Positions 1 through 64,000 of a stretch of DNA of 64,000 bases are shown here, in pieces. Both the position numbers and the translations under genes were made by a program. Numbering within the stretch: the stretch's first letter is position 1; each line of letters starts with the position of its first letter. This stretch comes from Gillisia mitskevichiae (GTDB lineage: Bacteria > Bacteroidota > Bacteroidia > Flavobacteriales > Flavobacteriaceae), in contig NZ_RBLG01000002.1 in NCBI RefSeq assembly GCF_003634585.1, positions 124,001-188,000 of the forward strand, in the 5' to 3' direction. The notes under the pieces were generated by a model. It did not search any database. It saw nothing but the letters and a program-made list of their open reading frames with translations, and was not told where the DNA came from.

Positions 1-1
1 A

Positions 2-1330
2 CGTTTATCTAATATTGGGGCTTATAAGTTTGTGAATATTAGATATGATGAAATAGATTCTCTTTCTACAGATAGTTTAGGAATCTTAGAAGCCAATATT
101 TTCTTATCTCCACTAAATAAAAGAGCTGTTAGAGCTGAATTACAGGCTGTAACAAAATCTAATAATTTTGCAGGACCAAATCTGGCCCTTACTTATGTAA
201 ACAGAAATCTTTTTAAAGGTGGAGAAATTTTAAACCTTACTGGAAAATTTGGATATGAATTTCAGTTATCCAAAGGAAGTCAATCTGGTTTTAATAGTTT
301 GGAGTTTGGGATAGGAGCAGATCTTATATATCCTAGACTTCTTTTTCCAATTTCTATAAGTAAAGACTTCTTTAAGTATGCAATTCCCAAAACCAAAATT
401 AGCATTGGTGCAGATTACTTAACAAGAACTAATCTATTTAGCCTTATGTCATTTTATGGAAGCTTCGGTTACTATTGGAATGCTAACAAATATATTACGC
501 ACGAATTTAATCCAATCGCTGTTAATTACGTTAAACTAGCAAATACAACACAGGCATTCGATGATATTTTAATCGCAAATCCCTTTCTAAGAACTAGTTT
601 TGATCAGCAATTTATTGCAGGACTAACGTATACTTTTACTTATAATGGAATGGTGGATGTTTCCAAAACACATCAATTCTTTAGCAGCTTGAATGTAGAT
701 ATTGCAGGAAACACTTTAGATCTAGTAAGTTCTAAAACAGATGATGGCTCACCTAAGAAGTTTGCAGGATTAGAATTTGCTCAATATGCAAAAGCAGATG
801 TAGATCTTAGATACCATTATAACTTTGGAAAAGAACAAAAAATAGCTACCAGATTATTTGCCGGATTAGGAATGCCATATGGAAATTCAGAATTTATGCC
901 CTATACAAGGCAGTATTTCTCTGGAGGTCCTTATAGTGTTCGAGCCTTTAAAACGCGATCTCTTGGTCCAGGAACTTATGTGCCAGAAGAATCGGAAGAT
1001 AATCTTTCCTATTTTGATCAAACAGGAAATGTGAGATTAGAAGCCAATGTTGAATACAGATTCCCGATTTACTCTTTTTTTAAAGGCGGTCTTTTTGTAG
1101 ATGCAGGAAATGTTTGGAACACGAATGATTCTTTAGAAGGAGGAAAGTTTAGTAGTGATTTTATTAATGAACTTGGACTGGGTGTGGGAGCTGGATTAAG
1201 AATAGATATCCAAAGCTTCGTAATTAGATTTGATCTTGCAGCTGCAGTTAAAAGGCCAACAGATGGCAAGAAGTTTAATTTCGATTATCAGAATCCCGTG
1301 CTTAATTTTGCTATTGGGTATCCTTTTTAA
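2..1330 (+). CDS. Omp85/BamA-TamA-like outer-membrane barrel protein, C-terminal part (5' cut by window)
   Basis: The reading frame is open from base 2, so the gene begins upstream of the window and no start is present; a GTG at base 32 is internal. About 442 codons remain. The first residues (LSNIGAYKFVNIRYDE) look like the end of a POTRA-type repeat. The rest alternates short beta strands and loops, holds the motif GGPYSVRAF (about base 931), which resembles the conserved VRGF loop of Omp85 barrels, and ends in a phenylalanine (AIGYPF), the usual C-terminal signal of outer-membrane barrels. In Bacteroidota such proteins are BamA or the TamA-like lipoprotein TamL; the N-terminus that would separate these is missing. 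The stop overlaps the end of the convergent upp gene by 4 bases. Confidence 0.85.
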   Translation, partial: RLSNIGAYKFVNIRYDEIDSLSTDSLGILEANIFLSPLNKRAVRAELQAVTKSNNFAGPNLALTYVNRNLFKGGEILNLTGKFGYEFQLSKGSQSGFNSLEFGIGADLIYPRLLFPISISKDFFKYAIPKTKISIGADYLTRTNLFSLMSFYGSFGYYWNANKYITHEFNPIAVNYVKLANTTQAFDDILIANPFLRTSFDQQFIAGLTYTFTYNGMVDVSKTHQFFSSLNVDIAGNTLDLVSSKTDDGSPKKFAGLEFAQYAKADVDLRYHYNFGKEQKIATRLFAGLGMPYGNSEFMPYTRQYFSGGPYSVRAFKTRSLGPGTYVPEESEDNLSYFDQTGNVRLEANVEYRFPIYSFFKGGLFVDAGNVWNTNDSLEGGKFSSDFINELGLGVGAGLRIDIQSFVIRFDLAAAVKRPTDGKKFNFDYQNPVLNFAIGYPF

Positions 1331-1983
1331 TGCTGAAGTTTAATTCCGTAGGCTAGATCTCCAGCATCGCCAAGACCTGGTACAATATATCCTTTATCAT
1401 TTAACTCTTTATCCACGGTAGCGATCCATAATTTAGTGCTTTCAGGAAAATGTTCAGCGATATGTGCAACTCCTTGCTCAGATCCTATAACCGATGCTAA
1501 GTGGATTTCTCTTGGTGTGCCCATAGATTTTAATGCATTAAATACATTAACAAAAGATCTTCCAGTAGCTAACATTGGATCGGCTAAGATCAATACTTTA
1601 TTTTCTAAAGAAGGAGAGGCCAGATATTCTACTTTTATTTCAAATTCGGTTTCAGAAATATGATGCCTATAAGCTGATATAAAGGTGTTTTCAGCTCCAT
1701 CAAAATAATTAAGCAAACCTTGATGTAATGGTAAACCTGCTCTCAATATGGAACAGATAACAACATCTTCTTTTGGAATATTACAGGTAGCAGTTCCTAA
1801 TGGGGTTTTAACATCAATATTATTATAAGAAAGGGTTTTACTCAATTCATATCCAAGCACTTCTCCAATTCTCTCAATATTTCTTCGGAATCTCATTCTG
1901 TCTGCTTGAACAGAAACATCTCTTAACTCTGAAATAAATTTGTTTAGTATAGATTGGTGTTCGCCTAGATTAATAACTTGCAT
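1327..1983 (-). CDS. upp: uracil phosphoribosyltransferase
   Basis: Converts uracil and PRPP to UMP in the cytoplasm (pyrimidine salvage). The 218-residue length is close to the family norm of about 210. The PRPP-binding loop LADPMLATGRSF is at residues 133-144, SILRAG at about 78-83, and the uracil-binding C-terminal motif GLGDAGDLAYG at about 203-213. The start ATG is the first in frame and gives MQVINLGEHQ, a natural N-terminus. It is convergent with the barrel gene (4-base overlap of the coding ends) and divergent from the secreted protein at 2118. No riboswitch or attenuator was recognised in the 134-base divergent gap. Confidence 0.95.
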   Translation of the reverse strand: MQVINLGEHQSILNKFISELRDVSVQADRMRFRRNIERIGEVLGYELSKTLSYNNIDVKTPLGTATCNIPKEDVVICSILRAGLPLHQGLLNYFDGAENTFISAYRHHISETEFEIKVEYLASPSLENKVLILADPMLATGRSFVNVFNALKSMGTPREIHLASVIGSEQGVAHIAEHFPESTKLWIATVDKELNDKGYIVPGLGDAGDLAYGIKLQH

Positions 1984-2105
1984 GGAAAGAATTTTGGATA
2001 AATTTAAGTAGAATATTTAGTAAGCTATTCATTCATTTAAAGAAAATACACAATTTTCTATTTCATGGTGCTATTTTTGATATTATAGAGATTCTTATAA
2101 TTCCT

Positions 2106-2113
2106 TATTTTTG
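2106..2113 (+). promoter_or_regulatory. Bacteroidota -7 element TATTTTTG, leaderless spacing
   Basis: An exact match to TAnnTTTG ends 4 bases before the ATG at 2118. Because this element normally ends 3-4 bases before the transcription start, the mRNA would begin at or next to the A of ATG. The TTG at 2077-2079 is 26 bases upstream, longer than the usual 17-23 spacing, so the -33 element is unclear. Confidence 0.45.
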
Positions 2114-2117
2114 TTGT

Positions 2118-2756
2118 ATGAAAATATATATTGTTTTCCTTATTGTTGTTATTAGTTCTAGTTTAGGATTTTCTCAGGAAGCACCTATTAAATCTACACC
2201 TATAGAACGAGCAGGAACTTCTTTTCCTCCACCAACAGAAAGTTCTTCAATTCCAGCAAGAAAATCTACCAATCCTTTCTTTAAAACCAAAGAAAGAACA
2301 TCTAATTTACCTTCAGAAGAAAAAGAAACATTCAGCATGAAAACTGGTAATGATCTTTTAACGGCAGGAGATTTTATAGAAAAAAAGTGGACAGAAGATA
2401 AGCGAATTAGTGAAGAATATAGAAAGGACCAGTACTTAGGAGATTTTAAAACCAAAGGAAGTTATGTAGAGGTTTTATGTAGAGATTACCAATTTGTAGA
2501 TGGAGATAAAGTGCGGGTTTATGTGAATGGAAAAATGATAGAATCTGTAATAGAATTACAAGCAAATTACACACCTATTCTTGTTAAGTTGGATAGTGGC
2601 TTTAATACTATAGAAATCGAAGCACTTAATCAAGGTAGTTCTGGCCCAAATACTGCAGCCTTCAAGATATACGGAGATCAGGGGGAATTAATAACTACGA
2701 ACGAATGGAATTTACTTACTGGCGCTAAGGCTAGTGTTATCGTAGTAAAGCAATAG
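2118..2756 (+). CDS. secreted protein of unknown function
   Basis: 212 residues with a typical cleaved signal peptide (hydrophobic residues 4-17, likely cut after GFS near residue 19). Residues about 20-75 are rich in Pro, Ser and Thr and look disordered. The second half (residues about 110-212) alternates short beta strands with charged turns, including VRVYVNGKMIE and FNTIEIEALNQG, suggesting a small immunoglobulin-like or jelly-roll domain. I do not recognise a named family. It is divergent from upp and followed by a strong terminator, so it appears monocistronic. Probably periplasmic or surface-exposed. Confidence 0.7.
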   Translation: MKIYIVFLIVVISSSLGFSQEAPIKSTPIERAGTSFPPPTESSSIPARKSTNPFFKTKERTSNLPSEEKETFSMKTGNDLLTAGDFIEKKWTEDKRISEEYRKDQYLGDFKTKGSYVEVLCRDYQFVDGDKVRVYVNGKMIESVIELQANYTPILVKLDSGFNTIEIEALNQGSSGPNTAAFKIYGDQGELITTNEWNLLTGAKASVIVVKQ

Positions 2757-2786
2757 TTATTTTTAAGAAAATAGAATTTAAAATAG

Positions 2787-2819
2787 AAAAGCCATCAAAT
2801 AATTTTTTGATGGCTTTTT
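2787..2819. terminator. bidirectional intrinsic terminator
   Basis: A stem AAAAGCCATCAAA / TTTGATGGCTTTT with a 6-base loop is flanked by A-rich and T-rich runs. It lies between the convergent genes ending at 2756 (+) and 2839 (-) and can serve both. Confidence 0.85.
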
Positions 2820-2838
2820 AAATAATATCCTTTATAAT

Positions 2839-3321
2839 TTAATCGTCTGCAATATCTTCCATTCGTTTTACGCTGGAAATTGTATTTTTAATTTCATGTA
2901 ATTGACTTGTAAGCATTGCTTTTACATTTGGAGAAAAATGACCTTTACTTAATTTCTCTTCATATTCTTTAGCACTCGCTTTTTCTCCTCTAATACATTC
3001 TTCTAGAACCGATTCGTCATCATTTCCAGAAAGAGCAGTCTTAATATCTATCCAAGCACGATGTAAACTTCCTGTTGCACTTCCTTCTTTTATTTTTGGA
3101 TGGGCATTAAGCTCATGAAGTTCTTTTTCTATTTCATTTTTGAATCTACTTCTAATTACGGCTTGTTTTTTAAAGAAATTTTTTAAACTAGGATTTTCAG
3201 CATCTTCTAAAGCTTTTTTAAATCCTTTTTCAGCATCATAATTTTTTTCTAAAAGTTCATTTAGATTATTTACAATTTCATTATGACTCTCTTCTTTAGC
3301 TTCTTCTCTAGTGGTTTTCAT
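2839..3321 (-). CDS. PA2169-type four-helix-bundle protein (DUF2383)
   Basis: 160 residues, almost wholly alpha-helical and charged. The order matches DUF2383 (ferritin-like four-helix bundle): an N-terminal helix with VNNLNELLEKNYDAEKGFK, then ENPSLKNFFKKQA, LHRAWIDIKTALSG, and a final helix with ECIRGEKASAKEYEE. Family members are linked to general stress in several bacteria, but no reaction is established; the Glu/His positions are compatible with a degenerate metal site, which is inference. The gene is divergent from the universal stress protein at 3539, which fits a stress context. The start ATG at 3321 is the only good candidate. Confidence 0.85.
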   Translation of the reverse strand: MKTTREEAKEESHNEIVNNLNELLEKNYDAEKGFKKALEDAENPSLKNFFKKQAVIRSRFKNEIEKELHELNAHPKIKEGSATGSLHRAWIDIKTALSGNDDESVLEECIRGEKASAKEYEEKLSKGHFSPNVKAMLTSQLHEIKNTISSVKRMEDIADD

Positions 3322-3444
3322 ATTTTTAATTTTGTTAATTACATATTATTATATAAATATACATTGATAATTGATGATAAAAACTAACCAAAATCATATT
3401 TTGCAATGGTTTAACACAATTTGTTAAGAAGTTAAAAATAAGTG

Positions 3445-3494
3445 GAATGGGTATAGCGGCTTATTCAATTTATACCGAAATTAGTAACCCATTC
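3445..3494. promoter_or_regulatory. inverted repeat in the divergent DUF2383/usp gap
   Basis: An 8-base perfect dyad GAATGGGT (3445-3452) / ACCCATTC (3487-3494) encloses a second, mutually exclusive dyad GGTATA / TATACC. It lies 45 bases before the usp ATG. It could be an operator shared by both stress genes; no known regulator was recognised. Confidence 0.3.
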
Positions 3495-3538
3495 TGAAAT
3501 TTGATTACTTTGATAATATGCTTTAATTTCAATTAACT

Positions 3539-3994
3539 ATGAAAAAAGTTCTTATTTGTATAGATTATAATCCAACTTCCGAGGTAGTTGCTAATTCTGG
3601 ATATCAACTTTCAAAAGCCTTAAATGCAGAGGTTTGTTTATTACATGTTATTGCAGATATTCAATACTATGGAGTTCAGTATCCAACATTTATGGGATAT
3701 GATGGTTTTGATGCGGAAATTGATTTAAATATAAATAAAGAAATGCATAGAGTCGCAGAGAATTTCTTGGAGACGGTAAAAACACATTTAGGCGCAAATC
3801 AAGTAATTACAAAAGTAGTTGAAGGGAATACTGCAGATGTTATTTTGGAATATGCAGAACAATGGAAAGCAGATACGATCGTACTTGGAACACATAGTCA
3901 TAACATCTTAGAGAAGATCTTTATTGGAGATGTGGCATCTAAAGTTTTAAAGAATACCAAGGTTCCAGTTTATATGATCCCAACTAAAAAATAA
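3539..3994 (+). CDS. universal stress protein, UspA family
   Basis: 151 residues, a single Usp domain. It begins with strand KKVLICIDYNPTSE, followed by the usual Rossmann-like alternation, and ends with the family tail GTHSHNILEKIFIGDVA then KNTKVPVYMIP. In ATP-binding members the tail reads GxxGx9G(S/T); here the second glycine is replaced (GTHSHN), so the ATP site is weakened though the late GD is kept. Cytoplasmic. The next gene (DUF1622) starts 40 bases downstream, so the two may be cotranscribed. Function is inferred from family only. Confidence 0.9.
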   Translation: MKKVLICIDYNPTSEVVANSGYQLSKALNAEVCLLHVIADIQYYGVQYPTFMGYDGFDAEIDLNINKEMHRVAENFLETVKTHLGANQVITKVVEGNTADVILEYAEQWKADTIVLGTHSHNILEKIFIGDVASKVLKNTKVPVYMIPTKK

Positions 3995-4034
3995 GTTTTA
4001 CATCATGATATTTTGAACACTTATTATAAGTAAA

Positions 4035-4400
4035 ATGGATGAAGTAAAATTATATATAGAATATATTGCCAAAGGATTGGAAGCTGTAGGGGTAGTTATT
4101 ATTGCTTGTGGCGCATTAATTGCGATATCACGTTTTGTTATTTCTCAGCTAAAATTTAAGAATCATCTATATACAAGATTAAGACGTGAGCTTGGGAAAG
4201 CCATTTTATTAGGGTTAGAGGTATTGGTAGCTGCAGATATTATAGCAACTGTGGTTACAGAACCAACTCTAAGGAGAGTATTTACCCTTGGAGTGATCGT
4301 ACTAATAAGAACATTTTTAAGCATTTCACTACAAGTAGAAATTGAAGGAAAATTTCCTTGGCAATCAAAAAAAATGGTAACAAAATCGTCTACAGATTAA
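4035..4400 (+). CDS. DUF1622 inner-membrane protein
   Basis: 121 residues with three predicted transmembrane segments at about 12-36, 55-73 and 78-98. The middle carries the DUF1622 signature RRELGKAILLGLEVLVAADI and the third segment begins RRVFTLGVIVLIRTFLS. The C-terminus is short and basic. The role of the family is unknown. It lies 40 bases after the universal stress protein and probably shares its transcript. Confidence 0.85.
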   Translation: MDEVKLYIEYIAKGLEAVGVVIIACGALIAISRFVISQLKFKNHLYTRLRRELGKAILLGLEVLVAADIIATVVTEPTLRRVFTLGVIVLIRTFLSISLQVEIEGKFPWQSKKMVTKSSTD

Positions 4401-4621
4401 TTTATCCTTTCTAAAAGAATACCTTTTTCTATTTTTCCCTCTACAAATTACTAAAAACCACTTTCAAATTAAATAAATTTACTACCTTTAAATATCTGAA
4501 TATCAGTTAAATCCCTCCATTCATCCCTTTAGAATATATCCCAAACAACTAGAATAAATAGCAATGAGAATACCTCAATACTATTAATAAATATTCACTT
4601 TAATTATTAAATAGTTTAGTT

Positions 4622-6004
4622 ATGGAGTTAACGGGAACAGTAGATATATCCATGAAGGATGTATTAACTAATGAGATCAAAGGCCAAGTTATTTTTCCTG
4701 ATGATAAAGTTTATGAGGAGACACGAAAGGTCTACAATGCAATGATCAATAAACATCCGGGAATGATCATTAAATGTATTGATGCTGCCGATGTAATTAC
4801 TGCGGTAAATTTTGCGAGAGAAAATAAATTATTAATTGCAATTAGAGGCGGTGGACATAATGGTGGAGGATTGGGATTATGTGATGGTGGAATGGTTATA
4901 GATCTTTCTGAAATCAAATTCGTACGTGTTAATGCTGAAGATGATACGGTAAGAATTGGTGCTGGTAATTTATGGAGTGAGGTAGATCATGCTACCCATG
5001 CATTTGGACTAGCCGTTCCATCGGGAATGATCTCTAGTACTGGTGTTGCAGGTTTAACCTTAGGGGGTGGAATTGGTTATTTGGCTAGAAAATATGGTCT
5101 AACTATAGATAGTCTTTTAGAAGTAGATATGGTAATGGCAGATGGAGCTTACCTCACTGTAAATAACCATCAATATCCAGACCTATTTTGGGCAATTCGC
5201 GGCGGTGGTGGGAATTTTGGAATAGTTACCTCTTTTAAATTTCAAGGACATCCAGTGAAAACAGTTTATGGAGGACCCATGCTGTGGCCTATAGAACAGG
5301 CAGAGGAAGTTATGAAATGGTACGATACATTTATTGAAACGGCGGAAGAAGATCTTAATGGATTTATAGCAACTATGATAATTCCGGGGCCTCCTTTTCC
5401 AGACTTTCTTCATAATAAACAGTTCTGCGGAATTGTTTGGTGCTATCTCGGTGATCCTAAAAATACTGAAGAAGTATTTAAATCAGCAAGAGAACTGAAG
5501 CCTATTTTTGAGCATTTGGGGGAAATGCCCTATCCAGCAATCCAAAGCATGTTTGATGAATTGATGCCACCTGGATTGCAATGGTATTGGCGAGCAGATT
5601 TCTTTAATGAACTCGGACCAGAATTGAGAAAACAACACAAAAAATTTGGTTCTCAAATTCCAACGCCTTTATCTCAAATGCATTTGTACCCTATAAACGG
5701 AGCTGCTAGTAGAAAAAAGAATTCAGAAACTGCTTGGGCATATAGAGATGCAAAATATGCAGGAGTTATAGTAGGAGTAGACCCAGACCCAGCTAATGCT
5801 GTTAAAATAACGAAATGGTGCAAGGACTATTGGGAAGCATTACATCCTTATTCTGCAGGGGGAGCATATTCCAATTTTTTAATGAATGAAGGAGAAGAAC
5901 GAATTAAAGCTAGTTATAAAGGGAATTATGATCGCTTAGTAGAAGTTAAAAGAAAGTATGATCCTAAAAATTTGTTTAGAGTAAATCAAAATATTAAACC
6001 TTAA
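4622..6004 (+). CDS. FAD-linked oxidoreductase with BBE domain (berberine bridge enzyme-like)
   Basis: 460 residues with no signal peptide. The FAD-binding (PCMH-type) domain covers about 40-215; it contains RGGGHNGGG at 75-83, whose histidine (H79) is the usual site of covalent 8-alpha-histidyl FAD attachment, and later GVAGLTLGGGIGYL and AIRGGGGNFGIVT. The second cysteine tether found in bicovalent members is not evident, so a single covalent link is expected. The C-terminal BBE segment ends YDPKNLFRVNQNI, the standard family ending. Substrate cannot be deduced; relatives oxidise sugars, alkaloids or phenols. The cupin gene starts 12 bases after the stop, so the two form an operon. Confidence 0.88.
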   Translation: MELTGTVDISMKDVLTNEIKGQVIFPDDKVYEETRKVYNAMINKHPGMIIKCIDAADVITAVNFARENKLLIAIRGGGHNGGGLGLCDGGMVIDLSEIKFVRVNAEDDTVRIGAGNLWSEVDHATHAFGLAVPSGMISSTGVAGLTLGGGIGYLARKYGLTIDSLLEVDMVMADGAYLTVNNHQYPDLFWAIRGGGGNFGIVTSFKFQGHPVKTVYGGPMLWPIEQAEEVMKWYDTFIETAEEDLNGFIATMIIPGPPFPDFLHNKQFCGIVWCYLGDPKNTEEVFKSARELKPIFEHLGEMPYPAIQSMFDELMPPGLQWYWRADFFNELGPELRKQHKKFGSQIPTPLSQMHLYPINGAASRKKNSETAWAYRDAKYAGVIVGVDPDPANAVKITKWCKDYWEALHPYSAGGAYSNFLMNEGEERIKASYKGNYDRLVEVKRKYDPKNLFRVNQNIKP

Positions 6005-6015
6005 TAATTATAAAT

Positions 6016-6492
6016 ATGAAAAGAGATATAAGTTCATTTCAAAATGTTGGATTAAGTTTAATAATGTTTGCTGTTTTTCCATTCGTATTAGTAGCACAAG
6101 AGAATAATAATATGACTTTTGAAAAATCTCTTATAAGGGATGCAAATAGTTCGGAAATTACTTGGGGACCATGTCCAGAATTTATGCCAGATGGATGTGA
6201 AATTGCCGTTTTACACGGAGATCCGTCTAAACAAAATGTGGATATACTTTTTAAATTACCAGCAAATACAGATATTCCTAACCATTGGCACAATTCTCCA
6301 GAGCGAATGATCTTATTATCTGGAGAACTTGAGGTAACATACAAGGGTGAAGAAACTCAAACTTTAAAACAAGGTTATTATGCTTATGGTCCTGCCAAAA
6401 AACCACATACTGGAAAATGCGGAAACTCTGGACCTTGTGTCCTATTTATTGGTTTTGAAAACCCTTTAGATGCCATACCAGTGAACAAATAA
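6016..6492 (+). CDS. secreted cupin-domain protein
   Basis: 158 residues. Residues 1-28 form a signal peptide (basic start MKRDISSF, hydrophobic stretch LSLIMFAVFPFVLVA, likely cut at AQE). The rest is one cupin barrel: motif 1 is NHWHNSPERMILLSGELEV (two histidines and a glutamate as metal ligands) and motif 2 holds YAYGPAKKPHTGKC. Relatives are annotated as cupin proteins or anti-sigma-factor ChrR-like cupins; here it is a stand-alone exported form. It is 12 bases after the FAD oxidoreductase gene and likely cotranscribed, but the two products act in different compartments unless the oxidase is exported by another route. Confidence 0.82.
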   Translation: MKRDISSFQNVGLSLIMFAVFPFVLVAQENNNMTFEKSLIRDANSSEITWGPCPEFMPDGCEIAVLHGDPSKQNVDILFKLPANTDIPNHWHNSPERMILLSGELEVTYKGEETQTLKQGYYAYGPAKKPHTGKCGNSGPCVLFIGFENPLDAIPVNK

Positions 6493-6708
6493 GCACATTA
6501 GATAAAGATGGAAACCTGATTTGTAAAAATTTTTATTTAATATGGCAGATGTTAAATGCATAATGTTTTTTGCTATATTTATTGTACTTTTACACAACGG
6601 TAATCGTATAAATACCCTTCAAGTAATTTAATTACACTCATTAAGGATTATTTTATCTTTTTTGAGATCTTTTTGCTTTCAAATCGAGTGTTTTTACGAG
6701 TCTCCAGA

Positions 6709-6730
6709 CTGTTCATATAGAACAGCTTTT
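6709..6730 (+). terminator. terminator-like hairpin in the leader of the cold-shock gene
   Basis: CTGTTC-ATATA-GAACAG followed directly by CTTTTT sits 25 bases before the ATG at 6756 and over 200 bases after the previous stop. It could end read-through from upstream or act as an attenuator or temperature-sensitive structure in the leader of the cold-shock-domain gene. A smaller dyad AGTCT-CC-AGACT overlaps its 5' side. Confidence 0.45.
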
Positions 6731-6755
6731 TAATAATTTAATAGTTTAGATAAGA

Positions 6756-7205
6756 ATGGCAAGACCACAAGAAAGTTTTGGTAAAAAAGAAAAGGAAAAA
6801 AAGCGCTTAAAAAAGCGTGAGGAAAAAATGAAGAAGAAAGAAGAGCGTAAATCAAATCCTAAAAGTGGAGACTTGGAAGATATGTTGGTTTATGTTGATG
6901 AGAACGGGCAATTAACAGATACTCCACCAGATCCAAATAAAAAGAAGGAAAAAGTAGATGCAGAAAGTATTGTTATTGGTGTTCCAAAAAAAGAATATAT
7001 AGAAGAGGATCCTTTCCATAAAGGTAAAGTTGAATTCTTCAACGATTCTAAAGGTTTTGGATTTATTAATGATCTAGATTCTCAAGAAAAATATTTCGTT
7101 CACATTAGCGAATTGGTAGATGAAGTAAAAGAAGGTGATAATGTGATCTTCGAAATTGAACGTGGAATGAAAGGAATGAACGCTGTTAGAGTTAAAAAGG
7201 GATAA
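6756..7205 (+). CDS. cold-shock-domain protein with basic N-terminal extension
   Basis: 149 residues. Residues 1-35 are a lysine/glutamate-rich helix (KKEKEKKRLKKREEK), residues 36-80 a linker, and residues about 84-148 a cold-shock domain: KGKVEFFNDSKGFGFI carries the RNP1 motif KGFGFI and KYFVHISEL the RNP2 motif. Typical CSPs are about 67 residues, so the extension doubles the length; this architecture is common in Flavobacteriia. It should bind single-stranded RNA or DNA in the cytoplasm. The 263-base upstream gap with a terminator-like hairpin suggests a structured leader, as in other cold-shock genes. Confidence 0.9.
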   Translation: MARPQESFGKKEKEKKRLKKREEKMKKKEERKSNPKSGDLEDMLVYVDENGQLTDTPPDPNKKKEKVDAESIVIGVPKKEYIEEDPFHKGKVEFFNDSKGFGFINDLDSQEKYFVHISELVDEVKEGDNVIFEIERGMKGMNAVRVKKG

Positions 7206-7286
7206 TTAAACCCTTACTTTAAACTCGTTTAAATACTATTTTATAATTTAGTTCTTACTGAAATTATAATTTGGTTGATTTACGTT

Positions 7287-7320
7287 TTGCATCTTCCAAG
7301 ATGGTATATAGCTAAATTTG
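7287..7320 (+). promoter_or_regulatory. candidate flavobacterial promoter of the ATPase/MscS/antiporter operon
   Basis: An exact -7 element TAAATTTG at 7313-7320 follows a TTG at 7287-7289 with a 23-base spacer, within the 17-23 range described for Flavobacterium. Transcription would start near 7324 and give a leader of about 74 bases that contains the hairpin at 7343-7384. Confidence 0.5.
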
Positions 7321-7342
7321 TCATTTAAGATAAAATGTATGT

Positions 7343-7384
7343 AACTTTAGATGATATTAATGTATAATTACATTCATCTAAGTT
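7343..7384 (+). promoter_or_regulatory. long imperfect hairpin in operon leader
   Basis: The arm AACTTTAGATG (7343-7353) pairs with CATCTAAGTT (7375-7384) with one bulged T; then a 5-base bulge, and AATGTA (7359-7364) pairs perfectly with TACATT (7369-7374) around a TAAT loop. It ends 13 bases before the ATG at 7398 and is not followed by a T-run, so it is not an intrinsic terminator. It may be an operator dyad or an RNA structure controlling translation. Confidence 0.5.
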
Positions 7385-7397
7385 GTTTGATCTATAA

Positions 7398-9779
7398 ATG
7401 GAAATAAAAGTTTTGGAACCATCTGAGGTTACATCTGAATACTCTTCAAAAAAGTTCGAATTAGAACTTAATGAATATAAAAATGTACTAGATACTATTA
7501 CTGATTCTGAAAAATTGAAAAGAGCAATTCTTTTAGATTTTTCAGAATTAGCTAACTTCTATATTTCACTTTCAGATTTAGAATTTCAAAAGCTATCCAC
7601 TCCAGATGAAAATTCTAAAGAAAGCTATTTATTACATTATGCCCTAGCAAAACCTTTTAAGGATCTCATGCTATTGCATCGAGATGTTTTTCTTCAACTT
7701 CAAATTGCATCACATAAGGCACAGGAAAATGTAGTAAATACAGGTTCTATTGTAACACATTTTGAAGAATCTAAATCCATACTTGATCAAGCTCTAAACT
7801 CATTTCAGAAAAATATAGAACAAGAGCATAGAACTATCTCTAGATTTGAAAAGAGTGGAAAGGATATTTCCAAAAAAACAAAGCATCATCAAAACCCTTG
7901 GTATATCTACAAGGTGCAATTTGTAGATATTCTGGAACATATTGAACTAATTAGTAATTCAGGTCTGGACTTTCAAAAGGTGATCGATATTTTTAGTTCG
8001 ATTAAAACTTATACAATTAGTTCTTATGAAAGCAGTTTAGAAGAGGCAAAAAATTCAGAGAAAACCATTGAAACAGTCTCAATTTCATTGGAAAAAATGA
8101 GTGATAATGATGAGATTTCCTCAATTATTTCAGAGATAGATCTTGCAGTAAAAAAAATAGAAACTTCTGGCAGAAAACTTGAAGGCTTCTCAGATCTTGC
8201 TGAAGACAAGGTGAAATCCTTAGAAACTTTAAATTTCCCAGCAGCTATAAACGAAGGGCTTTTACTTATTAAAAAGATAGATTTTAATAGATCTGTAAAA
8301 AAATGGTTAGATTATGAGTTGTTGCCTTATTTGATCGATCTGTGGGAAAACCAGAATAACTTGGCTTCCTATTTTAAACACAGCCTTCTTAATTTAAAAA
8401 GTAGCCTGAAATTATTAAAAAATAATTCGTCCTTGGCCCCGGTTGATCCTCAAATAGCAACATTAAAGGAGATCCGAAATACCATTAGATTAAACATAAA
8501 TAAGCAGCAACAAATTATTGCTGAAATTGAGAACAAATTAGAAAAGCAACTTCTGGCAACTAATATTTATGGTTCAGAAGAATTTTTGGAAGTTTCATTT
8601 CAATCTTCACTAAATCTATATACCGCAGGTAGCAGCGGACTACTTAAAGGGCTATTGCAGAAAATTAAAACAGCATTTAGATCCTTAAATTCTTCCTACG
8701 AAAAAACCATTTCTACTTCTCCAGATAATTTAACTGAGAAAGCTATTAATTGTATCAATTTTAGAATGGTAAAAGAGGAAAATGCTCATTATGATACTTT
8801 ATTTCTAAATAAAAACTTTATTGGAGATCTATTTCTTGTTCCTAGAATAGATGAGGAAAAGAAACTTGATACGTGTTTCAAGGATTGGCAGAATGGCTTT
8901 AATAAATCTGTTCTTATCACCGGTAATAATTTAAGTGGAAAATCTACCTTCATGGAGGATTTTGCTAAAAAACATTTTGGCAAGGAAACTATAGTTTTAG
9001 CACCAGATAGTACTATTACTATAGAAGGTAGAAAGTTTAAAACAAACAAAAATTTAAAAGAAGCTCTACAGGAAGTTAAAAAGAACATTTATAATACTAA
9101 ACCAGTTTTATTAGTAGACGATCTTGAATATTGGAGATCAGAGGATATTAGTTTTTTAGATAATGTGAGAGCCTTGGTTAATTTTGTGCTTTCAGAATCT
9201 GACAGGATCTTCGTGTTGGTTTCTATTTCTAAAGCAATGCAACGACATCTAGATAAGAGACTCCCGTTTTCTAATGCATTTACCACACGTATAGATCTAA
9301 ATAAAACCAATTCAGAAGAAATATTTAAGGCTGTTTTAATTCGGCATGGTGCTTCTCATAAAAAATTGGTGAATAAGGATAGTAATGTAATGTCTCCTAA
9401 ACAAATTGAAAATAAGGTTCAAGAATTAAGCAGTGATTTTAAAAATAATATTGGTGAGGTGCTCCAAGCTTGGGCATATAGCACTAAAATGATAGATAAT
9501 AATCTTGTAATTTTTGAAGAAGCTGAATGTAGCTTTCAAGATTTTTTTAGTTCAGAAGAACTCATCATATTAAAATATGTGTACCTCTACAAATATGTTA
9601 ATGAGGTGCTTCTAAAGAGCTTCTTAGGTAAGGGCTATAACATCAATTTCGATTCAGGAATAAAAAGACTGGTAAATACTAAGGTTTTATGCCGAAACTC
9701 TAATGGAAATCTTATTTTAAACCGAGTAATAACTTCAGATGTATTTGAGATTCTGAGATATAGAGGAACTATAAATTAA
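7398..9779 (+). CDS. coiled-coil P-loop ATPase, first gene of a channel/antiporter operon
   Basis: 793 residues, no signal peptide or clear membrane span. Residues 1 to about 440 are helical and charged with long predicted coiled coils. A P-loop NTPase domain follows: Walker A GNNLSGKST at 509-517 and Walker B PVLLVDDLEYW with D574/D575, then VLVSISKAMQRHLDKRL, which resembles a sensor region of AAA+/STAND ATPases. The last 80 residues (ILKYVYLYKYVNEVLLKSFL onward) look like a winged helix. I do not recognise a named family. The next gene starts at the base after the stop and a third follows 3 bases later, so this ATPase is almost certainly produced together with an MscS-like channel and a cation/proton antiporter. 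A role in gating or sensing for ion homeostasis is inference. Confidence 0.75.
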   Translation: MEIKVLEPSEVTSEYSSKKFELELNEYKNVLDTITDSEKLKRAILLDFSELANFYISLSDLEFQKLSTPDENSKESYLLHYALAKPFKDLMLLHRDVFLQLQIASHKAQENVVNTGSIVTHFEESKSILDQALNSFQKNIEQEHRTISRFEKSGKDISKKTKHHQNPWYIYKVQFVDILEHIELISNSGLDFQKVIDIFSSIKTYTISSYESSLEEAKNSEKTIETVSISLEKMSDNDEISSIISEIDLAVKKIETSGRKLEGFSDLAEDKVKSLETLNFPAAINEGLLLIKKIDFNRSVKKWLDYELLPYLIDLWENQNNLASYFKHSLLNLKSSLKLLKNNSSLAPVDPQIATLKEIRNTIRLNINKQQQIIAEIENKLEKQLLATNIYGSEEFLEVSFQSSLNLYTAGSSGLLKGLLQKIKTAFRSLNSSYEKTISTSPDNLTEKAINCINFRMVKEENAHYDTLFLNKNFIGDLFLVPRIDEEKKLDTCFKDWQNGFNKSVLITGNNLSGKSTFMEDFAKKHFGKETIVLAPDSTITIEGRKFKTNKNLKEALQEVKKNIYNTKPVLLVDDLEYWRSEDISFLDNVRALVNFVLSESDRIFVLVSISKAMQRHLDKRLPFSNAFTTRIDLNKTNSEEIFKAVLIRHGASHKKLVNKDSNVMSPKQIENKVQELSSDFKNNIGEVLQAWAYSTKMIDNNLVIFEEAECSFQDFFSSEELIILKYVYLYKYVNEVLLKSFLGKGYNINFDSGIKRLVNTKVLCRNSNGNLILNRVITSDVFEILRYRGTIN

Positions 9780-10493
9780 ATGGAAACTATTACTACATTT
9801 TACTCGTGGAAAGGACTGTTTTATCTTTTTATAGGACTACTGGCATTATATGGAATTATAAAAATAGTGATCCGGCTTATTGAAAATTCAGCTAAGAAAA
9901 ATTTAACCAATAAGCAGTTTATATTTTGGTTAAGAAATAGCTTATTCTTCTACGTTCCAGTTGCCGTTATAGTATTTGTGCTTGGTTTTATTTCTATTAA
10001 TTACATTACGCATTCTATCCTTATACTGATAATTGGGATATTTGGCTTTCCTTATATTAAAAATTACTTAAGTGGCATATTATTTAAATCGAACCCTATT
10101 GTAAGTAAAGGAGCACTTATTAAATCCAAAGATTTAGAGGGAGAAATAAAACAATTAATGGTTTTAGGAATGATTGTTAATACAGAATATGGGGAGCAAT
10201 ATGTGAATTATAAGAATATAGAAGAATTTGGTTTTACTATAAACTCTAATAAAAGCAGTGCTTTAAGACAAACCCTTTATCTCAAAACTATTCTTACACA
10301 AGATGCTGTTTTAGATATTCTTTTTGATAATCCTATTCTAAATTTCGAAGAAAAGCCAAGTCTTAAAAATGGGGTGGAACCTGAAGACCTCATTTTAAAA
10401 TATACTTTAGAGTCTGGAGCAACTACCCAAGATCTTATTTCTTTTTTAAATTCAAAAGAGATAGAAACAAAATTAACCCGTAAAGTGAATTAA
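9780..10493 (+). CDS. MscS-like small-conductance channel protein
   Basis: 237 residues. Three hydrophobic segments are at about 10-32, 52-72 and 76-94. The last leads into GFPYIKNYLSGILFKSNPI, which resembles the TM3/pore-to-beta-domain junction of MscS (normally a GL...SG...i..d.pi pattern), and residues about 110-150 read like the MscS beta domain (KGALIKSKDLEGEIKQLMVL, then a short VNTEYGEQYVNYKNI). The C-terminal alpha/beta part is reduced. The match is by pattern and not strong. The ATG begins at the base immediately after the upstream TAA, and the antiporter gene begins 3 bases after its own stop. Confidence 0.65.
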   Translation: METITTFYSWKGLFYLFIGLLALYGIIKIVIRLIENSAKKNLTNKQFIFWLRNSLFFYVPVAVIVFVLGFISINYITHSILILIIGIFGFPYIKNYLSGILFKSNPIVSKGALIKSKDLEGEIKQLMVLGMIVNTEYGEQYVNYKNIEEFGFTINSNKSSALRQTLYLKTILTQDAVLDILFDNPILNFEEKPSLKNGVEPEDLILKYTLESGATTQDLISFLNSKEIETKLTRKVN

Positions 10494-10496
10494 TAT

Positions 10497-11765
10497 ATGG
10501 AAATTTTATCCTCTTATAATTTAATAATTGGAGTGTCGGTAATTATCATACTGTCCTTTCTATTTAACGGGTTATCCAAAAAAACCAATATCCCTGCCGT
10601 TCTAATGTTAATAATACTGGGAGTAGGCCTACAGTATTTATTAGATTATTGGGATGCTGGGAATGTTAACTTTTTCCCCGTTTTAGAGGTCCTAGGAATA
10701 GTTGGATTAATAATGATCGTACTGGAAGCCGCACTAGAGCTGGAATTGAAACGAGAAAAGCTGGTCCCCATTTTAAAAGCTATGGGAATTGCGTTAATAG
10801 GGTTGTTAGCTTCAGCATGGGTTGCTGCCCTTATCTTATATAATTTTATACCAGAAATGACCATGCAATCTGCCTGGTTATATGCCACTCCATTATCTAT
10901 ACTTTCCAGCGCAATAATTATTCCTAGTGTACTAGGATTGTCAGGAGCAAAAAGAGAATTTCATATTTATGAAAGTACCTTTTCTGATATTATGGGAATT
11001 ATGATGTTCTATTTTCTAACAGGTAAATTAAATCCTGCGGAAGATGGTGGCCTGGTAGGTTTTAGTGGGAATTTAATTTTAACTATCGTAATTTCCTTAG
11101 TTGCCAGTTATGGGATTATTTTAATTTTTCAACGTATAAAGAGTCAAGTTAAATTATTCCTTCTCATTGGAGTATTACTCTTATTATATGCCTTAGGAAA
11201 AAAGATGCATTTATCATCTCTCATCATAATCTTAATCTTTGGGTTGGTAATTGCCAATATGAAATTATTCTTTAAAGGAAGACTTTCTAAATATCTTCAT
11301 TTTGAAAAAGCACATCATATTTATCATGAGTTACATACTATCACTGCAGAAACGGCCTTCGTAGTAAGAACTTTCTTTTTTGTGATCTTCGGTTTAACAA
11401 TTACTATCGCTTCTCTTTGGAATGTAGATGTGGCACTTATAAGTTTAATGATCATTGGATCTATCTACGGAATTAGATTCATACTACTAAGGATTTTTAT
11501 AGGTGCAGATATCCTTCCGCAGTTATTTATTGCACCACGGGGATTAATTACAGTACTCTTATTTTATGCAATTCCAGTGGAGGCTCAAATAGAAAGTTTT
11601 GAACCCGGGATCTTGTTATTTGTAATTATCGGAACCAGTTTAATTATGACCTTTGCAATGATTTACGATAAGCGTCGATCTTCTAAAGCATTAAAAGAAG
11701 CAAATAGTATTAAAGTTGGTACTACCAAATGGAAAGCTCCTGTTTTGGATGAAGCTTCTAGGTAA
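10497..11765 (+). CDS. cation:proton antiporter (CPA superfamily)
   Basis: 422 residues with about 11-12 transmembrane helices, close to the normal NhaP/KefB core length but without a cytoplasmic regulatory domain. The transport-core segment reads SILSSAIIIPSVLGLSG then YESTFSDIMGIMMFYF; the SD pair sits where CPA1 exchangers have ND, so an electroneutral Na+ or K+/H+ exchange is expected, though the Ser substitution makes ion choice uncertain. The end is a short cytoplasmic tail. It is the third gene of the operon with the ATPase and the MscS-like channel, which points to osmotic, sodium or pH homeostasis. Confidence 0.85.
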   Translation: MEILSSYNLIIGVSVIIILSFLFNGLSKKTNIPAVLMLIILGVGLQYLLDYWDAGNVNFFPVLEVLGIVGLIMIVLEAALELELKREKLVPILKAMGIALIGLLASAWVAALILYNFIPEMTMQSAWLYATPLSILSSAIIIPSVLGLSGAKREFHIYESTFSDIMGIMMFYFLTGKLNPAEDGGLVGFSGNLILTIVISLVASYGIILIFQRIKSQVKLFLLIGVLLLLYALGKKMHLSSLIIILIFGLVIANMKLFFKGRLSKYLHFEKAHHIYHELHTITAETAFVVRTFFFVIFGLTITIASLWNVDVALISLMIIGSIYGIRFILLRIFIGADILPQLFIAPRGLITVLLFYAIPVEAQIESFEPGILLFVIIGTSLIMTFAMIYDKRRSSKALKEANSIKVGTTKWKAPVLDEASR

Positions 11766-11861
11766 ATTAACCTTGCGTTGTGATAGAAATCCCTTGTAAT
11801 TAGTCACATTTGGCAGATCTAAAAAATTTAGATAGTTACAACATCAAAATTCAACAGAGAA

Positions 11862-12563
11862 ATGAATACTATATATAAAGCAGAGATATTAAACTTTGAA
11901 GCTATTCTGGAATTACCTAATTATTGGGATAAGCAGAAATATAAGGATTTGCTAGGAGTGATGGAATATGGAGATATTTCTGAAATAACTGATGCCGACC
12001 TAAAAGATATGTGTTACATGTCTATTGCAGATAATGAACCTGAAGAAGCGGCAAAACTAATTCTAGGATATGTTTTTAATGATCGTTTAAATTCTGGACA
12101 AATAGATAATCTTTCCAATGAAATGAGGGAAGAAAAAATGTGGGAAGAATATGCTGAAATAGGCTTTCATGAAGACTTTTTTAATACGGGACAAATCCTT
12201 TACGATGCCTTCAACGGAAAGTTTCCACATCCTGAGGCTGTAAAATTTGAAGTGAAAATAACTTCTAATAAATTGGATGATCTACTTATTGATAATCAAA
12301 TTTCAGAAGCTGCTCTAATTAGATTGTTGGCTCAAGGAATGCCAGAACATACATTAATAAATAGATTATTTACTGAACAATTAAGCTCTGGCTCATTCGT
12401 AGAAGCAGAGAATATTATTTGGCAAATGAATACAGAAATACAAGAAGACAATACTGCTTTAGTTACTGTAATATCTTCTAAATACTTCTTTCAAGATCTA
12501 AAATATGTAGATGCTTTTGAAGGAAAAACACATAATGATGAAGAAGTAGAGGAAGAAATTTAA
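11862..12563 (+). CDS. acidic protein of unknown function
   Basis: 233 residues, acidic, no signal peptide or membrane span. Predicted mostly helical, with a tail of glutamates (NDEEVEEEI). Notable segments are YKDLLGVMEYGDISEI, EPEEAAKLILGYVF and RLLAQGMPEHTLINRLF, which could be helical-repeat pairs. No family recognised. It begins 96 bases after the antiporter and 36 bases before the Crp-type regulator in the same direction, so it may belong to either transcript. Confidence 0.65.
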   Translation: MNTIYKAEILNFEAILELPNYWDKQKYKDLLGVMEYGDISEITDADLKDMCYMSIADNEPEEAAKLILGYVFNDRLNSGQIDNLSNEMREEKMWEEYAEIGFHEDFFNTGQILYDAFNGKFPHPEAVKFEVKITSNKLDDLLIDNQISEAALIRLLAQGMPEHTLINRLFTEQLSSGSFVEAENIIWQMNTEIQEDNTALVTVISSKYFFQDLKYVDAFEGKTHNDEEVEEEI

Positions 12564-12599
12564 ATATTAAATTGCATTTCAAAAATGTATGTTTAGATA

Positions 12600-13187
12600 A
12601 TGAGCGAGAATAGCGTACATACTAATATTCTAAATCACCTTAAAAAGGTAATATCACTTTCCGAAAGTGAGGAACAGGAATTCAGTAGCATCTTGGAAGA
12701 GATTAAGATCTCTAAAAAGAGTTTATTAATAGAACCCGGGGATCTTGTAAATTCAGAATATTATGTTGTTTCTGGATGCCTAAAAGCTTATTATTTAGAC
12801 GAAACTGGAGATAAGCATATTATTCAGTTTGCATTAGAAGATTGGTGGATCTCAGATTTTGAAGCTTTTTTCAATAAAGTGCCTGCCAAATTATATGTAG
12901 AAACCATTGAAGATTCAGTGCTATTAGCCATTAATCGGGAAGCCTTAGAAACATTATATACTCGCATTCCGCAATTCGAAAGATTTTTTAGAATTAAAAC
13001 CACAAATGCTTTTGTTTCTCTACGTACAAGAATATTATCTAGCCTTCAAAAAAGTGGTAAAGAGCGGTATTTAGAATTTTGCGAATCTTATCCCAAGATA
13101 GAGCAAAGAGTTCCAAATTATCACATAGCTAATTATTTAGGTCTCAAACCTGAAAGCTTAAGTAGAATAAGGAAAGAAGTGCTTTAG
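12600..13187 (+). CDS. Crp/Fnr-family transcriptional regulator
   Basis: 195 residues. Residues about 25-120 form a cyclic-nucleotide-binding-type beta roll (LLIEPGDLVNSEYYVVSGCLKAYYLDETGDKH is the family pattern, split by turns). Residues about 120-190 hold the dimerisation helix and a short winged helix ending NYHIANYLGLKPESLSRIRKE, which is the recognition helix. The PRR-type cAMP phosphate-binding motif is not evident, and there are no Fe-S cysteine clusters, so the ligand is unknown. The DJ-1/PfpI and Old Yellow Enzyme genes follow immediately and are plausible targets. Confidence 0.85.
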   Translation: MSENSVHTNILNHLKKVISLSESEEQEFSSILEEIKISKKSLLIEPGDLVNSEYYVVSGCLKAYYLDETGDKHIIQFALEDWWISDFEAFFNKVPAKLYVETIEDSVLLAINREALETLYTRIPQFERFFRIKTTNAFVSLRTRILSSLQKSGKERYLEFCESYPKIEQRVPNYHIANYLGLKPESLSRIRKEVL

Positions 13188-13247
13188 CTTAACTTTTTTT
13201 AACACTTCGTCCTAACTTACATCAAGTAATTTCCGCAGATTTTCTGA

Positions 13248-13255
13248 TAACTTTG
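13248..13255 (+). promoter_or_regulatory. -7 element TAACTTTG upstream of the DJ-1/PfpI-OYE operon
   Basis: Exact TAnnTTTG match 28 bases before the ATG at 13284, between the Crp-type regulator and its likely target genes. No TTG at normal spacing was found, which would fit dependence on an activator. Confidence 0.4.
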
Positions 13256-13283
13256 TTTTCATTAATCAAGTAAAATATATATT

Positions 13284-13964
13284 ATGAAAAATATACTTTT
13301 TGTATTAACCAGCAATGATGAAATGGGTAATACCGGTAATAAGACTGGATTTTGGGTAGAAGAATTTGCGGCACCTTACTATAAATTAACAGATGCAGGT
13401 TATAATGTAACATTAGCTTCTCCAAAAGGTGGTCAACCTCCTATAGATCCAAATAGTGATACAGAAGATGCAGCTACAGAAGACACTAAGCGTTTTGATA
13501 AGGATAAAGAAACTCAGGAGGTTTTAGCAAATACTAAGAAATTAGAAGATGTAGATCAAGAAGATTTTGATGCTGTTTTCTATCCAGGAGGACATGGTCT
13601 TTTATGGGATCTTGTAGAAAGCAAAACATCTAAGAATTTAATAGAATCTTTTATAGCTAACAATAAACCAGTTTCTTTTGTTTGTCATGCTCCTGCAATT
13701 TTAAAAAATATACAGGATACAGACGGAAATGTTTTAATAAAAGGTAAAAACGTTACTGGATTTACAAATGGAGAGGAAAAGGCTGTACAATTAACAGATG
13801 TTGTGCCATTTCTAATTGAAGATATGATGAAAGAAAAAGGAGCAAACTATAGCAAAATAGGAGATTGGCAACCTTATGCATTAGAAGACGGACTTTTAAT
13901 TACTGGTCAAAATCCAGCATCATCTTCTAAAGTAGCAGATCTTTTAATGAAAAAACTAAAATAA
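13284..13964 (+). CDS. DJ-1/PfpI-family protein (Hsp31-like type 1 glutamine amidotransferase domain)
   Basis: 226 residues, one DJ-1/PfpI domain. The nucleophile elbow is VCHAPA with C134; a conserved acidic residue is at E26 (GFWVEEFA) and the substrate-side motif is FYPGGHG at 99-105. Family members act as glyoxalase III (methylglyoxal to lactate) or as deglycase/holdase chaperones; which applies cannot be told. Only 2 bases separate its stop from the Old Yellow Enzyme start, so the two enzymes, both dealing with reactive carbonyl or electrophilic compounds, form an operon. Confidence 0.88.
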   Translation: MKNILFVLTSNDEMGNTGNKTGFWVEEFAAPYYKLTDAGYNVTLASPKGGQPPIDPNSDTEDAATEDTKRFDKDKETQEVLANTKKLEDVDQEDFDAVFYPGGHGLLWDLVESKTSKNLIESFIANNKPVSFVCHAPAILKNIQDTDGNVLIKGKNVTGFTNGEEKAVQLTDVVPFLIEDMMKEKGANYSKIGDWQPYALEDGLLITGQNPASSSKVADLLMKKLK

Positions 13965-13966
13965 GC

Positions 13967-15085
13967 ATGAGTACTAAACAAGCCTTATTACAGACCTATA
14001 AAATGGGGGATCTTCAACTTCCAAATAGGGTAGTGATGGCACCATTAACTAGGAGTAGAGCAAGCAATCCTGAAAATAAACCTACAGAAGATTTGCATCT
14101 TCAATATTATAAAGAACGTGCAAGTGCAGGTCTTATAATTACAGAAGGTTCTCAAGTTTCAAAACAAGCTGTAGGATACATAAATACCGCCGGAATTCAT
14201 TCTAAAGAGCAAGTAGAAGCTTGGAAAAAAGTAACCAAAGCAGTACATGAAGCTAATGGGAGAATATTCATTCAGTTATGGCATGTAGGAAGAATGTCTC
14301 ATCCAGATTTCCATGATGGAGCCTTACCCGTATCTGCTTCTGCTGTAAATCCAAATGCACAAGCCTTTACTCCAGAAGGATTTAAAGACACGGTTACTCC
14401 TAGAGAAATGACTATTGAAGATATAAAAACCACTGTGCAAGACTTTAAAAATGCAGCAAAAAATGCTGTAGAAGCAGGTTTTGATGGTGTAGAAATACAT
14501 TCTTCTAATGGTTACTTATTTCATCAGTTCTTCACAAATTGTTCAAACCAAAGGACAGATGAATATGGCGGAAATATAGAAAATAAAGCAAGGTTATTTT
14601 TTGAAGTTTTGGATGCTGTAAAAGAAGTGATCCCTTCCAATAAAATAGGGGTGAGATTAAATCCTTCTATGCACAAACTTTTTGGAATTACATTAGATCA
14701 GGAAACCATACCTACTTTCGATTATATAGTTGAAAAATTGAATGATTACGATCTTGCATATCTACATTTATCTGAACCTTTTACAGATGTTTCTGAAGTT
14801 CCTTTTGCAGAACCAAATATCGCAAAACATTACAGACCTATTTATAATGGAACCTTAATGATTAACGGTGGTTTTGACCAAGAAAAGGGAAATAAAGTTA
14901 TTGAAGAAGGTAATGCTGATCTTGTAGCATTTGGAAAATTATTTATTTCTAATCCAGATCTTGTAGAAAGGTTTGAACAAGGTGTTCCAATGGATAATTG
15001 GGATTCTGACACTTTTTATAGTGGAGGGCCAGAAGGTTATATAGATTATAAAGTTAAAACAAAAAGAGAGCCTGTGTTACAGTAG
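13967..15085 (+). CDS. alkene reductase, Old Yellow Enzyme family (FMN)
   Basis: 372 residues, normal for OYE/NemA enzymes (about 365). It is a single FMN-binding TIM barrel: PNRVVMAPLTRSRAS near the N-terminus, IQLWHVGRMSHP, VEIHSSNGYLFHQFF with the His/Asn substrate pair, and QRTDEYGGNIENKARLF. Reduces activated alkenes, quinones or nitro esters with NAD(P)H in the cytosol. It is the last gene of the operon with the DJ-1/PfpI protein and is followed by a strong terminator. Confidence 0.93.
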   Translation: MSTKQALLQTYKMGDLQLPNRVVMAPLTRSRASNPENKPTEDLHLQYYKERASAGLIITEGSQVSKQAVGYINTAGIHSKEQVEAWKKVTKAVHEANGRIFIQLWHVGRMSHPDFHDGALPVSASAVNPNAQAFTPEGFKDTVTPREMTIEDIKTTVQDFKNAAKNAVEAGFDGVEIHSSNGYLFHQFFTNCSNQRTDEYGGNIENKARLFFEVLDAVKEVIPSNKIGVRLNPSMHKLFGITLDQETIPTFDYIVEKLNDYDLAYLHLSEPFTDVSEVPFAEPNIAKHYRPIYNGTLMINGGFDQEKGNKVIEEGNADLVAFGKLFISNPDLVERFEQGVPMDNWDSDTFYSGGPEGYIDYKVKTKREPVLQ

Positions 15086-15104
15086 ATTCACTTAAATAGT
15101 TCAC

Positions 15105-15143
15105 AAAAAGCCTTTTAGATTAAACTCTAAAAGGCTTTTTTTT
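15105..15143 (+). terminator. intrinsic terminator after the OYE gene
   Basis: AAAAAGCCTTTTAGA pairs with TCTAAAAGGCTTTTT around a short loop and is followed by further T residues. Confidence 0.9.
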
Positions 15144-15307
15144 GTCTTTATATCAACAATGGATTTCAGATTATTTTTTTGACTTTGAGTTTTTGTAATT
15201 AACATATAATATTATATTTATGGCCTCAAATTATATGGTATTCATTGGTTTTGATAAATTCTCTTGAGTATTATTAAATTTTTAAAACTCCGAGTCTAAA
15301 TCTATTT

Positions 15308-17409
15308 ATGAAATATTTACAGTATTGCCCCACACTGATTTTTTTCTTTCTTATCTCTAAACCCGTATTATCTCAAATAGTATATCCAAGCTCCCCAATA
15401 GATCCGGTAGAAGATGTATATCACGACACAACAATCATAGATAATTATCAATGGTTAGAAAACCAAGAAGGATTGCAAGTATCTAAATGGGTAGATGAGC
15501 AAAACGAGGTATCAGAGAAGATTTTAAAAAAAATGCTAAACAAGTCTGGAGCTTATTTAGAAATAAATAGGTACATGTTTAGTGATGTAGATTTCTTGAG
15601 AAGAGAGGAACGTACAGATAAAAATAGAAACAAACGATATTTTAGTTTATATTATATTAATACTTATGGTACTCCAGATATATTTTATAAATATGGAGCC
15701 ACTGGAAAATATGTACCTTTTTTAAGAAGCTCCAAGTTTTCTACTGATGGAGATATTAATATTTCCAATTTAAAAACATCCAAAAATAATGAATATCTCG
15801 CGGTTCAATATAATCAAAATGGAAGTGATTGGAATGTTATAAAAATTGTTAAGATCGATGATAAGTTGATATTAAACGATCTAATAGAAGACACTAAATT
15901 TTCTGATATCAACTGGTATAAAAACGGCTTTTTTTATACAGAATATCCAAATGATTCTTTAAATGGAAAGACTATTTATCCAAAAATTAGATATCATTTA
16001 ATTGGAAATGACCAAAGCAAAGATCAAGTTATCAAACCAGAAATAGTTCAGAATCTTTTGATTTATATAGTGATGCAAAAGAGGAGATCTATATAATTAA
16101 GAAAGAGGAGCCAGAATCTAAGACTTACAGTTATTACTATTACGAAGCTAAAGAAGATAATATTCGATTTAGACCTCTTTTAAAAAATTTAAAATATGAA
16201 TTGAACATCCGTGGCTTCGAGAAAAATAGGATCATTGCGAGAACAGCCATGAACAATAAACAGCTATTAGTTGCAATCGATCCGAAAGACCCTGGGAACT
16301 GGAAAAACTTATCACCAACATATGAAAATGCTATTTTAACGGGGCAAGAGGTACTAGAAGATAAGATCATTTTATCCTATCAGGGAGAAGCTAATGATTT
16401 TATAATAGCAATAGACTATGATGGGCAGGTTTTAAATGAATTAAGTATTACTCCTGGTCTCTCTTTGAGTACTATGAATTTTAATGAGGATTCAAAAAGA
16501 TTTATTTATTCAGTAGAATCTTTTACAATTCCGCAGGTATTATACAAATTGGATCTGGAAAAATTTACCTCAGAATTATATGATAAAACAAAAGTTAACT
16601 TTGATTTTAAAGATTATAAATTTAGAAAAACCACTTTTAAATCTCATGATGGGGTAGAAGTTCCAATATTCATAGTTTTTAAAAATGAATTAAAAACCGA
16701 TGGAAGTACTCCATTTTTATTGAAAACATATGGTGGTTACGGTAATATGGGAACTCCAAGATATGACCCGGGAATTATATATTTCCTAGAAAACGATGGA
16801 GCTTTTGCGTATGTAGATGTGCGAGGAGGAGGAAAGCTAGGTAATTCCTGGTGGCAGGATGGTAAGAATTTAAAAAAGAAAAATTCCTTTATGGATTTCA
16901 TTAGTGCCTCAGAATTCCTAATTGAAAAAGGCTATACTTCTCCTAAGAAAATAGCAATTACAGGGGCATCTCACGGAGGCTTGGTGATGGGAGCGGCAAT
17001 TACAATGCGTCCAGATCTTTATGGCTCGGCAGCCATAGATGTTGGTGTCTTAGATATGCTAAGATTCGAAAACTTTACAGTGGGGGCTACAAACACAAAT
17101 CTGTCTGAATTTGGAAGTGTAAAAAACGAAGAGGAATTTAAAAATCTGCTTTCTTATTCACCCTATCATAATTTAGATTACAACAAAAATTATCCTTCTA
17201 CACTCATTATGACAGGAAAATATGATGATCGGGTTCCGCCGCTACACTCTTATAAATTTACCGCTTTAATGCAGAACAATCCCAATCAAAAAAATCCGGT
17301 TTTACTATGGACGCAGAATAAAACTGGTCATTATGGAGCCAGTAATATGGAAGATAAAGTTTTAGAGAATTCCTTTAAATATGGTTTTCTATTGAATGAA
17401 CTTAAATAA
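15308..17409 (+). pseudogene. prolyl oligopeptidase (S9A), split by a -1 frameshift
   Basis: Two adjacent frames (15308-16096 and one open through 16201-17409) together encode one enzyme of about 700 residues, the normal length. The first has a signal peptide (FFFLISKPVLSQ) and the N-terminal start of the propeller (DVYHDTTIIDNYQWLENQEG). The second holds the rest of the propeller and the hydrolase domain with the complete triad: Ser in GASHGG (codon 16969), Asp in GKYDDRVPP (about 17224) and His in KTGHYGAS (codon 17329). The frame change falls at about 16037-16050; adding one A to the AAA run at 16041-16043 restores KPENSSESFDLYSDA. This is a recent one-base loss or a sequencing error. Likely a periplasmic peptidase when intact. 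Confidence 0.85.
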
Positions 17410-17449
17410 GCCAAGAATAGCAAAATAGCTTTATGATGTTCTATAACAG

Positions 17450-17485
17450 AAAAAGCTCTTCAATTAACTTTGAAGAGCTTTTTTA
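17450..17485. terminator. bidirectional intrinsic terminator
   Basis: AAAAGCTCTTCA (17451-17462) pairs with TGAAGAGCTTTT (17471-17482), with T-runs on both strands. It separates the peptidase gene from convergent rlmF. Confidence 0.88.
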
Positions 17486-17525
17486 TTTGGTTTTTATTAT
17501 AGGAGATTACAGCTTCTCTGAAGCT

Positions 17526-18380
17526 TTAAAATTTCCAAGCGATAAACCTACTTTTCTTATTTCCTTGACTCATAGGTATCACCTTATAAGTTGCTTTTAG
17601 TTTATCTAACTGCTTGTATATTTTAGAAAGGCTTTCCTTTTTAGATATCAGAGAAGTGAACCAGCCAACTTGAGTTTTGAAATCGGCACTTTCTTTTATC
17701 ATTCGCTTTAAGAATAAAGCTTCTCCACCGTTACACCATAACTCGTTAGATTCTCCACCAAAATTTAATGGACTTCCAATTTCTCTCCCTAAGTTCTTAG
17801 TCTTTCTCCTACTTGTTTTAGCTGCTTCTTCTTTTGAAGAATGGAAAGGAGGATTACACATACTAAAGTTGAAATACTCACCTTCTTTGATCACTCCTTT
17901 AAACATATTAGAATGATCATCCTGATATCTTATTTCGATATTCTGACTCAGTTTTTTGGTAGTGCTTATGTTGTTTTGCGCTGCTACTACTGCATTTTCA
18001 TCGATATCTGCACCTACCATTTTCCAATGATAAATGCTGTTTCCTAAAATAGGATAGATGCAATTTGCTCCAACTCCAATATCCAGACCTTTAACTTCTG
18101 GAGTTAATTTTTCTTCAGCAAGAAGATCGGCAAGATGATGGATATAGTCTGCTCTTCCAGGTATTGGTGGAATTAAATATTTAGGTGGGATATTCCAATC
18201 GGTTACCTTATAATGATGCTTTAAGAGCGCTTTATTTAAATGAAGTACTGCTTGATTGTCACCAAAATCAATGGTTTTTTCAGCATTGGTATTGGCTATA
18301 ATGTATTGTGATAATTCTGGTTGTGCTTTTTCAAGTTCGTCAAAATTATAAGCTTCGTTATGTATGTTCTTTGGATGCAA
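17526..18380 (-). CDS. rlmF: 23S rRNA (adenine(1618)-N6)-methyltransferase RlmF
   Basis: 284 residues; SAM-dependent methylation of A1618 in 23S rRNA. Features match RlmF throughout: LHPKNIHNEAY at the start, PPIPGRADYIHHLADLL, the SAM site GLDIGVGANCIYPILG, the catalytic CNPPFHSSKEEA (NPPF), and the family motif GGESNELWCNGGEALF. The start is TTG at 18380: no ATG or GTG lies between it and the promoter, and the E. coli protein has LHPRN at the same place. It is divergent from a DbpA-like helicase gene, so two ribosome-assembly functions share the intergenic region. Confidence 0.93.
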   Translation of the reverse strand: MHPKNIHNEAYNFDELEKAQPELSQYIIANTNAEKTIDFGDNQAVLHLNKALLKHHYKVTDWNIPPKYLIPPIPGRADYIHHLADLLAEEKLTPEVKGLDIGVGANCIYPILGNSIYHWKMVGADIDENAVVAAQNNISTTKKLSQNIEIRYQDDHSNMFKGVIKEGEYFNFSMCNPPFHSSKEEAAKTSRRKTKNLGREIGSPLNFGGESNELWCNGGEALFLKRMIKESADFKTQVGWFTSLISKKESLSKIYKQLDKLKATYKVIPMSQGNKKSRFIAWKF

Positions 18381-18402
18381 ATGTGTGAGATTAATTGAAG
18401 GG

Positions 18403-18410
18403 CAAAGATA
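18403..18410 (-). promoter_or_regulatory. -7 element TATCTTTG for rlmF
   Basis: Exact TAnnTTTG on the minus strand, 22 bases before the TTG codon used as start. It supports a start near 18380 and leaves no room for an upstream ATG. Confidence 0.5.
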
Positions 18411-18482
18411 CGACCTTTATTATGGTTGAAATAACTTAAGTGTCACAACTTCAGAAACCTTAAGAAGTATCGGATTTAGCTG

Positions 18483-18490
18483 TACTTTTG
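18483..18490 (+). promoter_or_regulatory. -7 element TACTTTTG, leaderless spacing, for the DbpA-like helicase
   Basis: Exact TAnnTTTG ending 4 bases before the ATG at 18495; transcription would begin at the start codon. Confidence 0.5.
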
Positions 18491-18494
18491 CAAA

Positions 18495-19808
18495 ATGGCA
18501 AATACAATTAAAGATCAAAGCGAAATCTTGAAAAAGATGGGGATAGCAAAACTGAATCCTATGCAGGAAGAGGCTTGCAATATAATAAGTTCCACTTCTA
18601 ATGTTGTTTTATTATCACCAACCGGAACCGGAAAAACCTTGGCATTTTTATTACCAATAATAGAAATGTTAGATATGAATTCACCTGAAGTTCAAGCCTT
18701 GATCTTGGTTCCTTCCAGAGAACTTGCCATTCAAATAGAACAAGTGATTAGAGAAATGGGTACAGGTTACAAAACCAATGCTGTCTATGGAGGTCGACCT
18801 TTCTCTAAGGATAAAATAGAGTTGAAGCATGAACCTGCCATTTTAATTGGAACACCTGGAAGAGTTTCAGACCATTTAAGAAGAGAAACATTTTCTGTAG
18901 AAGGAATTAAAACTTTAGTATTAGATGAGTTCGATAAATCTTTAGAAGTTGGATTTGAAGAGCAAATGACAGAGATCATCCAAGCTTTACCAAATATTGA
19001 AAAACGCATACTTACCTCTGCTACACAGCAAATTGTGATCCCGAGATTTGTGGGATTAGAAGATCCTGCACATATAAATTATCTAAATGGCAAGAAGGAA
19101 TCTCAGCTTCAGATTAAAACCATAAATTCTAATTCCAAAGATAAATTAGAATCATTAAAAGAGGTATTAGATCATATTGGCAATAAGCCAGGAATCGTGT
19201 TTTGTAATTTTAGAGATAGTATTCAAAGAGTGAGTGATTTTCTGCATCAGAATCAAATTTCTCATGGTTGTTTTCATGGAGGTATGGAACAACAAGACAG
19301 AGAACGTTCTCTAATTAAATTTAGAAATGGAACACACAATATTATAGTTGCCACAGATCTTGCTGCTAGAGGCTTAGATATTCCTGAGCTTAATTTCATT
19401 ATTCATTATCAACTTCCGCTAAAAGAAGAGGAATTTACCCATAGAAATGGTAGAACTGCTAGAATGAATGCGAGTGGAAATGCATATGTTATTAAGTGGG
19501 TAAAAGAAGATCTTCCAAGCTTTATAAAAATGGACGAGTTGAAAGATCTTAAGTCTAGAGAAACTCCTAAGAATACGCTTTGGGAAACCATTTTTGTTTC
19601 TGGAGGTAGAAAAGATAAGATATCCAAAGGAGATATTGCAGGATTGTTCTTTAAACAAGGAAAGCTTGAAAAAGATGAATTAGGAGCAATTGAACTGAAA
19701 CAAGATTGTTGTTTTGTTTCAGTCCCGGCAAAAAAAGTGCAATCGCTTATTGCAAGTTTGAATAATACGAAACTCAAGAATAAGAAGGTAAGGGTGAGAC
19801 TGATTTAA
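18495..19808 (+). CDS. DEAD-box RNA helicase, DbpA-like, with DEFD motif II
   Basis: 437 residues. Helicase domain 1: Q motif LNPMQEEA (20-27), Walker A SPTGTGKT (41-48), VPSREL (72-77), TPGR (120-123), motif II DEFD (144-147) in place of DEAD, SAT (175-177). Domain 2 has VFCNF, TDLAARGLDIP and HRNGRTARM. The last 75 residues (TIFVSGGRKDKISKGDI to VRVRLI) form the RRM-like DbpA C-terminal domain that binds hairpin 92 of 23S rRNA in the E. coli enzyme, so a role in 50S assembly is likely. The DEFD change keeps both catalytic acids. Divergent from rlmF, another 23S rRNA gene. Confidence 0.9.
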   Translation: MANTIKDQSEILKKMGIAKLNPMQEEACNIISSTSNVVLLSPTGTGKTLAFLLPIIEMLDMNSPEVQALILVPSRELAIQIEQVIREMGTGYKTNAVYGGRPFSKDKIELKHEPAILIGTPGRVSDHLRRETFSVEGIKTLVLDEFDKSLEVGFEEQMTEIIQALPNIEKRILTSATQQIVIPRFVGLEDPAHINYLNGKKESQLQIKTINSNSKDKLESLKEVLDHIGNKPGIVFCNFRDSIQRVSDFLHQNQISHGCFHGGMEQQDRERSLIKFRNGTHNIIVATDLAARGLDIPELNFIIHYQLPLKEEEFTHRNGRTARMNASGNAYVIKWVKEDLPSFIKMDELKDLKSRETPKNTLWETIFVSGGRKDKISKGDIAGLFFKQGKLEKDELGAIELKQDCCFVSVPAKKVQSLIASLNNTKLKNKKVRVRLI

Positions 19809-19835
19809 ATTTAAATCGGTTATTCGAAATATGAT

Positions 19836-20624
19836 TTACATGGAACGGTGATTTTTCGCTCTGCTTTTCATAGTATCATACATGCTATTTACTTTTTCAT
19901 CAAATTTTAAAGGATCATTAAAATTATCCTTATTATCCTGTATTCGTTGCTCCCCACCGAGAATTATATCTATTTCTTTATTTTTTAAACCCTCTATGGT
20001 TTTTTGGGCAACGAGCTCTGGAGTATCCATATTTTTAGAGGCTGCACTTTCCATCATAGGAGTATCTGTTGCAGTTGGATAAACTGTCATAACATGTATG
20101 GGATAATCCTTAAGTTCTCGTCTAATGGCTTCAGAAAACTGTTTTACAGCTGCCTTAGTTGCTGCATAAGTAGCATAAAATGGCATTCCAATAAGCCCTA
20201 AGCCTGAAGAAATATTAATAATCGCAGCATCTTCACTTTTCTTAAGCAGTGGAAGCACATGTTTAGTTAATAATATAAGACCAGTGGTATTAATATTCTG
20301 TTGTGCGATGATATCTTCATCAGAAATATCTTCTAAAGCTCCTGCACTCACAACACCTGCGTTATTAATTAAAATATCTACTCTATCCCAAACCTTTCCA
20401 ATTAGTTGCATAACATCTTTTATCTCATTCAGCTTTGCCACATCCGCTTTTAAGAACAAAAAATTAATTTCTGGATATTTGGTTTTTAATGGTTCCATTT
20501 TAGACCGATCTCTTCCTATCACAGCAATCGTTCTTGCTCCATTATTAAAGAGTTCAGAGATCAAGGCTTTTCCAATACCACTAGATCCCCCAGTAATTAA
20601 GATATTCTTATTTTCAAATTTCAT
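19836..20624 (-). CDS. short-chain dehydrogenase/reductase (classical SDR)
   Basis: 262 residues, one SDR domain. NAD(P) motif TGGSSGIG (residues 11-18), NNAG at about 87-90, catalytic Ser in INISSGLG and YxxxK as YAATK in FYATYAATKAAVKQF. R and K after the glycine-rich strand (GRDRSK) suggest NADPH preference. Substrate unknown. Its stop is 27 bases from the convergent helicase gene; a perfect 16-base palindrome (19802-19817) overlaps the helicase stop. Confidence 0.88.
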   Translation of the reverse strand: MKFENKNILITGGSSGIGKALISELFNNGARTIAVIGRDRSKMEPLKTKYPEINFLFLKADVAKLNEIKDVMQLIGKVWDRVDILINNAGVVSAGALEDISDEDIIAQQNINTTGLILLTKHVLPLLKKSEDAAIINISSGLGLIGMPFYATYAATKAAVKQFSEAIRRELKDYPIHVMTVYPTATDTPMMESAASKNMDTPELVAQKTIEGLKNKEIDIILGGEQRIQDNKDNFNDPLKFDEKVNSMYDTMKSRAKNHRSM

Positions 20625-20844
20625 ATCAAACTTTTAAATTAATAATCAAATATTTCTTAGATAAGTTTTTGCTACTGAAATATAAGATTTTGTTCCTTGC
20701 TTTTTATAAAATGGAACTTAAATAAATCTTCTTGTTTTAAATGTTTACAATAACAAGTCGTTAGTTCCTGAATCATAAAAAGGAAATCACTCTAATAATC
20801 CTATATTTTAAATACAACCTGCACTAAATAGGAGATAATAAAAT

Positions 20845-20852
20845 TATATTTG
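20845..20852 (+). promoter_or_regulatory. -7 element TATATTTG upstream of the zinc-ribbon SDR
   Basis: Exact TAnnTTTG, 20 bases before the ATG at 20873. The paralogue at 51037 also has an exact element (TACCTTTG). Confidence 0.5.
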
Positions 20853-20872
20853 CAGACTGAAAATTTTATTCA

Positions 20873-22420
20873 ATGAGTTCTGAAAAAGAGGAAATAACTG
20901 AAAATTTAAATGAGGCACAGATAGATCTTTGTATCTCTATGTTGGAATCTTTGGTTGAAGATTCTAATCAAATTTTTGATCTTTCTGAAGAGAAAAGAAT
21001 TGCCTTAATGAAAGCTGCTGGAGCACTTACTCGTCCCAGTAGAGATGAATTTATTAAGAGAAAAAAAGATTCTAAAAAAGCAGCAAAAAGGAAGATGATT
21101 GAGCGTGATAAACACGCTAGAAAAGAAACCGGAATTAGAAGTGCTAGAGAAGCTACTATCTTTATTGCTCCCAGTTTAGTAGAAGTTCCAAAAGATGAAC
21201 GTCCAGAATTAGAATCTCCACGTAACTGTTATGTATGCAAAACCATGTATACCAAATTGCATCATTTTTATGATACTATGTGTACAGAATGTGGCGATTA
21301 TAACTATGCAAAACGCTATCAAACCGCCGATCTAACTGGACAAGTAGCTGTGGTAACCGGATCCAGATTAAAAATTGGATATCATATAACACTTATGTTA
21401 TTAAAAGCAGGTGCAACCGTTGTTGCAACTACCAGATTCCCTGTAGATTCGGCCTTGAGATTTTCAAAAGAACACGATTTTCAGGAATGGGGACATCGTT
21501 TAAAGATCCACGGATTAGACCTTAGACATATCCCTAGTGTAGAGATTTTCTGTAATTTCATAGAGCAACATTATGAAAGATTGGATATTCTTATTAATAA
21601 CGCTGCTCAAACAGTGCGAAGACCATCAGGATTTTTTGCTCATTTAATGGAGAAGGAAGAATTACCATTCGATTCCTTACCGGAATTCGCTAAAGATCTA
21701 CTAACAGATCATTATAATTCTTTACAAGAGTTAAAGTCATTAACTGAAGGAGCTTCTAATAATCAAAATAATGTATTGCCAGTTACTTGGCACGGACCAG
21801 AACCGGGAATAGGATTAAGAGCTTCGGCAAAATTATCACAGATCCCTTATAGTTTCGATAATTCACTTTCTACTAAGGAAGTTTTTCCGGAAGGAGAATT
21901 AGATGCAGATCTACAGCAAGTAGATCTTAGAAAAACCAATAGTTGGAGATTAAGGCTAGGGGAGATAGAGACTACAGAAATGATCGAGGTACAACTAGTG
22001 AATTCTGTTGCTCCATTTGTTCTATGTAATCGCCTTTCAGACCTTATGAAAAAGGAGAATACAGGCAAAAAGCATATTATAAACGTTTCTGCCATGGAAG
22101 GAAAATTTCATAGATTTAAAAAAGAAGACAGGCATCCACATACCAATATGGCAAAAGCGGCTTTAAATATGATGACTCATACTTCTGCAGCAACCTTCGC
22201 TAAAGATGGAATTTTTATGAACGCCGTGGATACTGGTTGGGTGACCGATGAAGATCCTGCAGAATTATCTAAGAAAAAGGTAGAAATACATGATTTTCAA
22301 CCACCTTTGGATATTGTAGATGGCGCAGCAAGAGTAATGGATCCATTGTTTGATGGAATTAATACAGGGAAACATTGGTGTGGGAAATTCCTTAAAGATT
22401 ACATGCCGATAGATTGGTAG
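20873..22420 (+). CDS. atypical SDR-fold protein with zinc-ribbon N-terminal domain (copy 1)
   Basis: 515 residues, twice the size of a classical SDR. Residues 1-60 are helical, 61-95 strongly basic ([13 protein letters not shown]), and Cys 119, 122, 137 and 140 (CYVC ... CTEC) form a probable zinc ribbon. The Rossmann part starts at about 157: the glycine motif is TGSRLKIG (162-169), with Lys at the usual third-Gly position, and [13 protein letters not shown] follows. Where classical SDRs have YxxxK this protein has TNMAK (T424, K428): the catalytic Tyr is replaced by Thr. Relatives with the KIG loop occur in other bacteria but I know of no assigned function. A VF530 gene follows 24 bases later. 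A close paralogue is at 51037-52587. Confidence 0.8.
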
Positions 22421-22444
22421 GAAATAAAAATTAAAAACATAAAT

Positions 22445-22678
22445 ATGGATAATAATAAAATACCTCAAAAACAGCATAATAATCAGTTACACGGAGTGAA
22501 ACTGGTCGATATCATTGAGCATTTGGTTGAAAAACATGGCTGGGAAAAAATGGGTGAAATGTTACCTATTAGATGTTTTACTCATGATCCTTCAGTGAAA
22601 TCCAGTTTAAAGTTTTTAAGAAAAACCCCTTGGGCAAGAGATAAGGTGGAGAAGATTTATATGGAATCTATTAAATAA
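22445..22678 (+). CDS. VF530-family small protein (DUF2132)
   Basis: 77 residues. Residues about 16-75 match the VF530 family: LHGVKLVDIIEHLVEKHGW, then IRCFTHDPSVKSSLKFLRKTP and WARDKVEKIY. A member has a solved helical structure and the family is proposed to bind DNA, but the role is not established. It lies 24 bases after the zinc-ribbon SDR and is likely cotranscribed. No promoter was seen between them. A terminator follows 140 bases downstream. Confidence 0.9.
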   Translation: MDNNKIPQKQHNNQLHGVKLVDIIEHLVEKHGWEKMGEMLPIRCFTHDPSVKSSLKFLRKTPWARDKVEKIYMESIK

Positions 22679-22817
22679 ATTATTTCTGTAGCTTGTAATT
22701 CTGAAGCTAGCATAGCGAACTGCAGATTTATTTATAAAAAAAATAATTTTATAAAGAATTCCCTTTTTATAGGATTAAAGAACTAAACAAAATATTATTA
22801 TTTTGAAATTCGGAAAG

Positions 22818-22869
22818 AAAAAATGGGGCTAAATAATTGAAATCATATTATTTAGCCCCATTTTTTTTC
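22818..22869 (+). terminator. strong intrinsic terminator
   Basis: A long stem AAAAAATGGGGCTAAATAAT / ATTATTTAGCCCCATTTTTT is followed by more T residues. It ends the SDR-VF530 transcript and insulates the riboswitch and transporter unit downstream. Confidence 0.92.
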
Positions 22870-22978
22870 TTTAATATATAACAAATAATAAATTGTAGTC
22901 TTCTATATAAGTGAGAAACACTTCAAATTTTTAAGGAAAATTAATTCAGTTTTAAGAACTCTCAATTAAATAAAACTT

Positions 22979-22986
22979 TATATTCG
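22979..22986 (+). promoter_or_regulatory. candidate -7 element TATATTCG for the riboswitch-controlled transporter
   Basis: One mismatch to TAnnTTTG (C for the third T). Predicted start near 22990 coincides with the first base of the riboswitch-like fold. No clear TTG -33 element. Confidence 0.4.
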
Positions 22987-22987
22987 C

Positions 22988-23058
22988 GGCTAATTATCAA
23001 GAATCTCAAGAGAGATAGCAACCTGCAATAACGAGCAAGGTGCTAAAAATGATAAGCC
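22988..23058 (+). promoter_or_regulatory. compact SAM-clan (SAM-I/IV-like) riboswitch candidate
   Basis: The segment has the conserved SAM-I landmarks in order: TTATCAAGA, GCAACC, AGGTGCTAA and GATAAG. Pairings are P1 TTATCA (22994-22999) with TGATAA (23050-23055), extended by GGC/GCC; P2 ATCTC (23003-23007) with GAGAT (23012-23016), AAGA loop; P3 AGCA (23017-23020) with TGCT (23041-23044), then CC/GG and TGC/GCA with unpaired A23021 and A23038. P1 and the P3 internal loop form the SAM pocket in SAM-I and are kept, but P2 lacks the kink-turn and pseudoknot loop and P4 is absent. It precedes an NhaC-type gene; NhaC-type MetT transporters are known SAM-riboswitch targets. No terminator follows, so control would be translational. 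Confidence 0.65.
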
Positions 23059-23139
23059 ATTTCTTTGGAACAAATGTTAATCACTACTTCCTCTATATTG
23101 CTTTTATTTCCTCTTTTAAGATTCATAAAAATTTTATTT

Positions 23140-24483
23140 ATGAATAATTCGAATGCGACTCAAACCAAGGGGAATTTTTATGCTCTATTACCCCTATTCC
23201 TATTTGTTTTAACCTTTTTAGGTGCAGGCATCTATCTAAATGATTTCTACGAGCTACCATCTCCAATTGCAGTAATACTAGGGATAGTATTAGCATTGGC
23301 CATGTTTAAAGGCAGTATAAACGCAAAAATAGCTACTCTTTTAAAAGGTTGTGGAGATGATAAAATTTTAACCATGTGCCTTATCTATTTACTGGCGGGT
23401 GCATTTACGGTTGTTTGCAAAGCAACCGGGAGTGTAGACGCCATTGTAGAACTTGGGTTGCAATATATCTCTATTCATTGGTTATATGCTGGGGTATTTA
23501 TAATTGCGGCATTTCTCTCTATTGCAACCGGAACTTCTGTTGGAGCAATTGTTGCTTTAGGAGCTGTTGTAATGGGTTTTGCGGAAACTACAGATGTTTC
23601 TCTAGGAATATTAAGTGCCTCACTTTTAGGCGGTGCTATGTTTGGTGATAACTTGTCTATAATATCAGATACCACAATCGCTGCTACCCAATCTTTGCAA
23701 GTTAATATGAAAGATAAATTCAAGCAAAATATACTAATTGCTGGACCTGTAGCTATAATCACCGTTGGAATATTACTGGTTCAAGGCTTTGCTTTAAATG
23801 ATAATATTCAATTAGACACTTCTTCTTCCATAGAAATTATTAAAATACTGCCCTATCTGTTGGTGTTAACGCTAGCTGTGGTTGGATTAAATGTTTTTGT
23901 GGTACTATTTATAGGAATAATTGCTGCGGGAATTTTAGGAATTTATTACGGAGATTTTGGCTTGCTGGAATTTGCTAAACTTTCTTATGAAGGTTTTACT
24001 AGTATGACAGAGATTTTTCTTCTTTCATTATTAACTGGTGGTTTAGCAGCCTTGGTAACTAGGGCAGGGGGAATAACCTTTCTTATAAATTTTATCACCA
24101 CTAAGATGAATTCTAAAACAGCTTATTTTGGCATCTCTGGTTTAGTAAGCGCTACTAACTTAGCAATCGCAAATAATACAGTTTCGATTATCATAATTGG
24201 TCCCATTGCAAAACAACTAAGCGATCAGTTTAAGTTAAACCCGAAAAAAGTAGCATCTATCCTGGATATTTTTGCTTGTTGTATTCAAGGCTTATTGCCT
24301 TATGGAGCACAATGCCTTATTATTCTAAGCTTGGCTGGGGGGAAAATTGATTATCTTGATTTAGTTAGTAACTCATGGTATCTCGGCCTATTATTTATAG
24401 GAACTCTCATTTATATTCAGATCTCATCAAAGAGAACTCCATTAAGGCCTTTAAATGAAACTGTAGAGTTTTGGCATATTTAA
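23140..24483 (+). CDS. NhaC-family antiporter, probable MetT-like methionine transporter
   Basis: 447 residues with about 11 membrane helices. It has the family pattern ATGTSVGAIVALGAVVMG and GGAMFGDNLSIISDTTIAA, the substrate/ion site region of NhaC proteins. The frame is open further upstream (TTG 23065, ATG 23074); I chose ATG 23140 because MNNSNATQTKGNFYALLPL aligns with usual NhaC N-termini, but ATG 23074 lies only 18 bases after the riboswitch and cannot be excluded. NhaC members under SAM riboswitches were named MetT and proposed to import methionine; the upstream SAM-clan motif supports that role here over Na+/H+ exchange. Followed 65 bases later by two pirin genes. Confidence 0.82.
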   Translation: MNNSNATQTKGNFYALLPLFLFVLTFLGAGIYLNDFYELPSPIAVILGIVLALAMFKGSINAKIATLLKGCGDDKILTMCLIYLLAGAFTVVCKATGSVDAIVELGLQYISIHWLYAGVFIIAAFLSIATGTSVGAIVALGAVVMGFAETTDVSLGILSASLLGGAMFGDNLSIISDTTIAATQSLQVNMKDKFKQNILIAGPVAIITVGILLVQGFALNDNIQLDTSSSIEIIKILPYLLVLTLAVVGLNVFVVLFIGIIAAGILGIYYGDFGLLEFAKLSYEGFTSMTEIFLLSLLTGGLAALVTRAGGITFLINFITTKMNSKTAYFGISGLVSATNLAIANNTVSIIIIGPIAKQLSDQFKLNPKKVASILDIFACCIQGLLPYGAQCLIILSLAGGKIDYLDLVSNSWYLGLLFIGTLIYIQISSKRTPLRPLNETVEFWHI

Positions 24484-24548
24484 CGACCAAAAAAGCTATA
24501 AATATGTAACTTTATTGTTGTTATTATTAGAATTTACACTTTACATAT

Positions 24549-25568
24549 ATGGTTAATACTAAGATCAAAAATATAAAACCTCTTGGCTTTCCTTGGGAAA
24601 CTAGTGACCCATTTTTGTTTTGTGCTCACCATAGGGATGAATATCCTAAGGGGAATAATAAAATGGGGCCTGCGGTTTCTTTAGATGATAGAAATATAGG
24701 ACAAGATTTTACTTTAAAAGATGGTTGGAGAATGTATCATGGTAGTACAATGCCGGGTTTTCCTTTTCATCCACACCGTGGATTCGAAACTATTACCATC
24801 AATAAAGAAGGTTTTGTAGATCATACAGATTCTTTAGGCGCAGCTGGAAGATTTGGAGCAGGAGATGTGCAATGGATGACAGCAGGAAAAGGAGTACAAC
24901 ATTCAGAAATCTTCCCACTTATAAAGGAAAATGAAGGAAATCCTTTGGAGATCTTTCAGATATGGTTAAATCTTCCTAAAGCAAATAAAATGGTAGCTCC
25001 TCATTTTAAAATGTTATGGGCGGAGGATATTCCACTTATTACAAAGGAGGATTCCAATGGCAATAAAACAGAGATCAACTTAATAGCTGGAAAGTTAGGA
25101 GATGTTTCGGCGCTTTCCCCAACTCCAGACTCATGGGCTGCAGACCCAGATAATGAAGTGATGGTACTTACCATTAAGATGGAGGCAAATGCAATTTACA
25201 CTCTGCCTGCAAGTGAGGAAGATGTGACTAGAAGTTTATACTTTTATAAAGGAAATAATATAAGTATTGAAGGAAATGAAATTGCTGAAGCTCATGTGAT
25301 CCATGTAGTTTCTAAAGAAGATCTGGAAATAAAAAATGGTGAAACCGAGGCCTTTCTTTTAGTGCTTCAAGGAAAACCTATAAATGAACCAGTGGCTCAA
25401 TATGGTCCATTTGTAATGAATACTCAAAGTGAAATTCAGCAGGCATTACAAGATTTTCAACAAACTCAGTTTGGTGGGTGGCCATGGCCGGAAACCGAGC
25501 AAGCACATCCCCGGGATAAAGGTAGGTTTGCATTGCATGCAGACGGAAAAGAAGAAATTAGGGAATAA
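24549..25568 (+). CDS. pirin-family bicupin protein (pirin 1)
   Basis: 339 residues, longer than most pirins (about 290). The N-terminal cupin holds the pirin metal motif FPFHPHRGFETIT, then DVQWMTAGKGVQHSEIFP with the later His and Glu ligands. A second cupin follows (VMVLTIKMEANAIYTLP), and it ends with the family motif PFVMNTQSEIQQALQDFQ plus a tail rich in Trp/Pro (GGWPWPETEQAH). Bacterial pirins act as quercetin 2,3-dioxygenases or as regulators; the role here is unknown. Two bases separate it from pirin 2, so they are an operon. Confidence 0.9.
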   Translation: MVNTKIKNIKPLGFPWETSDPFLFCAHHRDEYPKGNNKMGPAVSLDDRNIGQDFTLKDGWRMYHGSTMPGFPFHPHRGFETITINKEGFVDHTDSLGAAGRFGAGDVQWMTAGKGVQHSEIFPLIKENEGNPLEIFQIWLNLPKANKMVAPHFKMLWAEDIPLITKEDSNGNKTEINLIAGKLGDVSALSPTPDSWAADPDNEVMVLTIKMEANAIYTLPASEEDVTRSLYFYKGNNISIEGNEIAEAHVIHVVSKEDLEIKNGETEAFLLVLQGKPINEPVAQYGPFVMNTQSEIQQALQDFQQTQFGGWPWPETEQAHPRDKGRFALHADGKEEIRE

Positions 25569-25570
25569 CT

Positions 25571-26449
25571 ATGGAAGAAACAGTTTTTAAAAAAGTAAAA
25601 TATATACTTCCGGCAGAGAAAATAGATATGGATGGTTTTCCTGTAAAACAGGCTTTACCTACTCATAAAATTCAGCAGGTAGATCCTTTTTTATTGTTGC
25701 ATCATGCTACAGTGAAGTTCAATAAGAACAGGCCTGCTAAACACCAAGGTGTTGGACCACACCCGCATAGAGGATTTTCTCCGGTTACTTTTATTATAGA
25801 GGGCGAAGTAAGACATCGGGATAGTTGGAATCATGATCAGGTTGCTAAGGCAGGAGAAGTACAATGGATGCACGCCGGGGCTGGAATTGTTCATAGCGAA
25901 AGACCATCGGAAGAAGTGGTGCAAGCAACCGGCAAACAAGAGATCATTCAGTTATGGATAAATAGTCCAAGTTCGGCTAAATTGCAACCACCGGAATACA
26001 CTTATCTTTCTATAGAAACAATTCCAGTGCTTATTTCAGAAGATGAAAAAATAAAGACAAAACTAATTGCTGGAAATTATAATCAGCAGAGAGGAAAAGT
26101 AATTCCAAAAAGTGAATTATTAGTGCTTTGGGGAAATGGGCAAGAAGGAGGAATCGAAAATTATCTTATTCCCCAAGATTTTAATTGCATGTTATATCTT
26201 ATTAAAGGAAGCATAAATATTAAAGGATATGGCTTAGTAGAAGCAGAACAACTTGTGGTTTTTGGAATTAATGGAGATAGCATTGAAGTCACTCTTAAAC
26301 ATGATTCTCAGTTTTTAATACTTTCGGGGAAACCGCTAGATGAAAAAGTCACTCAACATGGTCCTTATGTTATGAATACCCAAACAGAGGTTTTAGAAGC
26401 AATGAGAGATTATCAAATGGGTAAAATGGGGATTCTTATTGAAGATTAA
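25571..26449 (+). CDS. pirin-family bicupin protein (pirin 2)
   Basis: 292 residues, the normal pirin length. Metal motif PHPHRGFSPVTFIIEGEV, then EVQWMHAGAGIVHSERP supplying the remaining His and Glu ligands, a second cupin with NCMLYLIKGSINIKGYG, and the ending GPYVMNTQTEVLEAMRDYQ. It starts 2 bases after pirin 1 and shares its ending motif, so the two may have arisen by duplication, though overall they differ clearly. Cytoplasmic. No gene follows for 331 bases. Confidence 0.9.
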   Translation: MEETVFKKVKYILPAEKIDMDGFPVKQALPTHKIQQVDPFLLLHHATVKFNKNRPAKHQGVGPHPHRGFSPVTFIIEGEVRHRDSWNHDQVAKAGEVQWMHAGAGIVHSERPSEEVVQATGKQEIIQLWINSPSSAKLQPPEYTYLSIETIPVLISEDEKIKTKLIAGNYNQQRGKVIPKSELLVLWGNGQEGGIENYLIPQDFNCMLYLIKGSINIKGYGLVEAEQLVVFGINGDSIEVTLKHDSQFLILSGKPLDEKVTQHGPYVMNTQTEVLEAMRDYQMGKMGILIED

Positions 26450-26780
26450 ATAGAAGAATTGGCATATACAAAATCGGTTAAATATTAATAAAGTATTGAT
26501 TTAAAGCGTAGTATAATATGTGAATTATTCTTAATTTTAAATACGCCAACTAAAACGATGATTAATAATTTATCTATAGATGATTTCTAATGTCTTTAGG
26601 CATTCTATTTTGTTCTAGAAGATATATCATTACTAGGAGGATGCTTAGATTTAAATCTACTAAAGAAGAATAAAATAACAACCCTACAGCATTTATAGAA
26701 AGAGTAAAAAGAAATAATGAGTGAATTTTTAATAAATCTTGATGTTTCACCCTCTCAAGGAGAGAATAAAATTAAGGCAT
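26450..26780. other. gene-free stretch of 331 bases
   Basis: AT-rich, stops in all frames, no convincing hairpin terminator or exact TAnnTTTG element. A frame with an ATG at 26739 runs into the SRPBCC gene, but the family alignment starts at 26781. Confidence 0.5.
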
Positions 26781-27224
26781 ATGAAAGTTTTAAAATTTTC
26801 TACGGAAATTAATGCAACTCGCGAAAAAGTTTGGGAAGTGCTATGGGATGAAGAAAGCTACAAAAAATGGATTAAGCCATTTAGTAATGGAGATCTAAAA
26901 ACTATCTCAGATTGGAAAGAAGGAGCATCCATCACATTTATGGATTCTAAAGGTAATGGTATGCAAAGTAAAATAAATAAGATGTCTCCACCAGAAACTA
27001 TGGTCTTTCAACATTTAAAAGAGATAAAAAATGGGGAAGTTCAACCTTCAACTCCAGAAACCAAAAAATGGGAGGGAGCTTTAGAAAGCTACAATCTAAC
27101 AGAAAAAAATGCTATTACTTCTTTGTTAGTTAAAATGGACACTTCCAAAGAACATGAAGATTTTTTCAATGAATCTTTTCCAAAGGCTTTAAAAATTGTA
27201 AAGGATCTTGCTGAAGAAAATTAA
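26781..27224 (+). CDS. SRPBCC (START-like) domain protein
   Basis: 147 residues from the chosen ATG, which gives MKVLKFSTEINATREKVWEVL, the usual first strand and helix of the fold. Further matches are DEESYKKWIKPFSNG and a C-terminal long helix (HEDFFNESFPKALKIVKDLAE). Such AHSA1/polyketide-cyclase-like domains bind hydrophobic ligands; no specific function is indicated. An ATG 42 bases earlier adds 14 residues (MMFHPLKERIKLRH) that do not fit the family start. Monocistronic by spacing. Confidence 0.82.
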   Translation: MKVLKFSTEINATREKVWEVLWDEESYKKWIKPFSNGDLKTISDWKEGASITFMDSKGNGMQSKINKMSPPETMVFQHLKEIKNGEVQPSTPETKKWEGALESYNLTEKNAITSLLVKMDTSKEHEDFFNESFPKALKIVKDLAEEN

Positions 27225-27449
27225 TTCAGATTTTGAAAATATGTTAAATCAATTTAATTATTGAAATTTTTAAAATGTTTGGTTGAAGACTAAATAAAAA
27301 ATTATTGATTATACATTAAACTTATTTTAATACCGCATTTAAGATTTTTTAGTTACTCCGCGTTTCTTCATAATCTTAATATATCTTTTGATGAAATGGA
27401 TAATTCTTAAATAATTCCTATTTTTAAATTCAATTATAAAAACATTCCA

Positions 27450-30266
27450 ATGCGTTTCCTTAATTATTTATTGTTTTCGATATTCCTAATATCATCTATT
27501 TCTTATTCCCAAGAAGATACCGCGACAGATTTTAAGGTCGAATATGAAAAATTTACGTTATCCAATGGTCTCGAAGTTATATTGCATGAAGATCATAGCG
27601 ATCCTATAGTAGCTGTAGCTACTATGATGCATGTGGGTTCTAATAGAGAAAAACCAGGAAAAACCGGATTTGCTCATTTCTTTGAACATATGAGTTTTAA
27701 TGATTCAGAAAATGTCCCCGTTGGTGCCAACAGAAAAATGATCCCAGAATGGGGTGGAAGTCGAAACGGGGGAACTTGGAGCGATGGTACCGTCTATTAT
27801 GAGGTGGTCCCTAAAGACGCTTTCGAAAAGATCCTTTGGATAGATTCTGATAGGTTTGGATATATGATAAACACTGTTACTGAAGCCGCGTTAGAACGCG
27901 AAAAGCAAGTAGTTAAAAATGAAAAACGTCAACGCGTAGATAATGCGCCTTATGGTTATACCGATGAGATCATTAGAAAAAACCTTTATCCCAAAGGTCA
28001 TCCGTATAATTGGACAGTTATTGGCCAACTACCAGATCTTCAAGCAGCAACCATAGATGATGTTAAAGAATTTTATAATAAATATTATGGTGCATCTAAC
28101 GCTTCTTTAGTTATTGCTGGTGATATTGATATTCAAGAAACTAAAAAATTAGTAGAAAAATGGTTTGGAGAAATTCCATCAGGTCCCGAGGTAGGAACGT
28201 TAGAGCCTAAACCTGTTAGTTTATCTGAATCTAAATTATTTTACTTTGAAGATAGCTTTGCTAAACTACCAGAATTGAGAATGGTGTTTCCAACTGTAGA
28301 GGATTATAATAAAGATATGTATGCTTTACAGATCTTGGGGCAACTATTAAGTGGAAGCAAAAAATCTCCCTTATATCAAACTGTGGTGGAAGAGGCTAAA
28401 TTAGCTCCAAATGTTAGTACATATCAAAGTAGTAGTGAATTAGCAGGTGAGTTTATAATTAGAATAAGAGCAAACTCTAATATAGACCTAGATTCCGTAA
28501 AGGTCGCTGTCGAACAAGGTTTCAATATATTCGAAAAAGAAGGATTTGGAGATAAAGAATTAAAACGAATTAAAGCAGAATTAGAAACTAATTTATATCA
28601 ACGAGTTAGCACTGTTTTAAATAAGGCTTTTCAATTAGTACAGGATAATGAGTTTAAAGGAGATCCAGGATATATAACTCAAACAGCCAGACTTACAAAT
28701 GCGGTAAGTCGTGAAGATGTAATGAGAGTATATAATAAATATATTAAGAATAAAAACTTTATTAGTACAAGTGTGGTTCCTAAAGGGCAAGTTGAATTAT
28801 CCCTAACAGGAAGTTCCGAAGCTGAAGTTTGGATAGAAGAAGTGAAACAAGATGTTGCAAGCGAAGAGGTGGAACAGGGAGAAGAAGCAGTTTATGAAAA
28901 AACTGCTAGTAAATATGATCGTAGTGAACCAGAATTTGGGGATTTACCATTATTTGAAGCCCCTGAAGTATGGACAGCTTCCTTAGCTAACGGAATGGAA
29001 ATTTATGGGATAGAAAACCGAGAAGTACCACTTATACAATTTGATATTACAATCCCAGGAGGGCAGATGTTAGATCCTGAAGGAAAAGCTGGCGTTGCCA
29101 GTTTATTAAGTGATCTTATGATGGAAGGAACTGCTACCAAAACCCCTGCAGAATTAGAAGAGGCTATAGGCTTACTTGGGGCTAGTATACGTACATATAG
29201 TAGTAATGAAGATTTCCATATAACAGGCACGAGTCTATCCAAGAATTTTGATGCCACAATGAAATTGGTGCAAGAAATTTTATTAGAACCACGTTGGGAT
29301 GCAGCAGAATTTAATAGATTAAAGTCAGCATTGCAAACAAGCTTAAAAGGTAGAGAGGCAGATCCTTCCTCTATTGCATCTTTAGCTATGTTTAAATTGT
29401 TATATGGTTCTGAAAATAATTTTGGTATTCCTGGCTCTGGTACATTGGAAACTACGGCAAAAATTAGAATCGAAGATCTACAGGAGTATTATAAAAAATT
29501 AGCTCCTACAGATGCTTCATTTCATATTGTTGGTGCGATCTCTGAAGCTCAGGTTAAATCAACTTTAGAAACATTAGCCGCAGCATGGAAGACTAAAGCT
29601 GTTAGTATCCCAGAATTTCCAATTGAAGCTCCAAGTAAAGCAGGAACTTTATATTTTATAGATTTCCCAGACGCTAAACAGTCTGTGCTACTTATCGGGA
29701 AATTAGCATTATCTGCAACAGATGAAAATGCGAATAAGCTAGCTTTTGCTAATGAGATCTTAGGTGGAGGTTCTAGTGGTCGCTTATTTCAAACATTGAG
29801 AATTGGAAAAGGATATACTTATGGAGCTTATTCAGGCATTTCTGAAAATTTAGAAGTATCCCCTTTCTATATCACATCTAGTGTGAGAGCGAATGCAACT
29901 TTGCCTTCTCTGAAAATTATTGAAGAAATGGTAGATACATATTCCGAAAATTTTGGAGAAGAAGAAATGGAACTTACAAAAAATAAATTACTAAAAGAAA
30001 ACACAAGAGCTTTTGAGAGCTTAGAGGCAAAACTAGGCATTTTAAGAGATATTAGTAAGTACGATAGACCCTCAAGTTTTATTAAGGATAAGCAAGAAGA
30101 ACTATTGGAGATGACCTTGGAAGATTTTAAGGAGGTAATTAATAATTATATGCAAGAAGAGGAATTAATCTATGTTGTAGTTGGAGATAAAGCTACCCAG
30201 ATGGAAGAAGTTAAAAAGTTTGGGAAAGAAGTGATCGAATTAGATATCTACGGAAATCAATTATAG
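27450..30266 (+). CDS. M16 zinc metallopeptidase, two-domain, exported
   Basis: 938 residues with a signal peptide (LLFSIFLISSISYS, cut near residue 20). The first M16 half has the inverted zinc motif HFFEH (H76, E79, H80) and the third ligand E158 in EKQVVKNE, 82 residues after H76 as in pitrilysins. The second half (from about residue 510) is the inactive partner domain, ending with GGSSGRLFQTLRIGKGYTYGA, the R/Y motif that helps substrate binding. Between them is an acidic linker (EEVEQGEEAVYE). It likely degrades peptides in the periplasm. Monocistronic: 225-base gap before and a strong terminator after. Confidence 0.92.
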   Translation: MRFLNYLLFSIFLISSISYSQEDTATDFKVEYEKFTLSNGLEVILHEDHSDPIVAVATMMHVGSNREKPGKTGFAHFFEHMSFNDSENVPVGANRKMIPEWGGSRNGGTWSDGTVYYEVVPKDAFEKILWIDSDRFGYMINTVTEAALEREKQVVKNEKRQRVDNAPYGYTDEIIRKNLYPKGHPYNWTVIGQLPDLQAATIDDVKEFYNKYYGASNASLVIAGDIDIQETKKLVEKWFGEIPSGPEVGTLEPKPVSLSESKLFYFEDSFAKLPELRMVFPTVEDYNKDMYALQILGQLLSGSKKSPLYQTVVEEAKLAPNVSTYQSSSELAGEFIIRIRANSNIDLDSVKVAVEQGFNIFEKEGFGDKELKRIKAELETNLYQRVSTVLNKAFQLVQDNEFKGDPGYITQTARLTNAVSREDVMRVYNKYIKNKNFISTSVVPKGQVELSLTGSSEAEVWIEEVKQDVASEEVEQGEEAVYEKTASKYDRSEPEFGDLPLFEAPEVWTASLANGMEIYGIENREVPLIQFDITIPGGQMLDPEGKAGVASLLSDLMMEGTATKTPAELEEAIGLLGASIRTYSSNEDFHITGTSLSKNFDATMKLVQEILLEPRWDAAEFNRLKSALQTSLKGREADPSSIASLAMFKLLYGSENNFGIPGSGTLETTAKIRIEDLQEYYKKLAPTDASFHIVGAISEAQVKSTLETLAAAWKTKAVSIPEFPIEAPSKAGTLYFIDFPDAKQSVLLIGKLALSATDENANKLAFANEILGGGSSGRLFQTLRIGKGYTYGAYSGISENLEVSPFYITSSVRANATLPSLKIIEEMVDTYSENFGEEEMELTKNKLLKENTRAFESLEAKLGILRDISKYDRPSSFIKDKQEELLEMTLEDFKEVINNYMQEEELIYVVVGDKATQMEEVKKFGKEVIELDIYGNQL

Positions 30267-30286
30267 ATAAAATATTATAGTAAATT

Positions 30287-30318
30287 AAAATGCAGTCTTA
30301 AGGGACTGCATTTTTTTT
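30287..30318 (+). terminator. intrinsic terminator after the M16 peptidase
   Basis: AAAATGCAGTC / GACTGCATTTT with a 6-base loop, followed by T residues. Confidence 0.9.
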
Positions 30319-30387
30319 AACCTTTATTTTCATAGAATACTATTATAATGAATATATTTACGGAATTAGTTACGTAATTAATATTAT

Positions 30388-31335
30388 ATGTTTTATAATC
30401 AAATTGGAAATGTGGCATTGGGAAGCAGACTTAGAAGGTTAAGCGAAATATTAACCGAAGATGCTAAACAAATTTACACTCTCTACGGAATAAAGCTAAA
30501 ACCGAAATGGTTTCCCGTATTCTACGTACTTTCTCACAACGAAGGAAAATCTATAACAGAGATCGCAAAATTTATCGAACATTCTCATCCTTCTGTAAGT
30601 AAAATAGTTAGAGAAATGCTTGCTGAAGGAATTGTTTTGGAAAATACCGATAAGAACGATGGTAGAAAAAACATCATTCAGCTTACCAAAAAAGGACAGC
30701 AAATTGCATTACAAACAGAGAATCAATATTTAGATGTAAATCTCGCTGTAGATGAAGCTCTGGCTCAAACCCAAAACAATCTTTGGAAAGCTATGGATGA
30801 GTTTGAATATTTATTAGATCGTAAATCTTTATTTAAGAGAGTACTAGATCAGAAAAAAATACGAGAAATGAAAGATGTTGAAATTGTGCCTTATGATTCA
30901 AAATATAGATCTGATTTTAAGAAACTTAACGAAGACTGGATAAATAATCACTTTATGATGGAAGAGGCAGACCATAAGGCCTTAGATCATCCAAAGGAAT
31001 ATATTTTAGATAGAGGCGGATACATCTTTGTGGCACTGTACAAAGATATTCCGGTTGGAGTCTGTGCCCTAATTAAAATGGATCATCCAGATTATGATTT
31101 TGAACTAGGTAAGATGGCAGTTTCAGATAAAGCCCAAGGAAAGGGAATTGGCTGGCTATTAGGTAAGGCCGTTATAGATAAAGCAAAATCTTTGAAAGCT
31201 AAAAATGTTTATCTTGAAAGTAACACCAAGTTAATTCCTGCAATTGCATTATATGAAAAGTTCGGATTTAAAAAAGTTAGAGGTCAACCTACTCCTTACG
31301 AACGTTGCAATATTCATATGGAATTAAGGTTTTAA
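30388..31335 (+). CDS. MarR-type regulator fused to GNAT acetyltransferase
   Basis: 315 residues. Residues about 10-145 are a MarR-like winged helix (ITEIAKFIEHSHPSVSKIVREML is the recognition region; DKNDGRKNIIQLTKKGQ the wing). Residues about 160-315 are a GNAT domain: VEIVPYDSKYRSDFKKLN, then KAQGKGIGWLLGKAVI near residue 248 (acetyl-CoA loop) and YEKFGFKKV near the end. The fusion is a known architecture in bacteria, where an acetylation reaction may be coupled to control of nearby genes. Substrate unknown. Own promoter not identified; 53 bases separate it from the M16 terminator at the 5' side. Confidence 0.9.
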   Translation: MFYNQIGNVALGSRLRRLSEILTEDAKQIYTLYGIKLKPKWFPVFYVLSHNEGKSITEIAKFIEHSHPSVSKIVREMLAEGIVLENTDKNDGRKNIIQLTKKGQQIALQTENQYLDVNLAVDEALAQTQNNLWKAMDEFEYLLDRKSLFKRVLDQKKIREMKDVEIVPYDSKYRSDFKKLNEDWINNHFMMEEADHKALDHPKEYILDRGGYIFVALYKDIPVGVCALIKMDHPDYDFELGKMAVSDKAQGKGIGWLLGKAVIDKAKSLKAKNVYLESNTKLIPAIALYEKFGFKKVRGQPTPYERCNIHMELRF

Positions 31336-31588
31336 TAAGTTAAGAGGATTTATGCCAAATATTTTGATTGATCTTTTAATTTCAATTTTGCTTCTCAAAA
31401 TTGCATATAAAATGCTATTTGAAATTCATTCTAAGATTTGTTAATCAGAAGAATACAAAAAAATATTAGCAACAATTATAACTATTTCCCTGAGTGACAG
31501 TAAAATATAAAATTAGACCCTATCTTCGCTGAGACAAACATTTCCAATTAAATAACTATTCGTTATAATAAGCATAAAATACCCTAAA

Positions 31589-32581
31589 ATGAAAACCCTA
31601 AAGATCACAGAATTAAGCGAACTAGTTAATGGAGAATTACTAGGAGACACAAGCTTATTAATAACAGGCCCTGAACAATTAGAAAGAGCAGAAAATAATC
31701 ATATTTCATTTATAGGAAGTAGGAAATATATTAAACTATGGATGGCTTCAAAAGCAATGGCCGCGATCATTAATGATAATATAGATCTACTACCTGAAGA
31801 AGGTCAAGCTCTAATTCGCGTGAAAAATGCAGATCTGGCAATGGTAAAAATTTTAGAAGCCTTTGATCCTGGTCAGCCACAACTAGAAGCTGGAATACAT
31901 GCATCTGCAACAGTTCATGATTCCTCTAAAATAGGAGCAAATTGCGTGATAGGTGCAGGATGTTATATTGGAAAAGATGTAATACTAGGCGATAATGTTG
32001 TCCTCTATCCTAATGTGACTATTCTAGACGAAACAAGCATAGGAAACAATACTACGATCTGGTCTGGAACAGTTATTAGGGAAAGATCTGAAATTGGTAG
32101 CTATTGTATTTTTCATAGCAATGTGAGTATAGGGTCAGATGGTTTTGGTTATAGACCAAGTGATAATGGCCAAGGGCTGGTTAAAATCCCACAAATTGGA
32201 AATGTAGTAATTGGACATCAAGTTGAAATAGGCGCAAATTCTTGTGTAGATCGTGGAAAGTTTAGTTCTACTGTTATTGGCGATGGCTGTAAAATAGATA
32301 ATCTGGTTCAGATAGGTCATAATTCTGTAATGGGACGTTCATGTATCATGGCTGGAGGAAGTGGGCTTGCAGGCTCTGTTACTTTGGGAGACGGAGTAAT
32401 TATTGGTGGAAGTGCATCTATTAAAGATCATACAACAATACACTCAGGTGCCATTGTTGGCGGTGGTTCTGGGGTTATGAGTGATGTAGCAGCAGGAAAA
32501 ACCGTGTTGGGTTATCCAGCATGCGATTCTAAGGATATGCTTAAGCAATGGATCGCACTTAAAAATCTTATTAAAAACTAA
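31589..32581 (+). CDS. LpxD-like UDP-3-O-acylglucosamine N-acyltransferase
   Basis: 330 residues: an N-terminal uridine-binding domain (about 1-100, LKITELSELVNGELLGD and ISFIGSRKY) and a left-handed beta helix of hexapeptide repeats (about 105-300), then a C-terminal helix. The catalytic His is conserved as H244 in QIGHNSVMG. The family motif usually reading IAGQVGIAGS is MAGGSGLAGS here, and the UDP-sugar part is divergent, so this may be a second, specialised LpxD and not the one in lipid A synthesis; in flavobacteria the main lpxD is normally beside lpxC/fabZ and lpxA, which are not here. Transcribed alone. Confidence 0.8.
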   Translation: MKTLKITELSELVNGELLGDTSLLITGPEQLERAENNHISFIGSRKYIKLWMASKAMAAIINDNIDLLPEEGQALIRVKNADLAMVKILEAFDPGQPQLEAGIHASATVHDSSKIGANCVIGAGCYIGKDVILGDNVVLYPNVTILDETSIGNNTTIWSGTVIRERSEIGSYCIFHSNVSIGSDGFGYRPSDNGQGLVKIPQIGNVVIGHQVEIGANSCVDRGKFSSTVIGDGCKIDNLVQIGHNSVMGRSCIMAGGSGLAGSVTLGDGVIIGGSASIKDHTTIHSGAIVGGGSGVMSDVAAGKTVLGYPACDSKDMLKQWIALKNLIKN

Positions 32582-32676
32582 GAATTTTCAAGCTATAATT
32601 TAAGGGAGTTTCTTCAGCCAAATTTTCAAAAAAAATAACGGCTAATTTTTCAATGCTTAAAAGCGAAAAGAGTACT

Positions 32677-32684
32677 TACCTTTG
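32677..32684 (+). promoter_or_regulatory. -7 element TACCTTTG for the RhlE-type helicase
   Basis: Exact TAnnTTTG, 14 bases before the ATG at 32699. Confidence 0.5.
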
Positions 32685-32698
32685 TAAAAAAATATTTC

Positions 32699-34039
32699 AT
32701 GTCATATCAGTTTTCTAATTTAGGAATTTCAGCAGAGATCATTAAAAGTTTAGATGAATTAAATATATCTGTTCCAACAGAAATACAAGAGAAAACAATT
32801 CCTGTTCTTTTATCAAAATCTGAAGATTTTGTTGGTTTGGCAAAGACTGGTACAGGAAAAACTGCGGCATTTGGTTTGCCTTTGTTACAACTTATAAAAT
32901 CTGAAGAATCACAAGTTCAAGCTGTTATTCTAGTTCCTACAAGGGAATTAGGTCATCAGATCCTGAACAATTTAGAAAGTTATGCCACAAACTTACCTGA
33001 TATTTCAATTACTGCTACTTGTGGTGGAATTCCTATTAAGCCACAAATAGAAAGACTTACAAAACCCACACATATCGTAATAGCAACTCCAGGAAGACTT
33101 ATAGATCTTATTAAGCGCAAGGCAATAGATCTTTCTATGGTTAATTATTTAGTGTTGGATGAAGCCGATGAAATGGTGACATCTCTAAAAGATGGTCTAG
33201 ATGAGATCGTGGCTGAACTTCCTAAAAAAAGAAGAACCTTATTATTTTCTGCAACCCTTCCGGGAACTATTAAGCAACTTATCCAAAATTACATGTCTAA
33301 ACATGTAATCCAAATAAGTGCTAACATGGAAACTGTTGGAAATCAAGAAATAGATCATGAGTTTGTAGTCGTGGAACCTATAGAAAAATTGGAAGTTTTA
33401 ATGCATTTCTTATCTTCTAAAGAGGGAGAACGCGGAATTATATTTTGTAAGACGAAAGCTGCTGTAAATAAACTGGCTAAGAATTTAGCGATCAATAAAT
33501 TTTCTTCAGGAGCATTACATGGTAGCTTGTCCCAACCAATCCGAGATCGTATCATGAAGCAATTTCGAGAAGGACATATAAATATTCTTGTTGCCACAGA
33601 TCTTGCTGCCCGCGGAATAGATGTAAAAGAGATCTCGTATGTGGTAAACTATCACTTACCAGATGTATATGAAGTTTATGTACATAGAAGTGGTAGAACT
33701 GCTAGGGCAGGAGCAAAAGGCCTTTCTTTAACTGTGATCCAAAATGAAGAAATTCCAGATATTGCTGAATTTCAAGATGAATTGGGAATAGTATTTAAAG
33801 AATATTCTAAACCCGATGCTCAAAGTGTTGAGGATAACAACACACTTTTATGGGCAAAGCAAATCTTTAAAACGAAACCAAATCATAATCTTTCTCCGGA
33901 ATTGAAAGAGAATGTAAAGACCATTTTTCATCATTTAACTAAAGATGAACTTGTTGAGAAAATGCTGGCTTCTTATATCATGCAAAACAAGAATGATACT
34001 GCTATAAGCGATGAGCCTGCTAAGAAAAAGCGCAGGTAA
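32699..34039 (+). CDS. DEAD-box RNA helicase, RhlE-like
   Basis: 446 residues. Q motif with F5 at SYQFSNLGI and PTEIQ (26-30), Walker A AKTGTGKT (48-55), PTREL (80-84), TPGR (130-133), DEAD (154-157), SAT (184-186), and in domain 2 IIFCKTK, ATDLAARGIDV and HRSGRTARAG. The C-terminus ends in a basic tail (KKKRR) without a DbpA domain. Compared with the helicase at 18495, motif II is canonical and the accessory RRM is missing. It should unwind RNA during ribosome assembly or cold adaptation. Confidence 0.92.
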   Translation: MSYQFSNLGISAEIIKSLDELNISVPTEIQEKTIPVLLSKSEDFVGLAKTGTGKTAAFGLPLLQLIKSEESQVQAVILVPTRELGHQILNNLESYATNLPDISITATCGGIPIKPQIERLTKPTHIVIATPGRLIDLIKRKAIDLSMVNYLVLDEADEMVTSLKDGLDEIVAELPKKRRTLLFSATLPGTIKQLIQNYMSKHVIQISANMETVGNQEIDHEFVVVEPIEKLEVLMHFLSSKEGERGIIFCKTKAAVNKLAKNLAINKFSSGALHGSLSQPIRDRIMKQFREGHINILVATDLAARGIDVKEISYVVNYHLPDVYEVYVHRSGRTARAGAKGLSLTVIQNEEIPDIAEFQDELGIVFKEYSKPDAQSVEDNNTLLWAKQIFKTKPNHNLSPELKENVKTIFHHLTKDELVEKMLASYIMQNKNDTAISDEPAKKKRR

Positions 34040-34243
34040 ATAAAAAATCTCAAGTCTATTCCAAATTGGAAGTATTGGAAAAATGCTTTAGTGAAGTCAA
34101 AGAACTCCATATATCTAAGTGATGGGAATTAACATATTTCTAATATAGTTTCTTACTAGTTTTTTGCAATTTAGAGCTCGCTGAAATCGGTAATAATATA
34201 CTTTTATTTCAGATTCAAGATTTTAACTAGTAAGTACAGGACA

Positions 34244-34960
34244 ATGAAATATGTAATTCATAAAGCAGATACAAGGGGACATGCAAATCATGGATGGCTA
34301 AATAGCTATCACAGTTTCAGTTTTGCAAATTATCATAACCCAGAAAGAATGAATTTTGGAGTGTTACGTGTCTTAAATGATGATGTAGTGAGTGCAGGAA
34401 TGGGATTTGGTACCCATCCTCACGAAAATATGGAGATTATTTCCATTCCTTTAGAAGGAGATTTGGAACATAAAGATAGCATGGGGAATTTAAGTACCAT
34501 TCGGGAAGGGGACATCCAAATATTAAGTGCCGGTACTGGTATTTCCCATTCTGAATATAATAAGAATAAAGGGGAACAAGTTAAATTCCTACAGATATGG
34601 ATCTTTCCAAATAAGAGAGATCTAGCTCCCAGATATGACCAGATCTCGATTAGAGAACTTGAGAAAAAAAATGAGTTTTACCAAGTGCTTTCTCCAAATG
34701 CAAATGATGATGGAGTATGGATCCATCAAAATGCTTGGTTTTCTATAGGGGAATTCGAGAAAGGTGTTTCTAAGGAATATTCACTTCACGATAAAAACAA
34801 TGGAGTGTATCTATTTGTTCTTGAAGGTTCCGTAAGTATTGATAATCAAAAACTTGATAAAAGAGATGGATTTGGAGTATGGGAAATAGAGAAATTAAAA
34901 GTGATGGCAGATTCAGAAGCTAAAGTGCTATTAATGGAAGTTCCAATGCAAATTAATTGA
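34244..34960 (+). CDS. pirin-family protein, YhhW-like (pirin 3)
   Basis: 238 residues, the length of YhhW-type pirins (about 230). N-terminal motif ANHGWLNSYHSFSFANY is diagnostic; metal ligands are in FGTHPHENMEIISIPLEG and GTGISHSEYN. The second cupin is short. E. coli YhhW shows quercetin 2,3-dioxygenase activity, but the natural substrate is unknown. It is 9 kb from the other two pirins and has a different architecture, so it is not a recent copy of them. Monocistronic. Confidence 0.9.
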   Translation: MKYVIHKADTRGHANHGWLNSYHSFSFANYHNPERMNFGVLRVLNDDVVSAGMGFGTHPHENMEIISIPLEGDLEHKDSMGNLSTIREGDIQILSAGTGISHSEYNKNKGEQVKFLQIWIFPNKRDLAPRYDQISIRELEKKNEFYQVLSPNANDDGVWIHQNAWFSIGEFEKGVSKEYSLHDKNNGVYLFVLEGSVSIDNQKLDKRDGFGVWEIEKLKVMADSEAKVLLMEVPMQIN

Positions 34961-35038
34961 TTTCACAGGATTTAAAAATAGATTCTAATAATTAAATAAA
35001 AAGCTGTAATTTCGCGCCTTATTTAAAATGAGGCATTT

Positions 35039-35494
35039 ATGAAGCGTGTTAACGAATACAAGAAATTATTTAATGTTGAAAAAGGTTATGACCTTAAGCA
35101 ACTAAAGACTTCTTACAGAAATCTGGTAAAAGAATGGCATCCAGATAAATTTCAGGAAAGTGATGAGAAACACGCGGAAGCTGAAATTAAAAGCAAGCAA
35201 ATAATTGATGGTTACCACTTTTTAGTGAGTATAGCACCAGAAACGAAAGCAGCTAATCTTGAAGAATACAACAAAACCACCTCTGAAGCTGGAATTGCCG
35301 ATTTCCAACATAAAGGGAATTTATTAGAGATATCTTTTACAGATGGAACGACTTATGAGTACTTTGGAGTAAATAAACCTTTGTTTGTTAAGTTTGTAAA
35401 TTCTGATAGACAATTTAGATTTGCAAAAAGAAACATTTTTAATTCTTTCCTTTATAGAAAGTCTAAAAAAGATCAGGAGCTACAACCAGCATAA
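35039..35494 (+). CDS. J-domain / KTSC-domain fusion protein
   Basis: 151 residues. Residues about 4-68 form a J domain with HPD at 34-36 (YRNLVKEWHPDKF), preceded by a helix starting VNEYKKLFNVEKGYD. Residues about 90-145 match the KTSC domain: LLEISFTDGTTYEYFGVNK then NSDRQFRFAKRNIFNSFLY. KTSC is named after a short C-terminal motif and often sits in RNA-binding contexts (the founding member is in lysyl-tRNA synthetase). The fusion should recruit DnaK to some RNA or protein substrate. A -7-like element TAATTTCG is at 35007-35014. A terminator follows. Confidence 0.85.
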   Translation: MKRVNEYKKLFNVEKGYDLKQLKTSYRNLVKEWHPDKFQESDEKHAEAEIKSKQIIDGYHFLVSIAPETKAANLEEYNKTTSEAGIADFQHKGNLLEISFTDGTTYEYFGVNKPLFVKFVNSDRQFRFAKRNIFNSFLYRKSKKDQELQPA

Positions 35495-35515
35495 GTTTCG
35501 CTTAAACAATATTTT

Positions 35516-35556
35516 AAATTCCAAAAGCACTTGCTGTTTTTGGAATTTGTTTTTTA
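35516..35556 (+). terminator. intrinsic terminator after the J-domain/KTSC gene
   Basis: AAATTCCAAAA pairs with TTTTGGAATTT around an 11-base loop and is followed by GTTTTTTA. Confidence 0.82.
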
Positions 35557-35626
35557 TATCAGGTTTTTAATAACAGTATTGGATTGAAAACTTGGTATTG
35601 ATAATCTACTTATAGAAGTTTCCGTT

Positions 35627-36493
35627 ATGAATAAAAAGGCGATCTATGCTATTATAATCTGCGCAATTCTTGCTGGTGCTAATGGCTTGCTAATAAAATC
35701 CATGACTAGTTTAAGCACCGGTACTATTGCTTGGTTTAGAACTGGAATTCCAATCTTGATTTTGATTCCTTTTTTATGGAAAAATGGCGAATTGCATTTT
35801 AAAGGGGATAATAAAAAAATGTTACTCGCGTCTCTTATCAATGCGGCGAGGATGTATCTCTATTTGCTGGCATATATTTATACTTCTATAGGGAATACGG
35901 TAGTTCTTTTCTATACCTATCCCATATTTGTCACTATAATTGAGGTTCTATTTTTCAAACAAAAAATAGAACGTAAACAAACCCTGCTACTTCTATTGGC
36001 ATTCACGGGAATAGTGATCACCTACATTGGGAAACCCTTCAGTTTTCAGTCTGATGATTTTATTGGAATGCTTGCAGCCGTAGGAGCTTCAATTGGTTAT
36101 GCTATTACAGTTGTGTTATTCAAGGCAGAGAATTCAAGATATAGTAAGAACCAAATGGTCTTTTATCAGAATATAGTTGGAGCTATCGTTTTTATTCCAT
36201 TTTTAACTGCAATTCCTTCAGCAACAGTAACAGATCTAGGAATTGGTGTTTTCTACGGATTTTTAATTGGGATTGTGGTTTTTAAACTCTTTTTTTACGG
36301 ACTTCAGCAATTATCTGCCGCAACTGCAACTACACTTATGTATTTAGAAGTAGTTAGTGCTATCTTGTTGGGATATTTTGTGCTAGATGAACCAATTACT
36401 TGGAACATTCTATTAGGTGGTAGCTTGATTGTTACAAGTAGTTATTTGATTTCCAGATTGAATAAAAAAACTACTAAAGTAGTATTAGATTAG
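35627..36493 (+). CDS. DMT-superfamily transporter (EamA family)
   Basis: 288 residues with ten predicted transmembrane helices in two EamA repeats. Repeat 1 starts near IYAIIICAILAGANGLLIK and repeat 2 near SDDFIGMLAAVGASIGYAI; both have the typical Trp/Phe near the substrate loop. Such proteins export metabolites or amino acids. Substrate unknown. It stands alone with a 142-base gap to the ArsR-type gene. A second EamA gene in the window at 41746 is not closely similar. Confidence 0.88.
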   Translation: MNKKAIYAIIICAILAGANGLLIKSMTSLSTGTIAWFRTGIPILILIPFLWKNGELHFKGDNKKMLLASLINAARMYLYLLAYIYTSIGNTVVLFYTYPIFVTIIEVLFFKQKIERKQTLLLLLAFTGIVITYIGKPFSFQSDDFIGMLAAVGASIGYAITVVLFKAENSRYSKNQMVFYQNIVGAIVFIPFLTAIPSATVTDLGIGVFYGFLIGIVVFKLFFYGLQQLSAATATTLMYLEVVSAILLGYFVLDEPITWNILLGGSLIVTSSYLISRLNKKTTKVVLD

Positions 36494-36623
36494 ACCGAAC
36501 TTCTTTTTAATAATAGAACAGCTAATCTAAACTTCTTTAAATATTTGATGATTTTAGAAATTCATATTTCATAAGAGATAGATTCTTATATCTAGATTTA
36601 TAGATGTGTTCTACGTATTACCT

Positions 36624-36631
36624 TATCTTTG
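36624..36631 (+). promoter_or_regulatory. -7 element TATCTTTG, leaderless spacing, for the ArsR-type regulator
   Basis: Exact TAnnTTTG ending 4 bases before the ATG at 36636. It places the transcription start at the ATG and rules out the upstream ATG at 36606, which would lie before the promoter. Confidence 0.55.
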
Positions 36632-36635
36632 TCAC

Positions 36636-36938
36636 ATGGAAATTATAGATATCAATAAAGCGCTTGCTAATCAAACTCGACTGAATATTTTAAAATGGTT
36701 AAAAGATCCGGAGGCTAATTTTAGACCTCACGAGGATTTGGGACATTTTAATGATGGTGTTTGTGTGTTTCATATTACAGAACGCGCCGGTCTTTCTCAG
36801 TCAACTATTTCTACCTATTTAATACAAATGCAGAAGGCTTCACTAATAATCCCGACGCGTCATGGAAAATGGACCTATTATAAAAGGAATGAAGCTGTAA
36901 TTGCTGAATATATTAAAGCTTTAAACAATCAGCTATAA
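36636..36938 (+). CDS. ArsR-family helix-turn-helix regulator (metal-free type)
   Basis: 100 residues from the ATG just after the promoter. A winged helix covers nearly all: ALANQTRLNILKWLK (alpha1-2), CVFHITERAGLSQSTISTYL (recognition helix), HGKWTYYKRNE (wing). The CxC metal motif is absent; a single Cys (GVCVFHI) is in the turn, so it is probably not a metal sensor and could sense redox or electrophiles. It is 150 bases upstream of a CurA-like reductase in the same direction, which is its probable target. Confidence 0.85.
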   Translation: MEIIDINKALANQTRLNILKWLKDPEANFRPHEDLGHFNDGVCVFHITERAGLSQSTISTYLIQMQKASLIIPTRHGKWTYYKRNEAVIAEYIKALNNQL

Positions 36939-37087
36939 TCCTCAACAAGGGTTTAATATCCAGTGGCTTGCCTAGAATTTATAAGAATATTCTCTATTCC
37001 ATACCTCGGGAGCTTACAAGTTTTTGATTTATTTAGAACATGATATCTGTTGTTCCCAAACTAATTTATTTATAAAATAATTTCGAA

Positions 37088-38113
37088 ATGAAGATTACAA
37101 ACAAACAATGGATCTATACAGAACGTCCCTCCGGACAAATTGGTGAGGAGCATTACAAGCTTAATGTTGAAGAGTTAAATTCAGATAACCTTAACGAAGG
37201 AGAGGTTTTGGTAAAAGCTCTTTATTTAAGTGTAGATCCATATATGCGTATCCAACAATCCACTCATAATACATGGGAAAAACCACATTCATTAGGTATC
37301 GTTCAGGGTGGAGGTATGGTTGGCGAAGTGATAGCAAGCCGATCCACTAAATTGAAAAATGGAGATTTTGTAAACTGCTACAAAGGATGGCAACAATTCG
37401 CCATTGTTCAAGAAAACGAAGCAAGGCTATTAAATCCGGAGGTTGCGCCTATTTCAACTGCCCTGGGGGTTCTTGGAATGCCTGCTCGTGTTGCCTATTT
37501 CGGCCTTTTAGAGGCAGGGAAACTTAAAAAAGAGGATACTGTGGTAGTAAGTGGTGCAGCAGGTGCTGTGGGCTCTACAGTTGTTCAGATAGCAAAGATC
37601 AAAGGTTGCAAAGTGATAGGTATTGCAGGAACACAAGAAAAATTGGATTTTTTAACTGATGAACTGGGAGCAGATGCCGTGATCAATTATAAAGAGCATA
37701 GGTCTTTAGAAGAGATGACTGCAGCTTTGAACAATGCCGCTCCAAACGGTATAGATGTTTATTATGACAATGTTGGAGGGGTAATCACCGATGCCGTTTT
37801 TAATCTTATCAATCATAAAGCGCGAATTTTAATTTGTGGACAGATCTCCCAATACAACCACGGATTGGAAACTCCGGAGTTAGGGCCCCGATTTTTACAC
37901 AAAATGCTCTACACTCGTGCAACCATACAAGGAATTCTATCTAGAGATTATAATGATAGAATGGAAGAAATGCTTGCTGAAATGGGGCCATGGCTTAAGG
38001 AAGGTAAACTGAAATATAAAGAAACTATCCTTGATGGTTTCGATAATTTACCTAAAGCCCTAGCTGGAATGTTTGAAGGAGTTAATACTGGAAAGATGAT
38101 CGTTAAAGTTTAG
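37088..38113 (+). CDS. NADP-dependent oxidoreductase, CurA-like medium-chain reductase
   Basis: 341 residues, a zinc-free MDR of the leukotriene B4 12-hydroxydehydrogenase / curcumin reductase (CurA) type. The N-terminal catalytic domain has LSVDPYMRIQQ and the characteristic LGVLGMPARVAYFGLLE; the Rossmann segment has VSGAAGAVGSTVVQIAK and YYDNVGG. It should reduce alpha,beta-unsaturated ketones with NADPH. Paired with the ArsR-type regulator upstream. A terminator follows. Confidence 0.92.
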   Translation: MKITNKQWIYTERPSGQIGEEHYKLNVEELNSDNLNEGEVLVKALYLSVDPYMRIQQSTHNTWEKPHSLGIVQGGGMVGEVIASRSTKLKNGDFVNCYKGWQQFAIVQENEARLLNPEVAPISTALGVLGMPARVAYFGLLEAGKLKKEDTVVVSGAAGAVGSTVVQIAKIKGCKVIGIAGTQEKLDFLTDELGADAVINYKEHRSLEEMTAALNNAAPNGIDVYYDNVGGVITDAVFNLINHKARILICGQISQYNHGLETPELGPRFLHKMLYTRATIQGILSRDYNDRMEEMLAEMGPWLKEGKLKYKETILDGFDNLPKALAGMFEGVNTGKMIVKV

Positions 38114-38177
38114 TTTTCAATCAATTTAAAACACAGTTCTCAAAACTTTTTAAAAGTTGAATACTTATACCATTATA

Positions 38178-38212
38178 GACCACCTTGAAATATAATTTTA
38201 AGGTGGTTTGTT
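38178..38212 (+). terminator. intrinsic terminator after the CurA-like gene
   Basis: ACCACCTT (38179-38186) pairs with AAGGTGGT (38200-38207), followed by T-rich GTTGTTTATT. Confidence 0.7.
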
Positions 38213-38445
38213 GTTTATTATAAAGAGGTATTGCTTTTATAATCTTCAAAATAGGTCACTTCCCTATTTATTCCTTAAATGTTGAGAATTTTATCAAAAC
38301 ATGTAAATCATTAATATTCAGCCTAAAGCCAAGTAAATCATAGTTTGTCTATTGTTAAAGAAAGGCTAAATCGATCGCTATTTAAAACCGCCCCGATCTT
38401 AGATGCGTTTATCTAGTCACATATAACAATAACAAATCAACAATT

Positions 38446-39045
38446 ATGAAAACTACAAACATTTTTAAAGCATTATTATTCGTTTCGATCCTTTCTTTAG
38501 GAGCATGTTCTTCTTCTAAAGACAAAGCCATGAAAGAAGATATGAATATGTCCAAGGATATGACAGTGATGGTTGGGGGAGCAGCAATGTATCCAACAAA
38601 GAACATCGTTGAAAATGCGGTGAACTCTAAAGAGCATACAACTTTGGTTGCGGCTGTAAAAGCTGCAGATCTTGTAACCACTTTACAAGGCGATGGGCCA
38701 TTTACTGTTTTTGCTCCAACAAATGCTGCTTTCGATAAATTACCAGCAGGAACGGTAGCAAGTCTTTTAGAACCTGAAAATAAAATGAAATTGCAAAGTG
38801 TGCTTACTTACCATGTGGTAGCTGGAAAACATTCTTCTATGGATATTATGAAAGCTATTAAAAATGGTAATGGGAAAGCAATGTTCACTACCGTAAATGG
38901 CGGAATTTTAACAGCAATGGTGAAAGGAAGTAATGTGGAAATTACAGATGCCAATGGAGGAACTTCTATGGTAACTATTGCAGATGTTAATCAGTCTAAC
39001 GGAGTGATACATGTTGTAAATACTGTAATGTTGCCAAAAGCATAA
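38446..39045 (+). CDS. fasciclin-domain lipoprotein
   Basis: 199 residues. Lipobox LSLGAC gives a lipoprotein signal peptide (Cys at residue 21), followed by a basic-acidic linker (SSSKDKAMKEDMNMSKDM). One FAS1 domain covers about 55-199, with TTLVAAVKAADLVTTLQG, PFTVFAPTNAAFDKLPAGTV and the H2-type ending SNGVIHVVNTVMLPK. FAS1 proteins mediate adhesion or have unknown roles. The gap before it (38114-38445, 332 bases) holds only the upstream terminator and no exact promoter element. Confidence 0.92.
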   Translation: MKTTNIFKALLFVSILSLGACSSSKDKAMKEDMNMSKDMTVMVGGAAMYPTKNIVENAVNSKEHTTLVAAVKAADLVTTLQGDGPFTVFAPTNAAFDKLPAGTVASLLEPENKMKLQSVLTYHVVAGKHSSMDIMKAIKNGNGKAMFTTVNGGILTAMVKGSNVEITDANGGTSMVTIADVNQSNGVIHVVNTVMLPKA

Positions 39046-39061
39046 AATAGTTTAAATGACT

Positions 39062-39092
39062 AAAAGAGCGACTTTTAACAGTCGCTTTTTTT
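39062..39092 (+). terminator. intrinsic terminator after the fasciclin gene
   Basis: AGCGAC (39067-39072) / GTCGCT (39081-39086) flanked by an A-run and a T-run. Confidence 0.82.
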
Positions 39093-39253
39093 ATTCTCAT
39101 TAGTTTGCTTTATAACTAATATATTAATCTGTTAAGATTTGGCATTAGCTTAAGAAAGGCTAGGGGAGACTTTACGTACATAGAATAACATAAGAATATT
39201 AATCAGAATTCTCTAGAAATTAATTCCAAGAGAATTGAATAAAAACAACAATA

Positions 39254-39790
39254 ATGAAAAATCTAATTTCAAAATATAGCATCTTCACAATTTTAATTTT
39301 TCTGGCAATAGCTCAAGTTTCTTGTCAGAATAGTCAGAAAAAAGGAAAGTCTAAAGATGAAATTTCTGCAAAGACTGAGACAGAATTTAGTCATGATTTC
39401 CCTAAAGCAAAATCTGAAAGTGAATGGAAAGCGGAATTAACTGCAAACCAATATGAAATCATGGTTAAAAAAGGAACTGAACCCCCATTTAATAATGCAT
39501 TTTATAATAATCATGAAGAAGGTGTTTATGTAAGTGCGGCCACGGGTGAACCTTTATTTAGTTCTGCAACTAAATTTGATTCTGGAACAGGTTGGCCATC
39601 TTTTAGTGAACCTATAACTAACGAGGGTGTTATTTGGGTAAAAGATAATAGCCTTGGAATGGTGAGAAATGAAGTGATCGAAAAATCTACTGGTCTACAC
39701 TTAGGTCATGTATTTATGGATGGACCTGCACCAACCCATATTAGATATTGTATTAATTCTGCAGCACTTAAATTTATCCCGAAGGAGTAA
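39254..39790 (+). CDS. msrB: peptide-methionine (R)-S-oxide reductase, lipoprotein form
   Basis: 178 residues. Lipobox AQVSC (Cys 24) predicts an outer- or inner-membrane lipoprotein, so this MsrB acts outside the cytoplasm. The domain at about 45-178 has GTEPPFNNAF, SGTGWPSFSEPI, STGLHLGHVFMDG and the active-site Cys 166 in RYCINSAALKF. The two CxxC pairs that bind zinc in most MsrB enzymes are absent (SAATGEPLF where the first is expected). A separate msrA is at 42760 in the same direction. Repairs oxidised methionine in envelope proteins. Confidence 0.92.
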   Translation: MKNLISKYSIFTILIFLAIAQVSCQNSQKKGKSKDEISAKTETEFSHDFPKAKSESEWKAELTANQYEIMVKKGTEPPFNNAFYNNHEEGVYVSAATGEPLFSSATKFDSGTGWPSFSEPITNEGVIWVKDNSLGMVRNEVIEKSTGLHLGHVFMDGPAPTHIRYCINSAALKFIPKE

Positions 39791-39840
39791 ATTAAAACCC
39801 AGTTATTTCGACCGGATTCGAGTGTATGTTTTAAGGTATA

Positions 39841-39898
39841 GAAGCTGAAACAAGTTTAGCTTGACGAAAAAAATCCTTCGACAAGCTCAGGATGACAG
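39841..39898 (+). repeat. flavobacterial palindromic intergenic repeat, copy A
   Basis: GAAGCTGAAACAAGTTTAGC followed by TTGACGAAAAAAATCC and CTTCGACAAGCTCAGGATGA. Almost identical to copy B 116 bases downstream; related units are at 52611-52782. A matching inverted pair ATTAAAACCCAG (39791-39802) / CTGGGTTTAAT (39911-39921) flanks copy A. Confidence 0.8.
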
Positions 39899-39956
39899 TT
39901 AGTTGAAATCCTGGGTTTAATTTCAGTATTTAAATAAATAGGAGTTTTATAAAAAA

Positions 39957-40016
39957 GAAGCTGAAACAAGTTCTGCTTGACGAAAAAAAAATCCTTCGAC
40001 AAGCTCAGGATGACAG
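39957..40016 (+). repeat. flavobacterial palindromic intergenic repeat, copy B
   Basis: GAAGCTGAAACAAGTTCTGC then TTGACG, an A-run and CTTCGACAAGCTCAGGATGA. Differs from copy A at the central bases of the dyad and in A-run length. Lies just upstream of the arsR operator. Confidence 0.8.
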
Positions 40017-40073
40017 ACATTGTACTTCTGATGAGAAGGATAAGCTATTTTTATATAAAATATTTTTAATACA

Positions 40074-40111
40074 AATATATTAATCGTAATATTGCAATGT
40101 ATTAATATATT
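40074..40111 (+). promoter_or_regulatory. probable ArsR operator
   Basis: A perfect 11-base inverted repeat AATATATTAAT (40074-40084) / ATTAATATATT (40101-40111) with a 16-base spacer that itself contains the palindrome ATTGCAAT. A -7-like TAATATTG lies inside it (40087-40094). It ends 3 bases before the arsR ATG, ideal for autorepression by the dimeric ArsR. Confidence 0.65.
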
Positions 40112-40114
40112 ATT

Positions 40115-40447
40115 ATGGGAATTACCAAATCAGAAATTTTTACAGAACAGCAAAATGAGATTGCTTTAATAGCAAAGGCTTTTGGGCATCCGGCTAGAGT
40201 AGCCATTTTACAACATCTTTTTAAAATGCAAACTTGTATTTGTGGAGATCTTGTTGAAGAGATCGGTTTAGCACAGCCAACAATATCTCAGCATTTAAAA
40301 GAGCTAAAAAACTTGGGACTCATTAAAGGTAATGTAGAGGGAACGAGTGTATGTTATTGTATTAATGAAGACAAATGGAATGAGGCCCTGGGATTATTTA
40401 AAGAATTCTTGGAGTTACAACCTAATACTGTTAATAGCTGTAAATAG
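40115..40447 (+). CDS. arsR: ArsR-family metalloregulator (As/Sb sensing)
   Basis: 110 residues. Helix-turn-helix with AFGHPARVAILQHLFKMQ, the metal-binding motif TCICGDLV (C41, C43) at the start of the recognition helix, and QPTISQHLKELKNLGLI. The CxC arrangement matches alpha3 arsenite sites of classical ArsR; C-terminal cysteines (VCYC, NSCK) might complete it. First gene of an operon with DUF6428 and arsenate reductase (gaps of 45 bases each), under the palindromic operator immediately upstream. Confidence 0.92.
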   Translation: MGITKSEIFTEQQNEIALIAKAFGHPARVAILQHLFKMQTCICGDLVEEIGLAQPTISQHLKELKNLGLIKGNVEGTSVCYCINEDKWNEALGLFKEFLELQPNTVNSCK

Positions 40448-40492
40448 ATAGGTAAACCAATAAATGAATTATCAATTTAAAACATTAGAATA

Positions 40493-40966
40493 ATGAAACT
40501 TTCAGAAATAAAACAAGCTCTCCAAAATTTAAAAACCATCGCTTTTGAACTTCCTGATGGGAGTTTAGTACCAAATCACTTTCATGTAACAGAAGTTGGA
40601 AAAGTATCTAAACACTTCATAGATTGTGGGGGGACAGTTAGGAAAGAGGAAGTAGCTAATTTTCAGCTTTGGGAGGCCAACGATTATGATCATAGACTTC
40701 ATCCTGAAAAATTAGCAAGTATTATTGAACTTTCAGAAAAAGTATTAGATATGGAAGATCTGGAGATTGAAGTAGAATATCAAGGCTCAACGATAGGGAA
40801 ATACGGTCTAGATTTTGAAGGTGATAATTTTCTTTTAACTACCAAATTAACAGATTGTCTTGCAAAAGATAAATGTGGAATTCCTTCAGAAAAAATTAAG
40901 GTGAATTTATCCCATCTTACAAAAGAAGAAGCAAATTCTTTTGCACCAGGATCTGGTTGTTGCTAG
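40493..40966 (+). CDS. DUF6428-family protein of the arsenic operon
   Basis: 157 residues, no signal peptide. Opening MKLSEIKQALQNLKTIAFEL and GSLVPNHFHVTEVG are typical of DUF6428. Notable are HFHV and the cysteines in FIDCGG, TDCLAKDKCG and the final GSGCC, which could bind arsenite. Function of the family is not established; it recurs between arsR and arsC in Bacteroidota. Genes are 45 bases either side. A metallochaperone-like role is inference only. Confidence 0.8.
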   Translation: MKLSEIKQALQNLKTIAFELPDGSLVPNHFHVTEVGKVSKHFIDCGGTVRKEEVANFQLWEANDYDHRLHPEKLASIIELSEKVLDMEDLEIEVEYQGSTIGKYGLDFEGDNFLLTTKLTDCLAKDKCGIPSEKIKVNLSHLTKEEANSFAPGSGCC

Positions 40967-41011
40967 GATTAGTATAAACATAATTAGAATCATCCAACTT
41001 ACTTTTAGAAT

Positions 41012-41629
41012 ATGACACTTCCAAAAATTTCAGAAGTCATAAAATCATTAGATATTAGTTCTATTTCGAAAGATAGAAAAAGAATATTAGCACCACTAAT
41101 TGCATATATTCAAGAAAAGCTGGATACTAACAAGGAGATTAAACTGAACTTTATTTGTACCCACAATTCTAGAAGAAGTCATTTCTCTCAAGTTTGGGCA
41201 CAAGCGATTGCTGCTTATTTTAATCTGAATAAAGTTGTTTGTTATTCTGGAGGAACTGAGGCTACCGCTTTATATCCTATGGTTGCTGAAACTTTAAAAG
41301 ATTTAGGTTTTGTTATAAAAGTTATTTCCAAAGGGTCTAACCCTATTTATAATATAACATATTCAGAAAAGGTATCCCCGATCAATGCCTTCTCAAAAAC
41401 CTTTGATTCTGAAACCAATCCGAAAACGGAGTTTGCTGCCATTCTTACATGTTCTGATGCAGATGAGAATTGTCCACTTATTAAAGGAGCAGAAATAAGG
41501 ATCCCGATCACGTACGAAGATCCAAAAGTGTCTGATGGAACACCAAACCAAAAAGCGGTTTATAAAGATAGAAGTTTACAAATTGCAACTGAAATGAAGT
41601 ATGTTTTTTCAGAGATCAAGTCTTTATAA
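41012..41629 (+). CDS. arsC: thioredoxin-coupled arsenate reductase, low-molecular-weight PTPase fold
   Basis: 205 residues. About 45 residues precede the LMW-PTPase core. The P-loop is CTHNSRR with C49 and R55 (CX5R). The redox pair C147 and C154 in LTCSDADENCP matches the C82/C89 pair of Bacillus-type ArsC, which relays the disulfide to thioredoxin, so the arsenate reductase call is better supported than a plain phosphatase. It should reduce arsenate to arsenite. No arsenite efflux pump gene (ACR3 or ArsB) follows; the next gene, 116 bases on, is an EamA transporter. Confidence 0.88.
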   Translation: MTLPKISEVIKSLDISSISKDRKRILAPLIAYIQEKLDTNKEIKLNFICTHNSRRSHFSQVWAQAIAAYFNLNKVVCYSGGTEATALYPMVAETLKDLGFVIKVISKGSNPIYNITYSEKVSPINAFSKTFDSETNPKTEFAAILTCSDADENCPLIKGAEIRIPITYEDPKVSDGTPNQKAVYKDRSLQIATEMKYVFSEIKSL

Positions 41630-41745
41630 TAAATCAATTTTGAGTTCCTAAATCTATAAAGTAAACCAAAACCAAGTCTTTTTTATTTAGATTTTTAGCA
41701 ACTTACTTTATTGAAAGTTTATCTTATTATTGCACTTTATTTAAA

Positions 41746-42705
41746 ATGAAAATCTTCATGGGAAAGACTCCAAATACAGTACTTATTGTACTTGCTTTTT
41801 TTTCGATATATGTTATTTGGGGTTCCACATATCTTTTAAATAAGATCGCAGTAACAGAACTTGCTCCATTTATGCTAGCAGCTATTAGATTTATAACTGC
41901 AGGTCTTTTGATCTTTATAATTTGTAAGATTTCGGGAATTAATATTTCTATTACTAAAAAGCAACTTAAAAATACCATTATTGCTGGCTTTCTGTTTCTC
42001 AGCTTTGGTAATGGGATCGTTGTATGGGCTCTTAAATTTGTAGACAGCGGATTTGCAGCCTTGGAGATCTCTGCACAACCATTAATTGTATTGTTTTTAT
42101 TAAGAGTTTTAGAAGGTAAAAAAATAAAAACCATGTCGTTGATAGGGGTTGGCTTCGGAATTATTGGAATGTACCTTCTGGTAAGTCAGAAGCAGATAAT
42201 TAGTGATGGAGATTCTATTATTGGAATGGGAATGATCTTTTTATGTTTAGTAAGCTGGGCATACGGAAGTATTTTTGTAAGTAAAGCAGATTTGCCTACC
42301 AATTATTTTGTGAATACCGGCTATCAAATGTTTTCTGGTGGAATCATGCTTATGCTCGCTAGTTTCGCCTTTGGAGAATCATGGTCACTTCCAACAACTT
42401 GGAGTGGCGAGGTACAGATCTCTATGATCCTTCTAATTTTATTTGGAAGTATTGTGGCTTTTACATCTTTCAATTATTTATTAAAAGTTGTTTCTCCAGA
42501 GAAAGTTGCTACCTCAACCTATGTAAACCCAATTATAGCGATGAGTTTAGGCTGGTATTTTCTAAATGAACAAATAACCCTACAATCTTCTATTGCTGCT
42601 ATTGTTCTATTAACAGGAGTTTATTTTATAAATACCAAGAAGAAATTGATTCTTCTGTCTAGATTTAAAGGAAGGATGAGACCAAAGAAAGTTGAATTAA
42701 AATAA
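41746..42705 (+). CDS. DMT-superfamily transporter (EamA family)
   Basis: 319 residues, ten transmembrane helices in two EamA repeats; repeat 1 begins NTVLIVLAFFSIYVIWGSTYLLNK, repeat 2 SIIGMGMIFLCLVSWAYGS. A second ATG at 41761 is a possible start. The C-terminus is basic (KGRMRPKKVE). It has its own spacing of 116 bases from arsC and no shared motif with arsenite pumps, so participation in arsenic export is not shown. Substrate unknown. Confidence 0.86.
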   Translation: MKIFMGKTPNTVLIVLAFFSIYVIWGSTYLLNKIAVTELAPFMLAAIRFITAGLLIFIICKISGINISITKKQLKNTIIAGFLFLSFGNGIVVWALKFVDSGFAALEISAQPLIVLFLLRVLEGKKIKTMSLIGVGFGIIGMYLLVSQKQIISDGDSIIGMGMIFLCLVSWAYGSIFVSKADLPTNYFVNTGYQMFSGGIMLMLASFAFGESWSLPTTWSGEVQISMILLILFGSIVAFTSFNYLLKVVSPEKVATSTYVNPIIAMSLGWYFLNEQITLQSSIAAIVLLTGVYFINTKKKLILLSRFKGRMRPKKVELK

Positions 42706-42759
42706 AGACATTTCTTTTTTTTAAGCAATAATTCTTAAACTAATCTAAGACCTAATTTT

Positions 42760-43260
42760 ATGCCGAATTCTTTAGAAAAAATTGCGTTAGGAGGTGGTTG
42801 CCACTGGTGTACCGAAGCGGTTTTTCAATCTCTAATTGGTGTAAAAAAGGTAGAGCAGGGTTATGTATCTTCTTTTGATGAGCATTCAAATTTTTCTGAA
42901 GCTGTCATTGTACACTTCAATTCAGAAGTTATTCCTCTGGAAAGGCTTATCGAAATCCATCTTTACACCCATAAAAGTATGTCCATGCATAGCATGAGGG
43001 GAAGGTACAGATCTGCGGTGTATACTTATTCTGAATATCAAAATGCTCATTCTATAAAGATTTTGAAGAATCTTCAGCCAGAATTTAATTATAAGCTAAT
43101 CACAAAAGTGTATTCCTTTAATAAATTTAAAGCCTCAAGGGAAGAACTTCTTGATTATTATCTCAAAGATCCAGAAAAACCGTTTTGTAAAACATATATA
43201 GCTCCAAAACTAAAAGTCTTACTGGAGGAATTCTCTGGAAATATTAAATCTAAATTCTAA
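42760..43260 (+). CDS. msrA: peptide-methionine (S)-S-oxide reductase
   Basis: 166 residues, slightly short for MsrA. The active-site motif is GGGCHWCTEAVF with catalytic C14; other landmarks are VEQGYVSSFDEHSNFSEAV and YRSAVYTYSEYQNAH. The resolving Cys is probably in the C-terminal FCKTYIAPKL. No signal peptide, so it is cytosolic, unlike the lipoprotein MsrB at 39254. Convergent with an SDR gene; a shared hairpin lies between. Possible start at the TAATTTTATG junction is close to the ATG, hinting at a short leader. Confidence 0.92.
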   Translation: MPNSLEKIALGGGCHWCTEAVFQSLIGVKKVEQGYVSSFDEHSNFSEAVIVHFNSEVIPLERLIEIHLYTHKSMSMHSMRGRYRSAVYTYSEYQNAHSIKILKNLQPEFNYKLITKVYSFNKFKASREELLDYYLKDPEKPFCKTYIAPKLKVLLEEFSGNIKSKF

Positions 43261-43304
43261 ATTTAATCAGAATTAAAAGCTATTTAATAGTTCTAATTTT
43301 CAAA

Positions 43305-43342
43305 GAAAAAGGGTTTAAAGAACTATGTTCCTTAAACCCTTT
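43305..43342. terminator. terminator hairpin between msrA and the convergent SDR
   Basis: AAAGGGTTTAAAGAAC pairs with GTTCCTTAAACCCTTT around a short loop. The A-run at the left end makes it read as a standard terminator on the minus strand for the SDR; on the plus strand the T-run is short. Confidence 0.75.
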
Positions 43343-43363
43343 AATATTTAAATTAATTGCAAT

Positions 43364-44107
43364 CTAGAACTCTTGTACAGTTGGTCTAATTACAATTTCA
43401 TTTACATCCACATCATCTGGTTGCTCAATTGCATACGCAATAGCACGAGCTATAGAATCTGAAGGTATTGCTTGTTTGTAAAATTCTTTTACGTTTGCAG
43501 AACTTTCCTCATGAGAACTTCCATGTTTTAGTTCAGAATCGATAGCTCCTGGCTCTATAGAAGTAGTTCTAATTGCACCTCCAACTTCATGTCTTAATCC
43601 TTCAGTAATTGCTCTAACCGCATATTTGGTTCCGCTATACACAGTTCCACCCGGACTAAACACTTTTATTCCTGCTACAGAAGACAGATTAATAATATGC
43701 CCAGAAGACTGGTTTTGGAATATTGGCAATACTGCCGCGATCCCATATAAAACTCCTTTTATATTGATATCTATCATTTTATCCCATTCCTCAACTTTAG
43801 TTTCAGAAAGTGGAGCAATTGCCATTAAACCTGCATTATTAATAAGCACATCTATTTTCCCAAATGTAGAAACAGCCTTATCTACCAAAGCCTTCACTTC
43901 TGAAGCCTTAGTTACATCCATTTTTAAAACTTCAGCTTTTCCACCATCTTCACGGATCTCATTTGCTATTTTTTCCAAGTTCTCTATTCTACGAGCTCCT
44001 AAAACAACTGATGCTCCTTTGCTTGCTAAATGTCTAGCTGTTGTTTCTCCTAAACCACTACTAGCACCGGTAATTACAACAACTTTTCCCTTTATATTAT
44101 TTTCCAT
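43364..44107 (-). CDS. short-chain dehydrogenase/reductase (classical SDR)
   Basis: 247 residues. Motifs: TGASSGLG (about residues 13-20), NNAGLMA (about 88-94), Ser in INLSSVAG and YSGTKYAVRA for YxxxK. It follows the clade of NADP SDRs active on serine or 3-hydroxy acids (YdfG-like), but the substrate is not determined. An exact -7 element TAGATTTG on the minus strand (44145-44152) and an upstream dyad (44199-44218) suggest a regulated promoter. Confidence 0.9.
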   Translation of the reverse strand: MENNIKGKVVVITGASSGLGETTARHLASKGASVVLGARRIENLEKIANEIREDGGKAEVLKMDVTKASEVKALVDKAVSTFGKIDVLINNAGLMAIAPLSETKVEEWDKMIDINIKGVLYGIAAVLPIFQNQSSGHIINLSSVAGIKVFSPGGTVYSGTKYAVRAITEGLRHEVGGAIRTTSIEPGAIDSELKHGSSHEESSANVKEFYKQAIPSDSIARAIAYAIEQPDDVDVNEIVIRPTVQEF

Positions 44108-44144
44108 TTCTATGAATTTTAAGTTTAAAAATTAAATTATAATG

Positions 44145-44218
44145 CAAATCTAGAGCTTAGAAAAGGCTTAAACCCGCCAGAATGTAGGATTATGATTAGT
44201 TTAACCCGTTTGGTTAAC
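44145..44218 (-). promoter_or_regulatory. SDR promoter with -7 element and upstream dyad
   Basis: On the minus strand TAGATTTG (44145-44152) is an exact TAnnTTTG match, giving a leader of about 33 bases. About 50 bases upstream is a dyad GTTTAACC ... GGTTAAC (44199-44218), a plausible operator. The rest of the 374-base gap to the DUF2461 gene shows nothing recognised. Confidence 0.4.
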
Positions 44219-44481
44219 CTACATCAATCGGAATTCTTAAAATGTACTTAAACAGTATATAGTTTTTAATAATTGGAATAGTTCATACTTTATAAATGAA
44301 ACATTAACTAGATTTTAATGAAGTTTAAAATCTTCGATCTTGAAGTAGATTACCTATTTTTAAAAATGGTTAAGAAAATTCAAATCATTAATATTTATTA
44401 AGGAACACCAAGATTTCCCGTCCTACTATTGGAGTGAATTTCAAATTGAATTTCATTTCTAAATCAATCAAAATTTTCAAC

Positions 44482-45147
44482 ATGAGTTATTTTACAGATG
44501 ATTTTTCCGAGTTCTTTAAAGAGTTGACGGTAAATAATAATACAGAATGGTTTCACGCAAATAAAGAACGCTATGAAAAAAGCGTAAAGGAACCTTTTGA
44601 AGCCTTTGTAGAAAAAATCATTGAGGAAATATGCATATTAGATACAGATTATCAAATTACTTCAAAAGAGTGTATTTTTAGGTTACATAGAGATGTACGC
44701 TTCTCTAAAGATAAATCATCTTATAAATTGTTTTCTTCAGCAGCAATTTCTACAAATGGTAGAAAAAATAAAAGTCTTCCTGGGATGTATATAAGGTTTT
44801 CACCAGAAAACATCACAATTATGGGACGCTGTTATCAACCTTCATCACTACAACTTCATAAGATAAGAGCAGCAATTAGTGCAGACACAAAAGGGTTTCG
44901 TTTCTTGATAGATAACGAAGATTTTAAAGAAAAATTTGGTTCCGTTAGGGGTGAGATAAACAAACGTATTCCTAAAGAATTTCAAAGTGCACTTAAAAAT
45001 GAACCTCTAATTGCTAATAAGCAGTTTTACTATGGAACTACTTTACCGCCAGAAACAATTACAAACCATAATCTAGATTCTCTAATCATGGAATATTGGA
45101 AAACTATGCAACCACTTAATAATTTCTTTAATAAAGCGATCCTTTAA
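44482..45147 (+). CDS. DUF2461 domain protein
   Basis: 221 residues. Start chosen at the ATG giving MSYFTDDFSEFFKELTVNNNTEWF, which fits the family; a GTG 48 bases earlier would add 16 unrelated residues. Family landmarks are NNNTEWFHANKERYEK, ECIFRLHRDVRFSKDKSSYK and MYIRFSPENITIMGRCYQP. Cytoplasmic; no activity is established for DUF2461. It lies alone between the divergent SDR and a lipoprotein gene. Confidence 0.88.
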   Translation: MSYFTDDFSEFFKELTVNNNTEWFHANKERYEKSVKEPFEAFVEKIIEEICILDTDYQITSKECIFRLHRDVRFSKDKSSYKLFSSAAISTNGRKNKSLPGMYIRFSPENITIMGRCYQPSSLQLHKIRAAISADTKGFRFLIDNEDFKEKFGSVRGEINKRIPKEFQSALKNEPLIANKQFYYGTTLPPETITNHNLDSLIMEYWKTMQPLNNFFNKAIL

Positions 45148-45258
45148 ATAAGCTATAAATATTTTTTTAAGAGTCTTTAACAAACAATTAGTAGTTCTTT
45201 AGAAACTGCTCACTTCCTGTCTCCGTAGATATTATACTATTAATCAACAAAACGAGAT

Positions 45259-47271
45259 ATGAAAATTTCAACGAAAAAATTGTTTAGACTTAGTCTTTTC
45301 TCTCTGTGCTTATCCTTGGTTGTATCATGTTCAGACGATGACGACTACATGGCTGCAGAAGGAACTTGTACAGATGGAATTATGAATGGTACTGAAACTG
45401 GTGTCGATTGTGGAGGTACAATGTGCGAACCTTGTACAACTACAATGCTAGGGAGAAGAACAGAACTTTATGTAACTAGTAATGCTGGCGGAAATATTAC
45501 TAAATATAGCATTTCAGGAGATTCTACTCTAACGTTCACTACTCAATCCTCTTCAGCCGAAGGAATTTATTACGATACCAATAATGATCTCTTGGTTCAA
45601 GCTTCACGTTCTAACTTACAGTTGGAAGCATATTCAGATATTTCAAGCTTTATGACAGATGCTTCTTTAACAACCACCTATACAGGTGCTGTAGATTTGG
45701 AGAGCCCTCGTGAACTTGCAGTTAATGGAAATACCTATGTAGTATCAGATAATGGTTCTAATAAATTTTTTGTTTATACTAAAAGCGGAGATAGTTTTTC
45801 TTTAGCAAATACAGTGACAATACCGTTTCCTGTTTGGGGAATTACATTTAAAGGAAACGACCTTTATGCAGTTGTAGATACAACTAACGATCTTGCAGTA
45901 TTTTACGATTTTGAGAATAATGTAATAGATGGAACACTCGCTCCATCAAAAAGAATTTCTATCGAAGGAATTATTAGAACCCATGGAATTACTTATGATG
46001 GAACAGATGATGTTTTAGTGATGACGGATATTGGAGATGCAGCAAATGTAACCGATGATGGAGGTTTTCATATAATTAATGAATTTTCCAGTAAATTTGA
46101 TGCACTCTCAGATGGGGAAGTTTTAACTTTAAATATGCAAACGCGTGTTGCCGGACCTTCTACAGGTTTAGGAAATCCGATTGATGTAGCATATGATTCT
46201 GAAGAGAATACTGTTTATATTTCTGAAATTGGAAATGGAACTGTATTAGGCTTTTCTTCTATAGGAGATGGAGGAGATTTATCACCTACTTTTTCGAAGG
46301 ATCTTGCTGGAGCCTCTTCAATTTATTTTTCCAGTGATGAAACAGATGGGAATTCAGGAAATTCAACTCAATCTTCCACATTAAAAACACAGCTATATAC
46401 TACCAACAATGCTAATGGAGACATCAACATATACGATGGTGTAGGCATGTTAGTAAAAACCATTACTTCAGGATCTACAGCTTCAGAAGGAATCTATTAT
46501 TCTGGGACTAACGATATATTAATTCAAGCATCAAGATCAGATCTTATGTTAGCTTATTATTCAGATTTTTCTAATGCAGCAGATGCATCTATTGTAACCT
46601 CCGATTTTTCAAGTAATGCAGATCTAACGAGCCCGAGAGAAATTGCAGTTTCAGGAAATAAAATTGTAGTTTCAGATAATGGAACACACATGTTTTATGT
46701 TTATTCCTACAATGGCTCTTCTTTTACTTTGGAAAATACGGTAGATCCAGGATTTAATGTTTGGGGAATCACTTTTAAGGGAGATGATCTTTTAGCTGTT
46801 GTAGATAACTCTAGTGATCTGGCGGTCTTCAATAATTTTCTGAATAATGCTACAGATGGAACATTATCCCCAGATAAGAGAATTACCATTGCAGGAATAG
46901 TAAGAACACACGGGATAGATTATAATGAAGCAGATGATGTATTGGTGATGACAGATATAGGTGATGCTGCAAATGCAACTAATGATGGTGGTTTTCAAGT
47001 GATTCAGAACTTTAGTAGTATTTTAGAAGCTACTGCAACTGGAGGGAGTATTTCATTAGCAGATCAAACCAGAGTTTCTGGAGCTTCTACTTTATTAGGA
47101 AATCCTATAGATGTCGCTTACGATCATAAAACTAATACTGTGTTTATTGCTGAAGTAGGAAATGGAAAAGTTTTGGCTTTTACTAATGTCTTAAATATTA
47201 CAGGAGACATTGCTCCAACAGTTTCAAATGATTTAATGTCCGCATCTTCATTATTTTTATACAATAACTAA
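45259..47271 (+). CDS. surface lipoprotein with two tandem propeller-like halves
   Basis: 670 residues. Lipobox VVSC (Cys 24), followed by an acidic SDDDD retention-type signal that in Bacteroidota favours surface export. Residues about 36-59 carry the Cys-rich motif CTDGIMNGTETGVDCGG, common in Bacteroidota cell-surface proteins. The rest is two copies of about 290 residues each (about 65-350 and 375-670) sharing EGIYY, QASRS, DLESPRE or DLTSPRE, VWGITFKG, VMTDIGDAAN and GNPIDVAYD. Each copy looks like a beta-propeller-type repeat set. Ligand unknown. A terminator follows. Confidence 0.85.
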   Translation: MKISTKKLFRLSLFSLCLSLVVSCSDDDDYMAAEGTCTDGIMNGTETGVDCGGTMCEPCTTTMLGRRTELYVTSNAGGNITKYSISGDSTLTFTTQSSSAEGIYYDTNNDLLVQASRSNLQLEAYSDISSFMTDASLTTTYTGAVDLESPRELAVNGNTYVVSDNGSNKFFVYTKSGDSFSLANTVTIPFPVWGITFKGNDLYAVVDTTNDLAVFYDFENNVIDGTLAPSKRISIEGIIRTHGITYDGTDDVLVMTDIGDAANVTDDGGFHIINEFSSKFDALSDGEVLTLNMQTRVAGPSTGLGNPIDVAYDSEENTVYISEIGNGTVLGFSSIGDGGDLSPTFSKDLAGASSIYFSSDETDGNSGNSTQSSTLKTQLYTTNNANGDINIYDGVGMLVKTITSGSTASEGIYYSGTNDILIQASRSDLMLAYYSDFSNAADASIVTSDFSSNADLTSPREIAVSGNKIVVSDNGTHMFYVYSYNGSSFTLENTVDPGFNVWGITFKGDDLLAVVDNSSDLAVFNNFLNNATDGTLSPDKRITIAGIVRTHGIDYNEADDVLVMTDIGDAANATNDGGFQVIQNFSSILEATATGGSISLADQTRVSGASTLLGNPIDVAYDHKTNTVFIAEVGNGKVLAFTNVLNITGDIAPTVSNDLMSASSLFLYNN

Positions 47272-47299
47272 TAACTTTAACCTCAGATTTTTTTGATAG

Positions 47300-47334
47300 A
47301 AAAAGCCCTATTGCCAATGCAGTAGGGCTTTTTG
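47300..47334 (+). terminator. intrinsic terminator after the duplicated lipoprotein
   Basis: AAAAAGCCCTA (47300-47310) pairs with TAGGGCTTTTT (47323-47333) around a 12-base loop. Confidence 0.9.
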
Positions 47335-47475
47335 TATATTCTATTAATTTCTATAGCATTTAGATGATCTTTCTAACCGCTTCAATGTAAATCCATGAAA
47401 TTTGAATAAAATTAGATGTTTATGTAACAATTAGATGATAAGTAGGTCTTTTAGATACATCAATCAATCTTATTA

Positions 47476-49902
47476 ATGAAATTATCACTTTTTACCATCA
47501 TCATCATTTGTATTGGCCTAAGTACAAATGCACAAGTAACCAAAAAACAACTACATATTGAACGAGCGGTAGAAGCTCCCAAAATAGATGGGATCTTAGA
47601 TGATGCCGTTTGGGCAAATGCACAAGAAGCAGTAGATTTTATTCAGTTTCGTCCTAATATGAATGTTAAGGAAACAGAAAGTAACAGAACAGTGGTTAAG
47701 TTGGCTTATGATAATTCTGCCTTATACATCTCTGCATATTTATATGATGATCCTACTAAGATAGCCAAACAACTTTCTAGTCGAGATAATTTTGGGAATG
47801 CAGACTTTTTCGGATTTGTAGTAAACCCTAATAATGATGCTCAAAATGATACCGAATTCTTTGTTTTTGCCTCGGGTACTCAAGCCGATGCAATTTCTAA
47901 CCCAAGTGTGGGTGAGGATTTTGGATGGAACAGCGTATGGAGCAGTGCAGTAGCGATCGTGGAAGATGGGTGGATCGTGGAGATGAAGATCCCATACCGT
48001 TGCCTTAGATTCGATAATAATGATGTGGAAACTTGGGGTATTCAATTTCATAGACGTTTCAGAAGAGATGAATCCCAATACACTTGGAACCCGGTAGATG
48101 TTACTAAAGGAAATATTGGTTTATATCACGGGGAATTAAAAGGTTTAGAAGCAATAGATCCTCCAACAAGACTTTCTCTTTACCCTTTTGTTTCTACTGT
48201 CCAAAATAATTTTGATGGTGTTTATGAATCTAACTTTAATGCCGGATTGGATGTGAAATATGGTTTAACCGAGAACTTCACTTTAGACGCCACTTTAATA
48301 CCTGATTTTTCACAGGCTGGATTTGATAATATTACTTTAAATCTTGGTCCCTTCGAACAAACTTTTTCTGAACAAAGACAGTTTTTTACCGAAGGCGTGG
48401 ATCTTTTCTCTAAAGGAGATCTTTTCTTTTCCAGAAGGGTAGGAAGCGCACCAATTACAGATCCTGTGACTTCAGCAAATGAAGAGGTGGTGGATTTTCC
48501 TGAATCTGTAAAAGTATTGAATGCTATTAAAGTATCCGGAAGAACCGGAAATGGGTTAGGACTAGGCTTTTTTAATTCCTTTACAGAAAAAGCAGAAGCT
48601 ACCATAGAAAATATAGAGACTGGAGACCGTCGCAGGGAGGTGGTAGAACCCTTTACAAATTATAACATTTTAGTAATAGATAAGCAGTTTAATGGCAATT
48701 CTTCAATTGGGATCATCAACACAAATGTAACTCGGGAAGGATCTTTTAGAGATGCAAATGTTACAGCGATCACTTCAGATATTACCAACAAGCGAAATAC
48801 ATATCAAGTAAGAGGGGATATAAAAATGAGTAATATTAACCTAGAGACTGGAACCATTACAGGATTTAGCACTTTTGTAGCTGCAAGAAAAGCTCATGGT
48901 AATTTCCGATATAGTATAGATCACAGCTATGCCGACACTAAATTTGATCCGAACGATCTAGGATTACAAAATAGAAACAATTATAACAATTTTGGAGTAG
49001 ATATTAATTATCGCACTTTTGAACCATCCGGAATTTGGAACCGCTATTTCGCTAATTTTTATGTGAATTATACAATGCTTGCTGAACCAAGTACTTTTAC
49101 AGGATTTGGCTTGGGTTTAAGTGCTAACGGAACTACAAAAAAGTTGAATGAAATAGGAGGGAACATCAATTTACTACCTGGTAAACAATACGATTATTTT
49201 GAGCCTCGAAAAGAAGGAAGTTACTTTATAACTGAAAACGGAGTAAATATGAACGGATGGTTTAACTCAAACAATAGTAAAAAAGTGGCTTTAAGTGCTA
49301 ATATTGGTGCTGAATCTTTTCTTCAAGAAGGTCGAGATTATTTTGATTACTGGTTTGGGTTTGGTCCTCAAATACGATTCAATGATAAATTTATGATCTC
49401 ATATTTTTTCTATCGAGATCATTATTTAGGAGATCGAGGCTATGTAACTCAAATAGATGATGAGGTGATCTTTGGGGACAGAGAAAGGGAAGAGATAGAG
49501 CAAACTTTTAATGCCAGTTATAACTTTAATCCAAATCATACCTTATCTCTAACGCTAAGAAATTATTGGGGCATCGTTAAGTATGACGAACAATTATTTA
49601 GTTTGCAGAACAATGGGCGCGTTACCCATGATACTGGTTACACCACAACGAATATTCCGGATAATCCAGATATCAATTTCTCTACTTGGAATTTCGATCT
49701 TAGTTATTCTTGGCAATTTGCACCAGGGAGCTTTGTAACTGCCTTATACCGTAACCAATTATTCAATTTTGATACAGCTGCTCGCGATTCGTATACCCAG
49801 AGTATAGATACCTTGTTCCAACAGCCTATAAATAATGTGTTCTCATTGAAACTTCAATACTTTTTAGATTACAATCAGATTGCAGGGATATTTAAGAAAT
49901 AG
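47476..49902 (+). CDS. DUF5916 outer-membrane protein with carbohydrate-binding (family 9-like) N-terminal domain
   Basis: 808 residues with a signal peptide (FTIIIICIGLSTNA). Residues about 27-185 are a CBM9-like beta sandwich (AVEAPKIDGILDDAVWANAQ, VVKLAYDNSALYISAYLYDD, GWIVEMKIPYRCLRF). The remaining 600 residues alternate beta strands and loops and end with a long hydrophobic-aromatic strand pattern (LKLQYFLDYNQIAGIFKK), as in outer-membrane barrels. DUF5916 proteins are found mainly in Bacteroidota; no substrate is established. Monocistronic. Confidence 0.9.
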   Translation: MKLSLFTIIIICIGLSTNAQVTKKQLHIERAVEAPKIDGILDDAVWANAQEAVDFIQFRPNMNVKETESNRTVVKLAYDNSALYISAYLYDDPTKIAKQLSSRDNFGNADFFGFVVNPNNDAQNDTEFFVFASGTQADAISNPSVGEDFGWNSVWSSAVAIVEDGWIVEMKIPYRCLRFDNNDVETWGIQFHRRFRRDESQYTWNPVDVTKGNIGLYHGELKGLEAIDPPTRLSLYPFVSTVQNNFDGVYESNFNAGLDVKYGLTENFTLDATLIPDFSQAGFDNITLNLGPFEQTFSEQRQFFTEGVDLFSKGDLFFSRRVGSAPITDPVTSANEEVVDFPESVKVLNAIKVSGRTGNGLGLGFFNSFTEKAEATIENIETGDRRREVVEPFTNYNILVIDKQFNGNSSIGIINTNVTREGSFRDANVTAITSDITNKRNTYQVRGDIKMSNINLETGTITGFSTFVAARKAHGNFRYSIDHSYADTKFDPNDLGLQNRNNYNNFGVDINYRTFEPSGIWNRYFANFYVNYTMLAEPSTFTGFGLGLSANGTTKKLNEIGGNINLLPGKQYDYFEPRKEGSYFITENGVNMNGWFNSNNSKKVALSANIGAESFLQEGRDYFDYWFGFGPQIRFNDKFMISYFFYRDHYLGDRGYVTQIDDEVIFGDREREEIEQTFNASYNFNPNHTLSLTLRNYWGIVKYDEQLFSLQNNGRVTHDTGYTTTNIPDNPDINFSTWNFDLSYSWQFAPGSFVTALYRNQLFNFDTAARDSYTQSIDTLFQQPINNVFSLKLQYFLDYNQIAGIFKK

Positions 49903-50155
49903 ATTTTTTATAAAGCAAAAATACGACTACCACTTAAAATTGATTTTTAAAGGGCTTTTTTTTGAAAAATTAAAGTCAATTCTATTTATTGAAACAGTTG
50001 AAATTCTATGAACTTACCTATCTCAGTATAATTATAAATTCCTCTTATCTACTATATTTTCACTAGTATTCCTTCAAAATTTACTGAAAAAAATATCATA
50101 TATTTAATACATAATATACTAATAATCAATAACTAAACAGTTTTGAAGATAAATA

Positions 50156-50842
50156 ATGGAATCAGTTAATAACATAGCATTAGAATTTAATGAATTTTCT
50201 AAAAATTACACCAATGATATGATTGGCTGTGTTCCTCATTATAAGGAACTCATTTCAAGTTTTATAAAATACCTTCCAGATAATTTTAGTCCAATCTCTA
50301 TTCTTGATCTTGGGTGTGGTAATGGAAATATCACTTCTCAATTAATTTCTCATTTTCCAAATGCAACATATACAATGGTGGATGCATCTTCAGAAATGAT
50401 CGAATTATGTCGGAAGCAGTTTAAGAGCCATAATGTTATTTATTCCAATATGTATTTCAATGATTTCATTTTTAAACCAGAATCTTATGACTTGATTGTT
50501 GCTGGGTTTAGTCTACATCATTGTGATTACAAAGAAAAGAGATCTATTTTTAAGGCTATCTATTCTTCTTTAAAAATAGGAGGAATGTTTTCTTATAGTG
50601 ACCTAATGATAAATAAAACTAATCCAGATCATCCAGTGTTATTGGATGAATGGCATCATTTTGTTAATAGCAATTTTCCTGATGGAGAAAAATGGGCTTG
50701 GGTCATGGAACATTATAAAGCATTCGATAAACCGACAGATTATCTAGATCAAATAGAATGCTTAAGAAATGTAGGATTTACTAATATTCAAATTCCCTTC
50801 AAAGAAGGATATTGGGTGTATCTACAGGCAGTAAAATCTTAG
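50156..50842 (+). CDS. class I SAM-dependent methyltransferase
   Basis: 228 residues. Motif I ILDLGCGNGN (about 44-53), post-I acidic VDAS, and the later YDLIVAGFSLHHCDY (motif post II/III). The fold is a single Rossmann domain with a short C-terminal substrate cap (VMEHYKAFDKPTDY). Relatives methylate small molecules; the target is unknown. No operon partner: 117 bases downstream is the promoter of the second zinc-ribbon SDR. Confidence 0.88.
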   Translation: MESVNNIALEFNEFSKNYTNDMIGCVPHYKELISSFIKYLPDNFSPISILDLGCGNGNITSQLISHFPNATYTMVDASSEMIELCRKQFKSHNVIYSNMYFNDFIFKPESYDLIVAGFSLHHCDYKEKRSIFKAIYSSLKIGGMFSYSDLMINKTNPDHPVLLDEWHHFVNSNFPDGEKWAWVMEHYKAFDKPTDYLDQIECLRNVGFTNIQIPFKEGYWVYLQAVKS

Positions 50843-50953
50843 ATTTTTCAATTCCTTACACTTGAACCATTCTCCAAATAATCCATGGAAACGAAACAGT
50901 TCTTTAAATAGGTTTAAAAAAATAAAAATTCAAATCGAACAGTATTTAAAAAC

Positions 50954-50961
50954 TACCTTTG
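50954..50961 (+). promoter_or_regulatory. -7 element TACCTTTG for the second zinc-ribbon SDR
   Basis: Exact TAnnTTTG. It overlaps a possible upstream TTG start at 50959, which therefore cannot be translated from this promoter, and so supports ATG 51037. Confidence 0.5.
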
Positions 50962-51036
50962 CGCCTCTATAAACTTAGCACTGATTCATGTAGCGTATTG
51001 CTGGATCTTCTGCTGAATTTAGCTTGCAATTTGGTT

Positions 51037-52587
51037 ATGAAGAAGAATGAAACAGAAATAAAAGCAGCGATCACTTCCGCAGAAATTGAAAACTGCATCG
51101 CGGTTTTAGCACAATTGATAGAAGACACAGATCAGATATTTGACATTCCAAGGGAGCAAAGAACACAACTTTTAAAAGTAGCTGGAATGTTCTCCAGACC
51201 AGATCGGGATGAATTTTCCAGACGAAAAAAGGACGGTAAAAAAGCAGCAAAACGCAAACAAGAGGCAAAAGATAAAACCGCTCGTAAAGAAACGGGGATT
51301 CGAAATGCTCGGGAAGCTTCGGTATTTGTAGCTCCCAAATTGCTTCCAATGGCACATCTCGCCAATAAAGTGGAATTGGAATTAGAAACTCCTCGAAAAT
51401 GTTATGTCTGTAAAACAGAATTCACCAAAATGCATCATTTTTACGATTCCATGTGCACAAGTTGTGGAGATTTTAATTATGCAAAACGTTTTCAGAATGC
51501 AGATGTAAAAGGACAAATAGCTGTAATAACAGGCTCCAGATTAAAAATAGGATATCATATAAGCTTAATGCTGTTAAGAGGCGGAGCAACTGTGATAGCA
51601 ACCACTCGTTTTCCAGTAGACTCTGCTTTGAGATTCTCTAAGGAAGAAGATTTTACAGAATGGGGACATAGATTGAAGATCCACGGACTCGATTTGCGAC
51701 ATATTCCAAGTGTAGAGATCTTCTGTAATTTTATAGAGCAGAAATATGAAAAATTGGATATCCTCATAAATAATGCAGCTCAAACGGTGCGCCGTCCTGC
51801 AGGCTTCTATCAGCATTTAATGCCAAATGAAGAACGCTCCATTGCCTCCTTACCAGAATTTGCTCGTAATCTTTTAATAGATCATGATAACTGCCTTCAA
51901 GAATTAAAGGGTCTTACTACAAGAACCTCTTCCAATACTAATATGCCGGTTACATGGCATGGACCAGAACCTGGAATAGGTTTGCGGGCATCAGCAAAAT
52001 TATCCCAGATTCCTTATAGTTTTGATAATACCTTAGTTGCAAAAGAAGTGTTTCCGGAAGGAGAATTGGATGCCGACTTACAACAGGTAGATCTTAGAAA
52101 AACCAATTCTTGGCGTTTAAAACTAGGGGAAATTGAAACTACCGAAATGCTGGAAGTGCAACTGGTAAATTCAGTAGCTCCTTTTGTATTGTGCAACAGA
52201 CTTTCAGAAGTCATGAAAAAAGAGAATACTGGAAAAAAACACATAATTAATGTCTCGGCGATGGAAGGGAAATTCTATCCTGGCTTTAAGGAAGATAGAC
52301 ATCCACATACCAATATGGCTAAAGCAGCTTTAAACATGCTAACACATACATCTGCAGGCACTTTGGCTAAAGATGGCATCTTTATGAATGCGGTAGATAC
52401 TGGTTGGGTTACAGATGAAGATCCTGCAGCTTTGGCAAAGTTAAAACAAGAGCGAGACGATTTTCAGCCACCTTTAGATATTGTTGATGGAGCTGCAAGA
52501 GTAATGGATCCTTTGTTTGATGGGATTAATACCGGGAAACACTGGTGTGGAAAATTCCTAAAAGATTACAGACCTATTAACTGGTAG
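51037..52587 (+). CDS. atypical SDR-fold protein with zinc-ribbon N-terminal domain (copy 2)
   Basis: 516 residues from ATG 51037; the frame extends 26 codons further upstream but that part overlaps the promoter and does not match copy 1. Layout matches the protein at 20873: basic region [11 protein letters not shown], zinc ribbon CYVC ... [14 protein letters not shown] in the cofactor loop, [12 protein letters not shown], and TNMAK in the YxxxK position (Thr at about residue 425). Most of the two sequences is identical, the N-terminal 60 residues and a loop near residue 295 least so. The two genes are 30 kb apart. Followed by a stretch of palindromic repeats. Confidence 0.8.
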
Positions 52588-52610
52588 TGCTTATACTGAA
52601 AGTTGAAAGT

Positions 52611-52782
52611 ACTCTGTCACTCTGAGCTTGTCGAAGAGTCTAAATAAAAAGCAACTTCGACAGGCTCAGCTTGACAATTATATTCTTTACTAAATTTCGT
52701 TTAGCGCATCGTCACCCTGAACTAGTTTCAGGGTCTTCTTATTAATTACTGAGATGCTGAAACAATTTCAGCATGACGTCTC
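52611..52782. repeat. array of four flavobacterial palindromic intergenic repeats
   Basis: Four short units, 172 bases in all: ACTCTGTCACTCTGAGCTTG (52611-52640 with its tail), AACTTCGACAGGCTCAGCTT (52653-52678), CGTCACCCTGAACTAGTTTC (52710-52738), and GATGCTGAAACAATTTCAGC (52753-52782). They carry the core CTTCGACA-GCTCAG / GTCACCCTGA also present at 39841-40016. They fill the 312-base gap between copy 2 of the SDR and the PepSY-like gene. Confidence 0.78.
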
Positions 52783-52899
52783 GCCACTCAGTTATACTAT
52801 CCCGATAGCTTGGCAAATAGCGTATCTCACCAGATTTTATGAATTCCTTAAGCTGATTTTTTATTTGATCTTATTAGCTTTACTTTCTAAAAATTAGAT

Positions 52900-53343
52900 A
52901 TGAAACGATATTTGGTACTTCTTAGCTTTTTATGCGTAGGAATTGTAAGCTGTCAGGAAAATAAAAAAGCCGATAAAGAAAACGATGATGTACCTGAAGC
53001 GGTACAAATTACCTTTCAAAATAAATATCCAGGAGAGACCGATCCAGACTGGGAACAAGATGAGCACGGGTATTGGGAATCTCATTTTAAAATAGATGGA
53101 GAAAAATATCGCGCCGATTTTAATGCAGATGGTTCTTGGGTGGAAACCGAGAATAGTATAAAAAATGACGAATTACCTGAGGCTATTAAAAGTGTAATTA
53201 AAGAAAAATATTCCGATCATGAGATCACTGAAGTAGAGCATGTAGAATCTGCTAAACATGGTGTTTTTTACGATGTAGAATTCAAACAGAAAGGAAAGAA
53301 TAAAGATGTTATGTTTCGTGAAGATGGATCTATAATAAATTGA
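52900..53343 (+). CDS. PepSY-like lipoprotein
   Basis: 147 residues. Lipobox IVSC (Cys 18) predicts a lipoprotein. The mature part is two similar halves of beta strands with a Lys-Tyr-Pro or Lys-Tyr-Ser start: FQNKYPGETDPDWEQDEHGYW and IKEKYSDHEITEVEHVESA, as in PepSY-like (DUF2874) proteins of Bacteroidota. Role unknown; such proteins may inhibit proteases or bind cell-wall components. Monocistronic. Confidence 0.82.
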   Translation: MKRYLVLLSFLCVGIVSCQENKKADKENDDVPEAVQITFQNKYPGETDPDWEQDEHGYWESHFKIDGEKYRADFNADGSWVETENSIKNDELPEAIKSVIKEKYSDHEITEVEHVESAKHGVFYDVEFKQKGKNKDVMFREDGSIIN

Positions 53344-53777
53344 ATTTTCAAAATAAGAAGTAGGAAGCAAGCAAAAATTATTAGGAAAATAAACAGTTAG
53401 TATTTGAAAGAGCCGGTGTTTTTATTAAAAGCTTTCACTTTCCATTATTAAACTCCCTCTACGAAATTTCCAACATGACTTTATATGTTTTTGAAAAGTT
53501 TCAAATCTGTAAATTTAAAAAATAAGAAATTTCAGAGACAGGGTATCAACAGAATACAGTAAGCGAATTTCCACTAGATAAATTATTACCTCTATATATT
53601 TCCGCAAAAAAAGTATGCCTTTGCTTTCTGAAAAAATTCACTTATATTATTGAGTGACAAAAAAAATCAGAGTTAAGATGATTACTCTTATACACTTTGG
53701 TTTATTCATATAAGTTGGAGGCTACTATTATATACTTACTGAATATATAATATTGAATCAATTATAAAACAAGAATT
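53344..53777. other. gene-free stretch of 434 bases
   Basis: AT-rich, stops in all frames, no terminator with a T-run and no exact TAnnTTTG element seen. It presumably holds the promoter of the alcohol dehydrogenase gene at 53778. Confidence 0.4.
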
Positions 53778-54791
53778 ATGAAAGCAATAGGATTTAAAAA
53801 ATCATTACCAATATCAAATGAAGAAAGTTTTATTGAGTTTGAAATTGAAAAACCATCACCTAAAGGCTATGATCTTTTAATAAAAGTTCAAGCAAATTCT
53901 ATAAATCCTGTAGATTTCAAAATACGACAGAATGCAGCCAAGGATACGGTTTTAGAAACACCAAAAATTATAGGTTGGGATGCGGTTGGAGTCGTTGAAG
54001 CAGTAGGTGAGAAGACCACGAAATTTAAAGTGGGAGATTCAGTATTTTATGCAGGTGATATTACACGAAGTGGTAGTAATTCAGAATTTCAATTAGTGGA
54101 TGAGCGTATCGTTGGTAAAAAACCTAAAAGCCTAAGTATTGCGGAAGCTTCTGCTATGCCATTAACAAGCTTAACTGCTTATGAAGCTTTGTTTGACCGC
54201 CTAAGAATAGATCCAGAAAAAGATAAAGGAAAATCGGTGTTGATATTAGCAGGAGCTGGTGGCGTAGGATCCATAGCGATTCAATTAGCTAAGAAATTAG
54301 CGAATTTAACCGTGATTGCTACGGCCTCAAGAGAAAATTCTACCGAATGGTGTAAAGATTTAGGCGCAGATTTCGTAGTAAATCATCATCATTTAAAAGA
54401 GGAATTAAAGAAAATAGGTCATCCCCAAGTGAACTATATTTTAGATTTTGTAGATCTGGAAGGCTATTGGGAAACTGCGACAGAGATTATTAAACCTCAA
54501 GGTCATATTTTATCTATTACGGGAAGTAGTGTGCCTTTAGATTTAAATCTGCTAAAAAATAAGAGTGTTACCTTCTCTTGGGAGTTAATGTTTACTCGAG
54601 CTATGTTTACCACTGAAGATATGGAGAGACAACATGAGATTTTAAATCATATTGCCGATTTATTAGATAAGGGTACAATTAGATCAACCCTAACAACTAC
54701 AATAAAAGGCTTTACTGTAGATAATTTAAAAGAAGCACACCAGTTACAAGAGTCTGGTAAGTCCATTGGTAAAACAGTGATTTTATTCTAA
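53778..54791 (+). CDS. zinc-free medium-chain alcohol dehydrogenase/quinone reductase family
   Basis: 337 residues, MDR fold. No catalytic zinc set (the Cys/His pattern is absent), so of the quinone-oxidoreductase-like ZADH branch. Landmarks: NSINPVDFKIRQ, GWDAVGVVEAVGE, PLTSLTAYEALFDRLRID, the cofactor loop LAGAGGVGSIAIQLAKK, and LDFVDLEGYWETATEII. Probably reduces quinones or enones with NADPH. It is alone, with gaps of over 300 bases on both sides. Confidence 0.9.
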   Translation: MKAIGFKKSLPISNEESFIEFEIEKPSPKGYDLLIKVQANSINPVDFKIRQNAAKDTVLETPKIIGWDAVGVVEAVGEKTTKFKVGDSVFYAGDITRSGSNSEFQLVDERIVGKKPKSLSIAEASAMPLTSLTAYEALFDRLRIDPEKDKGKSVLILAGAGGVGSIAIQLAKKLANLTVIATASRENSTEWCKDLGADFVVNHHHLKEELKKIGHPQVNYILDFVDLEGYWETATEIIKPQGHILSITGSSVPLDLNLLKNKSVTFSWELMFTRAMFTTEDMERQHEILNHIADLLDKGTIRSTLTTTIKGFTVDNLKEAHQLQESGKSIGKTVILF

Positions 54792-55123
54792 TTAACTATA
54801 AGTTTTAAATTTAGTGTAAATAAGCGGAATACTTATAGCATTTTATTAAATGACCTTTAAACGGAATCCTTCTAAGGCCTTTCATCTTTATAGTGGCGAT
54901 AAATAAAGCAATCCCAATTCAGCAGTAGTTGCTAAAGGCTTACATTTCATCAAATATGAGTATCTAGGCAGTGGGAATTTTTCTCAATTTCGCCAAAACA
55001 TAAACTATTCTTAAAATATTGAAATGATATGTTCGAATGTTTAATTTTAATTAAGCTACCTAATAGCTTTAGAAAGATAACACAAAAATCAAGTTACATA
55101 TTCATTCACTAAATATTATAATA
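54792..55123. other. gene-free stretch of 332 bases upstream of the catalase
   Basis: Contains no ORF with a plausible start, no clear hairpin with T-run and no exact TAnnTTTG element. The katE promoter must lie here but was not identified. Confidence 0.4.
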
Positions 55124-57265
55124 ATGGCTAAGAAAACTAATAAGGATTCTTCCGAGTCTAAAAAAATTGAGGACTTAAAGAAGGACCATTGGGAAATGAA
55201 AGACACTACCATGACCACCAATCAAGGTCTTAAAGTAAACGACACAAATAATTCGCTTAAATCTGGGGAAAGGGGTTCTACTTTATTGGAAGATTTTCTA
55301 CTTAGAGAAAAAATCTCCCACTTTGATCATGAGCGAATTCCAGAAAGAATTGTGCATGCTCGTGGAAGTGCAGCACATGGATATTTTGAGCTATCTAAGG
55401 ATATGTCCGAATTTACGAAAGCTGGAATTTTCACCGATACAAATAGAAGGACTCCCGTTTTTGTTCGTTTTTCTACAGTTGCCGGCTCAAAAGGTTCTCC
55501 AGATCTGGCACGTGATGTTCGTGGGTTTGCTGTTAAATTTTATACTGAAGAAGGAACCTGGGATTTAGTAGGTAATAACATGCCTATATTCTTTATTCAA
55601 GATGCTATGAAATTCCCAGATCTTATTCACTCTGTAAAACCAGAACCTAATAAAGAAATTCCACAGGCAGCCTCTGCCCACGATACTTTTTACGATTTTG
55701 TTTCACTTACTACAGAAACTTTGCATAATCATATTTGGGCGATGAGTGACCGTGCTATTCCGCGTAGTTTGAGAATGATGGAAGGTTTTGGAATTCATAC
55801 CTTTAGATTGATCAACGATAAGAATGAATCTCATTTTGTAAAATTCCATTGGAAGCCGAAATTAGGTGTGCATTCTGTAACCTGGGAAGAAGCTGTTAAG
55901 ATTAACGGAGCAGATGCCGATTTTCACCGTCGTGATCTTTGGGATGCTATTGAAGCAGGACAATTCCCAGAATGGGAATTAGGATTACAGATTGTTCCTG
56001 AAGCAGATGAACATAAATTTGAATTCGATCTTTTAGATCCAACAAAATTAATTCCAGAAGAAATGGTTCCTGTAACCATCGTTGGGAAAATGGTATTAAA
56101 CAGAAATCCTGAAAATTTCTTTGCTGAAACTGAACAGGTAGCTTTCTTGCCAGGACATATCGTTCCAGGAATAGATTTTTCTAACGATCCACTTTTGCAA
56201 GGGCGTTTGTTCTCTTATAGAGACACACAACTTTCTAGATTGGGAACTCCTAACTTCCACCAGATCCCAATAAACCAACCCATAGTTCCAATTCATAACA
56301 ATCAGCGGGATGGACAAATGCAAGCAAGTATCCCAAAAGGACAAACTGCTTATTTTCCAAATTCTTTAAGTGGAGGCTGTCCCCATTTGGCAAAAATGTC
56401 TGAAGGTGCATTTCATTCCTATGAGGAGCGTATAGATGCTAAAAAGATCCGTACCCGAAGTGAAAGTTTTAGTGATCATTTCTCTCAACCCGCACTTTTT
56501 TACCGAAGCTTAGCCCCATGGGAACAAGAGCATGTAGCAGGAGCTTATACTTTCGAGTTGGGTAAATGTATGCATGATCATATTAAAGAACGTATGTTAT
56601 GGCTTATTGCCCAAATAGACGAAGATCTTGCCCAGAAAGTTGCAGACGGTTTAGGAATGAAGGTTCCTAATAATATCCAGAAACCAATTAATCAGGCTAT
56701 TGGTGCAGATGCCGATCCTAAAAAGCACGAACCGGGACCTAAGAAAAATTACCTGGATGCTTCCCCAGCCTTGAGCCAATCGAATACCAAATTTGATAGC
56801 ATTGCTACTCGTCAAGTAGCTGTGTTGTTGGCTGATGGTTTTGATGCTAAAAGCTTCAAAGCTATGAAAGCAATGCTTGAAAAAGAAGGAGCGATGGCAA
56901 AATTGATCGCACCACATGGAGGCACTGTAAAAGATTCTGATAAGAATGAACATAAGGTAGATGCTGCTATTATGACAACAGAAAGTGTACTTTTTGATGC
57001 ACTTTATATTCCGGATGGAAAAACCTCTGTAGATGCTTTATTGAAGCAAGCCAAATTTATTAAGTTCGTGAATGAAACTTTTAAATATTGCAAGGCGATT
57101 GCCGCCGATGGAGAAGGGGAGCGCCTGTTAAAAGCTAGCTTCGTAAAAGATCATATGAAAGATAAAGCTGTACATGTGAATGAAAAACCAGAAGCTTTTA
57201 AAAAGAGTATGGCGCAACACCGAAACTGGGACCGTAGAAGTATTACAGATTCAGTACCGGTTTAA
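55124..57265 (+). CDS. katE: large-subunit heme catalase (clade 2, HPII type)
   Basis: 713 residues, typical of large-subunit catalases (small ones are about 480). Catalytic His78 in [12 protein letters not shown], distal Asn151 in [10 protein letters not shown], proximal heme Tyr365 in [13 protein letters not shown]. Residues about 560-700 form the extra C-terminal flavodoxin/GATase1-like domain ([32 protein letters not shown]). Decomposes hydrogen peroxide in the cytoplasm. Strong terminator follows; convergent with the cyclase gene. Confidence 0.96.
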
Positions 57266-57286
57266 ATTATTCAAAATTTTATATTT

Positions 57287-57315
57287 AAAACCATCCGAGA
57301 GGGTGGTTTTTTTTT
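57287..57315. terminator. intrinsic terminator between katE and the convergent cyclase
   Basis: AAAACCATCC-GAGA-GGGTGGTTTT (one T-G pair) followed by a run of nine T in total. The A-run on the left lets it work weakly for the minus-strand cyclase. Confidence 0.88.
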
Positions 57316-57351
57316 AGAACTATTATTAGAAGTAGAGAAATTATAATTAGA

Positions 57352-59148
57352 TCAACTTGGGGTATTCTTGAAGTTTGTTTTAGAAGCATTTACCCAAAAC
57401 ATCTCCATTTGGCCTCTATTCTTGACTTCTATTTCGCCTCTAGCTTCACACTCAAAATCATTTTTAACAAGATTATAAGTAGATTTAGAAATATTGATCC
57501 TTCCTGGTAAAGAGTGAGATTCCATACGAGATGCAATGTTTACAGCATCTCCCCAAATATCATAAGAGAATTTTTTAGTGCCTACAACACCCGCTACCAC
57601 GGGCCCGGTATTTACTCCTATCCGAATATCGAAACGCGTATTATCTTCATGATTCTCCAGTTTAGAATCATTAACAAATTTTAAAATTGCAAATGCTGCT
57701 TTTACCATTCTAAGGGCATGGTCACTATTAGCATTATTTAATCCTCCTACAGACATATAAGAATCGCCAATAGTTTTTATTTTTTCTAAACGATAAGTAT
57801 CCATGATCTCATCGAATTTCGAAAAATAGAAATCTACACTTTGTACCAGTTTTTCTGGTGGCAGACTTTCTGCATAGCCCGTAAAACCCACAAAATCTGT
57901 AAACAATACCGTTACAGAATCAAATTTTTTAGCTTGTACTTTACCCTTTTCTTTAAGTTCTTGTGCAGTTTCCTCTGGAAGAATGTTTAGAAGTAAAATT
58001 TCAGAACGTCTTTTCTCTTTGGAAATGCTTCTATAATACCAATACAAAGTGAGGAGTAAAAATCCCGTAAATCCAAGAATAATGAGTTGGTTTCTTTTTT
58101 GCTGATTCAGTAAATTTACTTCTGCCTGTTTCTGTGATACTTCAAAATTAGTACGAATATCGGCCATGCTAGCAACATTTTCCAGATTCACAAAACTATC
58201 TCTATAGGTAATGTGGTCTTTGTAATGGGAATAGGCTTCCGGTAAATTACCCGCTGCTTCATACAATTCAGCTAATTTAAGATTAGATTCACTTATCTGT
58301 TTTTTAAGTCTGTATTTCTCAGCTAATTCCAAGCTTCTCTCTGCATAATTCAGGGAGATAATTGGCTTATTCTGCTTTAAATAAATATCGGCCATATAGG
58401 TGAGATATTCAGAAATAGCATAATAATCCCCAAGCTCTTCTAAAATGGCAATGGCTTCAGTAATATTCGATTTTGCGAGCGCTTCCTTTCCCTGCTCTGC
58501 ATAGACCATTCCCATATTCCCGAGATTATAAGCGGTGCCAATCAAATAATCTTTCTCTTTAAATAAGGCACCAGACTCTTCGAAGTATTGCAATGCCAGT
58601 TCATATTCCTTAGTATTAAAAGCTTCATCTCCCGCGTTTAATAGTGCTGTTGCCAAACCTAAGTCATTGTCTGTTTCGCGTAAAATAGAAATCGCTTTTT
58701 CATAATAAATTGAGGCATTGTTAGAATTCCCCATCTCAGAATAGGTGTCTGCAACAGTTAAATTCCCAATACCTTCGCCAATTTTATGATCTGCCTTTAT
58801 AGCAGCGTCAATACTCTTGAAAAAATTCTCTAAAGCAAAGTCTAAATCTCCGGCTAACCGATGTGCACTTCCCTTTTGGGAATATCCTCTATATAAATAC
58901 ATAAAATTACTCTGAGCTTTCGAGAGTGCTATCAGTTCTTCTGCATACTTTATAGAGGCGTCTATATCGTTTACCTCATTAAAAGAAAGATTCCGAAGCA
59001 ATTCCAATCTTTCGATCCCGGAAGTTTCTCCCTTTTCATAAATAATCTTGAGACTATCTGCAAGCTTCTGATCTTGACTCCAAGTAAATTGAAAGCCTGT
59101 ACAAAAGAAGCCTATCAGTAAACAATAGGCTTTAATTTTAAGATGCAT
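57352..59148 (-). CDS. TPR-containing class III adenylyl cyclase, membrane-anchored
   Basis: 598 residues. Signal-peptide-like start (LLIGFFCTGFQFTWS), TPR repeats at about 85-315 (GYSQKGSAHRLAGDLDFALE, YNLGNMGMVYAEQGKEALA), one transmembrane segment at about 354-371, a short coiled linker, and a class III cyclase domain at about 410-590. Metal ligands D418 (FTDF) and D462 (TIGD); base-choice residues K458 (KIKTIGD) and D530 (YDIWGD), the adenylate pattern; transition-state N537 and R541 (NIASR). TPRs should lie in the periplasm and the cyclase inside. A 165-residue gene ends 6 bases upstream, so it is the second gene of a two-gene operon. Confidence 0.9.
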   Translation of the reverse strand: MHLKIKAYCLLIGFFCTGFQFTWSQDQKLADSLKIIYEKGETSGIERLELLRNLSFNEVNDIDASIKYAEELIALSKAQSNFMYLYRGYSQKGSAHRLAGDLDFALENFFKSIDAAIKADHKIGEGIGNLTVADTYSEMGNSNNASIYYEKAISILRETDNDLGLATALLNAGDEAFNTKEYELALQYFEESGALFKEKDYLIGTAYNLGNMGMVYAEQGKEALAKSNITEAIAILEELGDYYAISEYLTYMADIYLKQNKPIISLNYAERSLELAEKYRLKKQISESNLKLAELYEAAGNLPEAYSHYKDHITYRDSFVNLENVASMADIRTNFEVSQKQAEVNLLNQQKRNQLIILGFTGFLLLTLYWYYRSISKEKRRSEILLLNILPEETAQELKEKGKVQAKKFDSVTVLFTDFVGFTGYAESLPPEKLVQSVDFYFSKFDEIMDTYRLEKIKTIGDSYMSVGGLNNANSDHALRMVKAAFAILKFVNDSKLENHEDNTRFDIRIGVNTGPVVAGVVGTKKFSYDIWGDAVNIASRMESHSLPGRINISKSTYNLVKNDFECEARGEIEVKNRGQMEMFWVNASKTNFKNTPS

Positions 59149-59154
59149 ATTTAA

Positions 59155-59652
59155 TTATTCTGGATTAACTTTTAATTTTGGATCTAAATGAAAAGTATGA
59201 GGATCTTTGTCATTTTTAAAGATCTGGAAATGTATAGTGTAATCTTCAGGTGAGGGTGAAGCGTGGACAACAGTCCCAAAAATACTTTTATTGTTGCTAT
59301 ATTTTTTGGGCTTTAGTGGGTTCACATCAAAGATATTGGGATTTCCAGAAGGTTTAGGGTTATGAGTAATGGATACCAATTCTACATTATAATTTTTATC
59401 CTTTTTATTTTCAACTTCAATATCCCAGTTCATAATAAAATTCTTAAAAACAACAGTTTCATATTTACTGTTAGATTCCCCAAATTCACTAGTATATCCT
59501 TCATCATCAGAAAGAGATGTATTGGCATCTACATTTTTTTCTGTTGGAGGGAGTGCGTAGAGCTCATGCGCTTTCACAATTAATTCTACTTTTCTGTTCT
59601 TTGCTTTTTTCTTAGCCTTTACTAGGTTAGCTTCTTCTTTAGATTTCATCAA
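59155..59652 (-). CDS. small protein upstream of the adenylyl cyclase, unknown
   Basis: 165 residues, lysine-rich, no signal peptide or membrane span. It starts KSKEEANLVKAKKKAKNRKVELIVKA, basic and helical; the centre holds acidic, Ser/Asp-rich text (LSDDEGYTSEFGESNSK), and the C-terminal half alternates strands (NFIMNWDIEVENKKDKNYNV, FHLDPKLKV). No family recognised. The stop lies 6 bases before the cyclase ATG, so the two are cotranscribed and probably act together, for example as a regulator or receptor partner. A second Met (residue 2) is an alternative start. Confidence 0.65.
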   Translation of the reverse strand: MMKSKEEANLVKAKKKAKNRKVELIVKAHELYALPPTEKNVDANTSLSDDEGYTSEFGESNSKYETVVFKNFIMNWDIEVENKKDKNYNVELVSITHNPKPSGNPNIFDVNPLKPKKYSNNKSIFGTVVHASPSPEDYTIHFQIFKNDKDPHTFHLDPKLKVNPE

Positions 59653-60079
59653 TAATCGGTTTAAATTAATTCATCGTTTACAGGTTAAGAATTATATGAC
59701 TAGAGGAAATAAAGCTTAATTACGAATTATGGAGGGAGAGTATATTACTGATGTTGTAAGTTAATGATTTTTAGCTATTTATAAAATACTATGTAAAAAT
59801 TCATTTACTATCAATTCTGTTTACAAAAATAATCTAGGTCAATTATGTACATAATATCCTGTAAACTTTATATAGGCTGCATTTTACTTTCATTTAGTAA
59901 AGCTTCAAACCGAAGAAAATTCTTTAAAAAATAAAATTGAATAGCTCCTAATGTGCTGAAAATCAGTTGTAAACAGAAAAATTATTGCTAGTATTTTGTA
60001 TCTTTAATTTCCTCCCTAAAAGTTCATAGCACAATTGGATATGAATTTTCTAAAATTATAGCAACCATAAAATATAAAA
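59653..60079. other. divergent intergenic region of 427 bases with a candidate promoter
   Basis: Between the cyclase operon (-) and the YahK-like gene (+). On the plus strand TTG (59967-59969), then 19 bases, then TAGTATTTTG (59989-59998) resembles the flavobacterial -33/-7 arrangement with one insertion. No hairpin of note. Confidence 0.35.
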
Positions 60080-61138
60080 ATGATGAAAACAACCAGAGTT
60101 AAAGCATTTGGAACTGAATCTCCTGAAGCCGATTTGAAACAATTGAACATAGATAGAAGAGAAGTCACTTCAAAAGATGTAAGTATCGATATTTTATTTT
60201 GTGGCGTGTGCCATTCCGATTTACATTTTGCCCGTAACGATTGGGGTATGACCCAATATCCTGTAGTACCAGGACACGAAATTGTGGGTAGGGTTACTAA
60301 TGTTGGAGCCGGAGTATCAAAGTATAAAAAAGGTGACTTAGTAGCGGTTGGTTGTTTAGTAGATTCCTGTAAAACCTGTGAAAACTGTAAAGCAGACCTA
60401 GAACAATATTGCCCATCATGGGTTGGAACTTACGGCGGTTACGATAAGCACCTAGATACAAATACACATGGTGGTTATTCAGAAAGCATTGTTGTAGATG
60501 AAGCATTTGTACTTCGTGTTCCGGAAAATTTAGATCCTGCAGGGATTGCACCGGTATTATGTGCAGGAATTACAACTTGGTCCCCCTTAAGATATTGGAA
60601 TGTTGGGAAAGAAAGTAAGGTAGCTGTAGTGGGTTTGGGAGGCTTGGGCCATATGGCTATTAAGTTGGCAGCTGCTCTAGGTGCACATGTAACATTATTT
60701 TCAAGATCTACTAATAAAATAAAGGACGCTAAAGAATTAGGTGCACATGAAGTAATTATTTCTACAGAGGAGGCTCAAATGGAAAAAGCTGCGGGACGTT
60801 TTGATGTTATTATCGATACCGTTCCCTACGTGCATGATCTCAATCCATATGTAGGTACACTTGGCACAAATGGTACGCTGGTAGTAGTTGGCTATTTAGG
60901 CCCATTAGACCCTATGTTGGTTACTGTACCACTCATTATGGGACGTAAGTCTGTTGCAGGATCTTTAATTGGTGGGATTGCCGAAACTCAGGAATTATTG
61001 GATTTCTGCGGAAAGCATAATATTACCTCAGATATCGAGCTTATAAAGATTCAAGATATTAATAAAGCCTACGAGCGTATGCTGAAGAGTGATGTAAAAT
61101 ATCGATTTGTTATAGATATGAAATCGCTTAAGAATTGA
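60080..61138 (+). CDS. zinc-dependent NAD(P) alcohol dehydrogenase, YahK/CAD-like
   Basis: 352 residues. Catalytic zinc set C44 (FCGVCHSDLH) and H66/E67 (VPGHE); structural zinc cysteines C97, C100, C103 and C111 (CKTCENCKADLEQYC); cofactor motif VVGLGGLGHMAIKLAAALG; and AAALGAHVTLFSRS, where Ser/Arg after the glycine motif indicates NADPH. YahK-type enzymes reduce aldehydes broadly. ATG 60080 and 60083 are both possible starts. A terminator follows. Confidence 0.93.
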   Translation: MMKTTRVKAFGTESPEADLKQLNIDRREVTSKDVSIDILFCGVCHSDLHFARNDWGMTQYPVVPGHEIVGRVTNVGAGVSKYKKGDLVAVGCLVDSCKTCENCKADLEQYCPSWVGTYGGYDKHLDTNTHGGYSESIVVDEAFVLRVPENLDPAGIAPVLCAGITTWSPLRYWNVGKESKVAVVGLGGLGHMAIKLAAALGAHVTLFSRSTNKIKDAKELGAHEVIISTEEAQMEKAAGRFDVIIDTVPYVHDLNPYVGTLGTNGTLVVVGYLGPLDPMLVTVPLIMGRKSVAGSLIGGIAETQELLDFCGKHNITSDIELIKIQDINKAYERMLKSDVKYRFVIDMKSLKN

Positions 61139-61163
61139 TTGAAATCAATATTTAGAGAGTATA

Positions 61164-61197
61164 GAATCACTTGCAACATAAACAGGTGATTTTTTTA
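61164..61197 (+). terminator. intrinsic terminator after the YahK-like gene
   Basis: AATCAC (61165-61170) pairs with GTGATT (61186-61191), with TTG/CAG in the loop, followed by a run of T. Confidence 0.72.
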
Positions 61198-61434
61198 TTT
61201 GAATTATTTATACTTTATAATCCTAGTTAGCTTTATTTTATTTCATTCTTTCAATAGATATTACAAAATCAAAAGTGTGAATAGAAAACTTCTTCTATTT
61301 TTATTACTCCTTAATGTAAGTCTCAGCTAAATTTGGGTACTAAGGGTATCGAATCTAGATGAAAAAAGAGTCTTTATTTTCAAAAATTCTCTTCTGTATT
61401 TAGACACTCACTTTACAATTGATTATTTCCATTT

Positions 61435-62439
61435 ATGAAAAAAAAACCTACATTATATTCAATCTTAGACCTTGCTTTGGTTTCTGAAGGTCATACTCTA
61501 AAACAAACTTTTAATAATGTTCTGGAATTGGCACAACACGCCGAAAGTTTTGGTTATACCAGATATTGGTTAGCAGAACATCATAATGCTCCAAATATAG
61601 GAAGTAGTGCTACCTCGGTCTTGATTGGCTATGTTGCGGGAGGCACAAAAACACTTCGAATTGGTTCTGGGGGCATTATGTTACCCAATCATTCTCCTTT
61701 AATTATTGCTGAACAATTTGGCACCTTAGCTTCATTATATCCTAACCGAATAGATCTAGGATTAGGCAGAGCTCCGGGAACAGATAGAGAGACTGCACAA
61801 GCTATACGTTCAGATTTTATGCAAGCGGCACAATCTTTTCCTGCCGAATTGGAAAAGATAGAAAAATACTTTTCTAAGGAGAATTCCACTTCTAAAGTGC
61901 GAGCAACCGTGGCAGAAGGGGTAGAGGTTCCAATTTATATCTTAGGTTCCAGTACAGATAGTGCACATTTGGCTGCAAAAAAAGGATTACCTTATGTATT
62001 TGCAAGTCATTTTGCGACAACACATTTAATGGATGCTTTAGAAATTTACCGGGATGAATTTCAAGTATCAGAAGAGTTACAGGAACCACGTGTAATGGCT
62101 GGGGTAAATATTATTATTGCAGATACAGACGAGGAAGCCGAACGTATGTCTACATCTTTAATCCGTATGATCGTGGGGATATTTACAGGTAAACGGGAGT
62201 TTGTACAACCACCAACCGCCATGACAACAGAATTGGAGGAGATTTTGCAACATCCGCAAATACACCAAATGTTAAAATATTCTTTTATAGGTAGTAAGGC
62301 CACCGTGAAAGCTCAGGTAAAAGAGTTTATGGAGCAAACCAAAGCGGACGAACTTATAGCGGTTACTAATATTTACGATGTAAACGACAGAATACGATCT
62401 TATGAATTATTTGCTGAGATCATGCAGGAGTTGAATTAA
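61435..62439 (+). CDS. LLM-class flavin-dependent oxidoreductase
   Basis: 334 residues, single TIM barrel of the bacterial luciferase-like family. Diagnostic segments: HAESFGYTRYWLAEHHNAP, GSGGIMLPNHSPLIIAEQFG, RIDLGLGRAPGTD and IYILGSSTDSAHLAAKKGLPY. Such monooxygenases use FMNH2 or F420-like flavins; the YvbT-type subfamily is flavin-dependent. Substrate unknown. It starts 297 bases after the YahK-like stop and is convergent with the esterase gene. Confidence 0.92.
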   Translation: MKKKPTLYSILDLALVSEGHTLKQTFNNVLELAQHAESFGYTRYWLAEHHNAPNIGSSATSVLIGYVAGGTKTLRIGSGGIMLPNHSPLIIAEQFGTLASLYPNRIDLGLGRAPGTDRETAQAIRSDFMQAAQSFPAELEKIEKYFSKENSTSKVRATVAEGVEVPIYILGSSTDSAHLAAKKGLPYVFASHFATTHLMDALEIYRDEFQVSEELQEPRVMAGVNIIIADTDEEAERMSTSLIRMIVGIFTGKREFVQPPTAMTTELEEILQHPQIHQMLKYSFIGSKATVKAQVKEFMEQTKADELIAVTNIYDVNDRIRSYELFAEIMQELN

Positions 62440-62455
62440 AATTTATTGTAAAGCA

Positions 62456-62496
62456 TTAGTTATTTGAGAATCTATAATGAATTTTCAAATAACTGG
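62456..62496. terminator. hairpin between convergent LLM and esterase genes
   Basis: AGTTATTTGA (62458-62467) pairs with TCAAATAACT (62485-62494). There is no T-run on either side, so termination would be weak. Confidence 0.45.
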
Positions 62497-62529
62497 TGTC
62501 TTTACAAAATACCTCTAACAACTCTTAAG

Positions 62530-63285
62530 TTATTTTGATTCCTCGTTGATCACAGGCGAGAGAACTTCCCAAACATTTTCAGCAACGATCTTATGACCTT
62601 CTACAGTTGGATGAATTCCGTCATTCTGATTCAAAGTTTTAATACCACCAACATCTTTTAATATAAATGGAATAAAGGCAAGTTTATTTTCAGCAGCAAG
62701 ATCAGTGAAAATTTCTTTGAATTCTGTTGTATAATCTTGTCCCATATTTGGTGGCAATTGCATTCCAGCCAATATAATTTTCGTAGTTGGACTCTTCAAT
62801 TTTACAGCATCTATGATTGCCTGCAAGTTTGCTCTGGTTTCAGTTAATGCTACGCCGCGCAGGCCATCATTTGCGCCCAATTCTAAAACAAAAATATCAA
62901 TATCTTGATTGAGTATCCATTGGATCCTACTTTTACCTCCAGCAGTAGTTTCCCCGCTTAATCCAGAATTTACAACCTCATAGGCCAATCCAAGAGAATC
63001 TATTTTAGACTGGATAACTGCAGGAAAAGCATCATTAGTATCATCCAGGCCATAACCCGCTGTGATACTATCCCCAAAAAAAAGTATGGTCTTTTTTGCA
63101 GTTGCTTCAGGAGCTTCATTTACTGTACTGCTAACTTCATTTTCCTCTACACTTACTTTAGATTTAGTTTCATTACCGCAAGAAATCAAAGCGAAAGCTA
63201 TCAGTATATAACAAAAATTTAAGAGGTTTCTAGGCTTGGAAATTGCGCTGTTTAAAAGCGTTTGTGTAGTTTTAGACTTCAGCAT
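62530..63285 (-). CDS. GDSL-family arylesterase/acyl-CoA thioesterase, lipoprotein
   Basis: 251 residues. Lipobox ALISC (Cys 36) after a long basic n-region, so the protein is a lipoprotein of the envelope. SGNH hydrolase core: block I FFGDSITAGYG with Ser73, block II NSGLSGETT (Gly), block III GAND with Asn139, and block V DGIHPTVEGH giving the Asp/His. Matches TesA-type thioesterase I / lysophospholipase L1. Divergent, 27 bases apart, from a YbbA-like ABC ATPase; in many bacteria tesA and ybbA are neighbours. Confidence 0.92.
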   Translation of the reverse strand: MLKSKTTQTLLNSAISKPRNLLNFCYILIAFALISCGNETKSKVSVEENEVSSTVNEAPEATAKKTILFFGDSITAGYGLDDTNDAFPAVIQSKIDSLGLAYEVVNSGLSGETTAGGKSRIQWILNQDIDIFVLELGANDGLRGVALTETRANLQAIIDAVKLKSPTTKIILAGMQLPPNMGQDYTTEFKEIFTDLAAENKLAFIPFILKDVGGIKTLNQNDGIHPTVEGHKIVAENVWEVLSPVINEESK

Positions 63286-63312
63286 GATTTCAGTAATTAT
63301 TACAAAAATTAG

Positions 63313-64000
63313 ATGTCAAAGATATTAAAGATTAACGGGCTAGAAAAAAGATATACTAGTGGGTCCAAGGAATTAACTGTTCTTCAAAACATATCTTTTG
63401 AAGTTGAGAAAGGACAAACATTTTCTATAGTTGGTCCTTCTGGAAGCGGCAAAACCACCTTGCTTGGATTATGTGCAGGCTTGGACGAACCTAATGCAGG
63501 AACTGTAGAATTATGCGGTTATGATCTAAAGACTTTAAATGAAGATGAGCGAGCACAACTACGAAATGAGGAAGTTGGTTTCATTTTTCAAAATTTTCAG
63601 TTATTACCAACGCTTACTGCCTTAGAAAATGTTAGTGTGCCCTTAGAATTACAAGGAGCTAAAGACGCAAACAGCAGAGCAAAGGAATTATTGGAAAAGG
63701 TAGGTTTAGGAGATCGCATTCATCATTATCCATCGCAATTATCTGGGGGAGAGCAGCAAAGAGTGGCACTGGCAAGAGCTTTCTCTAACAGACCATCGAT
63801 TTTATTTGCAGATGAACCTACAGGAAATCTAGATGAAGAAACTGGAGAGAAAGTTATACAGTTGCTTTTTGACCTTAATAAAGATGCTGGAACTACTCTA
63901 GTAATTATTTCCCATGATCTAGATCTTGCGGCTAGAACTCAGCAAATACTAAGATTGAAAGGTGGCAAGATCTTGACTAACGAAACAACAGCAAACTTTT
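63313..64000 (+). CDS. YbbA-like ABC transporter ATP-binding protein (3' cut by window)
   Basis: 229 codons are present and the frame is open at the window end. Walker A GPSGSGKTT (41-49), Q-loop Gln93 (IFQNFQ), signature LSGGEQQR (143-150), Walker B ILFADEPT (163-170), H-loop His201. Length and motifs match the MacB/LolD/YbbA group of ATPases. ATG 63313 gives MSKILKINGLEKRYTSG, a normal start. The partner permease should lie just beyond the window. It is divergent from the TesA-like gene as in the conserved tesA-ybbA-ybbP arrangement. Confidence 0.93.
   Translation, partial: MSKILKINGLEKRYTSGSKELTVLQNISFEVEKGQTFSIVGPSGSGKTTLLGLCAGLDEPNAGTVELCGYDLKTLNEDERAQLRNEEVGFIFQNFQLLPTLTALENVSVPLELQGAKDANSRAKELLEKVGLGDRIHHYPSQLSGGEQQRVALARAFSNRPSILFADEPTGNLDEETGEKVIQLLFDLNKDAGTTLVIISHDLDLAARTQQILRLKGGKILTNETTANF

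Follow-up and report, generated by a model that had tools for sequence, protein, structure and literature searches.

SAM-I/IV RNAs have been described as lacking an internal loop in P2 (PMC2864571, in excerpt), and the member that has been crystallised possesses a P4 helix (PMC6890682, in excerpt). MetT is described as a methionine transporter of the NhaC family, with the metT genes of V. cholerae and Shewanella being repressed by MetJ (PMC3228920, in excerpt), and as a predicted sodium-dependent methionine permease (PMC4239095, in excerpt). We found no account of the expression platform discussed below in the open-licence literature, as far as the available portions of its texts, including PMC12121620 and PMC12452182, extend.

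The window analysed here is the whole stretch of 64,000 nucleotides from Gillisia mitskevichiae, and coordinates refer to it unless stated otherwise. It contains a SAM-I/IV riboswitch upstream of a probable metT gene, for which we propose a translational switch that would hide the start codon itself. Such a switch would give work on gene control in Bacteroidota a named target and a design open to testing.

Identity and Extent of the Riboswitch

A cmscan search of the whole window returned a single Rfam match at the gathering threshold, to the SAM-I/IV family RF01725, which is also the best SAM-clan match in the window. With an E value of 5.5e-07 the match stands far above chance, and it aligns model positions 1-99 of 99 over 96 nt. 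The aptamer, its parts and its neighbours are the following.

22979..22986, plus strand: probable -7 promoter element TATATTCG, of the pattern TAnnTTYG, at a conserved position upstream of P1
22989..23084, plus strand: full-length SAM-I/IV aptamer RF01725, 58.1 bits against a gathering threshold of 41.1
22994-22998 with 23051-23055, plus strand: P1, UUAUC with GAUAA, paired in 99.3% of cells, with four of the five pairs invariant
23003-23007 with 23012-23016, plus strand: P2, four of five pairs changed on both sides, each in 4 to 6 of 57 distinct alignment rows
23017-23026 with 23035-23044, plus strand: P3, with the SAM-pocket internal loop; 100% paired, without variation among 57 distinct rows
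23029..23033, plus strand: loop strand of PK2 (L3, UAACG), pairing with 23075-23079
23057-23059 with 23066-23068, plus strand: P5, 98.6% of cells paired
23075..23079, plus strand: 3′ strand of PK2 (UGUUA), overlapping an in-frame ATG at 23074; 98.6% of PK2 cells paired
23140..24483, plus strand: NhaC-family transporter gene, probable metT, PF03553 with E 5.7e-21

Judged by its sequence, the element is a real and complete SAM-I/IV aptamer with P5 and PK2. Its P2 consists of five consecutive pairs without internal loop or kink-turn, a P5 hairpin lies 3′ of P1, and PK2 joins L3 to the 3′ tail, all as in RF01725. The P2a/P2b arrangement with PK-1 that marks SAM-IV (RF00634) is absent, P2 being single and short, and the kink-turn in P2 and the P4 helix of SAM-I (RF00162) are likewise missing, with one short P2 helix and no P4. 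The family is already known, the aptamer is an ordinary one, and the window adds a further member.

The first-pass annotation had recognised a SAM-clan riboswitch at this place and had guessed that it might belong to the SAM-I/IV group. Comparison with the SAM-clan models, which it had suggested, bears out both points, as RF01725 matches above its gathering threshold over all 99 positions. The P1 pairing, the five-pair P2 and the P3 with unpaired A residues had also been read as we find them. The limits given then, 22988-23058, were too narrow, cutting off most of P5 and the 3′ strand of PK2. The element had further been taken for a SAM-I riboswitch in stripped form that, if real, would rank among the smallest in the clan. 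P2 is indeed simple and a P4 is lacking, but both features are normal for the RF01725 consensus and are no sign of stripping. Although P1, P3 and the pocket letters are shared with SAM-I, this interpretation can practically be dismissed: the RF01725 match is full length, P5 and a covarying PK2 are present, and the equivalent place in a genus mate (G303) scores 61.1 bits with RF01725 against 31.3 bits, below the cut-off, with RF00162.

Covariation of the Aptamer Helices

For comparison we used 61 non-redundant leaders with the aptamer upstream of homologous NhaC/MetT genes, gathered by a text pattern and alignment to the window protein and yielding 57 distinct alignment rows. Duplicates were dropped if the last 75 aptamer bases and the first 60 spacer bases were identical, and L002 and L090, which are one stretch, were counted once.

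Over the 57 distinct rows, 99.2% of the structure cells are paired; shifting the 3′ partners by 1 to 3 columns reduces this share to 23.1-41.5%. Changes on both sides occur in seven pairs (four in P2, two in PK2 and one in P5), compared with a mean of 3.4 in shuffles that ignore the relatedness of the leaders; 2 of 500 such shuffles reach seven, and none of 500 reaches the covariation score. The count of further pair types in the alignment of the 61 leaders, 12, is below the 13.7 of the shuffles. Among the aptamer helices, PK2 gives the clearest covariation signal. Its outer pair (columns 52-105) is UA in 34 distinct rows, CG in 18, another combination in 3 and gapped in 2, and its inner pair (columns 56-101) is AU in 28, GU in 21 and GC in 7. 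The inner pair of P5 is AU in 26 rows, GC in 3, another combination in 1 and gapped in 27. The compensatory changes that the first-pass annotation had proposed to look for in P1, P2 and P3 are found in P2, as also in PK2 and P5, whereas four of five P1 pairs and all of P3 are invariant; P3, being the same in every row, gives no covariation test.

Membership of the family indicates that the ligand is probably S-adenosylmethionine, and the finding that relatives of the transporter stand under SAM-I in Pontibacter and Bacillus/Peribacillus (see below) supports SAM as the signal. Ligand specificity is not readable from these data, and the aptamer might have drifted to another ligand, for example S-adenosylhomocysteine, or be a decaying copy. 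We regard either as highly improbable, with GCAACC and AGCAAGGUGCU invariant in the 61 leaders and the same SAM-I loci elsewhere speaking against it.

The first-pass annotation had placed the leader right after a -7 element, and this position is shared widely. Of the 61 leaders, 55 have TAnnTTTG, which we take to be the flavobacterial -7 promoter type, no more than 40 nt before P1, and 57 have the broader TAnnTTYG there; in a coding stretch used as a control, TAnnTTTG occurs in 0 of 61. By itself the motif is no better than chance in the window, with 117 matches against 121.6 expected. Further upstream, a perfect inverted repeat, ATGGGGCTAAATAAT / ATTATTTAGCCCCAT, occupies 22823-22861, flanked by A and T runs. 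It is probably a bidirectional terminator upstream of the metT unit, and our terminator scan, which allows loops of at most 8, overlooked it because its loop is 9.

The Transporter Gene and Its Probable Start Codon

The downstream gene had been annotated as an NhaC/MetT-type transporter, and its product matches PF03553, the NhaC Na+/H+ antiporter family, with 75.5 bits against a cut-off of 23. TIGR00931 reaches 87.3 bits, below its cut-off of 370, and neither an equivalog model at cut-off nor a MetT model is among the NCBIfam or Pfam matches of the window protein. With PF03553 matched and no equivalog model at cut-off, metT is the probable identity that we infer, methionine being the presumed substrate. 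The closest named relatives among the loci compared are from Gillisia, with the transporter 88% identical in the best segment. Two adjacent pirin-family genes lie downstream of metT, at 24549-26449.

The open frame of metT extends back to TTG 23065 and ATG 23074. The start codon is probably neither of these but ATG 23140, because an alignment of homologous N-termini puts it there, and we read ATG 23074 as a by-product of PK2 pairing. Were the gene to start at ATG 23074, the SAM-stabilised PK2 could cover the start directly, without any further platform. In the window this ATG shares the reading frame of metT, 51 of the 61 leaders have ATG at this place, and the RF01725 consensus has a ribosome-site-like aaggag adjoining the PK2 strand. 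Such direct occlusion is nevertheless unlikely. The triplet is ACG in 9 leaders and TTG in 1, and the frame of the ATG relative to the aligned gene start is random (19/17/15 over the 51 leaders). Substitutions are distributed over the codon positions as 111/111/127 in 44 pairs, with no clear preference for the third, and the aligned starts lie 36-91 nt downstream of PK2 (median 59, 61 leaders). Runs such as MLTHTSTYLLLFPF had suggested a conserved leader peptide beginning at the same ATG. This was rejected on the same phases and differences, one other frame being equally open; the rejection applies to the peptide as a general feature, single genera aside.

A Proposed Start-Codon Switch

With ATG 23140 as the probable start, the spacer holds the elements of a possible switch.

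23001-23006, 23008-23014 and 23017-23021, plus strand: aptamer half of an anti-aptamer helix, in duplex with 23098-23124
23098-23102 (UUGCU), 23111-23117 (CUCUUUU) and 23119-23124 (AGAUUC), plus strand: switching strand
23121-23129 with 23137-23145, plus strand: start-codon hairpin AUUCAUAAA / UUUAUGAAU, with the AUG within the stem

We hypothesize that an abundance of S-adenosylmethionine causes the SAM-I/IV riboswitch with which the metT mRNA begins to turn translation off. In the absence of SAM, 23098-23124 would pair with the 5′ half of the aptamer (the end of J1/2, P2 and J2/3). In the window the 5′ arm of the start-codon hairpin overlaps this switching strand, and the anti-aptamer helix would take the arm away and leave AUG 23140 open. 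With SAM, the P1-P2-P3-P5-PK2 form would set the switching strand free, its end AUUCAUAAA would pair with UUUAUGAAU, and the AUG would be buried. We consider SAM-OFF translational control of metT through burial of the start codon, without Shine-Dalgarno sites, to be fairly likely, with the OFF direction and the choice of translation over transcription both presumed.

In Bacteroidota, most translation is initiated without Shine-Dalgarno sites, and common riboswitch platforms have less to hide there. Shine-Dalgarno-like words stand near the start in only 2 of the 61 leaders. No terminator-like hairpin with a U run was found by the scan of 22600-23300, in which 0.4 are expected by chance, and one of the nine pairs in the start-codon hairpin is G-C, with no U run following the hairpin. 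Taken together, these observations indicate that the AUG itself is likely what is hidden. An intrinsic terminator as the platform was rejected on the result of the scan. Transcription attenuation in a broader sense would have the switch control RNA polymerase, or the access of Rho, within the 60-nt spacer. The alternative folds would be equally usable for transcription control, and Rho could perhaps act on a U-rich untranslated spacer; the absence of a terminator-like hairpin and the composition of the start-codon hairpin nevertheless make attenuation improbable.

The predicted energetics of the window leader are consistent with start-codon burial. Its free form is the anti-aptamer fold, at -31.2 kcal/mol, with the AUG unpaired at a probability of 0.47-0.70; in the anti state this probability is 0.58-0.87. 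The aptamer form, computed with P1 and P3 forced and the PK2 strands single, lies at -24.4 kcal/mol and leaves the AUG unpaired at only 0.00-0.01. A gap of about 7 kcal/mol, less the contributions of PK2 and the pocket, is one that ligand binding could cover. Against leaders with shuffled spacers, which served as the null in all whole-leader access tests, both the gap (6.96) and the change in AUG access (0.61 to 0.01) were reached by 0 of 30 shuffles. The duplex of 23001-23021 with 23098-23124 reaches -16.8 kcal/mol, where shuffles average -10.5 (z -2.63, p 0.03), and the free fold of the whole leader has z -1.93, with 8 of 200 shuffles as good.

Possible Conservation of the Proposed Platform Across Leaders

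The complementarity extends to many relatives. Among the 61 metT leaders, 41 have an anti-aptamer duplex that beats dinucleotide shuffles at p < 0.05 (mean z -2.21; leader p-values ignore relatedness and, the leaders being related, are too small). All eight leaders of the window genus in the set are included (L001, L020, L049-L052, L061 and L135). In the four Elizabethkingia leaders an anti-aptamer helix is lacking (p 0.39-0.76), and in three of these AUG access stays the same. For SAM-I/IV leaders that do not precede metT, with start codons assigned by a cruder rule, the fraction at p < 0.05 is 14 of 29. This set began with 41 loci, of which 6 were unscorable (no open reading frame or too short a spacer), leaving 35 scored, from which 6 metT duplicates were dropped.

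To compare strands between organisms, leaders were grouped by organism name, each locus without a name forming its own group. In 46 of 61 leaders the own downstream strand pairs better than the mean of other-group strands, by 2.9 kcal/mol on average (Wilcoxon 1.7e-6, again too small, since relatedness is ignored). At the median, 22% of the strands from other groups equal the own strand in pairing, so the specificity is loose. The letters of the strand vary by clade and track the aptamer: some Flavobacterium combine ACGAA in the aptamer with UUCGU in the strand, Cloacibacterium has AGGAAC and GUUCCU, and Gillisia has GAAUCUC and GAGAUUC. The start region of Lacinutrix-type leaders, AAAAAGAAAAAUGGCAA, mimics the aptamer's AAAAGGAGAUAGCAA, which suggests that both compete for the same strand. 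No compensatory changes were noticed in the AUG-side arm of the start-codon hairpin.

Access to the start codon follows the same trend less uniformly. When only the bases of the best duplex were blocked, the mean unpaired probability of the AUG over the 61 leaders rose from 0.25 to 0.50, with access gaining more than 0.05 in 44 leaders and losing more than 0.05 in 6. As this test has no null, it was repeated on whole leaders with shuffles, giving weaker numbers. In the aptamer state the AUG is less accessible than in shuffles (0.24 versus 0.40; 42 of 61 leaders; p 5.5e-5), and access changes more (0.10 versus 0.01; 38 of 61; p 0.015). The energy gap between the aptamer fold and the free fold is not above that of shuffles, being larger in 30 of 61 (p 0.27), which counts against the switch. 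A change in access of more than 0.2 in the expected sense is displayed by only 18 of 61 leaders, five of the eight from the window genus among them, and the reverse by 4. Several Lacinutrix-type leaders (e.g., L002, L053 and L056, at 0.02-0.04) hide the AUG in both states, which lowers our confidence in the switch and in a shared platform. On these model calculations, the switch mechanism has good support in the window and its nearest relatives, and only moderate support across the family.

We tentatively suggest, at somewhat less than even weight, that flavobacterial SAM-I/IV riboswitches may share a platform suited to leaders free of Shine-Dalgarno sites. In it, a spacer strand would be complementary both to the P2/J2-3 half of the aptamer and to the start region, and the strand would be re-tuned clade by clade against varying aptamer letters. 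In the genome of the window, the SAM regulon would at the same time be split among three riboswitch classes.

Distribution and the SAM Regulon

In 299 sampled genomes of the same family, RF01725 has a match in 42, above the cut-off in 41, at 49 places altogether; SAM-I/IV is present in 9 of 16 genomes of the window genus. Of 80 transporter loci kept, 44 carry the aptamer upstream by a simple pattern. A looser pattern added L098, and L106, whose aptamer was seen by eye only, is in no count. The 33 loci without the pattern, with L124 left out, were searched for other Rfam families. Eight of them, five from Pontibacter and three from Bacillus/Peribacillus, have SAM-I upstream of the transporter relative, at a distance of 0.2-0.8 kb from the matched portion of the gene. 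In the remaining 25, the stretch searched contains no SAM riboswitch that reaches the gathering threshold. That a single transporter family stands under two classes of SAM riboswitch is good indirect evidence for a role in methionine metabolism. Cobalamin riboswitches were seen near NhaC relatives without a SAM riboswitch in Kaistella/Chryseobacterium (L067, L082 and L087; at about 6200-6470, minus strand).

Two further SAM riboswitches were located in the genome of the window, both within one stretch (L141, G000:C1:1208000-1227500).

16443-16548 of L141: SAM-I, 83 bits, directly before the first part of the methionine synthase gene metH
4979-5035 of L141: SAM-II (RF01726), 56 bits, before metK

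From these matches, the SAM regulon of this genome appears to be split, with SAM-II at metK, SAM-I at metH and SAM-I/IV at metT. Within the genus, SAM-I is above the cut-off in 12 of 16 genomes, a weaker thirteenth match being the SAM-I/IV place of G303, SAM-II is found in 14, and all three classes are above the cut-off in seven. A search of the own genome for SAM_alpha (RF00521) gave no match, but its control likewise matched nowhere.

Flavobacterial SAM-I/IV riboswitches away from metT often precede genes of no known family. They comprise L005, L009, L011, L014, L015, L017, L021, L023, L026, L030, L031, L033-L036, L038-L047 and L136-L138. Among 20 downstream proteins (first to third genes at 16 of these loci), 15 have no Pfam match at the thresholds used. 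At L046 a phage-type integrase lies between two riboswitches, and at L047 a cytosine DNA methylase lies downstream. In a genus mate (G311), SAM-I/IV occurs three times on a single contig within a span of 4 kb: L136, L137 (G311:C166:16721-17292) and L138 (20481-20579). The two proteins scanned downstream of L137 and L138 have no Pfam match.

Comparison with Known Systems

The window aptamer shares with SAM-I/IV (RF01725) its P1, a P2 without internal loop, P3, P5 and the PK2 from L3 to the 3′ tail, and like the RF01725 consensus it has no P4. The env8 RNA, a SAM-I/IV member with a crystal structure (4L81), and the window both contain GCAACCUG and CAAGGUGCU (env8 sequence from PMC5393176, in excerpt). 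Where the solved structure forms its P4 (PMC6890682, in excerpt), the window has six unpaired bases, 23045-23050. The consensus tail carries aaggag by the PK2 strand, as if other members hid a ribosome site there, whereas the window tail is without it.

SAM-I (S box, RF00162) has the same P1/P3 core and pocket, but differs in its P2 kink-turn, its P4 and its lack of PK2 (partly PMC6890682, in excerpt). SAM-IV (RF00634) shares P5 and PK2 with the window; its P2 is split into P2a and P2b with PK-1 (PMC6890682, in excerpt), in contrast to the simple hairpin found here. PK2 is what separates SAM-I/IV and SAM-IV from SAM-I.

The proposed platform follows the antisequester/sequester logic of translational riboswitches in which a sequester hairpin covers the ribosome-binding site and the AUG (PMC10907184, in excerpt). 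In the window, by contrast, the AUG itself would be the target, in keeping with the rarity of Shine-Dalgarno-like words among the leaders. The platform is only modestly new, and what stays of interest is the hiding of the start codon together with the three-class regulon.
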